64,000 nt of DNA from positions 1,798,001-1,862,000 of the forward strand of contig NZ_FOZE01000002.1 of the NCBI RefSeq assembly GCF_900113225.1. The letters are read 5' to 3'. Position 1 is the stretch's first letter. Each line of letters starts with the position of its first letter. The DNA comes from Mitsuaria sp. PDC51. GTDB taxonomy: Bacteria > Pseudomonadota > Gammaproteobacteria > Burkholderiales > Burkholderiaceae_C. The notes below the pieces were generated by a model that ran no database searches, was not told the origin of the DNA, and saw nothing but the letters and a program-made list of their open reading frames with translations. Shown here piece by piece: positions 1-64,000 of the stretch. A program made the translations under genes and the position numbers.

Positions 1-700
1 GGCGCTGGATGCCCGGCGCGATGTTGCAGGCGATGGTCGCCGCCTCGACCGGGATGGTGCCCGAGCCGCAGCACGGATCGCTCAGCGCGCCGCCCGCCTC
101 GCGCGTGCCCTTCCAGCCCGCCGCGGCCAGCATCGCCGCGGCCAGCGTCTCCTTCAGCGGCGCATCGCCCTTGTCCTCGCGCCAGCCGCGCTTGAACAGC
201 GATTCGCCGGAGCTGTCGACGTAGACCGTCGCCAGGTATTCCGTGAGGTGCAGCTGCAGCGGCAGGTCCGGCCAGCGCGTGTCGACGCTGGGGCGCTCGC
301 CGCTGGCCTCGCGCAGCACGTCGCAGACGGCGTCCTTCACCCGCAGCGTCGCGAAGTTCAGGCTGTGCAGCGGCGAGCGTTGCGCCGTCGTGTCCACCCG
401 CAGCGTCTGGCGCGGGGTGATCCAGCGCGTCCAGTCGACGGTGCGCGCGATCGCGTAGATGTCGTCCTCGTGGCGGTATTCCTCGCGCGCCACTTCGATC
501 AGCACCCGCTGCGCGAGCCGGCTGTGCAGGTTCAGCCGCATCACCGCGGCCAGCGTGCCGTACAGGCCCACGCCGCCGCGGAAAGCCTTGGGCCCGTCCA
601 GGCATTCGTCCGGGCCGAGGATGTCGCGAACCTCCGCCTCCAGCCAGTCTTCGACGCCGGCGGCGCAGGGCAGGAACAGGTGGTAGGCGGTATCGGACAT
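1..700 (-). CDS. THUMP-type class I SAM-dependent RNA methyltransferase (N-terminal part, runs off left edge)
   Basis: The reading frame starts at an ATG read from 700 and is still open at base 1, so about 233 N-terminal residues are visible. The first ~170 residues look like the ferredoxin-like/THUMP RNA-binding half of the RlmL/YpsC family (start MSDTAYHLFLPCAAGVEDWL). Near 58-84 the frame reads DPCCGSGTIPVEAA, the SAM-binding motif I of these enzymes. They methylate a guanine N2 in 23S rRNA. The catalytic NPP(Y/F) motif would lie outside the window, so the exact target is not assignable. The gene follows rpoN on the same strand after an 86-base gap with no clear terminator. In many relatives hpf/raiA is found at that position instead. 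Confidence 0.85.
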   Translation of the reverse strand, partial: MSDTAYHLFLPCAAGVEDWLEAEVRDILGPDECLDGPKAFRGGVGLYGTLAAVMRLNLHSRLAQRVLIEVAREEYRHEDDIYAIARTVDWTRWITPRQTLRVDTTAQRSPLHSLNFATLRVKDAVCDVLREASGERPSVDTRWPDLPLQLHLTEYLATVYVDSSGESLFKRGWREDKGDAPLKETLAAAMLAAAGWKGTREAGGALSDPCCGSGTIPVEAATIACNIAPGIQR

Positions 701-786
701 CGTGGGGCGGCGTGAGGAAGCGAGCGCCGCGGCGCCCGGGGATCAAGCGGCGGATTGTCCCACCGACAGGCGATCGGGGCCGGCGC

Positions 787-2310
787 TCAGCGCGCCTTGC
801 GCAGGTTCGCTGGCGCGAGCTTGAGCGCCTCGCGGTACTTGGCGACGGTGCGGCGCGCCACGGTGATGCCCTGCTCGCCGAGCATCGTCGAGAGCTGGCT
901 GTCCGACAGCGGGCTGGTGGCGTCCTCGGCGGCGATGAACTGCTTGATCAGCGCCCGCACCGCGGTGCTCGAGGCATTCCCGCCCGCCTCGGTCGACAGG
1001 CTGGAGCCGAAGAAGTACTTCAGCTCGAAGGTGCCCCAGGGCGTGGCCATGTACTTGGCCGTCGTGACGCGCGAGATGGTCGATTCGTGCAGCCCGAGTT
1101 CATCGGCGATCTCCCGCAGCACCAGTGGCTTCATCGCCAGCTCGCCATGGGTGAAGAAGCCGCGCTGGCGTTCGACGATCGCCTCGCTGACGCGCTGGAT
1201 GGTGTCGAAGCGCTGCTGGATGTTCTTGATGAACCAGCGCGCCTCCTGCAGCTGCCCGCCCAGCGGCGAATTGCTGACGCCGCCGCGCGTGGCGCGCAGC
1301 GCCTGCGCGTACAGCTCGTTGATGCGCAGCTTGGGCAGCACGTCCGGGTTGATGGAGACGCGGAAGTTGCGGCCGGCCTTCTGCACGATCACGTCCGGGA
1401 TGACCGGCCGGTTGTCGCTCTGCGCGTAGCGGCGGCCGGGCTTGGGCTCCAGGCCGGCGATCAGCGATTGCGCGTCGCGCAGCAGTTCCTCGTCGGCGCC
1501 GGTCAGCGACATCAGCCGGCGCCAGTCGCGCTTGGCCAGCAGGTCCAGGTGGCGGCGGCAGACGACGACCGCCAGCGCCTGCTCCGGCGAGCGCGGCAGC
1601 GTGCGCAGCTGCAGCTCCAGGCATTCGGACAGGTCGCGCGCGCCGACGCCGGACGGCTCCATCGACTGCAGCCACTTGAGCGCCACCTTGAAGCGGTCCA
1701 GCAGCTCCTCTCGCTGCTCCGCGTCGGCCTCCTCGCCCAGGATCGCGGCGACCAGCTCCTCGAGCGGATCCTCGAGGTAGCCGTCCTCGTTCAGCGATTC
1801 GATCAGCGCCAGCAGCGCCGCGCGGTCCACCGCGCTCAGGTTCATGCCGGGGATCTGCGCCCGCAGCACGTCCTGCAGCGATTCCGACGGCGCCTCCGTC
1901 TCGGGCCGCTCGTCGTCGTCGCCCGAGGACGAGGCCGCGCTGCCCGGCGTCTCGCGGATGCCATCGAAGTCGTCGCCCTCGGTGCCGTTCTCCCAGTCGT
2001 CGCGCTCGGTGGTGCCGAATTCCTCGGCGCGCATCTCCTCGCCCGCGGGCGCGTCGCCGGACGGCGCCTCGGACTCGGTCTGCGCGACGCGCTCCTCGCG
2101 TTCCTCGCGCTCGGTCAGGCGCTCCTGCGTGGCGGTGGGCAGCGGGGCGTCGAATTCCTCGTCGGTCTCCAGCAGCGGATTGCTGGCGAGCATCTGCTCC
2201 ACCTCCTGGTGGAGCTCCAGCGTCGACAGCTGCAGCAGACGGATGGACTGCTGCAGCTGAGGCGTCAGCGCGAGATGCTGGGACAGGCGAACCTGTAGCG
2301 TCGGCCTCAT
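787..2310 (-). CDS. rpoN: RNA polymerase sigma-54 factor RpoN
   Basis: A 507-residue protein of normal length for sigma-54, the alternative sigma factor that recognises -24/-12 promoters and needs enhancer-binding ATPases. The Q-rich activator-responsive region I is at residues 1-50 (QHLALTPQLQQSIRLLQLS). An acidic linker follows (~50-125), then the core-binding region and a helix-turn-helix. The diagnostic RpoN box ARRTVAKYRE is at about 485-494. The start at 2310 has GGAG upstream. It lies 14 bases after lptB on the same strand, the conserved lptAB-rpoN order, so it is probably co-transcribed with the LPS-export genes. Confidence 0.98.
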   Translation of the reverse strand: MRPTLQVRLSQHLALTPQLQQSIRLLQLSTLELHQEVEQMLASNPLLETDEEFDAPLPTATQERLTEREEREERVAQTESEAPSGDAPAGEEMRAEEFGTTERDDWENGTEGDDFDGIRETPGSAASSSGDDDERPETEAPSESLQDVLRAQIPGMNLSAVDRAALLALIESLNEDGYLEDPLEELVAAILGEEADAEQREELLDRFKVALKWLQSMEPSGVGARDLSECLELQLRTLPRSPEQALAVVVCRRHLDLLAKRDWRRLMSLTGADEELLRDAQSLIAGLEPKPGRRYAQSDNRPVIPDVIVQKAGRNFRVSINPDVLPKLRINELYAQALRATRGGVSNSPLGGQLQEARWFIKNIQQRFDTIQRVSEAIVERQRGFFTHGELAMKPLVLREIADELGLHESTISRVTTAKYMATPWGTFELKYFFGSSLSTEAGGNASSTAVRALIKQFIAAEDATSPLSDSQLSTMLGEQGITVARRTVAKYREALKLAPANLRKAR

Positions 2311-2324
2311 GTCCGGCTCCGGCC

Positions 2325-3092
2325 CTACATCTTGAAGTGTTCGCCGAGGTAGACCCTGCGCACGTCCTGGTGCTCGACGATGTGCTGGGGCGTGCCTTCG
2401 GCGAGCACCGCCCCCTCGCTGATGATGTAGGCGCGATCGCAGATGCCCAGCGTCTCGCGCACGTTGTGGTCGGTGATCAGCACGCCGATGCCGCGCTGCT
2501 TGAGGAAGCGGATGATCCGCTGGATCTCCAGCACCGCGATCGGGTCCACGCCGGCGAAGGGCTCGTCCAGCAGGATGAAGCGCGGCTGCGTGGCCAGCGC
2601 GCGGGCGATCTCGACGCGGCGGCGCTCGCCGCCGGACAGCGCCGGCGCGGGCGTGTCGCGCAGCTTCTCGATCGAGAGCTCGTTGAGCAGCTTGTCCAGC
2701 TCCGCGTCGATGCGCGCGGACGACCAGGCCTTGCCCTTGTCGTCGAGCTGCAGCTCGAGCACGGCGCGGATGTTCTCCTCGACATTGAGCTTGCGGAAGA
2801 TCGAGGCTTCCTGCGGCAGGTAGCTCAGCCCCATGCGCGAGCGCTGGTGGATGGGCAGGGTCTGCACCGGGCGGCCGTCGATCTGGATCTCGCCGGCATC
2901 GGCGCGGACCAGGCCGACGATCATGTAGAAGCTGGTCGTCTTGCCGGCGCCGTTGGGGCCCAGCAGGCCGATGACCTCGCCGCTGTGCAGGTCGAGGTGG
3001 ACGTCCTTGACCACCTTCCTGACGCCGTAAGACTTCTGCAGCCCCCAGGCCTGCAGGCGGCTCCGGGAGGTGTTCGTGCGGGCTTGGGTCAT
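2325..3092 (-). CDS. lptB: LPS export ABC transporter ATP-binding protein LptB
   Basis: This 255-residue ATPase powers LptFG-driven extraction of lipopolysaccharide from the inner membrane towards the LptC-LptA bridge. Walker [10 protein letters not shown] is near residue 45, the signature [12 protein letters not shown] near 153 and Walker [13 protein letters not shown] near 174. The family-typical short C-terminus ends YLGEHFKM. Its ATG overlaps the lptA stop by four bases (ATGA), which implies translational coupling. rpoN follows 14 bases downstream. Confidence 0.97.
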
Positions 3093-3712
3093 TGCTGGGG
3101 CGACTGGCGGGGCGTCAGGTTGATGCTGGGACGCAGCGGCAGCGGGGCGCTGCTGGCCGGCGGCGGTTCGCTCGCGGCATTGCGCGGCATCAGCACGACG
3201 CGACCGCGGCCGCTGGGATGCGGCGAGGCGGCGCCGGTCTCGACGACCAGGCGCTCGGTGCGGTTGTCGTAGTTCAGCGTGGCGCCGGACAGCGCCTGCT
3301 TGAGCTGGTCGCCCTGCATCACCCGCGCCTCGGCGTTGCCGACCAGGCGGATGGTCTCGGTGCGGGTGTCGTATTCGATCTGGTCGGCGCGGCCCTCGAT
3401 GCGCTCGCCCGGGGTGTCACGGTCCTGGCGGAAGTGGACCTGCTTGGCGGAGGTGCCGTTGGCGTAGGCCTGGTAGTAGCCGTCGCTGGTCTCCTGGACG
3501 TCCATGCGCTCGGCGCGCAGCTCCATGGAGCCCTTGGTCATGATCACGTTGCCGTTGAACTCGGACCGCTGGCGCACCTTGTCGATCGCGCCTTCGCGGT
3601 CGAAAACCAGGTTCAGCGGCTTCGTGCGGTCGTCCTTGGAGGCCTGCGCCCAGGGCGCGGCGAGGGCCAGCGCGAGCGCGCTCGACAACAGCAAGGGGCG
3701 ACGAAGCGACAT
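3089..3712 (-). CDS. lptA: LPS transport periplasmic protein LptA
   Basis: Periplasmic bridge protein of lipopolysaccharide export, 207 residues. I place the start at 3712 ([24 protein letters not shown]): it gives a clean cleavable signal peptide and has AGGA seven bases upstream. An in-frame ATG at 3733 would add seven residues and no shine. The mature part has the OstA/LptA beta-jellyroll pattern ([40 protein letters not shown]). It overlaps lptB by four bases. Upstream on this strand is a peptide transporter, not lptC/kdsC, so the usual kdsC-lptC-lptA chain is broken here. Confidence 0.93.
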
Positions 3713-3891
3713 GGGGGAATCCTGACGGCACAAAACTTGCGAGCCATTCTAGCCACCGCTTCGCGAGGGAGCAGGAGGTCCCCCGCGCGAGCGAGGGACC
3801 TGGACTTCGCGATTGTGCAAAGTTCCCTTTTGGTGCAGGGATGGTGCAGGGGGCGGGGCGGCGTTCCCCGTCCGGTCGGCGTCGGATGGGC
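3713..3891. other. Intergenic spacer between yejF-like gene and lptA
   Basis: This 179-base spacer must hold the lptA promoter unless lptA is read through from the transporter operon. It contains a short direct repeat, GGTGCAGGGA followed by TGGTGCAGGG, at about 3833-3850. I see no convincing -35/-10 pair and no terminator with a T tract for the upstream gene. Confidence 0.4.
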
Positions 3892-5583
3892 TCAGGCCAC
3901 GCTGGCGGCGGGCTCCGCGCCCTGATAGCCGCGCGGCACGGCGCCGAGCAGGCGCTTCGTGTACTCCTGCTTGGGCGCCAGGAGCAGCGCGCGGGCGTCG
4001 TTCTGCTCGACCACGTCGCCGTGCTGCATCACCAGCACCTCGTCGGAGATGAACTTCACCACCGCCAGGTCGTGGCTGATGAAGATGTAGCTCAGGCCGA
4101 ACTCGTCCTGCAGGTCCTTGAGCAGGTTCAGCACCTGCGCCTGGACCGACACGTCCAGCGCCGACACCGCCTCGTCCAGCACCAGCACCTCGGGCTTGAG
4201 CGTCAGGCAGCGCGCGATCGCGATGCGCTGGCGCTGGCCGCCGGAGAACTCGTGCGGGTACTTGTGCAGCGCGCTCTCGTCCAGGCCGACCTTGCGCAGC
4301 AGCGCGCTGGCGGTGGCCAGGCGCTCCTCGTGGCTGGCGCCGATGCCGTGGATCTCCATCGGCTCCAGCAGCGTCTGCGAGATGGTGAAGCGCGGGTTCA
4401 GCGACGCATACGGGTTCTGGAAGACCACCTGGATCCGGCGGCGCATCTTCTGCCAGTCCGGGCCCGTCATCTTCAGCAGGTCCCGGCCCTCGAAGAGCAC
4501 CTCGCCGCCGGTGGGTTCGTGCAGGCGCAGCAGGGTCAGGCCCATCGTGGTCTTGCCGGAGCCCGACTCGCCCACCACGCCCAGCGTGTGGCCCTTGCGC
4601 AGCTGGAAGTCCACGCCCTTGACGGCCTTGAACTCGGTCTTGCCGAACAGGCCCGACTTGAAGAAGAAGCTCTTGCGCAGCCCCTTGACCTCCAGGATCA
4701 CCGGCGCGGCCGGATCCTTGGCCTTGCCCGCGCCCTGCGCCGCGCGCCCGGCGATGTGGTCGTCGATGACCATCAGCCGCGCCGGGTTCTCGGTCAGCGA
4801 GGGCCGGCAGGCCAGCAGCGCCTTCGTGTAGGCGTCCTGCGGGTTGTGGAAGATGTCGGCCACCGGTGCCTGCTCGCGGACCTTGCCATGGCGCATGACC
4901 ACGACCTGGTCGGCGATCTCGCCCACCACGCCCAGGTCGTGCGAGATGAACAGCATGCTCATCTTGTGCGTGTCCTTGAGCCTGGCCATCAGCTCCATCA
5001 CCTGGCGCTGGATGGTCACATCCAGCGCGGTGGTGGGCTCGTCGGCGATCAGCAGCTTGGGATTGCAGGCCAGCGCCACCGCGATCATCACGCGCTGCTG
5101 CTGGCCGCCGGACATCTCGTGCGGGTAGCTCTTGAGCCGCCGCTTCGGGTCGGGGATGCCGACCTCGTTGAGCAGCTCCTCGGCGCGCACCAGCGCCTGG
5201 CGCCGGCTCATGCCCAGGTGCTTGATCAGCGGCTCCATGATCTGGTCCGCGACCGGGAACACCGGGTTCAGCGAGCTCATCGGGTCCTGGAACACGCAGG
5301 CGATCTCGCGCCCGCGCACCGACTGCAGCTCCCGCAGCGAGGTCTTGAGCAGGTCGCGCCCCTGGAACAGGATCGCGCCGCTGCGCTCGGCGTTGTCGGG
5401 CAGCAGGTTGAGGATGGACATCGCCGTCACGCTCTTGCCGGAGCCGGACTCGCCCACCAGCGCGACGGTGCGGTTCTCGGGGATGTCGAAGCTGACGCCC
5501 TTGACGGCCAGCTGGCGCTGCATCACGCCGCCGGTCCTGCCCATGCGGAAGGCGACCTTCAGGTCTTGAATGCTCAACAGCAT
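3892..5583 (-). CDS. yejF: Peptide ABC transporter, fused double ATP-binding protein (YejF type)
   Basis: A 563-residue protein with two complete Opp/Dpp-type ATPase domains in one chain, as in YejF/GsiA. Domain 1 is at about 1-260, with GESGSGKSVT and MSGGQQQRVMIA. Domain 2 is at about 285-545, with GESGSGKTTMG and FSGGQRQRIAIARCL. Each ends in the oligopeptide-type C-terminal extension. It supplies ATP hydrolysis for the YejB/YejE-like permease pair. The start at 5583 (MLLSIQDLKVAF) lies four bases after the yejE-like stop. A longer in-frame start at 5634 would run into yejE. The yej symbol is by architecture; microcin C uptake is not shown. Confidence 0.9.
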   Translation of the reverse strand: MLLSIQDLKVAFRMGRTGGVMQRQLAVKGVSFDIPENRTVALVGESGSGKSVTAMSILNLLPDNAERSGAILFQGRDLLKTSLRELQSVRGREIACVFQDPMSSLNPVFPVADQIMEPLIKHLGMSRRQALVRAEELLNEVGIPDPKRRLKSYPHEMSGGQQQRVMIAVALACNPKLLIADEPTTALDVTIQRQVMELMARLKDTHKMSMLFISHDLGVVGEIADQVVVMRHGKVREQAPVADIFHNPQDAYTKALLACRPSLTENPARLMVIDDHIAGRAAQGAGKAKDPAAPVILEVKGLRKSFFFKSGLFGKTEFKAVKGVDFQLRKGHTLGVVGESGSGKTTMGLTLLRLHEPTGGEVLFEGRDLLKMTGPDWQKMRRRIQVVFQNPYASLNPRFTISQTLLEPMEIHGIGASHEERLATASALLRKVGLDESALHKYPHEFSGGQRQRIAIARCLTLKPEVLVLDEAVSALDVSVQAQVLNLLKDLQDEFGLSYIFISHDLAVVKFISDEVLVMQHGDVVEQNDARALLLAPKQEYTKRLLGAVPRGYQGAEPAASVA

Positions 5584-5587
5584 GGCG

Positions 5588-6640
5588 TTACTCCAGACCG
5601 CGCAGTTTGGGATCGAGCGCGTCGCGCAGCGCATCCGTGAAGAGGGCGAACGCGGTGACGAACACCGCCATGAAACCGGTCACGGCGGCCAGCTGCCACC
5701 AGTAGCCCAGGATCAGCTCGCTCTGGGCTTCCGCCAGCATCGTGCCCCAGGACACCTGGTCCACGCTCACGCCAAGGCCCAGGTAGGACAGGATGACCTC
5801 GCTCTTGATGAAGCCCACGACGTGCAGCGACAGCTGCACCAGCGCCACGTGCGACACGTTGGGCAGGATGTGCTTGAACATGCGCGAGGCCTTGCTCGCG
5901 CCGATGGCCTCGGCGCTGCGCACGTACTCGCGCACCGAATGCTTCATGAACTCGGCGCGCACCAGGCGGTAGATGCCGGTCCAGCCCGCCAGGCCCAGGA
6001 TCATCACCACCGGCAGCACGCCGCGGCCGAAGACGACGGCGAACGCGAAGATCAGCAGGATGTTGGGCATCGCCGTGAAGACGTTGTAGACCCACTCCAG
6101 GAAGTCGCCGACCTTGCCGCCGTAGAAGCCCGACAGCGCGCCCAGCACCGTGCCGATGAGGGTGGCCACCAGCGCGGCCAGCACGCCCACCATGATGGAG
6201 ATCTCCGCGCCCTTGATCGCCTTGGCCAGCACGTCGCGGCCCAGCCGGTCGGCGCCGAAGGCCAGCGTCTGCGCGCGCGGCGCCTCGTCGGTCTTGTACT
6301 GCTTGGCCCGTTCGGTCCACTCGGCGTACTTGGGCGCGAGCGGGTCGATGTCGCTGAGGTCGACGTTCGGCCCCTTGGGCTGGGCGATCGCGCCGGCCGC
6401 CTCGGCGGGCGCGGGGCCCATGAAGGTCGGCGGCGCGTTGGGCACGCCGGTCTCCTTCTGCCAGTCGCGGGCCACCAGGCCCAGGCCGGCGGCCAGCACC
6501 AGCAGCAGCGACAGCGCCACCACCACCATCGAGAACACGCCGACCTTGTCGGACTTCAGACGTCGCCACGAAGCGGCCCACACGCCCTGCGAGCGCTTCG
6601 GCGCCGCGACCGCGGCCTGGTTGGACAGCACTGCGCTCAT
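5588..6640 (-). CDS. yejE: Peptide ABC transporter permease (YejE/OppC type)
   Basis: A 350-residue inner-membrane permease of the OppC/DppC class. An N-terminal anchor helix lies at about 32-58 and is followed by the long periplasmic insert typical of YejE (about 60-115). After FGADRLGRDVLAKAIKGAEIS comes the transport core. The EAA loop that docks on the ATPase reads EAIGASKASRMFKHILPN. The C-terminus FTDALRDALDPKLRGLE is typical. It overlaps the yejB-like stop by four bases and is followed four bases later by the ATPase, so the three form one tight operon. Confidence 0.92.
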   Translation of the reverse strand: MSAVLSNQAAVAAPKRSQGVWAASWRRLKSDKVGVFSMVVVALSLLLVLAAGLGLVARDWQKETGVPNAPPTFMGPAPAEAAGAIAQPKGPNVDLSDIDPLAPKYAEWTERAKQYKTDEAPRAQTLAFGADRLGRDVLAKAIKGAEISIMVGVLAALVATLIGTVLGALSGFYGGKVGDFLEWVYNVFTAMPNILLIFAFAVVFGRGVLPVVMILGLAGWTGIYRLVRAEFMKHSVREYVRSAEAIGASKASRMFKHILPNVSHVALVQLSLHVVGFIKSEVILSYLGLGVSVDQVSWGTMLAEAQSELILGYWWQLAAVTGFMAVFVTAFALFTDALRDALDPKLRGLE

Positions 6641-7575
6641 TTGAGGACCACCCGGGGGTCAACCAGCTTGTAGAGGAGGTCGGTGACGAGGTTCACCACC
6701 ATCGTCAGCGCCGCGATGTAGATCGCGAAGGCCTGGATCACCGGATAGTCGTTGCGGTTGACCGCCAGCAGGATCTCGCGGCCCAGGCCCGGGATCGAGA
6801 AGAAGACCTCCAGCAGGAAGGAGCCGACGAACACGCCGGGCAGCGCCACCGAGATGTTGGTCATGATCGGGATCATCGCGTTGCGCAGCACATGCTTGAG
6901 CAGGATGGTCTTCTCGGTCAGGCCCTTGGCGCGTGCGGTGCGGACGTACTCGTGGCCGATCTCGTCGAGGAAGAAGGTGCGGTACAGCCGCGTGTACGGC
7001 GACAGCGCCACGGCCACCGCGACGAACACCGGCAGCGGCGCGTAGGTCGTCAGGTTGGTCCACAGCGAGTCGCTCCAGCCCTGCACCGGGAACCAGCCCA
7101 GCCGGAAGGCGAAGACGTACTGCGCCACGATCACGTAGACCAGCAGCGAGATCGACACCGCCACCGTCGTCAGGATCATCACCGCGCGGTCGGTCAGGCT
7201 GCCCCGCATGTAGGCCACGGCCAGCGCGAAGGGGATCGCCAGGATCACCTCCAGCACCAGGATGGGCAGCATCACCGTCAGCGTGGCCGGCATGCGCGTG
7301 GCGAAGAGGTTGGCCACCGACTCGTTGGTCGCCCAGCTCTTGCCCCAGTCGAAGGTCACGATCTGCTGCAGGAAGATCAGCAGCTGTTCCCACACCGGCT
7401 TGTTCAGGCCGAGCTGCTCGCGGATGGCTTCGATCTGGTCCTGGCTGGCGTTCAGGCCGCCCAGCACTTCGGCGGGATCGCCGCCAAACCATTTGAAGAG
7501 GAAGAACACCAGCAGCACGACGCCCAACAGCGTGGGGATCATTTGCCACAGGCGCCTGATGAGATATGCCGCCAT
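6637..7575 (-). CDS. yejB: Peptide ABC transporter permease (YejB/OppB type)
   Basis: A 312-residue permease of the OppB/DppB class, first gene of the minus-strand operon. I chose the start at 7575 (MAAYLIRRLWQMIPTLLGVV) because permeases of this family begin exactly this way; the frame open to 7860 adds only arginine-rich non-family sequence. About six membrane helices are visible. The ATPase-docking loop reads RTARAKGLTEKTILLKHVLRNA, and the end DLLYKLVDPRV is characteristic. The stop overlaps the yejE start (ATGA). Three binding-protein genes are read divergently from the other side of the intergenic region. Confidence 0.92.
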   Translation of the reverse strand: MAAYLIRRLWQMIPTLLGVVLLVFFLFKWFGGDPAEVLGGLNASQDQIEAIREQLGLNKPVWEQLLIFLQQIVTFDWGKSWATNESVANLFATRMPATLTVMLPILVLEVILAIPFALAVAYMRGSLTDRAVMILTTVAVSISLLVYVIVAQYVFAFRLGWFPVQGWSDSLWTNLTTYAPLPVFVAVAVALSPYTRLYRTFFLDEIGHEYVRTARAKGLTEKTILLKHVLRNAMIPIMTNISVALPGVFVGSFLLEVFFSIPGLGREILLAVNRNDYPVIQAFAIYIAALTMVVNLVTDLLYKLVDPRVVLK

Positions 7576-7898
7576 GACCGCGGGACTCCAAGCAAGCGCC
7601 GCCGGGATCGCGCGAGCGTCCGGCGACCGATAAAGACAAACCCCGGACGCTTGTGACGGCCGGGGCCTGCGGGTCGAAAAATCACGCGCGAGTCTACGTG
7701 AGCGCCTCTCGCCGCCGCACCGGCATTTGCCCTGAATCCATCGAAGAAAACTGATGAAGCACGCTCGTGGAAGCAGGCGCATCCATCCGCAGTGCGCCCT
7801 GGCGACGGGGCAGGTCCCGCTCTCGGGGTTGTTGGCATGGCGGGCGCGGACATCGCCCACTAGACTGGCGCGCTTTCGAATTCAAGGACGGCTTCCAG
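7576..7898. other. Divergent intergenic region between importer operon and binding-protein genes
   Basis: These 323 bases separate the yejB-like start from the first binding protein and must carry both promoters. The only structure I can support is a hairpin at about 7640-7664 (arms CCCCGG/CCGGGG) that would lie in the minus-strand leader. I found no -35/-10 pair with proper spacing on either strand. Confidence 0.4.
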
Positions 7899-9767
7899 AT
7901 GCGACGCGGCATGGCCGGGACACAATCCCAGGCGCTCTTACTTTCGGCATCCCTCGCGGCCTTGGCGATGTTCACGGTGATCCCGTCGACCGCCCGCGCC
8001 GCCGACGAGGCCGCCACCCCCGCGCCCAAGGTGCTGCGCTACGCGATCCGCGTGGCGGAGACCGGTTTCGATCCGGTGCAGGTCACCGACCTGTACTCGC
8101 GCAACGTGACCTCGGCGATCTTCGACGCGCCGCTGCGCTACAGCTTCCTGGGGCGGCCCTACCGGCTCGAGCCCAACATCACCGACGGGCTGCCCGAGGT
8201 CTTCGACGACCACAAGCGCTTCGTCTTCAAGATCAAGCCCGGCATCTACTTCGCCGACGATCCGGCGTTCAAGGGCCACAAGCGCGAACTGGTGGCCGAG
8301 GACCTGGTCTACACCGTCAAGCGCCACTACGACCCGCGCAACAAGAGCGGCCACCTCTACCGCCTGGAGGGCGCGAAGATCCTGGGCCTGTCCGAGGTGC
8401 GCGCCGAGGCGCTGAAGAACAAGACGCCGTTCGACTACGCGCGCCCCGTCGACGGCGTGCGCGCGCTGGACCGCTACACGGTCGAGATCCGCGTCGCCAA
8501 CAGCGATCCGCGCTTCCTGTACCACTTCGCCGATCCGATGGTGGGCATCGTCGCGCGCGAGGTCGTCGAGGCCTACGGCGACCGCATCATGGAACACCCC
8601 GTGGGCACCGGCGCCTGGCGCCTGGCCGAGTGGCGCCGCTCCTCGCGCATGGTGCTGGAGAAGAACCCCAACTTCCGCGACGTGCGCTATCACGAGGAGG
8701 TCGGCCCGGACCGCCCGGCCGCGCTGGTCGAGGCGGTCAAGAAGCTGCAGGGCCGCAAGCTGCCGATGGTGGACCGGGTCGAGATCTCGGTGATCGAGGA
8801 ATCCCAGCCGCGCTGGCTCGCCTTCCTGCGCAAGGAATTCGACTTCATGGACGAGCTGCCGGAGGACTTCGCGCCGGTGGCGATCCCGCAGAACAAGCTC
8901 GCGCCCAACCTCGCCAAGGATGGCATGCGGGCAATCCGCTACGAACGCGCGGACATCTCGGCGTCCTACTTCAACATGGAGGACCCGGTCGTCGGCGGCT
9001 ACACGCCGGAGAAGATCGCGCTGCGCCGCGCGATCGCGCTGGGCGTGGACGTCGAGCGCCAGGTGCGGCTGCCCCGCAAGGGCCAGGCGATCCCGGCGCA
9101 GGGCATCATCTCGCCGGGCGTGACCGGCTACGACAAGGCCTTCAAGACCGAGATGAGCCAGTACGACCCGGCCCGCGCCAAGGCGCTGCTGGACCTGTAT
9201 GGCTACGTCGACAAGGACGGCGACGGCTGGCGCGACCTGCCCGACGGCAGCCCGCTGGTGCTCGAGTACGCGACCCAGCCCGATGGCCGCAACCGCCAGC
9301 TCGTCGAGCTCTGGCAGAAGGACATGGATGCGCTGAAGGTGCGCATCAAGTTCAAGATCGCCAAGTGGCCGGAGAACCTGAAGGCCGCCAACGCCGGCAA
9401 GCTGCAGATGTGGGGCATGGGCTGGAGCGCCGACATCCCCGACGGCGAGAACTTCCTGGGCCTGGCCTACGGCGGCAGCAAGGGGCAGTCGAACAAGGCC
9501 CGCTTCGACCTGCCCGAGTTCAACGCGCTCTACCGCAAGCAGCATTCGATGGCCGATGGTCCCGAGCGCGTCGCGGTGATGCAGGATGCGCAGCGGCTGC
9601 TGACGGCCTACATGCCCTACAAGGTCGAGGTGCACCGCATCTACACCGACATCACCCAGCCCTGGGTGCTGGGCTACGACAAGAACCTCTACCAGCGCGA
9701 CTTCTACACCTTCGTCGACATCGACACCGACGCGCTGGCCAAGGCCCATGTGAACAAGAAGCCCTGA
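7899..9767 (+). CDS. Periplasmic peptide-binding protein, SBP_bac_5 family (copy 1)
   Basis: A 622-residue exported solute-binding protein of the Opp/Dpp/YejA family, presumably delivering oligopeptides to the divergent YejBEF-like importer. The start at 7899 (MRRGMAGTQSQALLL) has AAGGA ten bases upstream and yields a signal peptide ending near TARAADEA. The frame extends upstream to 7767 without family sequence. Family hallmarks are KVLRYAIRVAETGFDP, PGIYFADDPAFKG and AYMPYKVEVHRI. It also holds an acidic DKDGDGWRD loop, like a calcium-binding EF-hand/dockerin loop. Two close paralogues follow in tandem. Confidence 0.9.
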   Translation: MRRGMAGTQSQALLLSASLAALAMFTVIPSTARAADEAATPAPKVLRYAIRVAETGFDPVQVTDLYSRNVTSAIFDAPLRYSFLGRPYRLEPNITDGLPEVFDDHKRFVFKIKPGIYFADDPAFKGHKRELVAEDLVYTVKRHYDPRNKSGHLYRLEGAKILGLSEVRAEALKNKTPFDYARPVDGVRALDRYTVEIRVANSDPRFLYHFADPMVGIVAREVVEAYGDRIMEHPVGTGAWRLAEWRRSSRMVLEKNPNFRDVRYHEEVGPDRPAALVEAVKKLQGRKLPMVDRVEISVIEESQPRWLAFLRKEFDFMDELPEDFAPVAIPQNKLAPNLAKDGMRAIRYERADISASYFNMEDPVVGGYTPEKIALRRAIALGVDVERQVRLPRKGQAIPAQGIISPGVTGYDKAFKTEMSQYDPARAKALLDLYGYVDKDGDGWRDLPDGSPLVLEYATQPDGRNRQLVELWQKDMDALKVRIKFKIAKWPENLKAANAGKLQMWGMGWSADIPDGENFLGLAYGGSKGQSNKARFDLPEFNALYRKQHSMADGPERVAVMQDAQRLLTAYMPYKVEVHRIYTDITQPWVLGYDKNLYQRDFYTFVDIDTDALAKAHVNKKP

Positions 9768-9789
9768 GCGCTTCGACGACCGCCCCGCC

Positions 9790-11688
9790 ATGACGACGAT
9801 CCGCGCCCGACGCCTGTCCTCGAACCTGCGCGGGGCCGTCCTCGCGTCCCTGCTGGCGCTGGCCGGCCTGAGCGCCGCGCAGGCGGCGGACGGCGCGAGC
9901 GCGCCCGCGACGTCCCCGGCATCCGCGGCGTCCCCGGCCTCGGCCTCGACCCCCAAGGTGCTGCGCTACGCGTTCCGCGTCGCCGAGACCGGCTTCGATC
10001 CGGCCAAGGTCAGCGACCTCTATTCGCGCATGGTCACGCCCCACATGTTCGAGGGGCTCTACACCTACGACCAGCTGGCGCGTCCCGCGAAGATGAAACC
10101 GCTGACCGCGGCGGCGCTGCCGGAGAGCGCCGACGACTACAAGCTGTGGACGGTCAAGCTGCGCCCCGGCATCTACTTCTCGGACGATCCCGCCTTCAAG
10201 GGCAGGCGGCGGGAGCTGACGGCCGAGGACTACGTCTACACCTTCAAGCGCTTCGCCGACCCGGCCGTGGCTTCGCCGTCGTGGAGCGAGGTGGAGGAGC
10301 TTGAGCTGGTTGGCCTCAACGAATACCACGCGCAGGTGCGCAAGTCCGGCAAGTCCTTCGACTACGACAAGCCCATCGAGGGCCTGCGCGCGCTGGACCG
10401 CTACACGCTGCAGTTCCGGACGAAGGAGACGCGGCCGCGGCTGATGGAGGTCTTCGCGCAGGGCGACCTGTACGGCGCGGTCGCGCGCGAGGTGATCGAG
10501 GCCTATCCGGGCGACTCGATGGCGCATCCGGTGGGCACCGGGCCCTTCGTGCTCAAGCAGTGGCGGCGCAGCTCGTTGATGGTGCTGGAGCGCAACCCGC
10601 ATTACCGCGAGCGCTTCTACGACCAGGAGGTCGATCCCGCGCCGGACGATGCCGAGGGCCAGGCGCTCAAGGCGCGCTTCAAGGGCCGCCGCCTGCCGAT
10701 GATCGATCGCGTCGAGATCGGCGTCATCGAGGAGAACCAGCCGCGCTGGCTGTCCTTCCTCAATGGCGAGTACGACTTCATCGAGCGCACGCCGGAGGAC
10801 TTCATCAACCAGGCGATGCCCAACGGCAAGCTGGCGCCCAACCTCGAGAAGCAGGGCAAGCATGCGTACCGGACCGTGGCCTCGGACGTGCTGTTCACCG
10901 TGTTCAACATGGAGGACCCGCTGGTGGGCGGCTACACGCCGGACAAGATCGCGCTGCGCCGGGCGATCGCGCTGGCCATCGATGTCGAGCGCGAACTGCG
11001 CCTGGTGCGCCGCGGCCAGGCGATCCCGGCCCAGTCGCTCTACATGCCGGGCACGACCGGCTACGACCCGGCGTTCAAGAGCGACATGAGCAGCTTCGAC
11101 CCGGCGCGCGCCAAGGCGCTGCTGGACCTGTACGGCTATGTCGACAAGGACGGCGACGGCTGGCGCGACCGGCCCGACGGCACGCCCCTGGTGCTGGAAA
11201 GCCTGACCACGCCCGAACAGTTCCAGCGCCAGATCGACGAGATCGTCCAGAAGAACCTCAACGCGGTGGGGCTGCGCATCGCGTTCAAGCCGGCCAAGTG
11301 GCCCGAGAACCTCAAGGCGCTGCGGGCCGGCCGCTACCAGATCTGGTCGCTGGCGACCTCGGCGGCAAAACCCGATGGGCAGGACTCGCTGGCGCGCATG
11401 TACAGCGGCCAGATCGGCGCGCAGAACTACGCGCGCTTCCGGCTGCCGGCCGTCGACAAGCTCTACGACGAGGCCTCGCACCTGCCCGACGGGCCGGAGC
11501 GGCTCAAGATCTTCGACGAGACCAAGCGCTACGCCACCGCCTACATGCCCTACAAGTACCGCGGCCACCGCTTCATCACCGACATCGCCCAGCCGCAGCT
11601 GATCGGCTATCGCCGGCCGCAGTTCTGGCAGAACTGGTGGGAGTACGTGGACATCGATCCCGACGCCGCCGCGAAGTTCAAGCACTAG
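9790..11688 (+). CDS. Periplasmic peptide-binding protein, SBP_bac_5 family (copy 2)
   Basis: A 632-residue paralogue of the preceding gene, starting 22 bases after it. The signal peptide (LLALAGLSAAQA) is followed by an Ala/Ser/Pro-rich linker of about 25 residues, longer than in copy 1. The same landmarks occur in order: KVLRYAFRVAETGFDP, PGIYFSDDPAFKG, HPVGTGPFVLKQWRRSS, GGYTPDKIALRRAIALA and the DKDGDGWRD loop. The spacing and shared strand suggest one operon with copies 1 and 3. Divergence between copies is substantial outside these motifs, which suggests different ligand preferences; the ligands themselves are unknown. Confidence 0.9.
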   Translation: MTTIRARRLSSNLRGAVLASLLALAGLSAAQAADGASAPATSPASAASPASASTPKVLRYAFRVAETGFDPAKVSDLYSRMVTPHMFEGLYTYDQLARPAKMKPLTAAALPESADDYKLWTVKLRPGIYFSDDPAFKGRRRELTAEDYVYTFKRFADPAVASPSWSEVEELELVGLNEYHAQVRKSGKSFDYDKPIEGLRALDRYTLQFRTKETRPRLMEVFAQGDLYGAVAREVIEAYPGDSMAHPVGTGPFVLKQWRRSSLMVLERNPHYRERFYDQEVDPAPDDAEGQALKARFKGRRLPMIDRVEIGVIEENQPRWLSFLNGEYDFIERTPEDFINQAMPNGKLAPNLEKQGKHAYRTVASDVLFTVFNMEDPLVGGYTPDKIALRRAIALAIDVERELRLVRRGQAIPAQSLYMPGTTGYDPAFKSDMSSFDPARAKALLDLYGYVDKDGDGWRDRPDGTPLVLESLTTPEQFQRQIDEIVQKNLNAVGLRIAFKPAKWPENLKALRAGRYQIWSLATSAAKPDGQDSLARMYSGQIGAQNYARFRLPAVDKLYDEASHLPDGPERLKIFDETKRYATAYMPYKYRGHRFITDIAQPQLIGYRRPQFWQNWWEYVDIDPDAAAKFKH

Positions 11689-11708
11689 CCTCCGAGGTCC
11701 CGACGTCC

Positions 11709-13631
11709 ATGCCCGCACGCCGCCCCGCTCCGAATGCCGTCCCGCGCGGCGTCTTCCTCGATCGGATCACCGGCGCCATGCGCCGCGGAGCCTGGACGCT
11801 GGGGCTGATGGCGGCCTCGCTGGCCGTCACGACGGGCGCCGGCGCCGCGGCGTCCCCGCCGCCGGCGGGCGGCTCGCCCTCGGTCCAGACGCCCGCGGCA
11901 CAGCCGGAGAAAGTGCTGCGCTACGCCTTCCTGGTGGCCGAGACCGGCTTCGATCCGGCGCAGCTGAGCGACCTGTACTCGCGCATCGTCACGGCCCACA
12001 TCTTCGAGTCGCTCTACAACTACGACTACCTGGCGCGGCCGTTCAAGCTCAAGCCCAACACGGCCGCGGCGATGCCCGAGGTGTCCGAGGATTTCCGCAC
12101 CTGGACGATCCGGCTGCGGCCCGGCATCTACTTCGCCGACGACCCGGCCTTCAAGGGCCGGCGCCGCGAGCTGACCGCCGAGGACTACGTCTACAGCCTC
12201 AAGCGCTTCTACGATCCGGCGACCAAGGCGCCGCTGTACTCGACCTTCAAGCAGGAAGGGATCCTCGGGCTGGAGGAGTTGCGGGTGGAGGCGCTGAAGA
12301 GCAAGCGCCCGTTCGACTACGACCGGCCGGTCGAGGGCGTGCGCGCGCTGGACCGCTACACGCTGCAGTTCCGGCTCGCCGAGCCGCGTCCGCGCTTCCT
12401 CTACAACCTGGCCGGCGGCGACACCTACGGCGCGGTCGCGCGCGAGGTCATCGAGGCCTACGCCGGCAAGACGATGGAGCACCCGGTGGGCACCGGGCCC
12501 TTCATGCTGGACCGCTGGCGGCGCAGCTCGCTGATCCGCCTGGTGCGCAACCCCGGCTACCGCGACGTGTTCTACGACGCCCAGCCCAATCCCGGCGATG
12601 CCGAGGGCCAGGCGCTGCTGGCGCGCTTCAAGGGCCGCAAGCTGCCGATGATCGATGCGGTCGAGATCAGCATCATCGAGGAGGGCCAGCCGCGCTGGCT
12701 GTCCTTCCTGAACCGCGAGTTCGACCTGCTCTACCTGCTGCCCGAGGAGTACGCGGAGGTGGCCGCGCCGCACGGCAGGATCGCGCCCAACCTGCAGAAG
12801 CAGGGCATCCAGCTCTACAGCGTGCTGGCCAGCGACCGCACGATGTACTACTTCAACATGGAAGACCCGACGGTCGGCGGCTACACGCCGGACAAGGTCG
12901 CGCTGCGGCGCGCGATCGGCCTGGCGACGGACATCGCCACCGAGATCACCCGCACGCGCCGCCACCAGGCGGTGCCGGCGCAGTCGGTCGTGGCGCCGAT
13001 GACCTGGGGATACGACCCCGACTACAAGAGCGAGAACGGCGACTTCGACCTGGCGCGCGCCAAGGCGCTGCTCGACACCTACGGGTATGTCGACAAGGAT
13101 GGCGACGGCTGGCGCGACCAGCCCGACGGCCGCCCGCTGGTGCTGGAGATCGCGTCCTCGCCGGACTCGCGCTCCAAGCCCTACGACGAGCTGTGGAAGC
13201 GCGACATGGACAAGCTGGGCGTGCAGATCCGCATCCGGACCGCACAGTGGCCGGAGAACCTGAAGTCGGCGCGCGCCGGGCAGCTCATGATCTGGCAGCT
13301 GGGCTTCAACAGCTCGACGCCGGATGCGCAGCTCGGGCTGGAGCTGATGTACGGGCCGGCCTCGGGCGGGCAGAACCTGGGCCGCTTCAAGCTGGCGCGC
13401 TACGACGAGATCTATCGCCGCATGATGGTGCTGCCCGATGGCCCGGAGCGCGCCGCGCTGCTGCGCGATGCGCAGAAGCTGCTGACCGCCTACATGCCGC
13501 AGAAGTTCCGCGTGCACCGGATCGTCAACGACCTGGCCCAGCCCTGGCTGATCGGCTTCCGCCGCCCGTACTTCAACCAGATCTTCTGGCCCTACGTCGA
13601 CATCGACACGACGAAGCTGCCCCCGCGCTGA
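11709..13631 (+). CDS. Periplasmic peptide-binding protein, SBP_bac_5 family (copy 3)
   Basis: A 640-residue third tandem paralogue. The start is placed at 11709 (MPARRPAPNAVPRG), 20 bases after copy 2. The frame is open far upstream to 10560, but that part is only the shadow of copy 2. An unusually long basic n-region (about 25 residues) precedes the hydrophobic core (WTLGLMAASLAVTTGAGAAA), so MRRGAWTLGLM near 11778 is an alternative start. It shares the family landmarks and the DKDGDGWRD loop. Its hinge sequences (LLPEEYAEVAAPHGRIA) differ most from copies 1 and 2. Confidence 0.88.
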   Translation: MPARRPAPNAVPRGVFLDRITGAMRRGAWTLGLMAASLAVTTGAGAAASPPPAGGSPSVQTPAAQPEKVLRYAFLVAETGFDPAQLSDLYSRIVTAHIFESLYNYDYLARPFKLKPNTAAAMPEVSEDFRTWTIRLRPGIYFADDPAFKGRRRELTAEDYVYSLKRFYDPATKAPLYSTFKQEGILGLEELRVEALKSKRPFDYDRPVEGVRALDRYTLQFRLAEPRPRFLYNLAGGDTYGAVAREVIEAYAGKTMEHPVGTGPFMLDRWRRSSLIRLVRNPGYRDVFYDAQPNPGDAEGQALLARFKGRKLPMIDAVEISIIEEGQPRWLSFLNREFDLLYLLPEEYAEVAAPHGRIAPNLQKQGIQLYSVLASDRTMYYFNMEDPTVGGYTPDKVALRRAIGLATDIATEITRTRRHQAVPAQSVVAPMTWGYDPDYKSENGDFDLARAKALLDTYGYVDKDGDGWRDQPDGRPLVLEIASSPDSRSKPYDELWKRDMDKLGVQIRIRTAQWPENLKSARAGQLMIWQLGFNSSTPDAQLGLELMYGPASGGQNLGRFKLARYDEIYRRMMVLPDGPERAALLRDAQKLLTAYMPQKFRVHRIVNDLAQPWLIGFRRPYFNQIFWPYVDIDTTKLPPR

Positions 13632-13709
13632 CTCTCACTCCCGGTCGCACGCGTGACGCGCCCCCCGCCGGATCTGCGCTACCTTCCCGACCTCGACAAG
13701 GAGAGTCGC

Positions 13710-15752
13710 ATGGTCCCGACGCCGCAGATCGACCACTACCGCCGCTTCCTGCGCGAGCAGCGCGGCCTGGTCTTCGATGACTACGCCTCGCTGTGGGCCT
13801 GGTCGGTGACGGAGCTGGACGCGTTCTGGCGCAGCATCTGGGACCACTTCGACCTGCGCTCATCCACGCCGTTCGAAGCGGCGCTCTGCGAGGAGCGCAT
13901 GCCGGGCGCGGTGTGGTTCCGCGGCGTCACGCTGAATGTCGCAGCACAGGCGCTGCGCCACGTCGACGCGGCCGACGCCGCCGGCCACCCGGCCATCGTG
14001 CATGCCGACGAGGCGATGCTGGCCCGGGGCGAACTCGGCGAACTGAGCTGGTCCGCGCTCCAGCGCCAGGTCGGCGCGCTGGCGGCCGCGCTGCACGAGC
14101 TCGGCGTGCGCCGCGGCGATCGTGTCGTCGCCTACCTGCCCAACGTGCCGGCGACGGCGGTGGCTTTCCTCGCGGTGGCCAGCCTGGGCGCGGTCTGGTC
14201 GGTGTGCTCGCCGGACATGGGACCGGTGGCGGTGCTGGACCGTTTCCGTCAGATCGAGCCCCGCGTGCTGATTGCCGCCGACGGCGTGCGCTACGCCGGC
14301 CAGGAGATCGACCGCATGGGCATGCTGGCGCAGCTGCTCGACGAGCTGCCCACGGTGGGCGATGTCGTGCTGCTGGCCAACCTCGACCCGCGGGCGGATC
14401 CCGCCTCGCTGGTTCGGGACGCCGGCTCGGGCGGCCCGGCGCGGCGTGCGCATCGCTGGGACGACCTGATCGCCCATCCGGTGTCGCGCGCGCCGGAGCC
14501 GGTGCCCTTCGACCATCCGCTGTGGATCGTCTACTCCAGCGGCACGACCGGCCTGCCCAAGCCCATCGTGCACGGGCACGGCGGCGTGCTGCTGGAGATG
14601 CTCAAGGGATCGATCCACAACAACGTCGGCGCGACGGTGGACACCGGCGACCGCTTCCACTGGTACAGCTCGACGGGCTGGATCATGTGGAACTGCCAGG
14701 TCGGCGCGCTGATGGGCGGCACGACGATCTGCCTGTTCGACGGCAGTCCCGCCGGCCCGAAGGACGCGCCGGACTGGAGCACGCTGTGGCGCTTCGTGGC
14801 CTTGTCGGGCGCGACCTTCTTCGGTGCGGGGGCGGCGTTCTACGCGAGCTGCCTGAAGGCGGGCGTCGAGCCCCTGCGCCATGGCGACCTGAGCCGCCTG
14901 CGCGCGGTCGGCAGCACCGGCAGTCCGCTGGCGGACGAAAGCTACGACTGGATCTGGGCGCACTGCCCCAAGCCGGACGGGCAGCCGATCTGGATCTGCA
15001 TCATCAGCGGCGGCACCGACTTCGCCGGCGCCTTCCTGACCGGTCTGATCACCGAGCCGCTGGTGCGCGGCCAGATGCAGGTGCGGAGCCTGGGCGCGGC
15101 GGTGCATGCGTTCTCGGAGGCCGACGCGCAGGGCCAGGGCCGCGCGCTGATCGACGAAGTCGGCGAGCTGGTCTGCACGCGGCCGATGCCGTCGATGCCC
15201 TTGTACTTCTGGGGCGACCAGGACAACGAGCGCTACCTGTCGAGCTACTTCGACATGTACCGCGGCCCGAACGGCGAGGGGATCTGGCGGCATGGCGACT
15301 GGCTGCGGATCACGCCGTCGGGGGGCGGGATCATCTACGGCCGCTCGGACGCGACGATCAACCGGCATGGCATCCGCATGGGGACGGCCGAGCTGTATCG
15401 CGCCGTGGAGGCGCACCCGGAGGTGCTGGACAGCCTGGTGGTGGACCTGGAGTACCTCGGACGGCCGAGCTGCCTGCTGCTGTTCGTGCAATTGCGGGAC
15501 GGGGTGGCGCTGGACGCGGACCTGGAGCAGCGGCTGCGGGCGTCGATCAAGAAGGCGCTGTCGGCGCGGCATGCGCCGGACGAGATCCACCAGGTGACCG
15601 CGATTCCGCGGACGCTGTCGGGCAAGAAGATGGAGCTGCCGATCAAGAAGCTGCTGCTCGGCGCCGCGGCGGAACAGGTCATGAAGCGCGATGCGATGGC
15701 GAATGCCGATGCGGTGGCTTGGTACCAGGCGTTCGCACGGAGCCGGGCATAG
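13710..15752 (+). CDS. aacS: Acetoacetyl-CoA synthetase (acetoacetate-CoA ligase)
   Basis: A 680-residue member of the acyl-CoA synthetase superfamily that activates acetoacetate to acetoacetyl-CoA with ATP, linking ketone body and polyhydroxybutyrate turnover. The ATP motif YSSGTTGLPKPIVHGHGG is near residue 274. The N-terminus carries the ACAS_N-type cap (DELDAFWRSIWDHF-like). The conserved C-terminal lysine region TLSGKKMELPIKK is near 636. Family-specific strings include HWYSSTGWIMWN and ISGGTDFAGAF. AAGGAG at 13698-13703 selects the ATG at 13710 over the GTG at 13653. It may be read through from the binding-protein operon. Confidence 0.95.
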   Translation: MVPTPQIDHYRRFLREQRGLVFDDYASLWAWSVTELDAFWRSIWDHFDLRSSTPFEAALCEERMPGAVWFRGVTLNVAAQALRHVDAADAAGHPAIVHADEAMLARGELGELSWSALQRQVGALAAALHELGVRRGDRVVAYLPNVPATAVAFLAVASLGAVWSVCSPDMGPVAVLDRFRQIEPRVLIAADGVRYAGQEIDRMGMLAQLLDELPTVGDVVLLANLDPRADPASLVRDAGSGGPARRAHRWDDLIAHPVSRAPEPVPFDHPLWIVYSSGTTGLPKPIVHGHGGVLLEMLKGSIHNNVGATVDTGDRFHWYSSTGWIMWNCQVGALMGGTTICLFDGSPAGPKDAPDWSTLWRFVALSGATFFGAGAAFYASCLKAGVEPLRHGDLSRLRAVGSTGSPLADESYDWIWAHCPKPDGQPIWICIISGGTDFAGAFLTGLITEPLVRGQMQVRSLGAAVHAFSEADAQGQGRALIDEVGELVCTRPMPSMPLYFWGDQDNERYLSSYFDMYRGPNGEGIWRHGDWLRITPSGGGIIYGRSDATINRHGIRMGTAELYRAVEAHPEVLDSLVVDLEYLGRPSCLLLFVQLRDGVALDADLEQRLRASIKKALSARHAPDEIHQVTAIPRTLSGKKMELPIKKLLLGAAAEQVMKRDAMANADAVAWYQAFARSRA

Positions 15753-15818
15753 CGGCGCGGCGGTGGCCAACGGAGTGGCAGCGCCGTAGCGGGCCGTCAT
15801 GGCATCGGCGAAGGCGTG

Positions 15819-16241
15819 TCATCGTGTCCTCCTTTTGCCGCTCCTTGGCGACCCGTTGGACTGGTCACATTGCTTGAGGAGGTCGGCGGTCGAAGTCAGT
15901 TGAGCACTTACGAACTGGCGCGGGAGGTGGCCGTGAATGCTGTAGTCCGCGAACGTGCGTCGGTCCCTTTGCTCGCGAAGCTGCTTACCGATCGCCTTCG
16001 AGCGCTGGGCCTGCAAGGGACTGCAATGCCGATGTGGGCTCTCCAGGCGGCTGATGAGGCAGGCGTGAACGCCATGCACCCCGGTATCGCTGCCGCGTCG
16101 CGGCAGCTGCCGCTCCCAGTCCAGGCACCGGTGATAGGCCGCGTAGTAGGCGCGGCTGATGGCCGCTCGCAAGGTCGCTTCGTCCGTGCTGGTGGATAAG
16201 CTGCGTGCCAGGGTAAAGAGATTGCGGCTGCTGACAGACAT
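15819..16241 (-). CDS. HEPN-domain protein, candidate RNase toxin
   Basis: A small 140-residue, mostly helical protein. Residues 27-36 read AAISRAYYAAYH, the hallmark first helix of many HEPN proteins, and the second half has REQRDRRTFADY, matching the R..R..ADY helix of the same group. HEPN proteins include the RNase toxins of toxin-antitoxin pairs and Abi systems. It is the second gene of a two-gene unit, 24 bases after its upstream partner. Base composition is visibly lower in GC than the neighbours, consistent with transfer. GAGG precedes the ATG at 16241. The HEPN call is by motif reading; toxicity is inference. Confidence 0.6.
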   Translation of the reverse strand: MSVSSRNLFTLARSLSTSTDEATLRAAISRAYYAAYHRCLDWERQLPRRGSDTGVHGVHACLISRLESPHRHCSPLQAQRSKAIGKQLREQRDRRTFADYSIHGHLPRQFVSAQLTSTADLLKQCDQSNGSPRSGKRRTR

Positions 16242-16265
16242 GGAGTCCTCACGCGGCGATTGACG

Positions 16266-16739
16266 TCAATGCGGGCCGCGCGAAAGCAGCCAGATCTGGA
16301 AGCACTCGACGCGGAGGTCGCGATTCGCGACTACGTCATCGAAGCGGTCTTGCCAGACCGCGATGTCTGGCCCGATCAGCGCCGTATGAATGTCGAATCG
16401 TGCCCAGATGTCGCATTCATCGTGGTGGGTGCATAACCACGGCGACCCTTCGAGCGGAATCTCGTGGTGCCGCATGAACTCCGCCGCCAGGCGCAACTTC
16501 GCCAGGACCTGTGCCGGCGTGACGCCGTAGCGATCGAGGATCTGCCTCATGGCCGCAGTGGTCGCATCCCAATCGGCCATCTCGCATCGCGTGAAGAGCT
16601 GGGAATTGGCCATGTCGTCGAACAGGGCCTGCGGATGGCGAAGCGCGTGGATCAGGTGCTCGAACGAGTCCGCGGCGGCAGGGGCCGTCTGGCAGGCGCT
16701 CGAGGGCGTGGCTGGAAGCAATCGGGTCATGGCGCTCAT
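16266..16739 (-). CDS. Unknown protein encoded immediately upstream of the HEPN gene, candidate partner/antitoxin
   Basis: A 157-residue protein that I do not recognise. The start at 16739 (MSAMTRLLPATPSS) has a strong AAGGAG six bases upstream; the longer frame to 16817 has no such site. It is probably soluble: no signal peptide or membrane helix is visible, and it is rich in His and Asp (EFMRHHEIPLEG, CTHHDECDIWARFDIH). The usual HEPN partner, a minimal nucleotidyltransferase, has a GSxARG motif, and I do not see one here. Its position 24 bases before the HEPN gene, in its own transcription unit, suggests a two-component module. Confidence 0.55.
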   Translation of the reverse strand: MSAMTRLLPATPSSACQTAPAAADSFEHLIHALRHPQALFDDMANSQLFTRCEMADWDATTAAMRQILDRYGVTPAQVLAKLRLAAEFMRHHEIPLEGSPWLCTHHDECDIWARFDIHTALIGPDIAVWQDRFDDVVANRDLRVECFQIWLLSRGPH

Positions 16740-17201
16740 GAGCGGCTCCTTCGTGCGGGTCCCATGACCCGAAGGCCTGCAGTGTCGGCAGCCGCCGGCC
16801 GCGTGTCTCTCCTCCAAGTTGCGGGATCGATGGGGGAACTGATCGAGGGAGGCGGGTCCCCCTGCGCATCCTGATCATGGGGGTGTCCGTCAGGCCCGCG
16901 ACAGGTGACCCGGCGATGCATCGCGTCACCGTCGACACCCTTGCTCGCAGACGCGCAACACCCAGGGTTACATGACAGCCGCGCGTCGGTTCGGGGACGC
17001 GCCCCCGCTTCGGGCGACAGCGCCGCCCGGGGTGGGTGCCCAGCCTGTCGATGACATCGACCGTTCACCGGTCTGTCACCTCGGCCTCTGAACATCCGCC
17101 GCGTTCCACCGCCCCTGCGCCGTCAAGGCCTGACCCTCCAGTCGGGCCCGTGCGTGCCGCGCCGCGGTGGCAATCCCCATCCCGACCTCCCTGGAGTCCT
17201 C
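16740..17201. other. Intergenic region, no supported gene
   Basis: About 460 bases lie between the start of the HEPN-partner gene (minus) and the PEP-CTERM gene (plus), a divergent promoter region. Short reading frames here lack ribosome-binding sites and recognisable protein character. I see no tRNA, repeat array or clear sigma-70 or sigma-54 promoter. Confidence 0.4.
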
Positions 17202-17792
17202 ATGCGCAAGCCTCTTGCCCGCCACTTCGCCCGCGTCTGCCTGCCGCTGACGCTGGCCCTGGCCGCCTCGTTCGCGTCCGCCACCGTCGTCACCTTCGAC
17301 GACCTCGCCACCGACGGCATCGTCCCCGCCAACTACGCCGGCCTGGACTGGTCCGCCAGCTCCTGGTTCCAGTACGCCGGCGAGCAAGCCCCGTACACGC
17401 CGCATTCGGGCGACCGCCGCGCCACGCTCGGCTTCGACGGCAGCAGCGCCACCAGCGCCATCGGCTTCCTGACCCCCAGCACCTTCCAGGGCGCCTGGTT
17501 CGCCGGCTTCGACGGCGTCAACGTCGCGATCGACCTGTACCGCGGCGGCCTGCTGGTCGCCTCGACGTCGACGCTGAACCTGGGCGAGACGCCCACCTTC
17601 CTGGCCAGCGGCTACACCGGTCTGGTCGACCGTCTGGTGTTCCGCAGCAACGATCCCGCCTTCTTCGTCATGGACGACCTGAGCTTCGCCGCCGCCGTCC
17701 CCGAGCCGGCCTCCGGCGCGCTCGCGCTGGGCGGCCTGGCCGTCGCTGCGCTGGTGATCCGCCGCCGCCAGGCCTCCCAATCCGCCACCTGA
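17202..17792 (+). CDS. PEP-CTERM sorting-domain protein
   Basis: A 196-residue exported protein with the bipartite exosortase substrate layout. The N-terminal signal peptide (LPLTLALAASFASA) precedes a beta-rich body of about 140 residues. At about residue 166 comes the motif VPEPASG, a hydrophobic helix (ALALGGLAVAALVI) and a basic tail (RRRQ). Such proteins are processed at the PEP motif by an exosortase and displayed at the cell surface or in extracellular matrix. The start at 17202 has GGAG upstream. The next gene, a phospholipase C, begins ten bases after its stop. The exosortase itself is not in the window. Confidence 0.88.
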   Translation: MRKPLARHFARVCLPLTLALAASFASATVVTFDDLATDGIVPANYAGLDWSASSWFQYAGEQAPYTPHSGDRRATLGFDGSSATSAIGFLTPSTFQGAWFAGFDGVNVAIDLYRGGLLVASTSTLNLGETPTFLASGYTGLVDRLVFRSNDPAFFVMDDLSFAAAVPEPASGALALGGLAVAALVIRRRQASQSAT

Positions 17793-17802
17793 GGAACCCG
17801 CC

Positions 17803-19995
17803 ATGACGCAGCAGCAAGCCCCCCGCCGCCAGTTCCTCCGCGCGGTCGCGACGGCCGCCGGCGCCACCGCCGCGATGACCAGCTTCCCGCCGGCCATCGC
17901 CCGCGCGTTGTCCATTCCCGCGGCCGTGCGCACCGGCACGATCCGGGACGTCGAGCACATCGTCATCCTGACGCAGGAGAACCGCTCCTTCGACCACTAC
18001 TTCGGCACGCTCAACGGCGTGCGCGGCTTCGGCGATCCCTTCCCCGCGCCGGTGGCCGACTCGGCCAACGTCAAGGGCCGCTCGATCTGGGTCCAGCCCA
18101 CCGCCAACAACGCCGCGCCCGGCGCGATCGCGCCCTTCCACCTGAACACCGCGCAGAACTTCGCCTTCATGCGCGTCAGCGGCACGCCGCACTCGTGGAC
18201 CGACGCGCAGGCCGCCTGGGACCACGGCCGCATGAACAGCTGGCCCAAGGCCAAGCAGAACCACTCGATGGGCCACTTCACGGCGCAGGACCTGCCGTTC
18301 CAGTTCGCCCTCGCCAACGCGTTCACGCTCTGCGATGCCTACCACTGCTCGACGCAGACCGGCACCAACACCAACCGCCTGTTCCTCTGGACCGGCACCA
18401 ACGACCCGCTGCGCCTGGGCAACGGCCCGTCCACCGACAACAGCCACGACTGGTTCAACCCGAACCCGCTGGACGACTACACCTGGACCACCTACCCCGA
18501 GCGCCTGCAATCGGCCGGCATCAGCTGGCAGGTCTACCAGAACATGGCGGACAACTTCACCGACAACTCGCTGGCCGGCTTCAAGGTGTTCCGCGACGGC
18601 TGGTACAACCGCCCGGGCTACTCACAGGTGCTGAAGGACCGCGGCATTTCCACCCGCGACCTGGACCTGCTGCGCGAGGACGTGCTCAACAACCGCCTGC
18701 CGCAGGTGTCTTGGATCGTGGCCACCGCCGAGGGCTCCGAGCATCCCGGCCCGTCCAGCCCGGCGCAGGGCGCGGACTACACCGCCAAGGTGCTGGACGC
18801 GCTCACCGCCAATCCGGACGTGTGGGCCAGGACCGTCCTGTTCATCAACTTCGACGAGAACGACGGCTTCTTCGACCACATGCCGCCGCCGGCCGCGCCG
18901 TCCTATGTGAGCTGGAACGCCAACCCGGCACAGGCGGTGCTCGCTGGCGGATCGACGGTGGACACCACCGGCGAGTACTGCGAGATCCTCAACGGCGCCT
19001 CGCCGACCTACCTGCACCGCCCCTACGGCATGGGCCCGCGCGTGCCGCTGTACATCGTGTCGCCATGGAGCAAGGGCGGCTGGGTCAACTCCCAGGTGTC
19101 CGACCACACCTCGGTGCTGCGCTTCATCGAGGCGCGCTTCGGCGTCAAGGAGACCAACATCGGCGCATGGCGTCGCGCGGTCGCCGGCGACCTGACCTCG
19201 TGCTTCAACTTCGCCGATCCGGAGGACAGCGAGTTCTTCTCGAAGCTGCCCGGCACCGTGGCGCTCGCCAACCAGGCCCGCGCGCTGCCCGGCACGACGA
19301 CGCCGCCGGTGCCCGGCGCGCTGCAGCTGCCGTCGCAGAACGCCGGCGTGCGCCCCGCGCGACCACTGCCCTATGACCTGCAGGCGACCGCGGCGCTGAG
19401 CACCGGCGCCGGCCCCAATGCGACGACGATCGCGATCACCTTCCAGAACACCGGCACCGCCGCGGCGGTCTTCCACGTCTACGACCGCACACGCCTGAAC
19501 GAGATCCCGCGCCGCTACACCGTCGAGGCGGGCAAGCAGCTCACCGGCAACTTCGTGCCGCAGGCGACGGGCGCCTACGACCTGTGGATCCTCGGCCCGA
19601 ATGGCTTCCATCGCCACATCGCCGGCAACGCGCGTCGCGCGGCGGCGGCCGGCCAGCCCAATCCGGACGTGATCGCCCAGGCCGCGCCAGCCAACGGTGA
19701 ACTGGTGCTGACGCTGGTCAACACCGGTCCGGTGGCGGCGACCTTCAGCGTCGCCCACAACAAGTACCAGACCGGCGCGCCGCGCAGCGTCAACGTGCCG
19801 GCGCGCAGTCGCAGCGAGCTGCGCCTGGGCGTCGCGGTCGCCGCGCATTGGTACGACGTGTCGGTGCGGGTCGGCGGCCAGCCCGACTTCCTGCGCCGTT
19901 TCGCCGGCCACATCGAGACCGGCGCGCCGTCGGTCAGCGATCCGGCGATGGAGGGCCTCGCGAAGGCGGACCAGTACCGCGTGCAGGGCGCCTGA
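17803..19995 (+). CDS. Phosphocholine-type phospholipase C, Tat-exported
   Basis: A 730-residue enzyme of the PlcH/PlcN family that cleaves phosphatidylcholine or sphingomyelin to phosphocholine. The N-terminus RRQFLRAVATAAG is a twin-arginine signal. Catalytic-domain landmarks are QENRSFDHYFGTL (about 60-71), HNSWP-like metal-site strings (MNSWPKAKQNHSMGHF), FINFDENDGFFDHM and SDHTSVLRFIEARFG. Two C-terminal beta-sandwich repeats (about 520-700) match the DUF756-type PLC C-domains. The start has GAGG upstream and lies ten bases after the PEP-CTERM gene, suggesting co-transcription. Haemolytic versus non-haemolytic class cannot be settled here. Confidence 0.93.
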   Translation: MTQQQAPRRQFLRAVATAAGATAAMTSFPPAIARALSIPAAVRTGTIRDVEHIVILTQENRSFDHYFGTLNGVRGFGDPFPAPVADSANVKGRSIWVQPTANNAAPGAIAPFHLNTAQNFAFMRVSGTPHSWTDAQAAWDHGRMNSWPKAKQNHSMGHFTAQDLPFQFALANAFTLCDAYHCSTQTGTNTNRLFLWTGTNDPLRLGNGPSTDNSHDWFNPNPLDDYTWTTYPERLQSAGISWQVYQNMADNFTDNSLAGFKVFRDGWYNRPGYSQVLKDRGISTRDLDLLREDVLNNRLPQVSWIVATAEGSEHPGPSSPAQGADYTAKVLDALTANPDVWARTVLFINFDENDGFFDHMPPPAAPSYVSWNANPAQAVLAGGSTVDTTGEYCEILNGASPTYLHRPYGMGPRVPLYIVSPWSKGGWVNSQVSDHTSVLRFIEARFGVKETNIGAWRRAVAGDLTSCFNFADPEDSEFFSKLPGTVALANQARALPGTTTPPVPGALQLPSQNAGVRPARPLPYDLQATAALSTGAGPNATTIAITFQNTGTAAAVFHVYDRTRLNEIPRRYTVEAGKQLTGNFVPQATGAYDLWILGPNGFHRHIAGNARRAAAAGQPNPDVIAQAAPANGELVLTLVNTGPVAATFSVAHNKYQTGAPRSVNVPARSRSELRLGVAVAAHWYDVSVRVGGQPDFLRRFAGHIETGAPSVSDPAMEGLAKADQYRVQGA

Positions 19996-20068
19996 CCGAC
20001 CGGCGGGCAGGGGCGCGGGAGCGCCTCTTGCCCAGCCCGGGCCTCCCCATGAAAACACGGAGGTCCTC

Positions 20069-20971
20069 ATGCCCGTCATGCGTCTTCGTCCTTCCCGCGC
20101 CCCCGGCCGGCGCGCCGCTGCCTTGCGTGCCGCCTGCGCGGCGCTGGCATGGCTCGGTGTTGCGGCCATGGGCGCCCAGGCCCAATCGACGGTCGTGCCG
20201 CCGGACGCGCCCGGCTTCACCGAATACGTCGCGAGCCAACTGCGCCAGCAGCTGGGCGATGCGACCGTGGTCGTCCGCGAGCCGCTGACGCTGGGCATCG
20301 CCAGCGAGCGCACGCCGCTCGACAAGCTCTACGCGGCGTGCCAGGGCAACCGCAGCCATTGCGCCGACGACGTCAACGCCTTCGTGAAGACGCGGACGCA
20401 GGCCTTCCGCGCGGCGACCATCCCGGCCACGCGCGAGACGCTGCGGCTGGCGGTGCGCACGGCCGCGTCGGTGCAGCAGGCGCAGCGCGAGGTCGGCGGC
20501 GACGCGACCACCTTCCGTCCGCGGCCCTTCGTCGGTCCGCTGGTGACGGTGCCGGTCTTCGACACGCTGCGCGCCTCGCGGCTGATCAGCGAGAAGGACT
20601 ACAAGACCTTGAACCTGTCGGTGGACCAGGTGCGCGAGACCGCGCGCAAGAACACCTACGACTCGATGCCGCAGGTGCTGCAGACCGCCAAGCCCGCGGC
20701 GCCCGGCGAGGTGGGCAAGCTCGACGGTCCGGTGCCGCAACCCAGCCGCCTGGTCTTCATCGACGACTGGAAGCCGCTGGCTGACGCGCAGAAGGGCAAG
20801 CTGATCGTCGCCGCGCCGTCCAATGACACGGTGCTCTACGTCGGCGACGACGATGCCGCGACGATCGACGCGCTGCGCGCGCAGGTGCGCGAGATCATGG
20901 GCAAGTCCGCCAATCCGCTGACGGACGTGCTGCTGCGCTGGTCGCCGTCCGGGTGGACGGTGATGCCCTGA
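20069..20971 (+). CDS. Exported protein of unknown function (DUF1444-like)
   Basis: A 300-residue protein with a basic n-region and a hydrophobic signal segment (ACAALAWLGVAAMGAQAQS), hence probably periplasmic. The mature part has alternating helices and strands. The opening FTEYVASQLRQQLGD and the later RLVFIDDWKPL and KLIVAAPSNDTVLYVGDDD resemble proteins annotated DUF1444, but I hold this loosely. GGAGGT lies directly before the ATG at 20069. It lies 73 bases after the phospholipase C gene on the same strand and may belong to that unit. No catalytic motif is visible. Confidence 0.75.
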   Translation: MPVMRLRPSRAPGRRAAALRAACAALAWLGVAAMGAQAQSTVVPPDAPGFTEYVASQLRQQLGDATVVVREPLTLGIASERTPLDKLYAACQGNRSHCADDVNAFVKTRTQAFRAATIPATRETLRLAVRTAASVQQAQREVGGDATTFRPRPFVGPLVTVPVFDTLRASRLISEKDYKTLNLSVDQVRETARKNTYDSMPQVLQTAKPAAPGEVGKLDGPVPQPSRLVFIDDWKPLADAQKGKLIVAAPSNDTVLYVGDDDAATIDALRAQVREIMGKSANPLTDVLLRWSPSGWTVMP

Positions 20972-21018
20972 ATGCGGTGAATGCGGGGGAGGGGCGCTAC
21001 ACTCCGCCCGTCGAAAAA

Positions 21019-21141
21019 GGCAGATCTGGTCTGGTAAGCCCAGGTCCTTCCTCACGGAAGCTCTGACTCTGCCCGCGCATGGGTCCCCACGACGAACGTC
21101 CGATGCAGTCCTGCATCGCCGGGTTCGTCGGTGGGGTTCTC
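21019..21141 (+). ncRNA. Candidate structured RNA leader upstream of the FAD monooxygenase
   Basis: Two adjacent folds occupy the 219-base gap before the monooxygenase. Fold 1 (21019-21073) is a three-way junction: closing stem GGCAGA/TCTGCC, hairpin CTGG-TAAGC-CCAG and hairpin CTTCC-TCAC-GGAAG. Fold 2 (about 21085-21141) has a long imperfect stem (CCCCACGACGAAC pairing with GTTCGTCG-GTGGGG, one bulge) capped by the perfect hairpin GATGCAG-TC-CTGCATC. No T tract follows, so this is not a simple terminator. I do not recognise a known riboswitch class. It could be a cis-regulatory leader or an sRNA. Confidence 0.4.
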
Positions 21142-21190
21142 AAGACGAAGAATCGCTCCGGCCGAACGGTCATCGAGAGAGGAAACGTCC

Positions 21191-22723
21191 ATGCGCGCGA
21201 TCCCCCAATACGACGTCATCATTGCGGGCGCAGGCCCTGTCGGCTTGATGCTGGCCTGCGAGCTCCGGCTCGCCCGTTGCTCGGTGCTGGTGCTCGAGCA
21301 GGCCACCAGCCCCGATTCACCGCTCAAGCAGCCGCCATTCGGCGTCCGCGGCCTGTCCATCCCCACGCTCGAGGCGCTGCACCGCCGCGGATTGCTCGAC
21401 GCCGTCGTCGGGACCGCGGGCAGCGGCGATACCGTGCCGCCGCCACCATGGGCGCAGCAACCTCGACGACCTGGTGGCCACTTCGCGGGGATCCAGTTCT
21501 TCCACGACAGGATCGAGACCGCGCGCTGGCCCTGGCGCCTGCCAGGCCCGTTCAGCGAGAGCCAGCCCAGCACCATGGCCCGTATCGAATCGGCGCTTGC
21601 GGCGCGCGCTACGGCGCTGGGCGTGGAGATCCATCGCGGGGTGCGCGTGGAGGACCTGACGCAGTCGGACGACAGCGTCTGCGTGCGGGCCGACGGCCAG
21701 GCGATGCACGCGCGATGGCTGGTGGGCTGCGACGGCGGTCGCAGCCGGGTGCGCAAGGCCGCTGGCTTCGAGTTCGCCGGCACCGAGCCGGAGTTCACCG
21801 GCTACTCCGTGGACGTGGACCTGGCCGATGGCGCGGCGCTCGCTCCGGGCCGTCACTACACGGCAACCGGCATGTACACCTACCAGCCGCCCGGCGTCAT
21901 CGCGATGGTCGACTTCGATGGCGGTCATTTCCACGGCACCGCGCCGATCACCGCTGAGCATGTGCAGACGGTGCTTCGCCGCATCAGCGGCACGGGGGTC
22001 CGCGTCAAGGCGCTACGCCTCGCCACGACCTGGACCGACCGGGCCCGCCAGGTCACGTCCTATCGCCGCGGTCGCATCCTGCTGGCCGGCGATGCCGCCC
22101 ACATTCATTCGCCGCTGGGCGGGCAGGGACTCAACCTTGGGATCGGCGACGCCATGAACCTGGGATGGAAGCTGGCGGCGACGATCCGCGGCGATGCCCC
22201 CGAAGGCCTGCTCGACAGCTACACCGCCGAGCGGCATCCCGTCGGCGCTCAGGTGCTGGACTGGTCGCGCGCGCAAGTGGCGCTGATGCGGCCGAGCCCG
22301 GCGACGCGAGCGCTGGCCGCGATCATGCGCGACCTCATCGAGACCCGCGACGGGGCGACGTATTTCGCCGAACGCGTCTGGGGCGCGACGCTGCGCCACG
22401 ACCTCGGCGACGCCCACCCGTTGGTCGGCCGAAGCGCGCCGGACTTGGCGCTGGATGACGGGACCAAGCTGGCGACGCATCTGCAAACGGGCCAGGGGTT
22501 GCTGTTGGACATGGACGCCGCGGCACCGCTGCGCGAGTGGTCACGGGGCTGGACGGACCGCATCGCCTATGTCGCCAGCGGCGTGAAGGAGGACCGCGGC
22601 ATGCGCACATTGCTCGTACGACCCGACGGCGTTGTCGCGTGGGCTGGCAGCGGCGGCGATGACGCGGAGTTGGAGCAGGCTGTTCGGCGGTGGTTTGGCG
22701 AGCCGTCCGTCGAGCGAGGTTGA
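21191..22723 (+). CDS. FAD-dependent aromatic-ring monooxygenase (class A, PheA/TfdB type)
   Basis: A 510-residue flavoprotein hydroxylase. The N-terminal Rossmann motif reads DVIIAGAGPVGLMLACEL. A DG motif (GCDGGRSRVRKAAG) lies mid-chain, and the second FAD motif RILLAGDAAHIHSPLGGQGLNLGIGD lies near 300. The C-terminal ~130 residues form the thioredoxin-like tail of the phenol-hydroxylase group. Members hydroxylate aromatic rings or tailor antibiotics with NAD(P)H and O2; the substrate here is unknown. GAGAGGAAA precedes the ATG at 21191. The gene stands alone behind a foldable leader. Confidence 0.9.
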   Translation: MRAIPQYDVIIAGAGPVGLMLACELRLARCSVLVLEQATSPDSPLKQPPFGVRGLSIPTLEALHRRGLLDAVVGTAGSGDTVPPPPWAQQPRRPGGHFAGIQFFHDRIETARWPWRLPGPFSESQPSTMARIESALAARATALGVEIHRGVRVEDLTQSDDSVCVRADGQAMHARWLVGCDGGRSRVRKAAGFEFAGTEPEFTGYSVDVDLADGAALAPGRHYTATGMYTYQPPGVIAMVDFDGGHFHGTAPITAEHVQTVLRRISGTGVRVKALRLATTWTDRARQVTSYRRGRILLAGDAAHIHSPLGGQGLNLGIGDAMNLGWKLAATIRGDAPEGLLDSYTAERHPVGAQVLDWSRAQVALMRPSPATRALAAIMRDLIETRDGATYFAERVWGATLRHDLGDAHPLVGRSAPDLALDDGTKLATHLQTGQGLLLDMDAAAPLREWSRGWTDRIAYVASGVKEDRGMRTLLVRPDGVVAWAGSGGDDAELEQAVRRWFGEPSVERG

Positions 22724-22816
22724 TGCCGGTGGCAGGCAGCACCACGACCTAGGTCATGCCGACGGCCCTCGGCGATTCGCTATCGTCGCCCGCTGACTCC
22801 ATGTTGAAGGGCCGTC

Positions 22817-23392
22817 ATGCTCGACCTGCATCAGTTCATCGCGCTTTTCCAGGGCCGTCCGGTGCCCGAGGACCTCATCCGCCTCGGCGGCTTCCAGAAC
22901 GTCGTCAAGACGCAGTACACGCAGAGCCTGTGGCTCACCGACCATGAGAAGCGCGGCCTGGAGGCCGGCTGGTCCAAGGACGCCGCATTCCTGGAGCGGC
23001 TGGTGGCCATCGGCGTGGCCAACGGCTCGGGCTCGTTCTACGCGCTGTGGAATCCGGATGACGGCAGCGAGCCGGCGGAATGGCCGGTGGTCGTGTTCGG
23101 CGACGAAGGCGGCGAGTGGGTGATCGCGCGCAACGTGCGCGAGTTGCTGCAACTCAGCGGCCTGGACGTCGAGCCGTATGTCGACCACGAGAGCGCGTAT
23201 TTCTTCATCGACGAGGACGAAGAGGGCGGGGACGAGTACGCGAGTGACGCGATCGAGGACTACCGCGAGTGGCTGAGCGAGGTCGCTCAGCTGGACCCGC
23301 TCACCGATCCGGATCCGGTGGTCGAGCGCGCCCGCGCGCAGTGGCAGGCGCAGTTCGACGCGTGGAAGGCGCCCTACCTGGACGGGCGCTGA
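22817..23392 (+). CDS. SMI1/KNR4 (SUKH)-like protein
   Basis: A 191-residue acidic cytoplasmic protein. The middle reads GVANGSGSFYALWNPDDG, then WPVVVFGDEGGEWVIARNVRELLQL, the arrangement of SUKH/SMI1-KNR4 domains (a Gly-rich turn, then the DGxG-like core strand and the closing helix). SUKH proteins are often immunity proteins against polymorphic toxins, but many are housekeeping orphans. No toxin gene lies beside it. GAAGGG precedes the ATG. It ends shortly before the convergent recQ. Confidence 0.6.
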   Translation: MLDLHQFIALFQGRPVPEDLIRLGGFQNVVKTQYTQSLWLTDHEKRGLEAGWSKDAAFLERLVAIGVANGSGSFYALWNPDDGSEPAEWPVVVFGDEGGEWVIARNVRELLQLSGLDVEPYVDHESAYFFIDEDEEGGDEYASDAIEDYREWLSEVAQLDPLTDPDPVVERARAQWQAQFDAWKAPYLDGR

Positions 23393-23427
23393 GAAGACCT
23401 TGGCCGGTCGCGACGGCGGGTGCGCCG

Positions 23428-24954
23428 TCAGGCGGAGGCGGTCGTCATCTCGCGCTCATGCGCATCCATCCGCTCGCAGCTGTCGCAGCCGTGGCAGCGA
23501 TCGAAGACCGCCGCCTCGTCCAGCGCCTCCAGGATGTCCCGCCACCGGCAGCGCCCCGACTGCGCATACGACACCATCTGCTCCAGGCGCCGCCGGTCCT
23601 GCTCGCCTTTCGCTTCATAACGGCCCATCAAGGCGCGCAGGGCCTGGGCGTCGCCCGGCGGTGGATCGACCAGCCGCAGGCTGTCGTCCGAGGTCGACAG
23701 CCAACCCTCCTCCGCCAGCAGCGCCGCCAGCGCGCGCAGCTTGGTGAGCGGCCGCCGAAGACGGCGATGCAGCGCGTCCAGCGTCCATCCCGCTTCGTCG
23801 GGCGGCGTCTCGCGCAGCACCTCGATCAGGGCCTGCGCGTCCGCCGGCACCGGGTAGCGGCCATTCAGGAAGAACTGCTGCACCGACCGGTCGCCCGACA
23901 CGAACAGCAGCGTGCAGTCCGCGCGCTCGCCGTCGCGGCCCGCCCGGCCGGACTCCTGGTAATAGACGTCCAGCCCCGCCGGCAACTGGTAATGGACGAT
24001 GCGGCGGATGTCCGGCTTGTCGATGCCCAGGCCGAATGCATTGGTCGCGACCATCACGCGGACTTCCCCGCGCATGAAGCGATCCTGCGCCTCGTGCCTC
24101 GCCGCCGCGCGCAGGCGGCCGTGATAGAGCGTCGAAGCCACGCCCGCGGCGAGCAGCGCCTCGTGGAGCGCCTGCGCTGACTTCACCGTCGCGGTGTAGA
24201 CGATGGTGGAGGGTCCGGCATCCGCAGCCTCGATCGCATCGCTCTCGGGTGACTGCGCGACGATCTCGATCAGGCGCCGCAGCTTGTCCGCGTCGTTGGC
24301 CAGGGGCTCAACGCGGTAATGCAGGTTGGCGCGATAGCTGCCGCCGATCAGGCAGCCGGCGGCGGGGATGTCGAGCTGACGGGCGATGTCATCGATCACC
24401 TCGCCGGTGGCCGTCGCGGTCAGCGCCAGCACCGTCGGTGCGCCCAGCGCCTTGCGCGCGGCGCCCAGACGCAGGAAGGCGGGGCGGAAGTCGTGTCCCC
24501 ATTCGGAAATGCAATGGGCCTCGTCGACGACCAGCAGGTCGGTGGGCCGCTCGGCCAGGCGCGCGACCCAGTCGCTGTCCTCCAGACGCTCGGGCGTGAG
24601 CAGCACCACCTGCGCGGTGCCGTCCAGCGCGGCGGTCTCCTGCTCCGACAGCGCCGCGGCCGGCAGGCCGCTGTGGGCCTGCGCGCAAGCGATGCCCAAC
24701 GCGCCAAGTCGTTCGCACTGGTCTTTCATCAAGGCGATCAGCGGCGACACGACCACCGTGCGTCCCGGCAGCAGGGCCGCCGGCAGTTGATAGCACAGCG
24801 ACTTGCCTGCGCCGGTGGGCATCACCGCCAGCGTGTTCAGGCCACGCAGCACGCGGTCGATGACCTCGCGCTGGCCGGGCCGCCACGTGCGCAAGCCAAA
24901 GCTGCGCAGCTGGCGTTCGAGGGTGCGTTGAGAGGGAGGACGACGACGCGGCAT
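23428..24954 (-). CDS. recQ: RecQ-family ATP-dependent DNA helicase
   Basis: A 508-residue 3'-5' DNA helicase. Motif [15 protein letters not shown] is near residue 45, the DEAH-box [17 protein letters not shown] near 140 and motif [14 protein letters not shown] near 335. The RecQ zinc module follows, with cysteines in GRCRWRD and RCHGCDSC at the extreme C-terminus. It lacks the winged-helix and HRDC domains of the ~610-residue E. coli protein, so it is a short form. It is divergent from truD, separated by 221 bases, and convergent with the SUKH-like gene. An alternative reading is a RecQ paralogue rather than the main genomic RecQ. Confidence 0.92.
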
Positions 24955-25175
24955 GGAGAACGGACATTGAACGCGGAGGATGCGCAGCCGGCCTCAGCAA
25001 GCCGCGCGCCCGGGTCGACTGCCAGCGGCGGCTTCTCCGCGTGCGGCTGCGATGGCGGTCGCTTCCGTCGACGGCCGCCGAGGCATTCGGACAGCGAGGG
25101 ACAATCGCCGCCTCGACGGCCCCGGGCCGGCTCGACCGCCTTTCCTCCTTCACACCGGGTGCCGCCAGACCGCTC

Positions 25176-26189
25176 ATGACCGACCCTCAATACACGACCT
25201 TGCCGCAATGGCCCAACGCCTATCCGGCCACCGGTGCCAGCGCCACGCTGAAACGCCTCAACGAGGACTTCATCGTGACCGAACTGCCGCTGCAACTGCC
25301 CTCCGGTGAGGGCGAGCACCTCTGGCTGGACATCGAGAAGAACGGCGCCAACACCGCCTTCGTCGCCCAGCAGCTGGCCGCAGCCGCCGGCGTGCAGGAC
25401 CGGGACGTCGGTTATGCCGGCCTCAAGGACCGCTACGCCGTCACCCGCCAGTGGTTCAGCATCTATCTGCCCAAGGGCGAGACGCCCGACCTGACGCTGC
25501 TCCAACATCCGGAGTTCAAGGTGCTGAGCCAGAGCCGCCACGTGAAGAAGCTGCGCCCCGGCGATCTGCGGGGCAACCGCTTCCGCATCGTGCTGCGGGA
25601 AGTGACCGGCGACCGCGAGGCCATCGAGGCCAACCTCCAGGCCGTGGCCTCGCAGGGCGTGCCCAACTACTTCGGCGCCCAGCGCTTCGGCCACGACGGA
25701 GGCAACGTCGAGCAGGGCCGCGCCATGCTGGCGCGCGAGATCCGCGTGCGCAACCCGAAGAAGAAGGGCATCTACCTGTCGGCGGTGCGCTCCTTCGTCT
25801 TCAATGAAGTGCTGGCGCTGCGCATCCAGCAGGGGCTCTGGGGCCAGACCCTGCCCGGCGACGTGATGGACGAAGCGGGCCGGCCCACCGGGCCGCTCTG
25901 GGGACGGGGTCGCGTCAGCACCACCGACCAGGCGCAGGCCCTGGAGAACGGCGTGGCCGAGCGTCACGCCACCCTGTGCGACGGCATGGAGCACGCTGGC
26001 CTGGACCAGGAGCGCCGCGCCCTGGTGGCGAGCCCCGCGGAGATGTCGTGGGAATGGCCGCAAGCCGATCAACTGGTGCTCACCTTCTCGCTGCCCGCTG
26101 GCAACTACGCCACGTCCGTCCTGAGCGAAATCCTCCGCGCCTCGGAGCCGGACCGGCACACCGAGGACGAGCCAGCCGCCATCGAGTGA
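25176..26189 (+). CDS. truD: tRNA pseudouridine(13) synthase TruD
   Basis: A 337-residue enzyme that isomerises U13 of tRNA-Glu. The catalytic Asp is D85 in YAGLKDRYAVTRQWFS. Other TruD landmarks are NEDFIVTELPL near the N-terminus, GVPNYFGAQRFGHDGGN, RSFVFNEVLALR and the C-terminal FSLPAGNYATSVL. The ATG at 25176 fits the family N-terminus; the open frame upstream to 25041 is non-coding in character. It is transcribed away from recQ. Confidence 0.97.
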   Translation: MTDPQYTTLPQWPNAYPATGASATLKRLNEDFIVTELPLQLPSGEGEHLWLDIEKNGANTAFVAQQLAAAAGVQDRDVGYAGLKDRYAVTRQWFSIYLPKGETPDLTLLQHPEFKVLSQSRHVKKLRPGDLRGNRFRIVLREVTGDREAIEANLQAVASQGVPNYFGAQRFGHDGGNVEQGRAMLAREIRVRNPKKKGIYLSAVRSFVFNEVLALRIQQGLWGQTLPGDVMDEAGRPTGPLWGRGRVSTTDQAQALENGVAERHATLCDGMEHAGLDQERRALVASPAEMSWEWPQADQLVLTFSLPAGNYATSVLSEILRASEPDRHTEDEPAAIE

Positions 26190-26217
26190 GCGCCCCGCAG
26201 GCGCCGCAAGCGCGGGG

Positions 26218-26256
26218 TTGACGTCCCGCTCCCTGCTGTATTACTGTAGCGATACA
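26218..26256 (+). promoter_or_regulatory. Probable promoter with overlapping GntR/YtrA operator
   Basis: TTGACG at 26218-26223 is followed after 18 bases by TACTGT at 26242-26247. This -10 lies inside an imperfect 20-base palindrome (26237-26256) with arms TGTAT/ATACA. Overlap of a dyad with the -10 just before a YtrA-type GntR repressor gene is the expected layout of autorepression. Inference from position and symmetry; no family consensus could be checked. Confidence 0.55.
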
Positions 26257-26294
26257 CGTCGACGACGCCGGTCGACGTCGCCAACGATCCGCCG

Positions 26295-26696
26295 ATGGAC
26301 ACCGACCTGCTCTTCAGCATCAACCCCGGCTCTTCCGAGCCGATCTACCGCCAGTTGGTGGAGCAGCTGCGCCGCCGCGTCGCCAGCGGCCAGCTCGTGG
26401 CCGGGCAGGAGATCCCGTCGGTGCGCGAGCTGGCGCAGGCGCTGGCGGTGAATCCGATGACGGTCTCCAAGGCCTTCGGGCTGATGGAGGCGGAGGGGCT
26501 GGTGGAGCGTCGCCGCGGGCTGCCGATGGTGGTGGCGGCGCAGCACCAGAAGGCGATGAAGACGCGGGGTCGCGTCGAGCTGCTGCGGCCGGTGCTCGCC
26601 CAGGCCGCCGCCGAGGCGCGGCAGCTCGAGCTGCCGCCCGAGCAGGTGCTGGCGCTGTTCAAGACGCTGCTGGAAGACAAGGGAGAGACGCGATGA
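26295..26696 (+). CDS. GntR-family transcriptional regulator, YtrA subfamily
   Basis: A 133-residue repressor with an N-terminal winged helix-turn-helix (EPIYRQLVEQLRRRVASGQL, then VRELAQALAVNPMTVSKAF) and only a short helical tail of about 50 residues. That is the mark of the YtrA subfamily, which regulates ABC transporter operons it heads. The stop overlaps the next gene's start by four bases. A probable operator lies over its own promoter. Confidence 0.92.
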   Translation: MDTDLLFSINPGSSEPIYRQLVEQLRRRVASGQLVAGQEIPSVRELAQALAVNPMTVSKAFGLMEAEGLVERRRGLPMVVAAQHQKAMKTRGRVELLRPVLAQAAAEARQLELPPEQVLALFKTLLEDKGETR

Positions 26697-27646
26697 CTCA
26701 AGCGATGGAATCGGCGATGACCCACGCGCTGGCGGTGGGCGACCGTGCCTCGGCGCAGGCCCTGGCGGATGACGCGCTCGGCGCGCCGCCGGTGCGCGCG
26801 AGCGGCCTGCGGGTCGACTTCAAGGGGCAGCCGGGCGTGATCGCCGGGCTGGACTGGGCGCTCGCGCCGGGTCAGGTCGTGGGCCTGCTGGGCCGCAACG
26901 GCGCGGGCAAGACCACGCTGCTGGAGACGCTGCTCGGGCTGCGTGAGCCGCAGGCCGGCGAGGTGCGGCTGTTCGGCCAGTCCGCGCTGCTGCCCGACGA
27001 CGCGCTGCGCGCCCGGCTGGGCTACGTGCCGCAGCAGGCCGCGCTGTTCGAGGACTTCCAGGCCGGGGACCTGCTGCGCTATTTCCGCAGCTTCTATCCG
27101 CGCTGGAACGACGCGAAGGTGGACGGCCTGATGTCGCGCTGGGACATCCCGCGCGACCGGCGCGTGGGCCAGCTGTCGCAGGGGCAGCAGCAGCGGCTGT
27201 CCATCATCCGCGCGCTCGCGCATGAGCCCGACCTGCTGGTGCTGGACGAGCCCGTCGCCAGCCTCGATCCCGTCGGTCGGCGCGACTTCCTGCGCGAGCT
27301 GGTCGACCAGGTGCTCGACCGCGGCACCACGGTACTGTTCTCGACGCACATCCTCTCCGACCTCGAGCGCGTGGCCTTCAACATCGCTTTCCTCAGCCGC
27401 GGTCGCATCGCGCTGCAGGCGCCGCAGGACGTACTGGCCGACGAGGTCCGGCTGCTGGCCGGTCCGGTGGGACGGCTGCAGGCGGCGGTCGACGCCCATG
27501 GCGGCCAGGTGCTGAGCCGGCGCGACCTGGGCGAGCAGCCGCGCTGGCTGGTGCGATTCGCCGAGGGGAACGCCCCCGCGCCCGATGCCGTGCTGCGCTG
27601 CGAGGCGCTCAACCTCGAGGACCTGTTCCTGGAGCTGACGCAATGA
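26693..27646 (+). CDS. ABC transporter ATP-binding protein (YtrB/BcrA-like)
   Basis: A 317-residue single-domain ATPase. An unusual 35-residue N-terminal lead precedes the ABC core. Walker A GRNGAGKTTLLE is near residue 70, the signature LSQGQQQRLSIIRALA near 160 and Walker B LLVLDEPVASLDP near 180. The C-terminal ~80 residues match the drug/antibiotic-exporter ATPase class. It is translationally coupled to the GntR gene (ATGA overlap) and to the permease gene downstream (ATGA overlap), so the three act as one unit. The substrate is unknown; relatives export peptide antibiotics or respond to envelope stress. Confidence 0.92.
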   Translation: MTQAMESAMTHALAVGDRASAQALADDALGAPPVRASGLRVDFKGQPGVIAGLDWALAPGQVVGLLGRNGAGKTTLLETLLGLREPQAGEVRLFGQSALLPDDALRARLGYVPQQAALFEDFQAGDLLRYFRSFYPRWNDAKVDGLMSRWDIPRDRRVGQLSQGQQQRLSIIRALAHEPDLLVLDEPVASLDPVGRRDFLRELVDQVLDRGTTVLFSTHILSDLERVAFNIAFLSRGRIALQAPQDVLADEVRLLAGPVGRLQAAVDAHGGQVLSRRDLGEQPRWLVRFAEGNAPAPDAVLRCEALNLEDLFLELTQ

Positions 27647-29124
27647 GCGCCGCGCTGCCGCTGCCCGGCCTGGGCGGCCATGCCGCGGTGCTGCGGGCGA
27701 TGGGGCGCAAGGTCGGGCGCGTCTGGTGGCTGCTCCTGCCGGTGCTGGGTGCGACCGCGCTGGCGACGATGAGCAACCAGCCGCTGGCCGTCGCCGGGAC
27801 CTTCTGCGTGACGCTGGCCATCGCGCTGCACCTGGCCTGGTGGGCGGCGGCGAATGCGCTGCTGGGCCTGAACGATCCGCTGTCGGCCCACCTGATGCCG
27901 GGTCAGTTGCGGCGGCTGCGCGAGTCGGCGCTGGGCGTGTTCCTCGGCGTGGCCGCGGCCTGCGGCGGACTGCTGGGCCTGGTCTTCGACCATGGGCTGG
28001 CGTTCACGATGGGCGCCGCGGCGTTGATGCTGTCCTTCGCCATCTGCCTGCGCTGGCCGGTGATGTGGCTGGTGATCTGGGTATTGCCGTGGATCGCGTT
28101 GCCGCCGCTGCGCGAGCTGCCGTTGGCGCTGCAGGTGATGGACATCGCGCGCGAGTGGCATGCGCGCCAGCCCTTCACCCAGACCGGCGCGGTGCTGCTG
28201 TTGCTGGGCGCGGGCCTGTGGCATCTGTTCCAGGCCGGCGGCGCCGCGCATGCCCAATCCTGGGCTCAGCGCCAGCGCGTCCAGCACCTGATGACGATGC
28301 AGGGCAGCGCGGTGCCGGCGACCACGGTCTGGTCGCGCGGACCGCTGGCCTGGCTCGGCCGTTGCTTCCAATGGGCGCATCCGCTGTGGCGGGAACACCT
28401 GCTGCGCACGGCGCGGCCGACCACGGCGAGCGTGACCGCGCGCGCCGAATTCGTCGCCTTGCGCGGGCTGCACTGGTCGGCCACGGCCTCGACGACGCTG
28501 CTGCTTTTCGTCGTCTTCCTGATCGCCGAAGTGGCGCTGCTGGTCTTCCTGCCGGACCGCGCCGGGCGGGTGATCAGGGCAGCCCTGCCCGGCCTGTCGA
28601 TCGGCCTGATGAGCGCGATGATCGGTCCGTTCTTCGGGCTGGACGCGACGCTGCACCAGACGCGCCGCGAGCAGGCGCTGCTGTCGCTGGTGCCCGGCAT
28701 GCCGCGTGGCATCGAGATGAACCGCGTGATCGGGCTGCGGCTGTTGCGGCATCACCTGGTGCTGTGGGGCACCGGCGTGGCGATGATGATGGCGCTGCAG
28801 GCGCTGGCGCCCGGGCATGACGACGGCTGGGGCAGCCCGCTGCTCGGCCTGAACTTCGCCGCGGTGGCGCTGCCCGCCACCCTGCTGGTCTGGCGCGACT
28901 GGTCACGCCAGGGCCTTCCCAAGGGCGCGCGTGTGGCGATGCTGACGATGCTGATGGTGGCGCTGACTGGCCTCAGCATTGCGGCGACCCATCGCTGGCA
29001 CATCCCGGCGTTGTGGCAGGTGGCCGCGTCGGTCCTGGTGACCGTCGCGCTGGGCGCCTGGCGCTGGCGCGCGCTGCAACGGATGGCGCCCTTCTGGCCG
29101 GTCGGCCGTCACGCGGGCGAGTGA
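27643..29124 (+). CDS. ABC transporter permease partner of the YtrA-type operon
   Basis: A 493-residue integral membrane protein with about ten to twelve hydrophobic segments (for example WWLLLPVLGATALATM, GVFLGVAAACGGLLGLV, STTLLLFVVFLIAEVALLVF). It has no signal peptide and no soluble domain larger than ~80 residues. It starts inside the ATPase stop codon, which marks it as the cognate transmembrane subunit. Sequence identity to a named exporter is not apparent to me. Confidence 0.85.
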   Translation: MSAALPLPGLGGHAAVLRAMGRKVGRVWWLLLPVLGATALATMSNQPLAVAGTFCVTLAIALHLAWWAAANALLGLNDPLSAHLMPGQLRRLRESALGVFLGVAAACGGLLGLVFDHGLAFTMGAAALMLSFAICLRWPVMWLVIWVLPWIALPPLRELPLALQVMDIAREWHARQPFTQTGAVLLLLGAGLWHLFQAGGAAHAQSWAQRQRVQHLMTMQGSAVPATTVWSRGPLAWLGRCFQWAHPLWREHLLRTARPTTASVTARAEFVALRGLHWSATASTTLLLFVVFLIAEVALLVFLPDRAGRVIRAALPGLSIGLMSAMIGPFFGLDATLHQTRREQALLSLVPGMPRGIEMNRVIGLRLLRHHLVLWGTGVAMMMALQALAPGHDDGWGSPLLGLNFAAVALPATLLVWRDWSRQGLPKGARVAMLTMLMVALTGLSIAATHRWHIPALWQVAASVLVTVALGAWRWRALQRMAPFWPVGRHAGE

Positions 29125-29134
29125 GGCCCAGGCC

Positions 29135-29674
29135 TCAGATCGGCAGCTCGGTGTAGTAGCGGCCGCCGTGGAAGATCAGCGGCTGCGCCTGCTCGGCGCG
29201 GCTGCAGGCCTCGACCTCGCCGACGAAGATGACGTGGTCGCCTTCCTCGTACTGGCTGCGGTTGGCGCATTCGAAGACCGCGGCGCAGCCCTCGAGCACG
29301 GGCGCGCCGCCGCAGCCCTCGCGGAAGGCCACGCCGGCGAAGCGGTCGATGTCGCGCGTGGCGAAGCGCTGCGCGAGCGCCTTCTGGTCCGCGGCCAGGA
29401 TGTTGATCGCGTAATGCGAGCCACGGCTGAAGACCGGCATCGAGCCCGCGCGGCGGGCCAGGCTCCACAGCACCAGCGGCGGCGACAGCGAGACCGAGTT
29501 GAAGGAGTTGGCCGTCAGGCCCACCAGCGTCCCGTCCTCCGCCCGCGCGGTCACGATCGTGACGCCGGTGGCGAACATGCCCAGCGCGGCGCGGAACTGC
29601 TGCGGGTCGAGCGGCGAGGTGGCACAGGCCGGGGACGGCGTGATCAAGGGCGGCTGGGACATGATGGGGGGCAT
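29135..29674 (-). CDS. Flavin reductase-like FMN-binding protein
   Basis: A 179-residue protein of the HpaC/flavin reductase family, which supplies reduced flavin to two-component monooxygenases. Landmarks are QFRAALGMFATGVTIVTA near residue 25, GLTANSFNSVSLSPPLVLWSL (flavin-binding loop) and DHVIFVGEVEA, with the terminal FHGGRYYTEL. Start 29674 or the internal ATG at 29662 are both possible; neither has a clear ribosome-binding site. It is divergent from the M48 gene with only 23 bases between start codons. The FAD monooxygenase at 21 kb is single-component, so it is not an obvious partner. Confidence 0.9.
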   Translation of the reverse strand: MPPIMSQPPLITPSPACATSPLDPQQFRAALGMFATGVTIVTARAEDGTLVGLTANSFNSVSLSPPLVLWSLARRAGSMPVFSRGSHYAINILAADQKALAQRFATRDIDRFAGVAFREGCGGAPVLEGCAAVFECANRSQYEEGDHVIFVGEVEACSRAEQAQPLIFHGGRYYTELPI

Positions 29675-29697
29675 TGTCGCCTCCCTAGAATGCCGCC

Positions 29698-30654
29698 ATG
29701 GTTGACGCTGACTTCCTCCCCGATGCCGACCCGCAGCTGCCGGGTGCTCCCGCCGGATTCGGCCATTGCGATTGCCGCCGCTGCGGCGTGGACCGCGCGC
29801 CCGCGCACCCCGCCCGCCGCCTGTTCACCGGACTGCTCGCCGCCGGCGGCGTGTCGGCGCTGACGCCGGCCTGGGCGCAGGAGGGCGTGGACGTCGGCAA
29901 GCAGAGCCGCTTCACCAAGCTGGTCTCGGCCGAGCAGGTCGAGGCCGCCGCGCAGCAGCAGTACGCGCAGATGATGCGGCAGGCGCAGGCGCAGAAGGCG
30001 CTCGCGCCGGCCAATCATCCGCAGGTGCTGCGCCTGCGCGCGATCGCGCAGCGCATCATCCCGTTCGCCGCGACCTGGAACCCGCGCGCGCAGCAGTGGC
30101 GCTGGGAGGTCAACCTCATCGGCAGCCGCGAGCTCAACGCCTTCTGCATGCCGGGTGGAAAGATCGCCTTCTACTTCGGCATCCTGCAGCAGCTGCAGCT
30201 CAGCGACGACGAGGTCGCGATGATCATGGGCCACGAGATGGCGCACGCGCTGCGCGAGCATGCGCGCGAGCGCATGGGCAAGAACATGGCCACCAACGGC
30301 GCGATCGAGATCGGCGCGGCGCTGCTGGGCCTGGGCAACATGGGCCGCGGCATCGCCAACATCGGCGGCCAGCTGCTGTCGCTGACCTTCAGTCGTGAGG
30401 ACGAGAGCGAGGCCGACCTGGTCGGCATGGAGCTGGCCGCGCGCGCCGGTTACAACCCCCAGGCCGGCGTGACGCTGTGGCAGAAGATGGGACAGGCGAG
30501 CAAGGGCGCGCCGCCCCAGTTCCTCTCCACGCACCCGGCCGGCCCGACCCGCATCCGCGACATCGAGCGCACACTGCCGCGCGTGCAGGGGCTGTATGCC
30601 CGCGCGCCCAAGCCCGAGCAGCGCTTCCAGCCGCCCGCACCGGCGAAATCCTGA
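29698..30654 (+). CDS. M48-family zinc metallopeptidase, exported
   Basis: A 318-residue periplasmic protease. The zinc motif H179EMAH183 lies in MIMGHEMAHALREHARERM, and the third ligand region reads SREDESEADLVGMELAARAG. The end HPAGPTRIRDIE is typical of the BepA/Oma1-like group. A twin-arginine-like export signal (ARRLFTGLLAAGGVSALTPAWA) is preceded by about 45 residues with a CDCRRC cluster. If translation instead starts at the GTG near 29789, the signal would be N-terminal and the Cys cluster absent. Such enzymes act in envelope protein quality control. Confidence 0.9.
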   Translation: MVDADFLPDADPQLPGAPAGFGHCDCRRCGVDRAPAHPARRLFTGLLAAGGVSALTPAWAQEGVDVGKQSRFTKLVSAEQVEAAAQQQYAQMMRQAQAQKALAPANHPQVLRLRAIAQRIIPFAATWNPRAQQWRWEVNLIGSRELNAFCMPGGKIAFYFGILQQLQLSDDEVAMIMGHEMAHALREHARERMGKNMATNGAIEIGAALLGLGNMGRGIANIGGQLLSLTFSREDESEADLVGMELAARAGYNPQAGVTLWQKMGQASKGAPPQFLSTHPAGPTRIRDIERTLPRVQGLYARAPKPEQRFQPPAPAKS

Positions 30655-30660
30655 CCCTCG

Positions 30661-30679
30661 GCGCGCCGTCGCGGCGCGC
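30661..30679. terminator. GC-rich hairpin after the M48 gene
   Basis: Perfect seven-base stem GCGCGCC-GTCGC-GGCGCGC six bases after the M48 stop. There is no T tract, so it may only assist Rho-dependent termination. Confidence 0.3.
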
Positions 30680-30785
30680 GCAAAGCCCGATGCCATCGGC
30701 CCTCTCCCGAATCAGGGGGCGGCACGGTGATTGCCGGGCCGGCGAATGAGGTCCACACTGGCGCCTCGTCCACCGGGGGGCGTTC

Positions 30786-32387
30786 ATGCCGCGTCAAGAG
30801 CCGTCGCACGGATCGGGTGCATCCGCCGCACCTGAAGATGGCGCCGCGCATGTCGGCGCGGCGCTCGACTACGTCACCGACGCGGTGATCCTGCTGCGGC
30901 ACGACTGGACCATCGAGTTCGTCAACGTCGCCTTCGAGCGCGCCACCGGCCGGCAGCGGGAAGCCCTGATCGGCCGCAACTACTGGCAGTCGCTGCCCGG
31001 CGTCATGGGGGCGCGCTTCGATGTCGAGGCGCGCGCCGCGATGCAGTCGCGCACGGCCCATCTCTACGAGGAATTCAATGCGCGCCTGAGCAAGTGGTTC
31101 GAGTGCCGCGCGTTTCCCTGCGAGCTCGGGCTGGTGGTGCTGTTCATCGACATCACGATGCGCAAGGCCGACGAGCTGACGCGGGTGGACCTGGAGGAGA
31201 AGCTGGTGCGCATCCAGCGCATGGAGTCGCTGGGCACGCTGGCGGGTGGCGTGGCGCATGACTTCAACAACATCCTGGCGGCGATCCTCGGCCATGCGGG
31301 CATGATGCTGGACGAGCTGCCGGCCAACTCGCCGCTGCGCGGCCACATGCAGCAGATCAAGCGCGCCGGCGACCGCGCGCGGGACATCGTGCAGCGCATC
31401 CTCGCCTACGCCCGGGGCAGCGGCCAGGAACTGGCCAAGCATCGCCTGCGCCCGCTGGTGGAGGACAGCATCGGCCTGCTGCGCTCGACCCTGCCGGCCA
31501 CGGTGCGGCTGACGGTGGACCTGCATGGCGACGACTGCGTGGCGACGGTGGATCCGGCGGAGGTGCAGCAGGTGGTGCTGAACCTGTGCACCAACGCGTG
31601 GCAGGCGATGCCGGGCGGCCACGGGCATCTGCATGTGGGACTGCGCGCGGTGCACTTCGACGCGCCGCGCGCCTTCGCGATCGGCCGCGTGGCGCCGACG
31701 CGTTATGCGGCGCTGAGCGTGCGCGACGACGGCCACGGCATGAGCGAGGACGTCACGAAGCGGCTGTTCGAGCCGTTCTTCACCACCAAGCCGCGGGGGC
31801 AGGGCACCGGCCTGGGCCTGCACATCGTGCATGGCATCGTGCATGCGCACGGCGGGGCCATCGATGTGCAATCGGCGCCGGGGCGGGGCACGCAGTTCTG
31901 CGTCTACCTGCCGGTGGTCGGCGACGAGGCGGCGCCGCTCGATACGGCGGCGCTCAGCCGCGTGGCCGATCCGGGCGAGGGCGAGCATGTCGTCTACGTG
32001 GACGACGACCCGATCGTGCTGCTGATGGTGGAGGCGCTGCTCAAGAAGGCGGGCTACGACATCCGGACCTACGCGTCGCCCGACGACTGCCTGAAGGACA
32101 TCGAGCAGGGGCGAACGCCGATGCAGCTGCTGATCACCGACTTCAACATGCCGGGCATGAACGGGCTGGAGCTGGCCGCGGCCGTGCGCGCGACGCTGCC
32201 GTGGGTGCCGGTGATCATCACCACCGGCTACATCGGCGAAGAGCTGACCGACGCGGCTGACCGCATGGGCGGCGTGGCGGTGCTGCAGAAGGAACGCAGC
32301 TTCGAGGAACTCGTCGAACTGGCGGCGCTGGCGCTGCGCGGCTTTCCGGAATCGCGCTTCCTGGACACCGGCCTGTCGCCGCTGTGA
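30786..32387 (+). CDS. Soluble hybrid histidine kinase with PAS and receiver domains
   Basis: A 533-residue cytoplasmic hybrid kinase with no membrane segment. A PAS domain is at about 25-125 (DWTIEFVNVAFERATGRQREALIG). The HisKA domain carries the phosphoacceptor in GVAHDFNNILAAILGHAG near 158. The HATPase has NLCTNAWQAM, DDGHGM and GQGTGLGLHIV. A C-terminal receiver has VYVDDDP and the phosphorylatable Asp in LLITDFNMPGMNG near 458. The DFNN-type H box groups it with NtrB-like and cell-cycle CckA-like kinases. No dedicated output regulator lies beside it. Confidence 0.93.
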   Translation: MPRQEPSHGSGASAAPEDGAAHVGAALDYVTDAVILLRHDWTIEFVNVAFERATGRQREALIGRNYWQSLPGVMGARFDVEARAAMQSRTAHLYEEFNARLSKWFECRAFPCELGLVVLFIDITMRKADELTRVDLEEKLVRIQRMESLGTLAGGVAHDFNNILAAILGHAGMMLDELPANSPLRGHMQQIKRAGDRARDIVQRILAYARGSGQELAKHRLRPLVEDSIGLLRSTLPATVRLTVDLHGDDCVATVDPAEVQQVVLNLCTNAWQAMPGGHGHLHVGLRAVHFDAPRAFAIGRVAPTRYAALSVRDDGHGMSEDVTKRLFEPFFTTKPRGQGTGLGLHIVHGIVHAHGGAIDVQSAPGRGTQFCVYLPVVGDEAAPLDTAALSRVADPGEGEHVVYVDDDPIVLLMVEALLKKAGYDIRTYASPDDCLKDIEQGRTPMQLLITDFNMPGMNGLELAAAVRATLPWVPVIITTGYIGEELTDAADRMGGVAVLQKERSFEELVELAALALRGFPESRFLDTGLSPL

Positions 32388-32419
32388 GCGCGGGCGCGGG
32401 GTTGCCTGCGCGGCGCCGC

Positions 32420-33067
32420 TCAGCCCCAGCGGCCGCCGACGAACGGGTTGGTGCGTCGTTCCTCGCCGAAGCTGCTTTCGGGACCGTGACCGGGGATGAA
32501 GACGGTGTCGTCGCCCATCGGCCAGAGGCGCTCGGTGATGGAGCGGATCAGCGTGTCGTGGTCGCCGCCGGGGAAGTCGGTGCGGCCGATGCTGCCGGCG
32601 AAGAGCACGTCGCCGACGAAGCAGCGCCGCGCGGACGCCGAGTGGAACACGACGTGGCCAGGCGTGTGGCCGGGGCAGTGCCGCACGGTCAGCGTTTCCT
32701 GGCCGATCTGGACGGTGTCGCCGTCCTCGAGCCAGCGGGTCGGCGTGAACATCTCTGCCGGCGGGAAGCCGAACATCGCGGACTGCTGCGGCAGTGCGGT
32801 GATCCAGAACTGGTCACCCTGGTGCGGGCCGATGATGGGCAGGCCGCGCAGGCGGGCGAGCTCGCCGGTGCCGCCGGCGTGGTCGATGTGGGCGTGGGTC
32901 AGCCAGATGGCCTTCAGCGTCAAGCCGAGCCGCTCGACCTCGGCGAGCAGCCGAGGCACCTCGCCGCCCGGGTCGATGACGGCGGCCTCATGGGTGAGGT
33001 CGCACCAGACGAGGGAGGCGTTCTGGCGGAACGGGGTGACGGGGACGGTGTGGTGGCGCAGGGGCAT
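32420..33067 (-). CDS. Metallo-beta-lactamase-fold hydrolase (glyoxalase II-like, YcbL type)
   Basis: A 215-residue hydrolase with the binuclear zinc motif THAHIDHAGG, followed by CPGHTPGHVVFH, FVGDVLFAGSIGRTDFPGG and the final FIPGHGP. These match the short YcbL/type II glyoxalase group acting on thioesters such as lactoylglutathione. The start at 33067 (MPLRHHTVPVTPFRQNAS) fits the family; 33112 would add 15 residues. It is convergent with the hybrid kinase gene. Confidence 0.9.
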   Translation of the reverse strand: MPLRHHTVPVTPFRQNASLVWCDLTHEAAVIDPGGEVPRLLAEVERLGLTLKAIWLTHAHIDHAGGTGELARLRGLPIIGPHQGDQFWITALPQQSAMFGFPPAEMFTPTRWLEDGDTVQIGQETLTVRHCPGHTPGHVVFHSASARRCFVGDVLFAGSIGRTDFPGGDHDTLIRSITERLWPMGDDTVFIPGHGPESSFGEERRTNPFVGGRWG

Positions 33068-33160
33068 GGGGTCGCGGCAGGGGTGGCCGCGCGGAGGCGG
33101 CGTCGACGGCAATGTATCGGACTCGCGACCCGCTCGCGCGCCAAGGCAATGCCGCGACGC

Positions 33161-33184
33161 GGCGACCCGCGGCGACCCGCGGCG
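33161..33184. repeat. Short tandem repeat, 10-base unit
   Basis: Unit GGCGACCCGC repeated twice plus a partial third copy, between the metallo-beta-lactamase-fold gene and yciI. No function is assigned. Confidence 0.6.
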
Positions 33185-33206
33185 TATCCGTGATTCCGCC
33201 CCGTCC

Positions 33207-33578
33207 TCAGCGACCCAGATAGAAGTCCATCGGAATCAGCTCGACCGCCCATCCGCCTTCCTCGCCCAGCGTGGCGGCCGGGTGCATGGACGCGATGCGC
33301 AGCGCTTCCTCCTGGCTGTCCGCCTCGATGATGAACAGGCCGCCGACCATTTCCTTGGCCTCGGTGTAGGGCCCGTCGGTGACCTGCGTCTTGCCGCCGC
33401 GCGGGCGCAGCGTCTTCCAGCCTTCCAGGTCGCCCAGCGAGGCGGAGACCAGCACCTTGCCGGTGGCGCGCATCTTCTCGTCCAGCGCCGGGCACTGGCT
33501 GACCAGAGCCTTGACGTCTTCGGGCGCCATCGCGGCGAAGGCTTCGGGGGTGTAGTAGGCGAGGCCGAGGTATTTCAT
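33207..33578 (-). CDS. YciI/DGPF-family protein
   Basis: A 123-residue protein. It has the family signature TDGPYTEAKEMVGGLFIIEADSQEEAL and begins MKYLGLAYYTPEAFAAM; AAGGA lies nine bases upstream of the ATG at 33578. YciI-like dimeric alpha+beta-barrel proteins of this DGPF subgroup usually sit next to an ECF sigma factor gene and are thought to act with it. No sigma factor gene is present here; upstream on the opposite strand is only a 20-codon frame. The biochemical role is unproven. Confidence 0.88.
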   Translation of the reverse strand: MKYLGLAYYTPEAFAAMAPEDVKALVSQCPALDEKMRATGKVLVSASLGDLEGWKTLRPRGGKTQVTDGPYTEAKEMVGGLFIIEADSQEEALRIASMHPAATLGEEGGWAVELIPMDFYLGR

Positions 33579-33647
33579 GGGCAGTCCTTGAGGGGGTTGA
33601 TGCAGGGACGACGAACCGGTGCATCCGAAATCGACATCTTGCCGAAA

Positions 33648-33676
33648 TTGACGTCGTTCCCCGTCCGCTGCAGACT
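33648..33676 (+). promoter_or_regulatory. Possible sigma-70 promoter ahead of a 20-codon ORF and rsgA
   Basis: TTGACG at 33648-33653 and CAGACT at 33671-33676 are separated by 17 bases. The -35 is strong and the -10 weak (three of six). Transcription to the right would give a leader with an AGGAG site and the small ORF at 33714, then rsgA. Confidence 0.35.
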
Positions 33677-33713
33677 TGCGACCTTCATCCACCCACCCCG
33701 ACAGGAGAAGACC

Positions 33714-33776
33714 ATGGAACAAGCAGATCGTGTCGACCTTCTCGTGTCCGGCTGCCTGAGCGCCCAGCGCTCCTGA
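33714..33776 (+). CDS. Candidate 20-residue small protein or leader peptide
   Basis: ATG at 33714 is preceded at ideal distance by a strong ribosome-binding site (CAGGAGAAGACC). It reads MEQADRVDLLVSGCLSAQRS, then TGA. It lies between divergent yciI and rsgA, behind a possible promoter. There are no runs of one amino acid codon that would indicate an attenuator. It could be a small protein, a translated leader, or the degraded start of a former gene. Expression is unproven. Confidence 0.3.
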   Translation: MEQADRVDLLVSGCLSAQRS

Positions 33777-33907
33777 CTCCGCGCTCCACGCGGGTCCATT
33801 GATCGTCGCGCCAGTCGCGGCCGGCTTCCCACTCAGCTCACGCCATGCGCCATCGCGCGTGGTCGGGTTCGCGCCTGCGCGAACGAAGCCAAATTCAATG
33901 GACTCCC

Positions 33908-34972
33908 ATGATCGACATCGACTTCGAGACGCTGCAAGCGCTCGGTCTCACCCCCTTGATCGCCTCCCGCGCCGCGCAGCTCGGCGCCCCTGAACCCAAT
34001 TCGCGCCTGGCGCGAGTGATCGAATCCCAACGCGACTGCTTCACGCTGCACGACGGCCACGGCGAGCGGCTCGCGCGTGCGCTGCCCCGGCTGGTGCAAC
34101 AGCTGCAGGCCAGCGCGCAGGCGCTGACGATCGGCGACTGGGTCAGCATGCAGGTGGACATCCACGGCCAGGCCTGGATCACCGATCGCGTTGACCCCGT
34201 CACGCAGATCGCGCGGCGCGCGAATGACGGGCGCCGCCAGCCGCTGGCGAGCAACGTCGACACGGCGCTGCTCGTGATGGGACTGGACGCCGACTTCAAC
34301 GCGCGCCGGATGGAACGCTACATCGCCATGGTGACGGCCTGCGAGGTCACGCCGGTCGTCGTGCTGACCAAGCGCGACCTCGCGCCCGACGCGCCGGAGC
34401 GCATCGCGGAGATGCGCAGCCGCCTGCCCCCGACCGTCCCGGTGCTGCCGGTCAACGGCCTCTCGCCGGCGACCTGCGCCGAACTCGACCCCTGGATGCA
34501 GGCGGGACAGACGCTCGTGGTGCTCGGTTCCTCGGGCGTCGGCAAGTCGACCTTGATCAATACGCTGGCTGGCGCCGCCCAGGACACGGGCGGCGTGCGC
34601 AAGGGCGACGGCCGCGGACGGCACACGACGACGGCCCGCTCGCTGCATCGCAGCGCGCTGGGCGCCTGCATCATCGACACGCCGGGGCTGCGCACCTTCC
34701 GGCCCGATGCGGACGCGCGCACGCTGGCGTCGTCCTTCGACGACATCCAGTCGCTCGCGCAGCATTGCCGCTTCCGGGATTGCCACCATGAAGGCGAGCC
34801 CGGGTGCGCCGTGGCGGCGCAGGTCGACCCCGACCGGCTCGACAACTACAAGAAGCTGATGCGCGACGCGCAGCGCGGCGAGATGACGGCGCTGGAGCGC
34901 ATCGCGCTGCGAGGCAAGTGGAAGGCGATCGGCAAGGCGGGCAGCCAGCGGGCGCGTGACAAGCGGTCGTGA
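33908..34972 (+). CDS. rsgA: Ribosome small subunit-dependent GTPase RsgA
   Basis: A 354-residue circularly permuted GTPase that helps mature the 30S subunit. An OB-like N-terminal region is followed by the permuted G motifs: G4 LTKRDL, then G1 GSSGVGKSTLINTLAG near 205, G2/G3 region DTPGLRTF. The C-terminal zinc knuckle reads CRFRDCHHEGEPGC. The start at 33908 (MIDIDFETLQALG) is chosen because the frame upstream to 33845 is arginine-rich and lacks a ribosome-binding site. Confidence 0.95.
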   Translation: MIDIDFETLQALGLTPLIASRAAQLGAPEPNSRLARVIESQRDCFTLHDGHGERLARALPRLVQQLQASAQALTIGDWVSMQVDIHGQAWITDRVDPVTQIARRANDGRRQPLASNVDTALLVMGLDADFNARRMERYIAMVTACEVTPVVVLTKRDLAPDAPERIAEMRSRLPPTVPVLPVNGLSPATCAELDPWMQAGQTLVVLGSSGVGKSTLINTLAGAAQDTGGVRKGDGRGRHTTTARSLHRSALGACIIDTPGLRTFRPDADARTLASSFDDIQSLAQHCRFRDCHHEGEPGCAVAAQVDPDRLDNYKKLMRDAQRGEMTALERIALRGKWKAIGKAGSQRARDKRS

Positions 34973-34979
34973 GCGGCCA

Positions 34980-35471
34980 TCACTTCACGATCACCTTGCC
35001 GACCATGCCGGCCTCGAAATGCCCCGGCTGCAGGCACGCGAACTGGAACTCGCCGGGCTGGGTGAACTGCCAGACGATGTCGCCGGTCTGGCTCGGTTTG
35101 ACATGCGCCATGTTGGCGTCGTCATGTTCCATCTTGGGAAACCGCTTCATCAGCGCGGCGTGCTGGGCGATGGAGTCCGTGGTGCCCAGCACCATCTCGT
35201 GCAGCACCTGGCCGCTGTTGTGGACGACGAACCGGATCGTCTCTCCCTTCCTGACCGTCACGTCGGACGGCGTGAACCGCATGTTGTCGGCCATGTTGAC
35301 CTGGATGGTTCGAACCACCTGCCCCGGTCGGCCCTCCTGGCCGAAGGCGGTCGCCTCGACCTTCCCGTCGTCATGGCGGCGGGGCTTGGCGGGGTCCTCG
35401 TCGCCATGGGCGATAACGGCGACCGAGGCGAGGGACAGCACGGCGAAGGCACAGGCGTGCAGCGTTTTCAT
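34980..35471 (-). CDS. copI: Periplasmic cupredoxin, CopI-like copper resistance protein
   Basis: A 163-residue protein with a signal peptide (LHACAFAVLSLASVAVIAHG) and a His/Asp-rich N-terminus. It has one cupredoxin domain with all four type-1 copper ligands: His in NSGQVLHEMVLG, Cys and His in FACLQPGHFE, and Met in EAGMVGK. This matches the CopI/azurin-like copper tolerance proteins. The gene starts at 35471. Upstream lies a promoter of MerR/CueR architecture at 35559-35589, and copper-binding genes follow divergently. It is convergent with rsgA, eight bases apart. Confidence 0.85.
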   Translation of the reverse strand: MKTLHACAFAVLSLASVAVIAHGDEDPAKPRRHDDGKVEATAFGQEGRPGQVVRTIQVNMADNMRFTPSDVTVRKGETIRFVVHNSGQVLHEMVLGTTDSIAQHAALMKRFPKMEHDDANMAHVKPSQTGDIVWQFTQPGEFQFACLQPGHFEAGMVGKVIVK

Positions 35472-35558
35472 GGGGACTCCTTGGGTGACCGGCATGGCCA
35501 CGGGGTTGGCGAACGTCGAGGGGTGTCGGCGTCGGGCCAAGGGGCCCGCGACTCGAGG

Positions 35559-35589
35559 AGTCTGGACCTTGCCCCAGTGGGAAGGTCAA
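35559..35589 (-). promoter_or_regulatory. CueR/HmrR-type copper-responsive promoter with 19-base spacer
   Basis: On the minus strand, -35 TTGACC (35589-35584) and -10 CAGACT (35564-35559) are separated by 19 bases, the over-long spacer that MerR-family activators correct by twisting DNA. The spacer region holds the dyad GACCTTCCC-N5-GGCAAGGTC (35565-35587), very like CueR/HmrR copper operators. It points at the CopI-like gene, about 80 bases away. No merR-family gene lies in the window. Confidence 0.75.
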
Positions 35590-35817
35590 GCGGCCTGGGC
35601 TGTCCTCCAACTGCGCCGACGCGGCCGAAGCAGACGTTTTTTGCCGCATCACGGAGGTTCGCCACGCGGGTCGTCGCCACGCTGGCGAGGGGCGGGCGGG
35701 GCGCGTCGAAGGCACCGCGTCGTTGTCGGGCGGGGAACGGCACTTGCCCGCAGCAGGGCTCTTCCCGGGAGCAGGCATGTTGCTGGTATCAAGGTCGAGC
35801 GCGATGGCGAGGTCCAA
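35590..35817. other. Intergenic region upstream of the His-rich protein
   Basis: This stretch separates the copper promoter from the plus-strand copper genes. No second MerR-type dyad and no convincing plus-strand -35/-10 pair were found. Confidence 0.35.
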
Positions 35818-36189
35818 GTGGCTGCGCTGTTGATGCGACTGCGGTCGCCGCTGCTGCGGCGCCTGCTGGTGGCGTTCATGCTCGGCACGATGGTGCCGGT
35901 GTCGACGGCATCGGTGATCTGCCAGATGCTCTGCGCGGTGTCGGCAGATCACGGCGAGAGCCATGCGCACGGCGAATCCCCCGACCACCCCATGACCGAC
36001 GCGCCGGCTGCCGACACCGGCACGCACGGCCTCTTTCACGGCCCCTGCCAGCTCGCTGCCGTCCCGACCGCGCCCTCCGGCGCCGCGTCGGCGGTGCTGC
36101 TCAAGCTCACCTTCGAGTGGGCGCGCAAGCCGCCGTTCGGGATGGCGTCCCATGTGCTGCCGCCGCCCGACCCACCGCCCAAAGCCTGA
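35818..36189 (+). CDS. Small His-rich membrane-anchored or exported protein in copper cluster
   Basis: A 123-residue protein if the GTG at 35818 is used (GAGG upstream), or 118 from the ATG at 35833. One hydrophobic segment (LLRRLLVAFMLGTMVPVSTA) is a signal peptide or anchor. After it comes a metal-ligand-rich stretch (ICQMLCAVSADHGESHAHGE, then HPMTD and HGLFHGPC) and a Pro-rich end. I recognise no named family. Location between the CopI-like gene and the Cys-rich copper-storage protein suggests metal binding in the periplasm. Confidence 0.55.
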   Translation: MAALLMRLRSPLLRRLLVAFMLGTMVPVSTASVICQMLCAVSADHGESHAHGESPDHPMTDAPAADTGTHGLFHGPCQLAAVPTAPSGAASAVLLKLTFEWARKPPFGMASHVLPPPDPPPKA

Positions 36190-36276
36190 GCGTCTCCGCA
36201 AGCGGCCGCTTCGCCCGCGAAGCGGCCTCCATCCCTTTTTGCCGGCCTTGAAGCGGCCGGCCTACCGGAGACCGAC

Positions 36277-36606
36277 ATGTCCCATCAAGTCAACCAAGCC
36301 TGCGTCGAGGCTTGCAACGCCTGTGCCGATGCCTGCGACCACTGCGCCACCGCCTGCCTGCGAGAGCAGGACGTCAAGATGATGGCGAAGTGCATTGCCC
36401 TCGACATGGACTGCGCCGCCATCTGCCGACTCGCGGCGAGCTACATGGCGCGAGGCAGTCAGTTCGACCGCCAGCTCTGCCAGCTGTGCGCCGCCGTGTG
36501 CGATGCCTGCGGCGAGGAGTGCGCCCGGCACGAGCATCCGCATTGCCAGGATTGCGCGGTCGCCTGCAAGCGTTGCGCGGACGAGTGCCGCCGCATGGCG
36601 GCGTAA
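36277..36606 (+). CDS. Four-helix-bundle copper storage protein (Csp3-like, DUF326)
   Basis: A 109-residue protein with 19 cysteines at 9, 13, 16, 20, 23, 27, 39, 46, 50, 68, 71, 75, 78, 82, 90, 93, 97, 100 and 104. They are spaced three or four residues apart, so they face the core of a helical bundle, as in Csp proteins that store many Cu(I) ions. No signal peptide is present, so this is the cytosolic Csp3 type. It follows the His-rich protein on the same strand by 87 bases and is divergent in role partner to the periplasmic CopI-like cupredoxin. Confidence 0.92.
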   Translation: MSHQVNQACVEACNACADACDHCATACLREQDVKMMAKCIALDMDCAAICRLAASYMARGSQFDRQLCQLCAAVCDACGEECARHEHPHCQDCAVACKRCADECRRMAA

Positions 36607-36645
36607 TCGGCCGCAGCGCCGCTTCTGACTTTCGCTTCTGACCTC

Positions 36646-36682
36646 GCAGATCCTTGGCGCTGGCATTGCGCCGAGGATCTGC
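36646..36682. terminator. Large hairpin between convergent csp and hemerythrin genes
   Basis: Fifteen-base stem with one mismatch (GCAGATCCTTGGCGC against GCGCCGAGGATCTGC) and a seven-base loop. It lies 40 bases after csp and 70 from the convergent gene's stop. No T tract on either side, so a bidirectional Rho-aided terminator or RNA end-stabiliser is likely. Confidence 0.5.
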
Positions 36683-36751
36683 GCCGCCCGGTCAGGAAAC
36701 CGACGACGGGCGGTTCCGGGGCCCACGGCCTGCGCGCCGCGGCGTGAACCG

Positions 36752-37318
36752 TCACCTGGATGGAGGCGCCGCCTCGTCCCTGGGCGTGACGGGCCACGGC
36801 GTCTTCCGTCGGCCGGCCATTTCCGCGCCCATCGTCTGGAGCTCCGGCCCGGTCAGAGCTTCGAGCGCTGCCGGATAGGCCGCGTGGTCCTCGACCTCGA
36901 TATGCCCGCGGTACAGCGTCGCGAAGCGGTCCCAGCGCTCGCGCGCGCCGGGCAGCTCATCGTCGCGCAGGCGGCCATCGCGGATTGCCTCGAGCGCGGG
37001 CGCGATCGCGGCCCACTGCGCTTCCATCTCGCGATGCTCGGCGCCCAGCCGGTCGGCGAGCGCGCCCTGGCCACGTTCGCGCAGCCGCGGCAGCACATGC
37101 CGTTCCTCGTCCTCGTGGTGCAGCGGCGCTGCCAGGGTGAAGTAGCGCAGCACGTCGCCGGCCGCGTCCCGCGCCTGACCGTCGCAGCCGTGCGCCGCGA
37201 CGTGGGCGCCCAGGCGCACCAGCAGCGCCAGCGTCCGCGCCATGCGCTCGTGGCACGCCCCCATCAGCTCGAACGGCGCGTCGAAGCCGGCGGTGGGTGC
37301 GGCGTGCAGCGGGCTCAC
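36752..37318 (-). CDS. Hemerythrin-domain protein
   Basis: A 188-residue protein with the HHE metal-binding pattern: HERMAR, LHHEDEERHVLPRL, EHREMEAQW and YRGHIEVEDHAAYP. These give the five-His two-carboxylate di-iron site of hemerythrin-like proteins that sense or carry O2/NO. I use a GTG start at 37318 (read as MSPLHAAPTAGFDAP), with GGAG eight bases upstream. Frames reaching 37432 would overlap the end of ribA. It lies seven bases after ribA on the same strand, so it is probably co-transcribed. Confidence 0.85.
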   Translation of the reverse strand: MSPLHAAPTAGFDAPFELMGACHERMARTLALLVRLGAHVAAHGCDGQARDAAGDVLRYFTLAAPLHHEDEERHVLPRLRERGQGALADRLGAEHREMEAQWAAIAPALEAIRDGRLRDDELPGARERWDRFATLYRGHIEVEDHAAYPAALEALTGPELQTMGAEMAGRRKTPWPVTPRDEAAPPSR

Positions 37319-37325
37319 GCCGGGA

Positions 37326-37949
37326 TCACTCCAGGTAGTGGCCCATCCGCTTGCGCTTGGTCTCGAGGTAGCGCTCGTTGTGCGGATTGGCCGCGATGCG
37401 CAGCGGCACCAGCGCCTCGACCTCGACGCCACCGGCCACCAGCGCGTCGCGCTTCTGCGGGTTGTTGGTGATCAGCCGGACGCTCTTCACGCCCAGCAGG
37501 CACAGGATGTCGATGGCGTCGGCGTAGTCGCGCTCGTCCTCGGCATGGCCCAGGCGCAGGTTGGCGTCGATCGTGTCCACGCCCGCCTCCTGCAGCGCGT
37601 AGGCGCGCAGCTTCTCGACCAGGCCGATGCCGCGGCCCTCATGGCCCCGCATGTAGATGACGATGCCGCCTTCGTCCTTCAGCAGGTCCAGCGCGCCTTG
37701 CAGTTGCGGGCCGCAGTCGCAGCGCAGCGACTGGAAGACGTCGCCGGTCAGGCATTCGCTGTGCACGCGCAGCAGGCCGCCGCGCTCCTGCAGCGGACCG
37801 ACCGACAGCACCAGGTGCTCCGAGCCGGTGACCGGGCTGCGGAAGGCCCGCGCCTGGAAATCGCCCAGCGACGACGGCAGATGCACCACCTCCCACTCGG
37901 TCGCCCCTTGCGTGCCCAACGGGATCTTCTCGCAGTGATTCACAGCCAT
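37326..37949 (-). CDS. ribA: GTP cyclohydrolase II RibA
   Basis: A 207-residue enzyme making the first committed riboflavin precursor from GTP. Zinc cysteines lie in HSECLTGDVFQSLRCDCGPQ, the substrate loop is MRGHEGRGIGL and the end KRMGHYLE is typical. The ATG at 37949 has GGAGAG upstream; an in-frame ATG at 37997 is possible. It is the monofunctional form, without the RibB half seen in many betaproteobacteria. Confidence 0.95.
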   Translation of the reverse strand: MAVNHCEKIPLGTQGATEWEVVHLPSSLGDFQARAFRSPVTGSEHLVLSVGPLQERGGLLRVHSECLTGDVFQSLRCDCGPQLQGALDLLKDEGGIVIYMRGHEGRGIGLVEKLRAYALQEAGVDTIDANLRLGHAEDERDYADAIDILCLLGVKSVRLITNNPQKRDALVAGGVEVEALVPLRIAANPHNERYLETKRKRMGHYLE

Positions 37950-38156
37950 CTCTCCAGCAGTCACCTCGGCGCCCTCGCGAGCGGCCTCGTCGTTCATGTC
38001 GTGCGGTGCGCGCCCGTCGTCGTCGACCTGCGCGCCCAAGGGCCGCAATTTAACCGTTCTCAGGGTAAACGCGCTGTCGCGGGCTGGAGAGGCCTCTCGG
38101 TCGCAGGGGCCTGGGCATGCAAAATCGGCCGCACCGCCACCGCCCCTGGGACGCCC

Positions 38157-39893
38157 ATGACCGCTCTCCCGCCCGCCGCCGCGCCCGCGTCGACCCCCAC
38201 GCTGCCGAGCCCGCGCTTCGACGAGTTCCCCCGCTACGAGGCGCTCACCCAGCTGCTGTTCAGCTACGCGGAGGCCTGTCCCAACCTGGTGTCGGTGCGG
38301 TCGATCGGCAAGAGCTTCGAGGGGCGGGAGATCTGGGTCCTCATCCTGACCAACACCGCCACCGGCATCGACGTCGAGAAGCCCGCCTTCTGGCTCGACG
38401 GCAACATCCACGCCGCCGAGCTGACCGCCTGCACCACCTGCCTGTACTACCTGCACGACCTGCTGAGCAAGTACGGCACCGACGCGCAGGTCGCCCACCT
38501 GCTGGACACGCGCACGATCTACATGGTCCCGCGCCTGAACCCCGATGGCGCCGAGCTGGCGCTGGCCGACCGGCCGCGCCACATCCGCTCGTCCACACGC
38601 CCGTATCCGTTCGACGAGGAGGCCGTCGAGGGCCTGAGCGTCGAGGACATCGACGGCGACGGCCGCATCCTCACGATGCGGGTCCCCGACCCGCACGGCG
38701 GCTACAAGAAGCATCCCGACGACCCGCGCCTGATGGTCGCGCGCCAGCCCGGCGAATTCGGCGGCGAGTACTACCGCCTGATGCCCGAGGGCCTGGTCAT
38801 CAACCACGACGGCCTGACCATCAAGGTCAACCGCGACAGCGAGGGCCTGGACCTGAACCGGAACTTCCCCGCCGGCTGGCGCCAGGAGTTCGAGCAGGTC
38901 GGCGCCGGCCCTTACCCGACCAGCGAGCCCGAGGTGCGCGCGATGGTCGACTTCATGGTCGGCCATCCCAACATCGGCGCGGCCATCAGCTTCCACACGC
39001 ACAGCGGCGTGATCCTGCGGCCTTGCGGCACGCGCAGCGACGAGGAGATGGCGCCCGAGGACCTGTGGGCCTACCAGCGCTTCTCCAGGCTGGGCGAGCA
39101 GCACACCGGTTATCCGGCGGTGAGCATCTGGCACGAGTTCAAGTACCACCCCAAGGAGGTCATCACCGGCACGCAGGACTGGGTGTACGAGCACCTGGGG
39201 GCGCTGTTCTGGGTGGTGGAGCTGTGGTCGCCCAACAAGGAGGCGGGCATCACCGGCTACAAGTGGATCGACTGGTTCCGCGACCATCCGGTCGAGGACG
39301 ACCTCAAGCTGCTGAAGTGGAGCGACGAGCACTGCGGCGGGCAGGCGCATGTCGAGTGGACCGCGTTCATGCATCCGCAGCTGGGGCCGGTGGAGATCGG
39401 CGGCTGGGACAAGATGAACTTCTGGCGCAACCCGCCGCCGCACCTGCGCGAGCGCGAGGCGGCCCGCTTCCCGGCGTGGATGAACCAGATCGCGCTCAGC
39501 CTGCCGAAGCTGGAGCTGCTGAGGACGGAGGTCCGGGCGCTCGGGCCGGATACGTGGCGGGTGCGGATGGCGGTGGGCAACAGCGGCTGGCTGCCGGCCT
39601 ACGTGACCAAGCAGGCGCTGGCGCGCAAGCAGACCCGCGGTGTGATGTTCGAGATCTTCCTGCCGGTGGATCCCGAAGTGGGGCTCATCAGCGGCAAGCC
39701 GCGGATGGAAGGGCCGCAGCTGGAGGGGCATGCGCCGAAGCAGACGCAGCTGGCGTTCCTGCCGGAGCGGGATATCACCGGCGATCGCGCCTATGGTGAA
39801 TGGGTGGTCAGAGCGCCGCAGGGCACGCGGTTGAGCCTGGTCGCGTGGGCCGATCGGGCCGGCACGGTGAGGACCGAGGTCACGCTCGATTGA
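38157..39893 (+). CDS. M14-family zinc carboxypeptidase
   Basis: A 578-residue metallocarboxypeptidase. Zinc ligands are in GNIHAAELTA (HxxE, near residue 83) and SFHTHSGV; a substrate-binding RNFP string (LDLNRNFPAGW) follows the family pattern. It has no signal peptide, so it is cytoplasmic unless exported by another route. The C-terminal ~100 residues form a beta-rich extension after ELWSPNKEAG. The ATG at 38157 begins the recognisable protein; the frame is open upstream only as a ribA shadow. Divergent from ribA. Confidence 0.88.
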   Translation: MTALPPAAAPASTPTLPSPRFDEFPRYEALTQLLFSYAEACPNLVSVRSIGKSFEGREIWVLILTNTATGIDVEKPAFWLDGNIHAAELTACTTCLYYLHDLLSKYGTDAQVAHLLDTRTIYMVPRLNPDGAELALADRPRHIRSSTRPYPFDEEAVEGLSVEDIDGDGRILTMRVPDPHGGYKKHPDDPRLMVARQPGEFGGEYYRLMPEGLVINHDGLTIKVNRDSEGLDLNRNFPAGWRQEFEQVGAGPYPTSEPEVRAMVDFMVGHPNIGAAISFHTHSGVILRPCGTRSDEEMAPEDLWAYQRFSRLGEQHTGYPAVSIWHEFKYHPKEVITGTQDWVYEHLGALFWVVELWSPNKEAGITGYKWIDWFRDHPVEDDLKLLKWSDEHCGGQAHVEWTAFMHPQLGPVEIGGWDKMNFWRNPPPHLREREAARFPAWMNQIALSLPKLELLRTEVRALGPDTWRVRMAVGNSGWLPAYVTKQALARKQTRGVMFEIFLPVDPEVGLISGKPRMEGPQLEGHAPKQTQLAFLPERDITGDRAYGEWVVRAPQGTRLSLVAWADRAGTVRTEVTLD

Positions 39894-39902
39894 GGTTTGC
39901 TC

Positions 39903-39926
39903 CCTCTCCCGCTTGCGGGAGAGGGC
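39903..39926. repeat. REP-like palindromic repeat (copy 1)
   Basis: Perfect palindrome with eleven-base arms, CCCTCTCCCGC-TT-GCGGGAGAGGG, followed by CAGGGGTGAGGG. This string is a familiar intergenic REP-type element in many proteobacteria. It lies between convergent genes and may also end transcription. Confidence 0.7.
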
Positions 39927-39960
39927 AGGGGTGAGGGCCAGCGGCCGTCGCAGTACGCGG

Positions 39961-39990
39961 CTCGCTCTCCCGCTTGAGGGAGAGCGCGAG
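39961..39990. repeat. REP-like palindromic repeat (degenerate copy 2)
   Basis: Second, diverged copy 35 bases after the first: arms CTCGCTCTCCC/GGGAGAGC-GCGAG around GCTTGA. Paired REPs of this type are often mobilised by a RAYT transposase. None is seen in the window. Confidence 0.55.
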
Positions 39991-39992
39991 CG

Positions 39993-40694
39993 TCAGTGCC
40001 TCGGCTCGCTCTTGTCCTGCTCGGCGGCCGCGAGCACGGCCTCGCGCCACAGCCGCGCGGGGATGAAGGTCCGCAGCTGCTCCATCGCGCGCTCGATGAG
40101 CTCCGGATGCAGCTCATGGCCCACCTTGGGCAGAACGTCGGCGGTGATGTCGGCACCCAGCGCCATCAGCTCGCGCGCCGCGTTCAGCAGCGCGGGATAC
40201 GGCAGCTCCGCATCGTCCTTGCCATGCAGCAGGTGGATCGACACGTCCTTCGGCGCATGCTGCGGCCAGTAGGCATACGCGCCGCCGAAGGCCAGCACGC
40301 GCCCCGCCAGTTGCTCCTCCTGCTGCAGCGCCTCCAGCGCCAGGATGGCGCCCTGCGAGAACCCGCCCAGCGCCACGCGCTCCCAGCTCATCTCCAGCTT
40401 CGCCGCCCAGCGGCGCACCAGCGCTATCAGCTCGGGCACCGCCGCCGTCAGGCGCGCTGCCTTGGCCGCGTCGTCGCCCTGCTCGGAATACCACTGGAAG
40501 CCCGCCCCGCCGCCCGGGATGGCGTCGAACGGCTCGAAGCCCTCGGGCAGCACCAGGGCCGCACGCGGGTACTGGCGATGCAGCGCCTCGGCCAGCGGGC
40601 GCATCTGCTCGGCGTCGGCGCCGGCACCGTGCAGCAGCACGAACAGCAGGTCGGGCGATCCGTCCTTGGGGATCAGCACATGGGCTTGGGTCAT
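39993..40694 (-). CDS. ypfH: Carboxylesterase/phospholipase-like hydrolase (YpfH type)
   Basis: A 233-residue alpha/beta hydrolase. The nucleophile elbow is GGFSQGAILALEAL, the oxyanion strand reads LFVLLHGAGADAEQM, and the Asp and His of the triad are in LLHGKDDAELPY and KVGHELHPEL. It closely fits the YpfH serine esterase family, which hydrolyses short acyl esters. Cytoplasmic, no signal peptide. It lies 17 bases upstream of the thioredoxin gene's stop on the same strand order (thioredoxin gene first, esterase second). Confidence 0.9.
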   Translation of the reverse strand: MTQAHVLIPKDGSPDLLFVLLHGAGADAEQMRPLAEALHRQYPRAALVLPEGFEPFDAIPGGGAGFQWYSEQGDDAAKAARLTAAVPELIALVRRWAAKLEMSWERVALGGFSQGAILALEALQQEEQLAGRVLAFGGAYAYWPQHAPKDVSIHLLHGKDDAELPYPALLNAARELMALGADITADVLPKVGHELHPELIERAMEQLRTFIPARLWREAVLAAAEQDKSEPRH

Positions 40695-40710
40695 GGGGCG
40701 CGATTCTCCG

Positions 40711-41049
40711 TCAGGGGCCGTCGATGCGTTCCAGCGCGGCCCGAATGTCCGCGGCGTTCGTGGGCCTGACCAGCCGCTCCACCTCCTGGCCGTCGCGCAT
40801 GAAGATCAGCGTTGGCCAGAGCTTGACCTTGAAGGAACGCCCGAGCGGCTGCCCCTTCCCGTCCTCGACCTTGATGTGCTGGATGCGCTCGTGGCCGCCG
40901 CCGAAGGCCTCCACCAGCAGGGGCTGCGCGGCCTCGCAGATCGGGCACCACGAGGCGCCGAACTCCACCAGCAACGGATGCTCCTTGGACAGCGTGTCGA
41001 CGGCATCGCGGATCGGCTCGGTCAGCGCGTAATGGGGATTCATCGGCAT
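40711..41049 (-). CDS. Thioredoxin-like protein
   Basis: A 112-residue single thioredoxin fold. The active site is GASWCPICEAA (CPIC instead of the classic CGPC), and the cis-Pro loop is KLWPTLIFMRDGQEVERLV. Pro-Ile between the cysteines suggests an altered redox potential compared with Trx1. AGGAG precedes the ATG at 41049. It has no signal peptide. It heads a small unit with the esterase gene, 16 bases apart. Confidence 0.92.
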   Translation of the reverse strand: MPMNPHYALTEPIRDAVDTLSKEHPLLVEFGASWCPICEAAQPLLVEAFGGGHERIQHIKVEDGKGQPLGRSFKVKLWPTLIFMRDGQEVERLVRPTNAADIRAALERIDGP

Positions 41050-41126
41050 GGGGAACTCCTGCGGGGTCGGGCCGGAAGGGCGCGCAACGCGAGGCCACGT
41101 CGGGCCGCTCCGGCGGGTTTCAAGCC

Positions 41127-43352
41127 TCAGGCCGCGGCGCGGCGCAGGCTCATCTCGAACACCACGCCTTCCGGCACATTGAATGCCCGGATGCTGCCAT
41201 CCATCTTCGCCAGGTAGGTCCTGGCGACGAACAGACCCTGCCCGCGACGTTCCCCGGCGGCTTGCGGCGCGGTGTCGGAGACGCCGTATTCGAAGATCGT
41301 CTCCAGCATCGCCGCGTCGATCGGCGGCCCCTGGTTGTGGATGCGCAGCAGCACCACGCCGGGCTCGCCGGCCTCCAGCGTGAGGGCAATGGGCGTGCCC
41401 TCGGGCCGGTAGCGGTCCGCGTTGCGCAGCACGTGGGTGACGGCGTCCTCCAGCGCATAGGCCTCGGCCCGCACTGGCAGCGGCTCGGGCAGCGCCGTCG
41501 AGAAGCTGACGCCGTCGATGCCCGCGTAATGCGCGTTGGCCGCGATTTCCCGGCAGAAGGCGACCAGGTCGAGCGCCTGCGGATGCAGGTCGGCGGAGGC
41601 CAGCGCCTCGCTCGGCGGCGCGCTGCCGTAGAGCACCTTCACCGCCTGCTGCATCCGCTGCACGTAGCGGTGGCTGGCATCGTCCGGCGCGCCGTGCAGC
41701 ACCATCAGCGATTGCAGCGGCGACATGATCTCGTGGCCCACCGCATGCCACATCTCGCGCTCGCGCTCGGCGCGCAGCTGCTCGCGACGCAGGCCGTCCT
41801 TCACGCGGCTGAGCGCGTCGGCCAGGCTGCCGGCCAGGATGCCGAGTTCATCGCGGCCGCGCAGGTCGGCCACGTCGAGCTCGCCGATGCGCTGGTCCGC
41901 GCGCGCGTCCTGCATGTTGTAGGACACCGCCGCCGCGCGCTTGGTCAGCACGGCGATGCCGCGGATCAGGCCCAGCTCCACCATCAGCCAGGCCAGCGCG
42001 ACCGCGGCCAGCATCGCGGCCGCCAGCCAGGCCAGCGGCCGCGCCTCGAGCGCGAGCTGGCGGTCCAGGCTGCGCAGGTCGCCGCGCAGCTCGAGCCGGT
42101 AGCGGCCGCTCGGTGTGGCGACCTCGTCGGAGGCGGTCAGCCAGCGCACCTCGGCAGCATCGGTGCCGGCGCCCACGCCCAGCACCTCGCCGCGCACCGG
42201 CAGGCGGCGCATCACGTGGATCAGCCAGGGCAGCGCGCGCTCGGACAGCTCCGGCCCGCGCCGCTCCGCGATGGTCTGCGGCTGCCGGCCCTGGCGCTCG
42301 ATGCGCAGCGTCTCGCCGGGCTGCAGCGAGGCGCCGATGCGGTCCAGCGACTGCGCCAGCGACGCGCCCGGCCGTGCGCTGTCGAACAGCACCGGGCCGT
42401 CGCCACGCGCAGCGTCGCTCGCGGGCGGGTCAGCCGCCGCCGCGGCCATCGATGCGCCCGGGGCCGACCTCGCCGGCTCGGCGGGACCGAGCAGTTCCAC
42501 CCGCACCCGCGCCTGGTCGAGGTCGGCCGGCGGCCACACCGGCCGCGCGCGCTGCCCGGCGGCGTCGAAGAGCGCCGCCTGGAAAGCCTCCACCGGCAGC
42601 CGGATCGAATAGAAGGTCCGCCGCGGGCAGTCCGGACCGCTGCTGCCTTCGGCGCAGGGGCCCTCGCGCCAGAGCCAGCCGCGGAACTCGCGCACCGGCC
42701 GGGCCTTGCCGGGCAACTGCGGCCCGGCGCCGACGAAGCCGGTCAGGCGGCCACGCTGCGTGCCGTCGACCGCGGCAGCGCCTTCGAACGGCGCGATCCA
42801 GGTCTGGGTCTCACCACGCAGCGTCAGCGTGACGCGGGCGCGATGCACGCCGGCCAGGTCGAGCGCGCCATGCTGGCGCCCCGTCAGCGGGCCGCTCTCC
42901 AAGCTGCCGACGAGATAAAGAAAGCCGCCCGCATAGGCGTTCGCGCCGACGGCGGCGCACAGGCTTGCGCCGTCGGGCCAGCGCAGACCGCAGCCGGCCA
43001 TCTCCACGGCGCGCTGGGCCTTGTTCTGGTCGTCGAAGTCGATCGCCGAGAACGGCAGCAGCACCGGCGCCTGGCCGTCGCGGCCGCCGGCGCTCATCGT
43101 CGGATTGAGCAGCGCGAGCTGGCCGCTCGGATGGCGCAGCTGCAGCACGATCTCCGCCAGCGACTGCCGGAAGCCCTGCGCGTAGCGCTGGTAGGCGCGC
43201 TGTTTCTGGTCGATCAGCACCGTCAGCACGAGGCCCACCGTCGCCAGCGCCAGCAGCAGGAAGGCCAGGTGCACCACCGCGCGACGCCGGAACGCCGCCA
43301 GCCCCAAGCGCGGCACGGCCAGCGCCGGCAGCTCGACCGGTCCGAGCTTCAT
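41127..43352 (-). CDS. Membrane sensor histidine kinase
   Basis: A 741-residue two-pass sensor. TM1 is at about 28-48 (HLAFLLLALATVGLVLTVLI). A long periplasmic domain of about 390 residues follows, then TM2 near 445 (LAAAMLAAVALAWLMVELGLI) and HAMP-like sequence. The kinase core carries the H box in MWHAVGHEIMSPLQSL. The ATPase part has VLRNADRY, RIHNQGPPI and RRGQGLFVARTYL, somewhat degenerate compared with consensus. It begins ten bases after the response regulator gene. The large sensor domain is unrecognised. Confidence 0.9.
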   Translation of the reverse strand: MKLGPVELPALAVPRLGLAAFRRRAVVHLAFLLLALATVGLVLTVLIDQKQRAYQRYAQGFRQSLAEIVLQLRHPSGQLALLNPTMSAGGRDGQAPVLLPFSAIDFDDQNKAQRAVEMAGCGLRWPDGASLCAAVGANAYAGGFLYLVGSLESGPLTGRQHGALDLAGVHRARVTLTLRGETQTWIAPFEGAAAVDGTQRGRLTGFVGAGPQLPGKARPVREFRGWLWREGPCAEGSSGPDCPRRTFYSIRLPVEAFQAALFDAAGQRARPVWPPADLDQARVRVELLGPAEPARSAPGASMAAAAADPPASDAARGDGPVLFDSARPGASLAQSLDRIGASLQPGETLRIERQGRQPQTIAERRGPELSERALPWLIHVMRRLPVRGEVLGVGAGTDAAEVRWLTASDEVATPSGRYRLELRGDLRSLDRQLALEARPLAWLAAAMLAAVALAWLMVELGLIRGIAVLTKRAAAVSYNMQDARADQRIGELDVADLRGRDELGILAGSLADALSRVKDGLRREQLRAEREREMWHAVGHEIMSPLQSLMVLHGAPDDASHRYVQRMQQAVKVLYGSAPPSEALASADLHPQALDLVAFCREIAANAHYAGIDGVSFSTALPEPLPVRAEAYALEDAVTHVLRNADRYRPEGTPIALTLEAGEPGVVLLRIHNQGPPIDAAMLETIFEYGVSDTAPQAAGERRGQGLFVARTYLAKMDGSIRAFNVPEGVVFEMSLRRAAA

Positions 43353-43362
43353 GCGGACGCCT

Positions 43363-44073
43363 TCATCGCGGACCGTGCCACCTGAATCCCCGCATCGGCA
43401 CGTTCTCGATCGCGTCGAAGGCGGGATCGACCTCCTTCAGCGCCTCGCGCAGCGTGGACACATGCTTGCGCACGTTGTCGCGGGTGCGGCCGCTCTTCAC
43501 GACGTCGTAGAGCTCCTCGTACGACACCACCTCCGGCGCGCGCTGATGCAGCGTGGCGAGGATGCGCTGCGCGGTCAGCGGCAGGTTGATGCGCTGACCC
43601 TTCCACAGCGGGCTGCGCTGCCAGAGCGGGTCCAGCTGCAGCGCGTGCGGCGCGGCGGCGGCCGGCTCGGCGCTGGCGCGGGCCCGCGCGGCGCGCAGGA
43701 TGTCGAGGAAGGTGTCGATGAATTCGGCCTCGTCGAAGCTGGTCTTCTGCAGGTAGTCCCAGGCGTCGAGCGCCTTCATGATCCCGCGGTAGATCGCCGC
43801 CGGCATCGCCGACACCACCAGCACCGGCGTGCCGGCGCCCAGCTTGTTGATCTCGTTGATCAGCGCGATGCCGGCATTGCGCTCGCGGCCGAGCTCGATG
43901 TCGAGCACCACCATCTCGTAGCGCTCGCGGGCCAGCGCGGCCTCGGCGGCGTCGCGGTCGAACCATTGATCGACCTGCAACTCGGGCCGCGCGGCGCGGA
44001 TCCAGCCGGCCAGTTGCTCGCTGGTGGGGCGGTCGTCCTCGATGACGGCGACCTTGTTCCTGGGGATGACCAT
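43363..44073 (-). CDS. Two-component response regulator with winged-helix output
   Basis: A 236-residue regulator. The receiver has the acidic pair in VAVIEDDRP, the phosphoacceptor Asp in MVVLDIELG and the conserved Lys in DYLQKTSF. The output domain is OmpR-like (RILATLHQRAPEVVSYEELYDVV, then NVRKHVSTLREAL). It is encoded ten bases before its kinase on the same strand and is its cognate partner. It is divergent from the SPFH gene, so that operon is a possible target. Confidence 0.9.
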   Translation of the reverse strand: MVIPRNKVAVIEDDRPTSEQLAGWIRAARPELQVDQWFDRDAAEAALARERYEMVVLDIELGRERNAGIALINEINKLGAGTPVLVVSAMPAAIYRGIMKALDAWDYLQKTSFDEAEFIDTFLDILRAARARASAEPAAAAPHALQLDPLWQRSPLWKGQRINLPLTAQRILATLHQRAPEVVSYEELYDVVKSGRTRDNVRKHVSTLREALKEVDPAFDAIENVPMRGFRWHGPR

Positions 44074-44239
44074 GGCGCCGGATTATGGACAGCCCCGGCC
44101 GCCCGCGCGCCGCCGCCCCGTGAAGGTTTCTTCCGGACCGTGAAGGGAGGCGCCACCCGCCCGCATTGAGGCTTCCGCGCCGTCTCCGGACCATGAGCGA
44201 CATCCCAACAGCCCGTGAGCGGGCACCCCGGAGGACCTC

Positions 44240-45550
44240 ATGAACGACCGCCTGCAATCGATCCGCAACGCCGCTGCCCGGCTGAAGGCTCGACTGCCCG
44301 GCTTCTCCCGCCGCGCCGGTGCCGGTCTTGGCACCGACCTCGGCGACGAAGGCGCCGGCCTCGAGCGCACGACCGCCGGCGCCGACGGCTTCGGCCAGCG
44401 CGCCGGCGCGGGCCTGGTGCGCGCGCTGCCCTGGCTGGCTGGCCTGACGGCCGTGGCCGGCGCGGTGGCCTTGCTGGTGACGCACCCGCCGGTGCACGAG
44501 GTGCCGCGCGGCGCCGTCACGCTGCGCACCAACACGCTGACGGGCGGCATCACCGAGGCGCGCTCGGGCTCGGTGCTGAAGCTGCCCGGCCTGCATGAGG
44601 TCCGCGACCTGCCGGTGCGCGACCGCAGCTACCACCCGACCCGCTTCGCCCGCGCCGATGGCGAGGCGCCGCTGCAGTCGCTCGAAGGCCTGTCGCTGGG
44701 CCTGGACCTGACGGTGCGCTGGACCGTCGACCCGAGCCGCCTGCCGCAGCTGGCCGCCTCGCTGCCCGACGACATCGAGGGCGACGTGATCGCCCCGGCG
44801 CTGCAGGGCATCGTCTATCGCCAGATCGCCACGCACACCGTGCGCGAGATCTTCTCGACGCAGCGCGGCCCCATCCAGGCGGCGCTCGAAGGCGAGCTGC
44901 GCCGCAAGCTGGCGCTGGACGGCATCGTGCTGCGCGGCCTGGAGATCGGCAACGTCGACCTGCCCCACGAGTACCGCGAAGGGCTGGAGAACCTGCTGGC
45001 CGAGGGCCTGGCGAGCGAGAAGATGCGCTACACGCTGGAGCTCAAGGAGAAGCAGGTCAAGCAGACCGAGCTCGAGGCTGCGGCCGAGAAGGTGCGCCGC
45101 GAGACGGCCGCCGAGGCCTCGGCGCGCGAGCAGGTCATCGCCGCCAAGGGCCAGGAGGAGGCGATGAAGCATGTGCTGCCCTTCAAGCAGCGCCAGGTCG
45201 AGCAGCGCCAGCTGGAAGCGGAGGCGGAGCGCGTCGCGCGGGTCCGCATGGCCGAGGGCAACGCGCAGGCGCGTGGCATCGAGGCCGACGGCGAGGCCAA
45301 GGCGCGCGAGAAGCTGGCCGACGCCGAGGCGTATCGCCAGACGCGCATCGGCAAGGTCGCCGTCGACCAGATGGCCGCCGAGGGCGCGCTGCTGAGCCGC
45401 CATCCGCTGCTGATCCAGAAGGCCATGGCCGACAAGCTGTCCGACAAGGTGCAGGTGATCATCGCGCCGCCGCCGGCCGATGGTGGCTTCATCGGCAAGA
45501 CGCTGCTGGGGACGAAGCAGGAGCCCGCCCAGGAACAGGGTGCCCAGTGA
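44240..45550 (+). CDS. SPFH/prohibitin-domain membrane protein
   Basis: A 436-residue protein with one membrane helix at about 58-76 (ALPWLAGLTAVAGAVALLV). A prohibitin-like SPFH domain follows (about 80-260, GAVTLRTNTLTGGITEARSG, LDLTVRWTVDPSRLPQLA). A long Ala/Glu/Lys/Arg-rich coiled coil lies at about 260-390, and the C-terminus is glycine-containing. Such proteins form large oligomeric cages or membrane microdomains and often hold proteases. GGAGG precedes the ATG. It overlaps or abuts the next gene, suggesting a two-protein complex. Confidence 0.9.
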   Translation: MNDRLQSIRNAAARLKARLPGFSRRAGAGLGTDLGDEGAGLERTTAGADGFGQRAGAGLVRALPWLAGLTAVAGAVALLVTHPPVHEVPRGAVTLRTNTLTGGITEARSGSVLKLPGLHEVRDLPVRDRSYHPTRFARADGEAPLQSLEGLSLGLDLTVRWTVDPSRLPQLAASLPDDIEGDVIAPALQGIVYRQIATHTVREIFSTQRGPIQAALEGELRRKLALDGIVLRGLEIGNVDLPHEYREGLENLLAEGLASEKMRYTLELKEKQVKQTELEAAAEKVRRETAAEASAREQVIAAKGQEEAMKHVLPFKQRQVEQRQLEAEAERVARVRMAEGNAQARGIEADGEAKAREKLADAEAYRQTRIGKVAVDQMAAEGALLSRHPLLIQKAMADKLSDKVQVIIAPPPADGGFIGKTLLGTKQEPAQEQGAQ

Positions 45551-45555
45551 AGGCC

Positions 45556-45591
45556 ATGAATGCCATGAACGCGATGAACGCCAGGAACACC
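45556..45591 (+). repeat. Nine-base tandem repeat at the front of the exported-partner ORF
   Basis: Three copies of ATGAA(C/T)GC(C/G) at 45556-45582, plus a decayed fourth (AGGAACACC). If translated, it gives Met-Asn-Ala repeats upstream of the more likely start at 45643. Replication slippage could change the N-terminus or the coupling distance to the SPFH gene. Confidence 0.7.
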
Positions 45592-45642
45592 TTGACGACC
45601 TTGAACACCCCGGCGGCCGATGCCGTCGGGAAGGGGAATGCC

Positions 45643-47283
45643 ATGGGCCGCATGAAGCTCGTGATGGCCGCCGCCATCGCCGCTGTCGCCGTGCAACTGC
45701 TGTGCGTTCACACCGCCGACGCGGCGACGGACGATGTCGCGCCGAAGCCGCCGATCAAGCGGGCGGGCGCCGCTGACGGCATCGCGCCGGTGCGCACGGC
45801 GCTGGTGGTGCAGGACAACGTCGCTCTGCGCGCCGCGGCGAAGGACGGCTCGCCTGCCCAGGCGCAGCTGTGGCGCGGCGAGGCGCTGGAGATCCGCGGC
45901 GAGCGCCCGGATCATTTCCAGGTCTACGACTACCGCCGCGAGCGCGGCGGCTTCGTGCGCAAGGCCGCGCTGCTGCCGCTGGCCGGCCCGGCCGCGCAGC
46001 CGGAGGCGCTGCTGGCCGCGCTGCGCGTCGTGCGTCAGCAGCCGGGCGCGGAGTCGCTCGGGCTGGGCCTGGCCGCCGCCTACGTGCAGGCGGCGAGCGC
46101 GGAAGAGATCAACGGCGCGGACGGTGCCGAGGCGCTCGACGCGATGGGCACGCTGGCCGAGCGGCTGGCGGATCGCGCTTCGCGTGTGCAGCCCAAGGCG
46201 GATGGCTCGACGACGGCGGCGGAGACGCAGGTGGCCGCGCAGCTCGACGTGGCCGCGCGCTACGGCCTGCGCTTCCGCTCGCTGGAGCGCGAGGCCGGCG
46301 CGATGCAGCTCTGCTACGACGGCGAGGCGTTCCGGCGCGTGCTGGCGATGCCGGCCTCGACGCCCGAGCAGAAGGCGCGCGCGGCGCTCGCGCTGACGCG
46401 TGTCGACTGCCTGGATCCGGCCGCGACGCCGCCGAAGCGGGAGCAGATGGACCAGTGGCGCGCGGACGTGCTGGACAAGGTCGACCTGCGCGATCCGGCG
46501 CTCGCGACGCACTGGCGCAATCGCGTGCTGATGCGCCAGTCGGGCGTGTGGAGCAGCCTGTCCTTCATCCGCGCGCGGCGTGCCGGTGCCGGTGCCGGTG
46601 CCGGCGAAGGCGTGCCGGTCGCGAGCTTGCAGGTGGATGCGTCGTCGGCCGCGTCGCGTCGAGCGCTGGAGGCCTTCGCGCGCATCGTGCCGGCTGAGCT
46701 GTCGGACGACGATCAGCGCGACTACAACGACGCGGCGATGCGCGGCAACGCGATGCGCTGGGCGGCGTTGCCCGCGGGGCCGTCGACGCAGACGCTGGGC
46801 GGTTTCACGTTGACGGTGCTGCCGGGCCAGCCGGGCGAAACCTGCCTAACGCTTGCCATGAACGGCGCCAAGGAGGGCAGTCCGCCGCTGCTGCGCCACT
46901 GCGCGTGGGGGCTGGTGATGACGGCCTCGGCGCGGATCAACCGCGAGGGCAATGCGATCGCGATCGCCTCGGTGCCGGCCGACGGCTGGCGCGAACTCTG
47001 GCTGCTGCGCCGCACCGCGCAGGGCTGGCGCATGACGGCGCTGCCGCCGGTGGCGGCGCAGCCGGGCCTGGGCTACGCGGAATTCGCCGGCTGGGTGCCG
47101 GGCGGCAAGGAGCTGCTGGTCGCGCGCGAATCGCGTGCCGAAGGCCGCTACAAGCGCAGCTACGAGCAGGTCGACCTCGACACGCTGGAGACGAAGCGCC
47201 AGGCCGGCGATGCCGCGATGCTGGGCGCGTTCCAGCGATGGCAGTCGGCGGATTGGAAGGGGGCCAGCCTGAGCGCCAGATGA
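45643..47283 (+). CDS. Exported protein of unknown function, partner of the SPFH gene
   Basis: About 546 residues from the ATG at 45643, which has GGAAGGGG upstream and gives a clean signal peptide (MKLVMAAAIAAVAVQLLCVHTADA). A GTG at 45547 overlapping the SPFH stop would prepend 32 odd residues with Met-Asn-Ala repeats. Residues just after the signal (VVQDNVALRAAAKDGSPAQAQLWRGEALEIRG) look like an SH3b-type domain. The rest is unrecognised, ending in beta-rich sequence that may be a propeller or sandwich. An Ala-Gly run (46582-46605) sits mid-gene. Same strand and coupling suggest function with the SPFH protein. Confidence 0.75.
   Translation: MGRMKLVMAAAIAAVAVQLLCVHTADAATDDVAPKPPIKRAGAADGIAPVRTALVVQDNVALRAAAKDGSPAQAQLWRGEALEIRGERPDHFQVYDYRRERGGFVRKAALLPLAGPAAQPEALLAALRVVRQQPGAESLGLGLAAAYVQAASAEEINGADGAEALDAMGTLAERLADRASRVQPKADGSTTAAETQVAAQLDVAARYGLRFRSLEREAGAMQLCYDGEAFRRVLAMPASTPEQKARAALALTRVDCLDPAATPPKREQMDQWRADVLDKVDLRDPALATHWRNRVLMRQSGVWSSLSFIRARRAGAGAGAGEGVPVASLQVDASSAASRRALEAFARIVPAELSDDDQRDYNDAAMRGNAMRWAALPAGPSTQTLGGFTLTVLPGQPGETCLTLAMNGAKEGSPPLLRHCAWGLVMTASARINREGNAIAIASVPADGWRELWLLRRTAQGWRMTALPPVAAQPGLGYAEFAGWVPGGKELLVARESRAEGRYKRSYEQVDLDTLETKRQAGDAAMLGAFQRWQSADWKGASLSAR
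46582..46605 (+). repeat. Six-base tandem repeat inside the exported-protein gene
   Basis: GCCGGT in four units (last GCCGGC) encoding an Ala-Gly run. It is in frame, so copy-number change would alter linker length only. Confidence 0.7.
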
Positions 47284-47346
47284 GGAGGTCCGCTGCGCGC
47301 CGCCGCGCCACTGCGTCGCGGCCGCGTTCCTGGTGAACGGATGAAC

Positions 47347-47374
47347 GGTGGACGGTGGACGGTGGACGGTGGAC
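47347..47374. repeat. Seven-base tandem repeat between the exported-protein gene and hipA-like gene
   Basis: Four exact copies of GGTGGAC, in the gap between convergent genes and 15 bases from the stop of the HipA-like gene. Confidence 0.85.
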
Positions 47375-47388
47375 GGATGGGGCGCCGA

Positions 47389-49230
47389 TCAATCGAAATC
47401 CCGCACACGCTCCCGCGTCACCTGGAGCGCCCGCTCGCTCAGCGCGAGAGCCGCCGAGTCAGCTTGGAGGGACGGGGGCAAGGCGAACTGGTCCAGCGCC
47501 GCCGTCATCGACGCCAGCATCTCGTCGATGGCGGCTTTCGCGTCGCCCGCCCGCAGGTCGGCGATCGCCGCCAGGGCCAGGAAATCGGCGCGGCGCAGGC
47601 GCTGGGCCTTGCCGTTCACCTTCAGCGCCATGGCGTCATGCTGGAGCCCGGGGAAGACGCGGGTCGTCAAGGTGTCGTAGACCGGCGCGAGCCGCACGTG
47701 CCGGAACGTGGCAGCGCCTTCCTGGGCGGTCTTGAGCATCGCCATGTTCTTGAGGTGCATGTCGCCGTCGCCGATCAGCCAGGCGAAGAGCGCCCGGCGC
47801 AGCAAGGTCATGATGTCCTCGTCGGGCGACGTCGACAGCGCGCGCACCGCACGGGCCACGCGCTCCATCGTGCCGGTGTACTTGTCCCTGGGATCGAGCG
47901 CGAGCACCGAGCACAGGTCTTCCATCGCCAGGAGACGGGTGTCGTCCAGCTGAAGGCGGATGTCGAAGCGCTCCACGATCAGCGCCGCCGGCAGGTCGTC
48001 GGGCATCGCGACAAGCGCGTGATCAGGGACCTCGAAGCCCACGCCGCGGGCCAGCCTCAGCCCGATCCACTCCGCCACCGGAAGTCCTTCGAAGCCGGCG
48101 GCACCTGCCGGCTTGAGGATGTGGGTGAAGGGCAGGTGCGTGGCGATCAGCAGCGTGCCGTCCGCCGCCAGGTGCATGGGGGCCTTGACCTGCACGCCTG
48201 ACAGCCGCGGCGTCTGCTGGTTCGCGAAGAGCTGCGCCAGGCGGTGGGCGAAGTCGGCGTCCATCGCGTCGCGCCGTGGCCCGGCGTAGTGGCCGCTGAA
48301 CATGCCGTCCCGCGTGAAGTCGGCCAGTCGCGTCGTCAGCCTGTCCTGCGGCAAGGCGGCCAGTTCCGCGCGTCGCTCCGAGATCGTGATGTTGGACATG
48401 TAGCGCTTGCCGCGCCGCAGGACGTCACGGTCGCTCGCGTCGTGCAGGACGGACTCCAGCCAGCCTTCCGGCAGCAGCGACACGATGAAGGGCGGCAGCC
48501 GTCCCGGCGTGGTCTGGCGGATCAGCGGCGGCAGCACCGGACCGGCGCTGCTGGCGTTCCAGCGCCATTCGGTGCCGTCATGGGCCAGGTCTCCTAGCGC
48601 AAGGCCATGCCAGGCGACGGTCAGGTCGAACGCAGCCTCATTGCGCATCGGGCCGTCCGACTGCTGCTTCAGGAAGCGTTCGGCGCCTTCGCCCTCGCGG
48701 TACCACTCGTTGTCGCGCGCCAGTGTCCACAGCGCATCGGCAGCGCGTTGCGCGTCGCCGTACTCCTGCACGAGTCGCGCGGCCAGGGCCTCGCGCATCG
48801 CCAGGTCCATCGACTGGGCGTGCTCGCTGCGCAGGCGAAACGCCTCGAGGAAGCGCTGGCGCAGGGAGGACACCGGGATCGGCAGCTCGCCCCATCCATC
48901 GGCGACCACGGCGTCGATCGTGGATGGGCGCGCCGGGGCGCGGTTCTGGACGATCTCCAGGCCGCGCAGCCGTGTGCGTTGACTGCGCTGCCCCGAGATG
49001 TAGAGGCGACCATCACGGGTCGGCGCGAGCAGCACGGCGCTCGCGGCCGAGAGAAAGGCGCGGGGGTAGAGATAGCGCGCGATGCGCACCGCATGCCGCA
49101 GGACGAGGTCGTCCGCGTCATCGCCGGCGTCCACGTAGATGCCGCGCATCAGCTGGATCAGTTCGCCTGTTTCCGCTCTGCGGTAGCCGCGGTTGGCGTC
49201 CAGGTTCTCGCCGACGAGGTAGAGGCTCAT
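47389..49230 (-). CDS. HipA-family kinase toxin with AbiEi-like N-terminal domain
   Basis: A 613-residue protein, about 170 longer than E. coli HipA. Residues ~1-115 resemble AbiEi-type antitoxin/regulator N-termini (GELIQLMRGIYVDAG, then PRAFLSAASAVLL, then RGLEIVQNRAP). From ~200 it is HipA: LTVAWHGLALGDLAHDG, LPPFIVSLLPEGWLE, the ATP-loop region LSGVQVKAPM (~343), THILKP, catalytic-loop WLIGDGDMHLKNMAM (~490) and metal-binding Asp in LAPVYDTLTTR (~517). HipA kinases phosphorylate tRNA synthetases and halt growth. The start at 49230 abuts a near-perfect palindrome. No separate hipB is seen. Domain 1 is my motif reading. Confidence 0.85.
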   Translation of the reverse strand: MSLYLVGENLDANRGYRRAETGELIQLMRGIYVDAGDDADDLVLRHAVRIARYLYPRAFLSAASAVLLAPTRDGRLYISGQRSQRTRLRGLEIVQNRAPARPSTIDAVVADGWGELPIPVSSLRQRFLEAFRLRSEHAQSMDLAMREALAARLVQEYGDAQRAADALWTLARDNEWYREGEGAERFLKQQSDGPMRNEAAFDLTVAWHGLALGDLAHDGTEWRWNASSAGPVLPPLIRQTTPGRLPPFIVSLLPEGWLESVLHDASDRDVLRRGKRYMSNITISERRAELAALPQDRLTTRLADFTRDGMFSGHYAGPRRDAMDADFAHRLAQLFANQQTPRLSGVQVKAPMHLAADGTLLIATHLPFTHILKPAGAAGFEGLPVAEWIGLRLARGVGFEVPDHALVAMPDDLPAALIVERFDIRLQLDDTRLLAMEDLCSVLALDPRDKYTGTMERVARAVRALSTSPDEDIMTLLRRALFAWLIGDGDMHLKNMAMLKTAQEGAATFRHVRLAPVYDTLTTRVFPGLQHDAMALKVNGKAQRLRRADFLALAAIADLRAGDAKAAIDEMLASMTAALDQFALPPSLQADSAALALSERALQVTRERVRDFD

Positions 49231-49233
49231 GTG

Positions 49234-49262
49234 ATTTTCTCGCACTTCAAGTGCGCGAAAAT
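49234..49262. promoter_or_regulatory. Operator-like palindrome 1 at the hipA-like start
   Basis: 29-base palindrome with 14-base arms and one mismatch, core TTTTC(T/G)CGCACTT, beginning four bases upstream of the start codon. A protein bound here would block translation initiation or transcript entry. It shares its core with a second palindrome 52 bases further upstream. Confidence 0.75.
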
Positions 49263-49313
49263 TACCAGACTGGCCGCCCTATCTCAAGATTCAGCGGTTG
49301 CGGAGCGGATATC

Positions 49314-49348
49314 GTGGTTTTCGCGCACTTGAAATGCGAGAAAACCAC
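49314..49348. promoter_or_regulatory. Operator-like palindrome 2 upstream of the hipA-like gene
   Basis: 35-base palindrome with 17-base arms and two mismatches, core TTTTC(G/T)CGCA(C/T)TT, centred 83 bases upstream of palindrome 1's centre (about eight helical turns). It lies ten bases after the hybrid-kinase stop. No T tract follows, and the shared core argues for a protein-binding site rather than a terminator. Confidence 0.75.
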
Positions 49349-49358
49349 GTCATGGCCA

Positions 49359-52300
49359 TCACCCCGCCGTCAGCCTCACCAGCACCTGCCGCAGCCGCTG
49401 CGCGTCGATGGGCTTGGTGAGGAACTCGTTCATCCCGGCGCCGAGGGCCTCGTCGCGCTCCTGCACCAGTGCCGCGGCGGTCAGCGCGACGATGGGCAAC
49501 TGCGCGGGGTCGTAGCGCTGGCGCAGCTGGCGCGTGGCCTCGTGGCCGCTCATGACCGGCATCTGCACGTCCATCAGCACCGCGTCGAAGGGCTTGCCCA
49601 TGCTGGCCGCCGCCGTCACCGCCTCCACCGCCTGGCTGCCGTCGCTGGCCTGCGAGACCTCCGCGCCCCACTGCTCCAGCATCGCCACGGCGATCATCAT
49701 GTTCACCGGGTTGTCCTCGACCATCAGGATGCGCCGCCCCGCGAGCTCCGCATCGTCCGCCGGCGCGCGGCGCTGGGCGCTCATCGGTGCGGGCGCGGCG
49801 GGCAGCGGCAACTCGGCCCAGAAGGTCGCGCCGGCGCCCGGCTGGCTCTCCACGCCGACCTGGCCGCCCATCAGCGTGGCCAGCTCCCGGCAGATCGACA
49901 GCCCCAGCCCCGTGCCGCCGTAGCGGCGCGTGGTCGATTCGTCGGCCTGGGTGAAGGGCTGGAACAGCCGCTCGTGCATCGCCTCGGCGATGCCGGGGCC
50001 GGTGTCGCTGACCTCGATGCGCAGCCGCCGCTCGTCCAGCCGGCGCACCCGCACGGCGACGCTGCCCTGCTCGGTGAACTTCAGCGCGTTGCTCAGGTAG
50101 TTGCTCAGGATCTGGCGCGTGCGCACCGGATCGCCGATCACCCAGCCGGGCACCGCGTCCTCCACGTCGATGCTGAAACCCAGCCCGCGCGCCTGCGCCA
50201 GCGTCAGGTAGCCCATGCGCATGGTGGCGAGCATGTCGCGCAGCGCGAAGGGCACCGTCTCCAGCGTCAGCCGGCCGGCCTCGATCTTGGACAGGTCCAG
50301 GATGTCCGACATCAAGCCCGACAGGCTTTCCGCGCTGTCCACCATCTGGTCCAGGTAGTGGCTGCGGGTGTCGCCGGCCAGGTCCGGCTGCTGCAGCAGC
50401 CGCGCCAGGCCCACCAGGCCGTTGAGCGGCGTGCGGATCTCGTGGCTGATGTTGGCCAGGAAGGCGCTCTTGGCGCGGTTGGCCGCCTGCGCCTCGTCCT
50501 TGGCCTGCGCGAGCGCCGCCTCGACGCGCCGGCGCTCGGTGACGTCCTCCATGATCCAGATCGTGCCGCCGCGGCTGGGGTGGTTAGGGTCCACCGCGCG
50601 GGCCAGGATCCGGCACAGGAAGCGGCTGCCGTCGCGGCGCCGCATCAGGCGCTCGGCCTCGACCTGCTCGCCCGCGGCCAGGCGCGGACCGAGTTCGCGG
50701 CCGACCGCGTCGTAGTCGTCCATGCCCGGCCACACCACGCTGCCCGGCTGGCCGATCAGCCCGCCGGCGGGCCAGCCGAACATCTCCTCCACCAGGCGGT
50801 TGGCCTGCACGAAACGCTGGTCGCGCGTGAGCGCGATGCCGATCGAGGCGTTCTCCAGGATCGCCGCGTGGACCAGCCGGGTGCGCTCGGTGTCGCTGAC
50901 GTCACGCCCGTTGACCACCAGGTAGGACACGCCGTCGAGCACGAACGGCGCCGCCGACAGCAGCATCGGGATCGCCTGGCCGCGCCGGTTCACGAAGGTG
51001 GCCGACATGTCGCTGACGCGGCCCTGCTGGCGCAGCGCCTCGATCAGCCGCTCGCGGTCTTCCATGTCCTGCCAGATGCCGACTTCCTCGGCGGTGCGGC
51101 CCAGGACCTCGTCGGCGCTGTAGCCGCTCATCGACTCATAGGTCTTGTTGACCATCACGTAGCGGCCGCTGACGGTCTCGGTCAGGGTGACGACGTCGGG
51201 GCTGGTCGCGAACAGGTGCGACAGCAGCGCCTCCGAGCGCCGCAGCGCCTCCTGCGCGCGCGAGGTCTCGGTCTGGTCGATGAAGAAGGACAGCGTCGCC
51301 GGACCGGTGGCCGCGTCCACGCGCACGCTGGTGGCCTGCACCAGGCGGCGTCGGCGCGACAGGGTGCGCAGCCGGAATTCCGTCATCGGCAGCATCGCGC
51401 CCACCGGCAGCGCTTCGATCTTGGCGGCGCGCTGGCGGGCGCGTTCCTCGTCGCCGGGCTCGTAATGCGAGAACAGGTCCTGGCCGATCATCGACGAGCG
51501 CTGGGTGTAGCCGAACATCGCCATCGCCGCCGGATTGGCGTCCATCACCCGGCCCCAGCGGTGCAGCACCAGCGGCGAGGGCGAGCGGCGGAACAGCTCG
51601 CGGTAGCGGGTCTCGGTGGCCACCATGGCCTGCTCGGTCTGGACCTCGTCGGTGACGTCGCGGCCCACGCCCCAGTAGCCGCGGAAGTTGCCCTTGGCGT
51701 CGAAGCGCGGCTCGCCGCTGATCGAGACGTAGCGCAGCGTGCCGTCCTCGGCGGTGCGGCGCATCACCAGGCCGCGGAAGGGGCGGTGCGATTCGAGGTC
51801 GGCGCGGTGCGCGTCGAGCTCCTCGTCGGACAGGCCCAGGTGCTCGATCTCCCAGGGCGCGCGGCCCAGCCGCTCGGCGATGGACAGGCCGGACGCGCCG
51901 GCGTGGTGCTCGGCCAGGTGGGTGAAGCGGAACTGGCGATCCATCTCCCAGTACCAGTCCGCCGCCATGTTGAGCAGGTGGCGGAAGCGCGAGTGGCGCT
52001 CGTTGACCTCCTGCATCGCGCGCCGGATCAGCTTGGCGGTGCCCAGGCCGACGACCAGGCCGGCGCTGAGCAGCAGCAGCTGCGTGATCAGCCGCGCGGT
52101 CAGGCCGACCGGCGCGGTGCCGACGTGGATCCAGCCGCCGAGCTCGGCCGATGCCAGTCCGCCCAGCGCCGCCAGGCCCAGACCGAACAGCGACAGCCCC
52201 GCGCCCAGGCCGATCATGCTGGTGCCCAGCGCGACCATCAGCCCCATGATCCCGAGGCTGGCGGCGTTCAGCCCCAGCTGGCGCGAGACGGCGAGCGACA

Positions 52301-52610
52301 GCGCCGTCGCCATCGCCAGGCCCATCAGCAGGAGGGTGGCGGCCGGGCCGCGGTCGGCGGGCAGCTTCCAGAGCATGGCCAGCGCGGCGAAGGTGGTCAC
52401 CAGCGCGAGCGCCGGCGGCACCAGGCCGCGCAGCGGCTCGGCCGCGCCGGCGCTGGCCAGCAGCAGCAGGCCCGCCAACCCGGACAGCAGCACGCACGCG
52501 GCCATGAACAGCCGCGCGGCGCGCCATTGCAGCGTCGCGGGCAGGCGGTCGCCGCGCGACAGCTCCTGCCCCACCAGACTGCTCAGATCGTCCTGGGAAT
52601 CCTTGCTCAC
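49359..52610 (-). CDS. Membrane-bound multi-PAS hybrid histidine kinase
   Basis: A 1083-residue sensor. The first ~190 residues hold about six membrane helices of MASE-like layout. Four PAS domains follow (starting [15 protein letters not shown], then [16 protein letters not shown], then [15 protein letters not shown], then [14 protein letters not shown]). A HisKA box is in [20 protein letters not shown], then HATPase ([26 protein letters not shown]). A receiver has the Asp in [15 protein letters not shown]. With both HK and receiver but no HPt, it needs an external phosphotransfer partner. It ends 128 bases upstream of the hipA-like start on the same strand. Confidence 0.92.
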
Positions 52611-52846
52611 TCGACCTTGCCCAACTCGTTGTGTCCGGGGACCTTGCGCGGTCGCTCTCGCGGCGACAGGGGGACGAGGGCCGCGTCAGCCGGTTCGGCG
52701 CGCGGCGGCCTCGGAGTGCAACGTCCGGTAACGGAGTCTCGGCGAGCGGGGGCCGATCTGAAGCGTCGAGAAATCCCGAAACACGCGCCTGCCGGCTCGC
52801 GCCCGGGGTTTCTGCCAATTAGTTGGCGAGCGCCGTGAGGCCCCGG

Positions 52847-53677
52847 TCAGGCGGTGGTGGCGGGGCGCAGGCTGTCGCGTGTCGCCAGCGCCACACGGCG
52901 GGCGGCGGCGGCGAAGTCCTCGCCAGCGGACGCGTAGAGCACCGCCCGGGAGGAATTCACGATCACCGTGCCGGCGTCCCGGCGCCAGCCGGCGGCGACG
53001 GTGGCCGCGGCATCGCCGCCCTGGGCGCCCACGCCGGGGATCAGCAGCGGCAGCGTCGGCGCGAGTTCGCGCACGCGCTCGATCTCCTTCGGATAGGTCG
53101 CGCCGACCACCAGGCCGAGCTGGCCGTTCGTGTTCCAGTCGCCCTGCGCGATCGCGGCCAGGTGCTCGAACAGCCGCGGCTGGCCCGGCACGTCAGCCAG
53201 ACGCTGCATCTGCCAATCGTCGCCGCCGGGGTTGGAGGTGCGGCACAGCAGGAAGGCGCCCTTGTCGGGATAACGCAGGTAGGGCTCCACCGAGTCGCGG
53301 CCCATGAACGGGGACAGCGTCACCGCGTCGGCCTGGTAGCGCTCGAAGGCCTCGCGGGCGTACTGCTCGGCGGTGGCGCCGATGTCGCCGCGCTTGGCGT
53401 CCAGGATCACCGGCACGTGCGGCGCGTTGCGCTTGATGTGGGCCATCAGCTGCTCGAGCTGGTCCTCGGCGCGGTGCGCGGCGAAGTAGGCGATCTGCGG
53501 CTTGAACGCGCTGACCAGGTCCTTGGTCGCGTCGACGATGGCGGCGCAGAAGTCGTAGATCCGGCCGGCGTCGCCCTTCCAGTGGGCGGGGAACTTGGCG
53601 GGATCGGGATCCAGGCCGACGCACAGCAGGGAGTCGTTCAGGCGCTCGGCGGCCTGCAGCTTCTGCATGAATTTCAT
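52847..53677 (-). CDS. pyrF: Orotidine 5'-phosphate decarboxylase (subfamily 2)
   Basis: A 276-residue enzyme catalysing the last step of UMP synthesis. The catalytic Lys-Asp array is in [31 protein letters not shown] near the N-terminus and [14 protein letters not shown] near the C-terminus mark the longer subfamily 2 found in betaproteobacteria and actinobacteria. The ATG at 53677 fits ([15 protein letters not shown]); an internal Met is four codons on. It stands alone on this strand. Confidence 0.96.
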
Positions 53678-53825
53678 GAGGTGTCCGGGAGAAAGTCGTT
53701 CGGGGGGCCGGGCGTGTCGGCGCTGACCGGGGCCGGCGGGGTGCGGTATTGTCCCGCTTTTGCCTGGCGGGCCCCGATCGGACCCGCCGGTGCCGGACGA
53801 CGCTCACGGGCGCTGGGAGGCGCGG

Positions 53826-54593
53826 ATGGAAGTCTTGAGGACGGCGCGGCTGCGGCTGCGGTGGTTTCGCCAATCGGATGCGGCCTTCGTCCGCGGGCTG
53901 CTCAACGAGCCGGCGTGGATCGAGCACATCTACGACGCGCAGGTGCGCACCGACGAGCAGGCCGCCGCCTGGATCCGCGAGCGCCTGGAGGCGCGCTACT
54001 GGCTGCTGGGCTTCGGCTTCTGGGCCGTCGAGCGGCTCGAGGACGGGGAACTGCTCGGTCTGGCCGGCGTGATCCAGCGCGAGGGGCTGCCGCATCCGGA
54101 CATCGGCTACGGTTTCCCGGCGCGCTTCTGGGGCCACGGCTACGCGCGCGAGGCGGCGTCGGCGACCTTCGACTACTGCCGCCAGGTGCTGGGCATGCGG
54201 CACCTGATGGGCACGACGGCGCCGGAGAACCACCCCTCGGGCCGCGTGCTGGTGGCCATCGGCATGACCGACGAAGGCGAGCAGCAGACCGAGGCGCATG
54301 AGGGACTCTCGCGCGTCTACACCTGGCACGACCCGGTCGAGCGCAGCGACGCCGAGGAGATCGCCGCGCTGCGCCTGCGCTGGCGCGCGGCGCTGACCGG
54401 ACCGGCGCGGGCGGCGCTGACCGCCTGCCTGACGCCGGAGGCCGTCGACCGCGTGATGGCCAGCCGCACCGACCTCTCGCCGCAGGCGCTGGATCACCTG
54501 GCGCAGCGCTGGGCGCCGCTGGCCGACGACCCGACGCTGCGGGCCGTGCGCACGCCCGCCGGCTGGCGCCTCGACGTGCCCGCCGACCGCTGA
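53826..54593 (+). CDS. GNAT-family N-acetyltransferase
   Basis: A 255-residue protein whose first ~165 residues are a RimJ/RimL-type GNAT domain (TARLRLRWFRQSDAAFVRGLL, IGYGFPARFWGHGYAREAASA as the acetyl-CoA loop, MGTTAPENHPSGRVLVAIGM). The remaining ~90 residues are an unrecognised helical extension. GGGAGG at 53815-53820 picks the ATG at 53826 over the longer frame from 53760. Substrate unknown. Divergent from pyrF. Confidence 0.88.
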   Translation: MEVLRTARLRLRWFRQSDAAFVRGLLNEPAWIEHIYDAQVRTDEQAAAWIRERLEARYWLLGFGFWAVERLEDGELLGLAGVIQREGLPHPDIGYGFPARFWGHGYAREAASATFDYCRQVLGMRHLMGTTAPENHPSGRVLVAIGMTDEGEQQTEAHEGLSRVYTWHDPVERSDAEEIAALRLRWRAALTGPARAALTACLTPEAVDRVMASRTDLSPQALDHLAQRWAPLADDPTLRAVRTPAGWRLDVPADR

Positions 54594-54612
54594 CGGCCGG
54601 TCGTTGATCGCC

Positions 54613-54642
54613 GCGCGCGCGTATGCGCGGTGGCGCGCGCGC
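54613..54642. other. Alternating GC hairpin between GNAT and two-component genes
   Basis: Arms of GCGCGCGC (54613-54620 and 54633-54640) around a twelve-base loop. The alternating purine-pyrimidine run can adopt Z-DNA, and the transcript can form a hairpin. No T tract, so a terminator role is uncertain. Confidence 0.45.
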
Positions 54643-54692
54643 TTAAGCGTGGCTGAAGTCGACGGCAGGGGGCCTCGCCTATGCTCGCGGCC

Positions 54693-55399
54693 ATGGACAT
54701 TTCTGCTCAGAGCGCCGCGCGCATCCTGCTGATCGAGGACGACGAGCGCCTGGCGCAACTGGTCGCCGATGCGCTGCACAAGGCCAACTACGCCGTCACC
54801 GTCTGCGGCGACGGCCTGGCCGGCGAAGCGCTGATGCGTCAGGAGCCCTTCGAGCTCGTGCTGCTGGACGGGCACCTGCCGGGCAAGGACGGTTTCGACG
54901 TGCTGCGCGACACCCGGCGCGATTTCGCCGGCCGCATCGTCATGCTGACCGCCCGCGACGACGACATCGACCAGGTGCTCGGCCTGGAGGGCGGCGCGGA
55001 CGACTACATCGCCAAGCCGGTGGCGCCACGCGTGCTGCTGGCCCGCCTCAAGGCGCTGCTGCGCCGGGACGCGCTGCCCGCCGCGCATCCGGTCGGCGAG
55101 GCGCTGCACTTCGGGCCGCTGACGCTGCTGCCGCAGTCGCGCGAGCTGCGCCTGCATGGCGAGCCGGTGGCGCTCACCACCGCCGAATACGAGCTGCTGA
55201 ACTTCCTGGCGCAGCGCGCCGGCCAGGTGGTCAGCCGCGACGACATCATGCAGGGCCTGCGCGGCCTGGAGTTCGACGGCCTGGATCGCGCGATCGACGC
55301 GCGCATCTCGCGGCTGCGCAAGAAGATCGGCGACGACGCGCAGGCGCCGGTGCGGATCAAGACGGTGCGCGGGCAGGGCTACCTCTTCGCGATCGACTG

Positions 55400-55400
<1 letters not shown>
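54693..55400 (+). CDS. OmpR-family response regulator (RstA-like)
   Basis: A 235-residue regulator. The receiver has IEDDERLAQLVAD, the phosphoacceptor in LVLLDGHLPGKDG and Lys in DYIAKPV. The OmpR winged helix has LTTAEYELLNFLAQRAGQVVSRDDI and RAIDARISRLRKKIGDD. In-frame ATGs at 54681 and 54693 are possible; TATGCT over the first could be a -10 for a nearly leaderless message from the second. It ends in the start codon of its kinase. Similar to RstA/CpxR; the signal is unknown. Confidence 0.92.
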
Positions 55401-56713
<1,313 letters not shown>

Positions 56714-56920
56714 AGACCTCGCGCCGCGTGCGCAAGCCGCCCTGTGAAGCTTCGTGTTGCGCCGCGCGCGCCGCTGTCATCGACGGTCACACAAGCGCCC
56801 AACTCGGTCCACAGACACCGGCGGGTCGAATTCCCAGAATGAGCTCCATGTCGAACGAGCCTGGCGGTTGTCCAAGGCACCCCCGGACGACATCGATCAA
56901 CAGCTCTGAAGGAGTTTCGA

Positions 56921-57496
56921 ATGAACCGCAACAACAACAACGCCCGCACCTCGATCAACGGCAAGAAGGCCGGCCTGCTGGCGGTCGCCGCCGCGGCGCT
57001 GACCCTGGGCGTTGGCGTGGCGCACGCCGACCCGGTGACCCCGTACTACATCGGTGGTGACGTCGGCAAGACGACGCAGCGCGTGGATGGCAACTCGCAG
57101 AAGCGCACCTCGGACAGCTACAGCATCTTCGGCGGCTACAAGTTCAACGAGAACTTCGCGGCCGAGATCTCCTACACCGACCTGGGCAAGGTCAGCTTCG
57201 ACGGCGTGACCGCGAAGAACAAGGTCTACGCGCTCGACGGCATCGCCCGCGCGCCGCTGGGCGCCGGTTTCGGCGTCTACGGCAAGGTGGGCCTGGCCTA
57301 CGCCCAGCGCGACTTCAACAACGGCCTGGGCGACAAGGACAAGACGGGCCTGAAGCTGGGCGTGGGCGTCGACTACGCGCTGACGAAGAACGTCTCGCTG
57401 CGCGCCGAGGCGACTCGCTACAACGACATGCCGCAGGCCAACGGCTTCAACAAGAAGGACGATCGACTGAGCATGGGCCTGGCCTACCAGTTCTGA
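56921..57496 (+). CDS. Outer-membrane beta-barrel protein (OmpA-like transmembrane domain)
   Basis: A 191-residue protein. After the signal peptide (LLAVAAAALTLGVGVAHA) come alternating aromatic-flanked strands (YYIGGDVGKT, YSIFGGYKF, AAEISYTDLG, FGVYGKVGLAYA, GLKLGVGVDYAL, SLRAEATRYN). It ends with the C-terminal Phe that outer-membrane assembly requires. The size fits an eight-stranded barrel. AAGGAG precedes the ATG. A strong terminator follows 100 bases downstream. No peptidoglycan-binding domain is present. Confidence 0.9.
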   Translation: MNRNNNNARTSINGKKAGLLAVAAAALTLGVGVAHADPVTPYYIGGDVGKTTQRVDGNSQKRTSDSYSIFGGYKFNENFAAEISYTDLGKVSFDGVTAKNKVYALDGIARAPLGAGFGVYGKVGLAYAQRDFNNGLGDKDKTGLKLGVGVDYALTKNVSLRAEATRYNDMPQANGFNKKDDRLSMGLAYQF

Positions 57497-57513
57497 TCGA
57501 CCGTCACGGTTGA

Positions 57514-57539
57514 CCGGTGCCGATTCCCCCCGGCACCGG
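57514..57539 (+). other. Hairpin just after the outer-membrane barrel gene
   Basis: Eight-base stem CCGGTGCC/GGCACCGG with a ten-base loop, 18 bases after the stop. Probably protects the 3' end; the real terminator is at 57596. Confidence 0.5.
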
Positions 57540-57595
57540 CGCCTTCCGGGCTGCTCCTGAGCGACACCCGAAACCCCCTGATTCCCGGAAGGTGC

Positions 57596-57628
57596 GAGGG
57601 CAGTGCAGTGATGCACTGCCCTCTTTTT
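57596..57628 (+). terminator. Rho-independent terminator
   Basis: Perfect twelve-base stem GAGGGCAGTGCA/TGCACTGCCCTC, four-base loop, then TTTTT. It ends transcription from the outer-membrane barrel gene. Confidence 0.92.
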
Positions 57629-57750
57629 CATGAGCGAGACAGGTCCGCTGCGTCGGGGAATGTCCTAGACGCGCCTACCGATGAAGGTCATGGCGAGCGG
57701 TGGCCACGGGAGGTCGAATCGTGCCTCCTGCTGCCGATCGAGCCTTGCTC

Positions 57751-57993
57751 ATGCCTTGCCTTCCAGACTTCGTTCTCCGTCTTGTGTCACGCCTGTTGGC
57801 CGTTACGCTTTTTTCCGCGTCGATGCTCCTCCTGCGCGATTGCTGCGCAAACTGGTCGTATCCAGCGCTGTTCGCGGCCATGGCCGGCGCCCTCGCAGGC
57901 ATGGCCCTGGCGATCGCCGCACTGGACCGGGCGCTCCATGGGTGGTGTTCTGCGCTCAAGAACGACAAAGGCCCGGCAGAGCCGGGCCTTTGA
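57751..57993 (+). CDS. Doubtful small membrane protein
   Basis: From the ATG at 57751, 80 residues are possible with two hydrophobic segments (LLAVTLFSASMLLL and YPALFAAMAGALAGMALAIA). No ribosome-binding site is clear. Its last nine codons lie in the terminator hairpin of purB, which argues against it. The longer start at 57700 adds 17 residues. I keep it only as a possibility. Confidence 0.25.
   Translation: MPCLPDFVLRLVSRLLAVTLFSASMLLLRDCCANWSYPALFAAMAGALAGMALAIAALDRALHGWCSALKNDKGPAEPGL
57967..57993 (-). terminator. Rho-independent terminator of purB
   Basis: Stem AAAGGCCCGGC/GCCGGGCCTTT with a three-base loop, 28 bases downstream of the purB stop; the T run is short. Confidence 0.75.
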
Positions 57994-58020
57994 ACGTCAT
58001 CGACCGCCGTCGCGGACGCG

Positions 58021-62437
<4,417 letters not shown>

Positions 62438-62598
62438 TCGAGGGTCCGCGCAGCGGTGATCGGGACATCGATCACGGCATTGCCCCTGGCGTTGGACAGG
62501 CCCGACGCCAGGCGGGTTGTCCCTGATGTGAGGGGCGTGGGCTTGCTGCTTAATCCGGCCTTTCCCGCTCGGTTGACGTCTGGTTACCGCTTCGTCCC

Positions 62599-63108
62599 AT
62601 GGTTTCGCTGGCTTCCGATGGCGTCGCACCGCGCCTGATCCGTGTGCATCAGATCGATCCCCTGGCGTGGGCGCCGCTGCTCGCGGCCAGCCAGGGCGAG
62701 GGCTGGCAGATGCTGGGCCGGCTGATGGACGAATGGCGCAGCGGCGCCAATCGCTACGAGCAACCCGGCGAATCGCTGTGGGCCTGGTTCGATGCCAACG
62801 GCCAGGCGATCGCGGTCGGCGGCCTGAACGTCGAGCCCGCGCCGGGACGTCCCGGCACCGGCCGCATGCGGCGCTTCTACGTGCACCCGGCCTGGCGAGG
62901 CCACGGCCTGGCGCGGCGGCTGGTCAACGCGGTGCTGGCCAGCGCGCAAGGCCACTTCAGCCGCCTGCATGTGAATTGCGAGAGCCCCGAGTCCGCGTCC
63001 TTCTGGAGCCGCTGCGGCTTCGCCCCGATCGACGCCCAGCGCGAGCCGATCGAGCGCCCGGCCCGCTACACCCACGTGCGGCTGCTCCCGCGCTACCAGG
63101 CGGCCTGA
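62599..63108 (+). CDS. GNAT-family N-acetyltransferase
   Basis: A 169-residue single GNAT domain with the acetyl-CoA loop RRFYVHPAWRGHGLARRLVNAVL and the closing SASFWSRCGFAPID. No partner gene; substrate unknown. The ATG at 62599 lacks an obvious ribosome-binding site. It follows the deacetylase-caspase gene by 161 bases that hold no supported feature. Confidence 0.85.
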   Translation: MVSLASDGVAPRLIRVHQIDPLAWAPLLAASQGEGWQMLGRLMDEWRSGANRYEQPGESLWAWFDANGQAIAVGGLNVEPAPGRPGTGRMRRFYVHPAWRGHGLARRLVNAVLASAQGHFSRLHVNCESPESASFWSRCGFAPIDAQREPIERPARYTHVRLLPRYQAA

Positions 63109-63136
63109 ACGCGCGGCCGCGAGGGCTCGGGCCGCC

Positions 63137-63817
63137 TCAGGATGGCTTGGGCGGCCAGTGCTTCGCGCAGACCTCGGCGACGTGGGGCAGGGCCTCGATG
63201 CGCTGCAGCAGCGCGAAGAAGGCCGGCCGCTGTTCCTCGAGGAACTTCCGCGACCCCGACCACTTGGACACGATCACCGCCATCACGTCGAGCGCGCCCG
63301 GCCGGGCGCCGCTGAGCCATGGATCGCCGGGGAACATGTCCGCGAACAGCGCCCAGTGGTGATGCAGGCGGGCCTTCGTGCCGGCGACGATGGCGTCGTG
63401 ATCGGCCTTGTCGGTGCGGGTGGTGTAGCGGCCCGGGTAGTCGATGACGCTGATGCAGCTGTAGCAGTTGGCCGCGATGTAGACCAGGCCGCGCAGCACG
63501 CGGTCACGCTGGCGCTCGTCGTCGCCGAGCAGCCCGGCCGCCGGGAAGCGCAGGCCCAGGTGCATCAGGATCGCGCCGCTTTCCGTCAGCACCTCGCCCT
63601 CGGGCGTGCGCAGCGTCGGGATCTGCATCAGCGGATTGAGCGCGCGCAGCGCCTCCTGCGCCGAGGCGTCCTCCCATGACGAGGCGTGCACCGTGCGGTA
63701 GGCCTGCTCGCACCAGCGCAGGCCGATCTCCACGATCGACGAGCCGGAGCCCTGGGTGCCGTACAGGACGTAGCCGGCGTCCGACGCCGGACTGGAGACG
63801 CTCATGTCGAACTCCAC
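63137..63817 (-). CDS. Glutathione S-transferase family protein
   Basis: A 226-residue protein. The N-terminal thioredoxin-like part has the cis-Pro/ESGAILMHLG glutathione-binding signature (IPTLRTPEGEVLTESGAI). The C-terminal helical domain has WLSGARPGALDVMAVIV with the N-capping Asp. The start at 63817 or 63805 (MSVSSPASDAG). Convergent with the GNAT gene. Confidence 0.9.
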   Translation of the reverse strand: MEFDMSVSSPASDAGYVLYGTQGSGSSIVEIGLRWCEQAYRTVHASSWEDASAQEALRALNPLMQIPTLRTPEGEVLTESGAILMHLGLRFPAAGLLGDDERQRDRVLRGLVYIAANCYSCISVIDYPGRYTTRTDKADHDAIVAGTKARLHHHWALFADMFPGDPWLSGARPGALDVMAVIVSKWSGSRKFLEEQRPAFFALLQRIEALPHVAEVCAKHWPPKPS

Positions 63818-63901
63818 GGGAATGGGGAGCGGCGAGTGTAGGAGCCGCTCGTGCCGCCCGGCGGAAGCCCGCGTGCCGGGCAGGGCGGTGGGCCCGGCCG
63901 G

Positions 63902-64000
63902 TCAGCGTTCGAAGAACTTCATCCGCTCCTCGTCGGCCGGATGGGTGTTGAAGGCGATGCGCAGCAGCTCGCCAGCGCCCGCCTTGGCGTGCTCGCCGAC
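63902..64000 (-). CDS. C-terminal fragment of a possible M48-type protease
   Basis: The last 32 codons of a minus-strand gene enter at the right edge, ending RIAFNTHPADEERMKFFER. THPADEERM resembles the THPxxxxRI string near the end of M48/HtpX-type metalloproteases. Too short for certainty. Confidence 0.4.
   Translation of the reverse strand, partial: VGEHAKAGAGELLRIAFNTHPADEERMKFFER

Follow-up and report, generated by a model that had tools for sequence, protein, structure and literature searches.

The window (the whole stretch of 64,000 nucleotides of Mitsuaria sp. PDC51 DNA analysed here) carries a gene that probably represents a mobile single-gene Hip system, in which the three roles of hipBST (i.e. 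repressor, inhibitor and kinase) are united in one chain. This reading is drawn from comparison of sequences. The initial annotation had proposed a HipA kinase fused to an AbiEi-like domain; the observation was confirmed and extends further than was stated. The roles that appear to be joined here in one protein are normally divided among two or three toxin-antitoxin genes. The family would add a Hip organization in which repressor, inhibitor and kinase form one chain, occurring on plasmids and chromosomes, and it raises the question of how a toxin-antitoxin-like system is triggered if its antitoxin part cannot be broken down on its own, apart from the toxin.

The gene and the kinase features of its product are located as follows.
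47389..49230, minus strand: fused gene, 613 aa (ATG at 49230, stop codon at 47389-47391; open reading frame list and translation)
47500..48204, minus strand: HipA_C kinase core, residues 343-577 (Pfam E 2.8e-41)
48184..48213, minus strand: Gly-rich loop TPRLSGVQVK, residues 340-349, with S344 invariant and Arg at the HipA Ser150 / HipT Ser57 position
47746..47769, minus strand: catalytic loop DGDMHLKN, residues 488-495 (alignment of unique proteins)
47674..47679, minus strand: YD, residues 518-519, with the metal-binding Asp (alignment of unique proteins)

The product is a complete HipA/HipT-type kinase preceded by about 195 additional N-terminal residues (an alternative GTG start at 49245 gives 618 aa). 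The open reading frame, the full kinase and the motifs quoted initially were all recovered, and the window protein displayed the whole set of HipA-type Ser/Thr kinase features, namely HipA_C, the Gly-rich loop and the catalytic and metal-binding motifs. Conservation was assessed on 91 unique proteins, obtained after removal of two loci with internal stops (L020 and L021) and seven identical proteins; the near-copies L005 and L029 were counted as two, and L008, a partial match, was excluded. Residues D488, G489, D490, H492, K494, N495, Y518 and D519 were identical in 91/91. Among solved structures, the best match of the family profile was Legionella HipT (E 5.3e-28), and E. coli HipA was matched at E 6e-15.

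The autophosphorylation position (Ser150 in HipA, Ser57 in HipT) corresponds to residue 342, which was Arg in 90 of the 91 proteins and His in the last one, while S344, the equivalent of HipT Ser59, was invariant (91/91). Regulation based on autophosphorylation, if present, must therefore differ from that of HipA. This substitution speaks for a different reading, in which the protein is not a growth toxin but a signalling kinase that binds DNA, or a transcription factor, its kinase tuning the DNA binding of the repressor by phosphorylation in physiology or plasmid copy control. The lack of a recognised linked antitoxin gene points in the same direction; further evidence on both sides is given below, with the N-terminal domain, the operators and the distribution of the family.

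A HipS-like domain separates the N-terminal part from the kinase core.
48241..48642, minus strand: HipS-like domain / HipA N-subdomain 1, residues 197-330, limits approximate (HipS 7ab4_B, E 0.0051; HI_0666 7czo_A, E 0.0069)
48460..48471, minus strand: PEGW, residues 254-257, corresponding to the HipS Glu63/Trp65 motif (printed alignment, numbered by count; invariant in 91/91)

The similarity of residues 195-340 to the HipS protein from E. coli O127 (E 0.0051) and to HI_0666 (E 0.0069) was weak. This was also the case for Couple_hipA in Pfam, which reached E 0.096 on the window protein and was found in 9 of 17 family members (best E 0.022). Yet sequence alignment placed Glu255 and W257, both invariant in 91/91, at the positions of HipS Glu63 and Trp65, two residues that extend into the HipT active site in HipBST (PMC10627512). 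None of 28 other HipA homologues displayed Trp at the PEGW position; LLP[D/E] was readable in 12 of them and a looser pattern in 17. In the HipS of Legionella, position 65 is occupied by Ile (PMC9325769), so Trp is not universal among HipS proteins.

The N-terminal part is composed of two segments of different standing.
49030..49209, minus strand: residues 8-67, AbiEi-like, with the putative recognition helix, the RGIY wing and the beginning of the segment that follows (PADLOC AbiEi models; hhalign, 0/150 shuffles for residues 1-69)
48646..49023, minus strand: strongly conserved segment of unproven origin, residues 70-195 (column identity; AbiEi similarity non-significant)

Conservation of the 195 N-terminal residues (78% mean column identity, 69 rows) matched that of the whole protein (74%, 63 rows). 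A domain conserved as strongly as the rest is a further point for a signalling kinase that binds DNA. PADLOC AbiEi models were the top match in all ten N-domains scanned, mostly over residues 8-67 or so and with weak E-values (0.021 to 5.4e-5); in an earlier scan, one such model matched 15 of 17 members, and Pfam AbiEi_4 matched one of 17 (E 0.16). Alignment of the N-domain profile with 22 AbiEi proteins by hhalign gave a modest probability of 46.5%, with a score above all 150 column shuffles both for residues 1-69 and for the full N-domain. Two AbiEi subsets used singly scored 24.1 and 20.5, the top of 200 shuffles being 22.2. No credible HTH was found in an NCBIfam scan of 69 N-domains, and among solved structures the N-domain profile retrieved only two MutL entries (E 0.24). 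Just about ten residues lie ahead of the putative recognition helix, the matched part being helix 3 and the wing (residues ~8-67), so that the first two helices of the usual winged HTH are presumably lost or modified.

The AbiEi-like character that had been attributed to the N-terminus thus holds for the predicted DNA-reading part, residues ~8-67. For residues 70-195, 13/150 shuffles scored as high, so that similarity to an AbiEi antitoxin domain was not significant there. This is the segment where such a domain would sit, and the suggestion that the AbiEi part acts as antitoxin is thus unsupported. The HipS-like middle domain, with its invariant PEGW, appears the likelier built-in inhibitor.

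The interval first delimited reached 49348, and positions 49231-49348, upstream of the ATG, contain two near-identical palindromes that had been left unmentioned.
49231..49265, no strand assigned: proximal predicted operator, a 35-bp palindrome abutting the start codon (palindrome search and family consensus)
49314..49348, no strand assigned: distal predicted operator, a 35-bp palindrome, 83 bp centre-to-centre from the proximal one (palindrome search and family consensus)
49282..49287, minus strand: candidate -35, TTGAGA (spacing conserved in the family)
49259..49264, minus strand: candidate -10, TAATTT, within the proximal operator (family pattern)

The operator consensus in the relatives was CTAACTTTCnCGTATnTGAAATACGnGAAAGTTAG. 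Of the 100 sequences scored (the window plus 99 loci), 94 had paired sites that each matched 17 or more of the 33 consensus positions, and 89 had them at 19 matches or more. The lower cut-off is lenient, since the best site in shuffled upstream regions reached 17 in 119/1000 and 19 in 11/1000. In terms of unique proteins, 86 of 91 had paired sites upstream, one pair (spacing 23) being probably false; the five rows where the second site was missing were L035, L050, L051, L074 and L089, the last having only 72 upstream bases. When palindromes were counted with a loose cut-off, two or more were found upstream in 87/100 sequences vs 18/99 inside genes; because of this gene-internal background, the consensus score with shuffles was relied upon instead.

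Centre-to-centre spacing was 61-65 bp in 80 of the 94 pairs, the others being 43, 53-56, 66-68, 83 (the window) and, once, 23. Most of these values are close to a whole number of 10.5-bp turns (4, 5, 6 or 8), a hint that both sites may lie on the same face of the helix. The promoter candidate of the window (TTGAGA-N17-TAATTT) follows a general form TTGnnn-N17-TAnnnT between the 35-bp palindromes. The -10-like hexamer inside the proximal site was mostly TAACTT among relatives, with a TTG 16-18 nt 5' of it in 80 of the 94 sequences; the distance was exactly 17 in 60 of these, and none of the remaining spacers in the range 8-39 exceeded a count of 8. The predicted layout is that of a promoter closed by its repressor. 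A search of the own genome with the operator pattern of the window, at up to 3 mismatches (more diverged sites would escape), did not reveal a third site. A wider regulon was thus not seen at that level, which stands against the signalling-kinase interpretation.

A single codon provided a putative link between the N-domain and these sites.
49195..49197, minus strand: codon of residue 12, predicted operator-reading residue (Ala here, Lys in 81/91; covariation)

Among 363 variable protein columns compared with 11 operator positions, on 86 rows with both sites (including the probably false pair of spacing 23), residue 12 and position -13 were the most strongly associated pair, at 0.512 in normalised mutual information, the runner-up being residue 12 with position -16 (0.284). 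Base -13 was C in 297/308 half-sites of K12 rows and T in 23/24 of A12 rows; rows with S12 (A 2, C 3, T 3) and R12 (C 2, T 2) were mixed. On a quick-method tree of residues 200 onward, i.e. with the N-domain left out, residue 12 and base -13 changed jointly in two independent places. One is the window; the other is a group from Alphaproteobacteria that comprises four copies on plasmids and a contig of Sphingobium (L012, L016, L017, L019 and L102). Two events are too few for significance in a sign test (p 0.5). Only columns 12, 23, 273 and 378 (4/613) displayed a rare residue common to the window and at least four members of that A12 group, and column 12 alone had it in 5/5 of the group vs 0/85 others. 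An ungapped by-eye alignment to AbiEi proteins, with RG(I/V)Y of the wing as anchor, puts residue 12 where the putative recognition helix begins.

Given the paired operators and this covariation, it is very likely that the N-domain recognises the promoter of its own gene, and the earlier proposal that the N-terminal part represses it is now strongly backed by both lines of sequence evidence. Palindromes by themselves do not name their reader, and another, host-encoded regulator might in principle read the operators in place of the N-domain. The operator, however, accompanies the gene across classes and plasmids, and base -13 shifted jointly with residue 12 on two occasions, which makes a host reader highly improbable. 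The operator code offers a ready experimental handle.

The proposed mechanism comprises three steps. The AbiEi-like helix and wing (~residues 8-67) would bind the two palindromes flanking and overlapping the gene's own promoter, residue 12 reading base pair -13 in each half-site, and repress transcription; the sequence evidence for this repression of the own gene is strong and the step is well supported. The HipS-like domain would then set Glu255 and Trp257 at the Gly-rich loop and restrain the kinase in cis, which is plausible by homology. Finally, the HipA/HipT-type kinase would phosphorylate a translation-related target, and growth would stop once the restraint lifts; kinase toxicity and its trigger are what we infer for this last step. 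Toxin and antitoxin being in one chain, faster breakdown of a separate antitoxin is ruled out as trigger, and release from DNA, a conformational change or cleavage would have to substitute for it. It is also conceivable, if unlikely, that DNA binding itself serves as a safety catch, the operator-bound protein keeping its HipS-like lid closed until carrier loss, replication or invasion arms the kinase. The twin operators may lie on one helix face, and the kinase would be freed with no antitoxin breakdown.

Whatever the trigger, we read the fused family as a single-chain analogue of HipBST on the strength of its sequence relationships. Its kinase core was nearest to HipT among solved structures, and its HipS-like domain displayed the Glu63-x-Trp65 motif of O127 HipS. 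HipBST differs in being encoded by three separate genes instead of a single ORF, in its Xre-type DNA binder instead of an AbiEi-like one, and in the S-psi-S before the Gly-rich loop, which is R-L-S in the fused family; that position varies among some HipTs too (PMC10627512). HipH/YjjJ is likewise a single gene with a predicted DNA-binding-type domain N-terminal to a HipA-type kinase and no linked antitoxin, and a cis-acting antitoxin was proposed for it (PMC8262856). Yet YjjJ has 443 aa and is remote in sequence; membership was rejected, the NCBIfam YjjJ score being 23 vs a cut-off of 401 and E. coli HipH scoring 3.9 bits against the family HMM. The recognition-helix/wing segment resembles that of AbiEi and Rv2827c (type IV), and two inverted-repeat pairs that overlap the Rv2827c promoter are bound by Rv2827c (PMC7319586), whereas the fused family has 35-bp palindromes at a spacing of mostly 61-65 bp and no AbiEii-like toxin gene was recognised beside the fused gene. 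HipA of hipBA shares the architecture of lid (N-subdomain 1) and kinase, but no Xre-type HipB gene was recognised beside the fused gene. HipL differs by its C-terminal HIRAN, which gave no match in 17 fused-family members.

A 2021 survey of 1,239 Hip kinases recognised ten gene organizations. It presents HipH/YjjJ as the family with N-terminal HTH, whereas its HipL family has a single gene and carries HIRAN; in the accessible parts of its text, none of the ten has an AbiEi-like N-terminal domain, the word 'winged' is absent and the sole 'abi' word is 'ability' (PMC8262856). A 2009 toxin-antitoxin survey pairs HipA with Xre partners, and COG5340 is absent from its accessible parts (PMC2701414). 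Toxin-antitoxin pairs joined in one chain are known in other systems (PMC4826407). In literature on HipA with AbiEi, COG5340/COG3550 or single-chain and fused forms, this fusion was not found in titles or abstract openings.

The survey of the fusion across genomes that had been suggested at the outset yielded the 91 distinct proteins mentioned above, a coherent and mainly proteobacterial family that is partly carried by plasmids, the aligned rows being 58-68% identical to the window protein. In a tree of 14 fused and 28 other HipA homologues, the fused proteins grouped together on a long stem with a support of 100 (quick method, some other branches being very long). The boundary with ordinary HipA was sharp: along 60 rows across 479 matching plasmid records, identity was ~57-62% over most of the length and then dropped below 37% over part of it, the single intermediate row (H30) being a broken copy. 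A scan of the genome collection with alignment A1 recovered 257 relatives among 314 pattern matches, the best 80 of the 257 being studied; with the single protein as query, the same collection gave no relative. When the N-domain profile was run against 398 genomes of the phylum, three full-length N-domains appeared, including that of the window, all in open frames of 618-629 codons, together with a few fragments in frames of at most 186 codons; an intact stand-alone N-domain was not seen among these genomes.

Distribution was patchy, with any match in 6/299 genomes of the same family (the own genome and a single partial match included) and in 2/369 of the same class (own genome counted). Among 72,556 plasmid records, 69 had one place covering at least 80% of the protein, many being near-copies. 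Such a spread, combined with plasmid carriage, suits a mobile toxin-antitoxin-like gene better than a signalling kinase without toxic function, and we consider the latter rather unlikely. The copies with internal stops, from Devosia and Mesorhizobium plasmids, differed upstream: L020 retains operators, whereas none were seen at L021. None of 50,697 phage records matched and one copy was found among viral contigs (L104:95-7024), near a DNA methylase, an HTH_36 protein and a weak Fic/DOC match (E 3.3e-4, below the Pfam cut-off).

The HipB partner, absent according to the initial annotation, was likewise not recognised among the three neighbouring genes scanned between 45 and 52 kb in the window: one for a hybrid histidine kinase rich in PAS domains, one for a protein that matched nothing in Pfam and one for a Band_7 protein. 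The large histidine kinase gene lies upstream (49359-52610, minus strand), its stop codon about 10 bases from the distal operator. In 11 intact annotated plasmid loci (L009-L012, L014-L019 and L023), whose gene tables are incomplete, there was no recurring named product directly adjacent and no annotated HipB-type gene directly adjacent in the same direction. An AbiEii nucleotidyltransferase toxin gene was neither found among the scanned window neighbours nor annotated in these 11 loci.

In 10 of the 91 loci (L005, L013, L029, L032, L034, L038, L039, L044, L045 and L091), a separate hipA-like gene lay no more than 1.5 kb away, accompanied in all except L091 by an HTH (HipB-like) gene. This raises the alternative of a HipA toxin that depends on a HipB-like antitoxin encoded elsewhere, the N-domain merely repressing, and HipB does rescue the toxicity of E. 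coli YjjJ/HipH in trans (PMC9948734). The cluster was nonetheless absent from the other 81 loci in the flanks compared (for 11 loci one of the two flanks was shorter than 700 bases, and a pair that has diverged could have escaped), and the HipS plug motif is already within the chain, so that dependence on a distant antitoxin appears distinctly improbable.

The commonest common neighbour, in 14/91 loci, was a gene that we take from its sequence to encode a release-factor-3-like protein; it lay mostly downstream (L005, L007, L025, L028, L031, L032 and others) and is perhaps a common insertion site. With no recurring adjacent product and such sparse common neighbours, the fused gene is, as judged from these loci, a stand-alone unit that is partly plasmid-borne. 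On one Sphingomonas plasmid (L016:6097-7180), the fused gene is followed downstream by a pair whose annotations are MbcA/ParS/Xre antitoxin and, for the other member, RES-family NAD+ phosphorylase.
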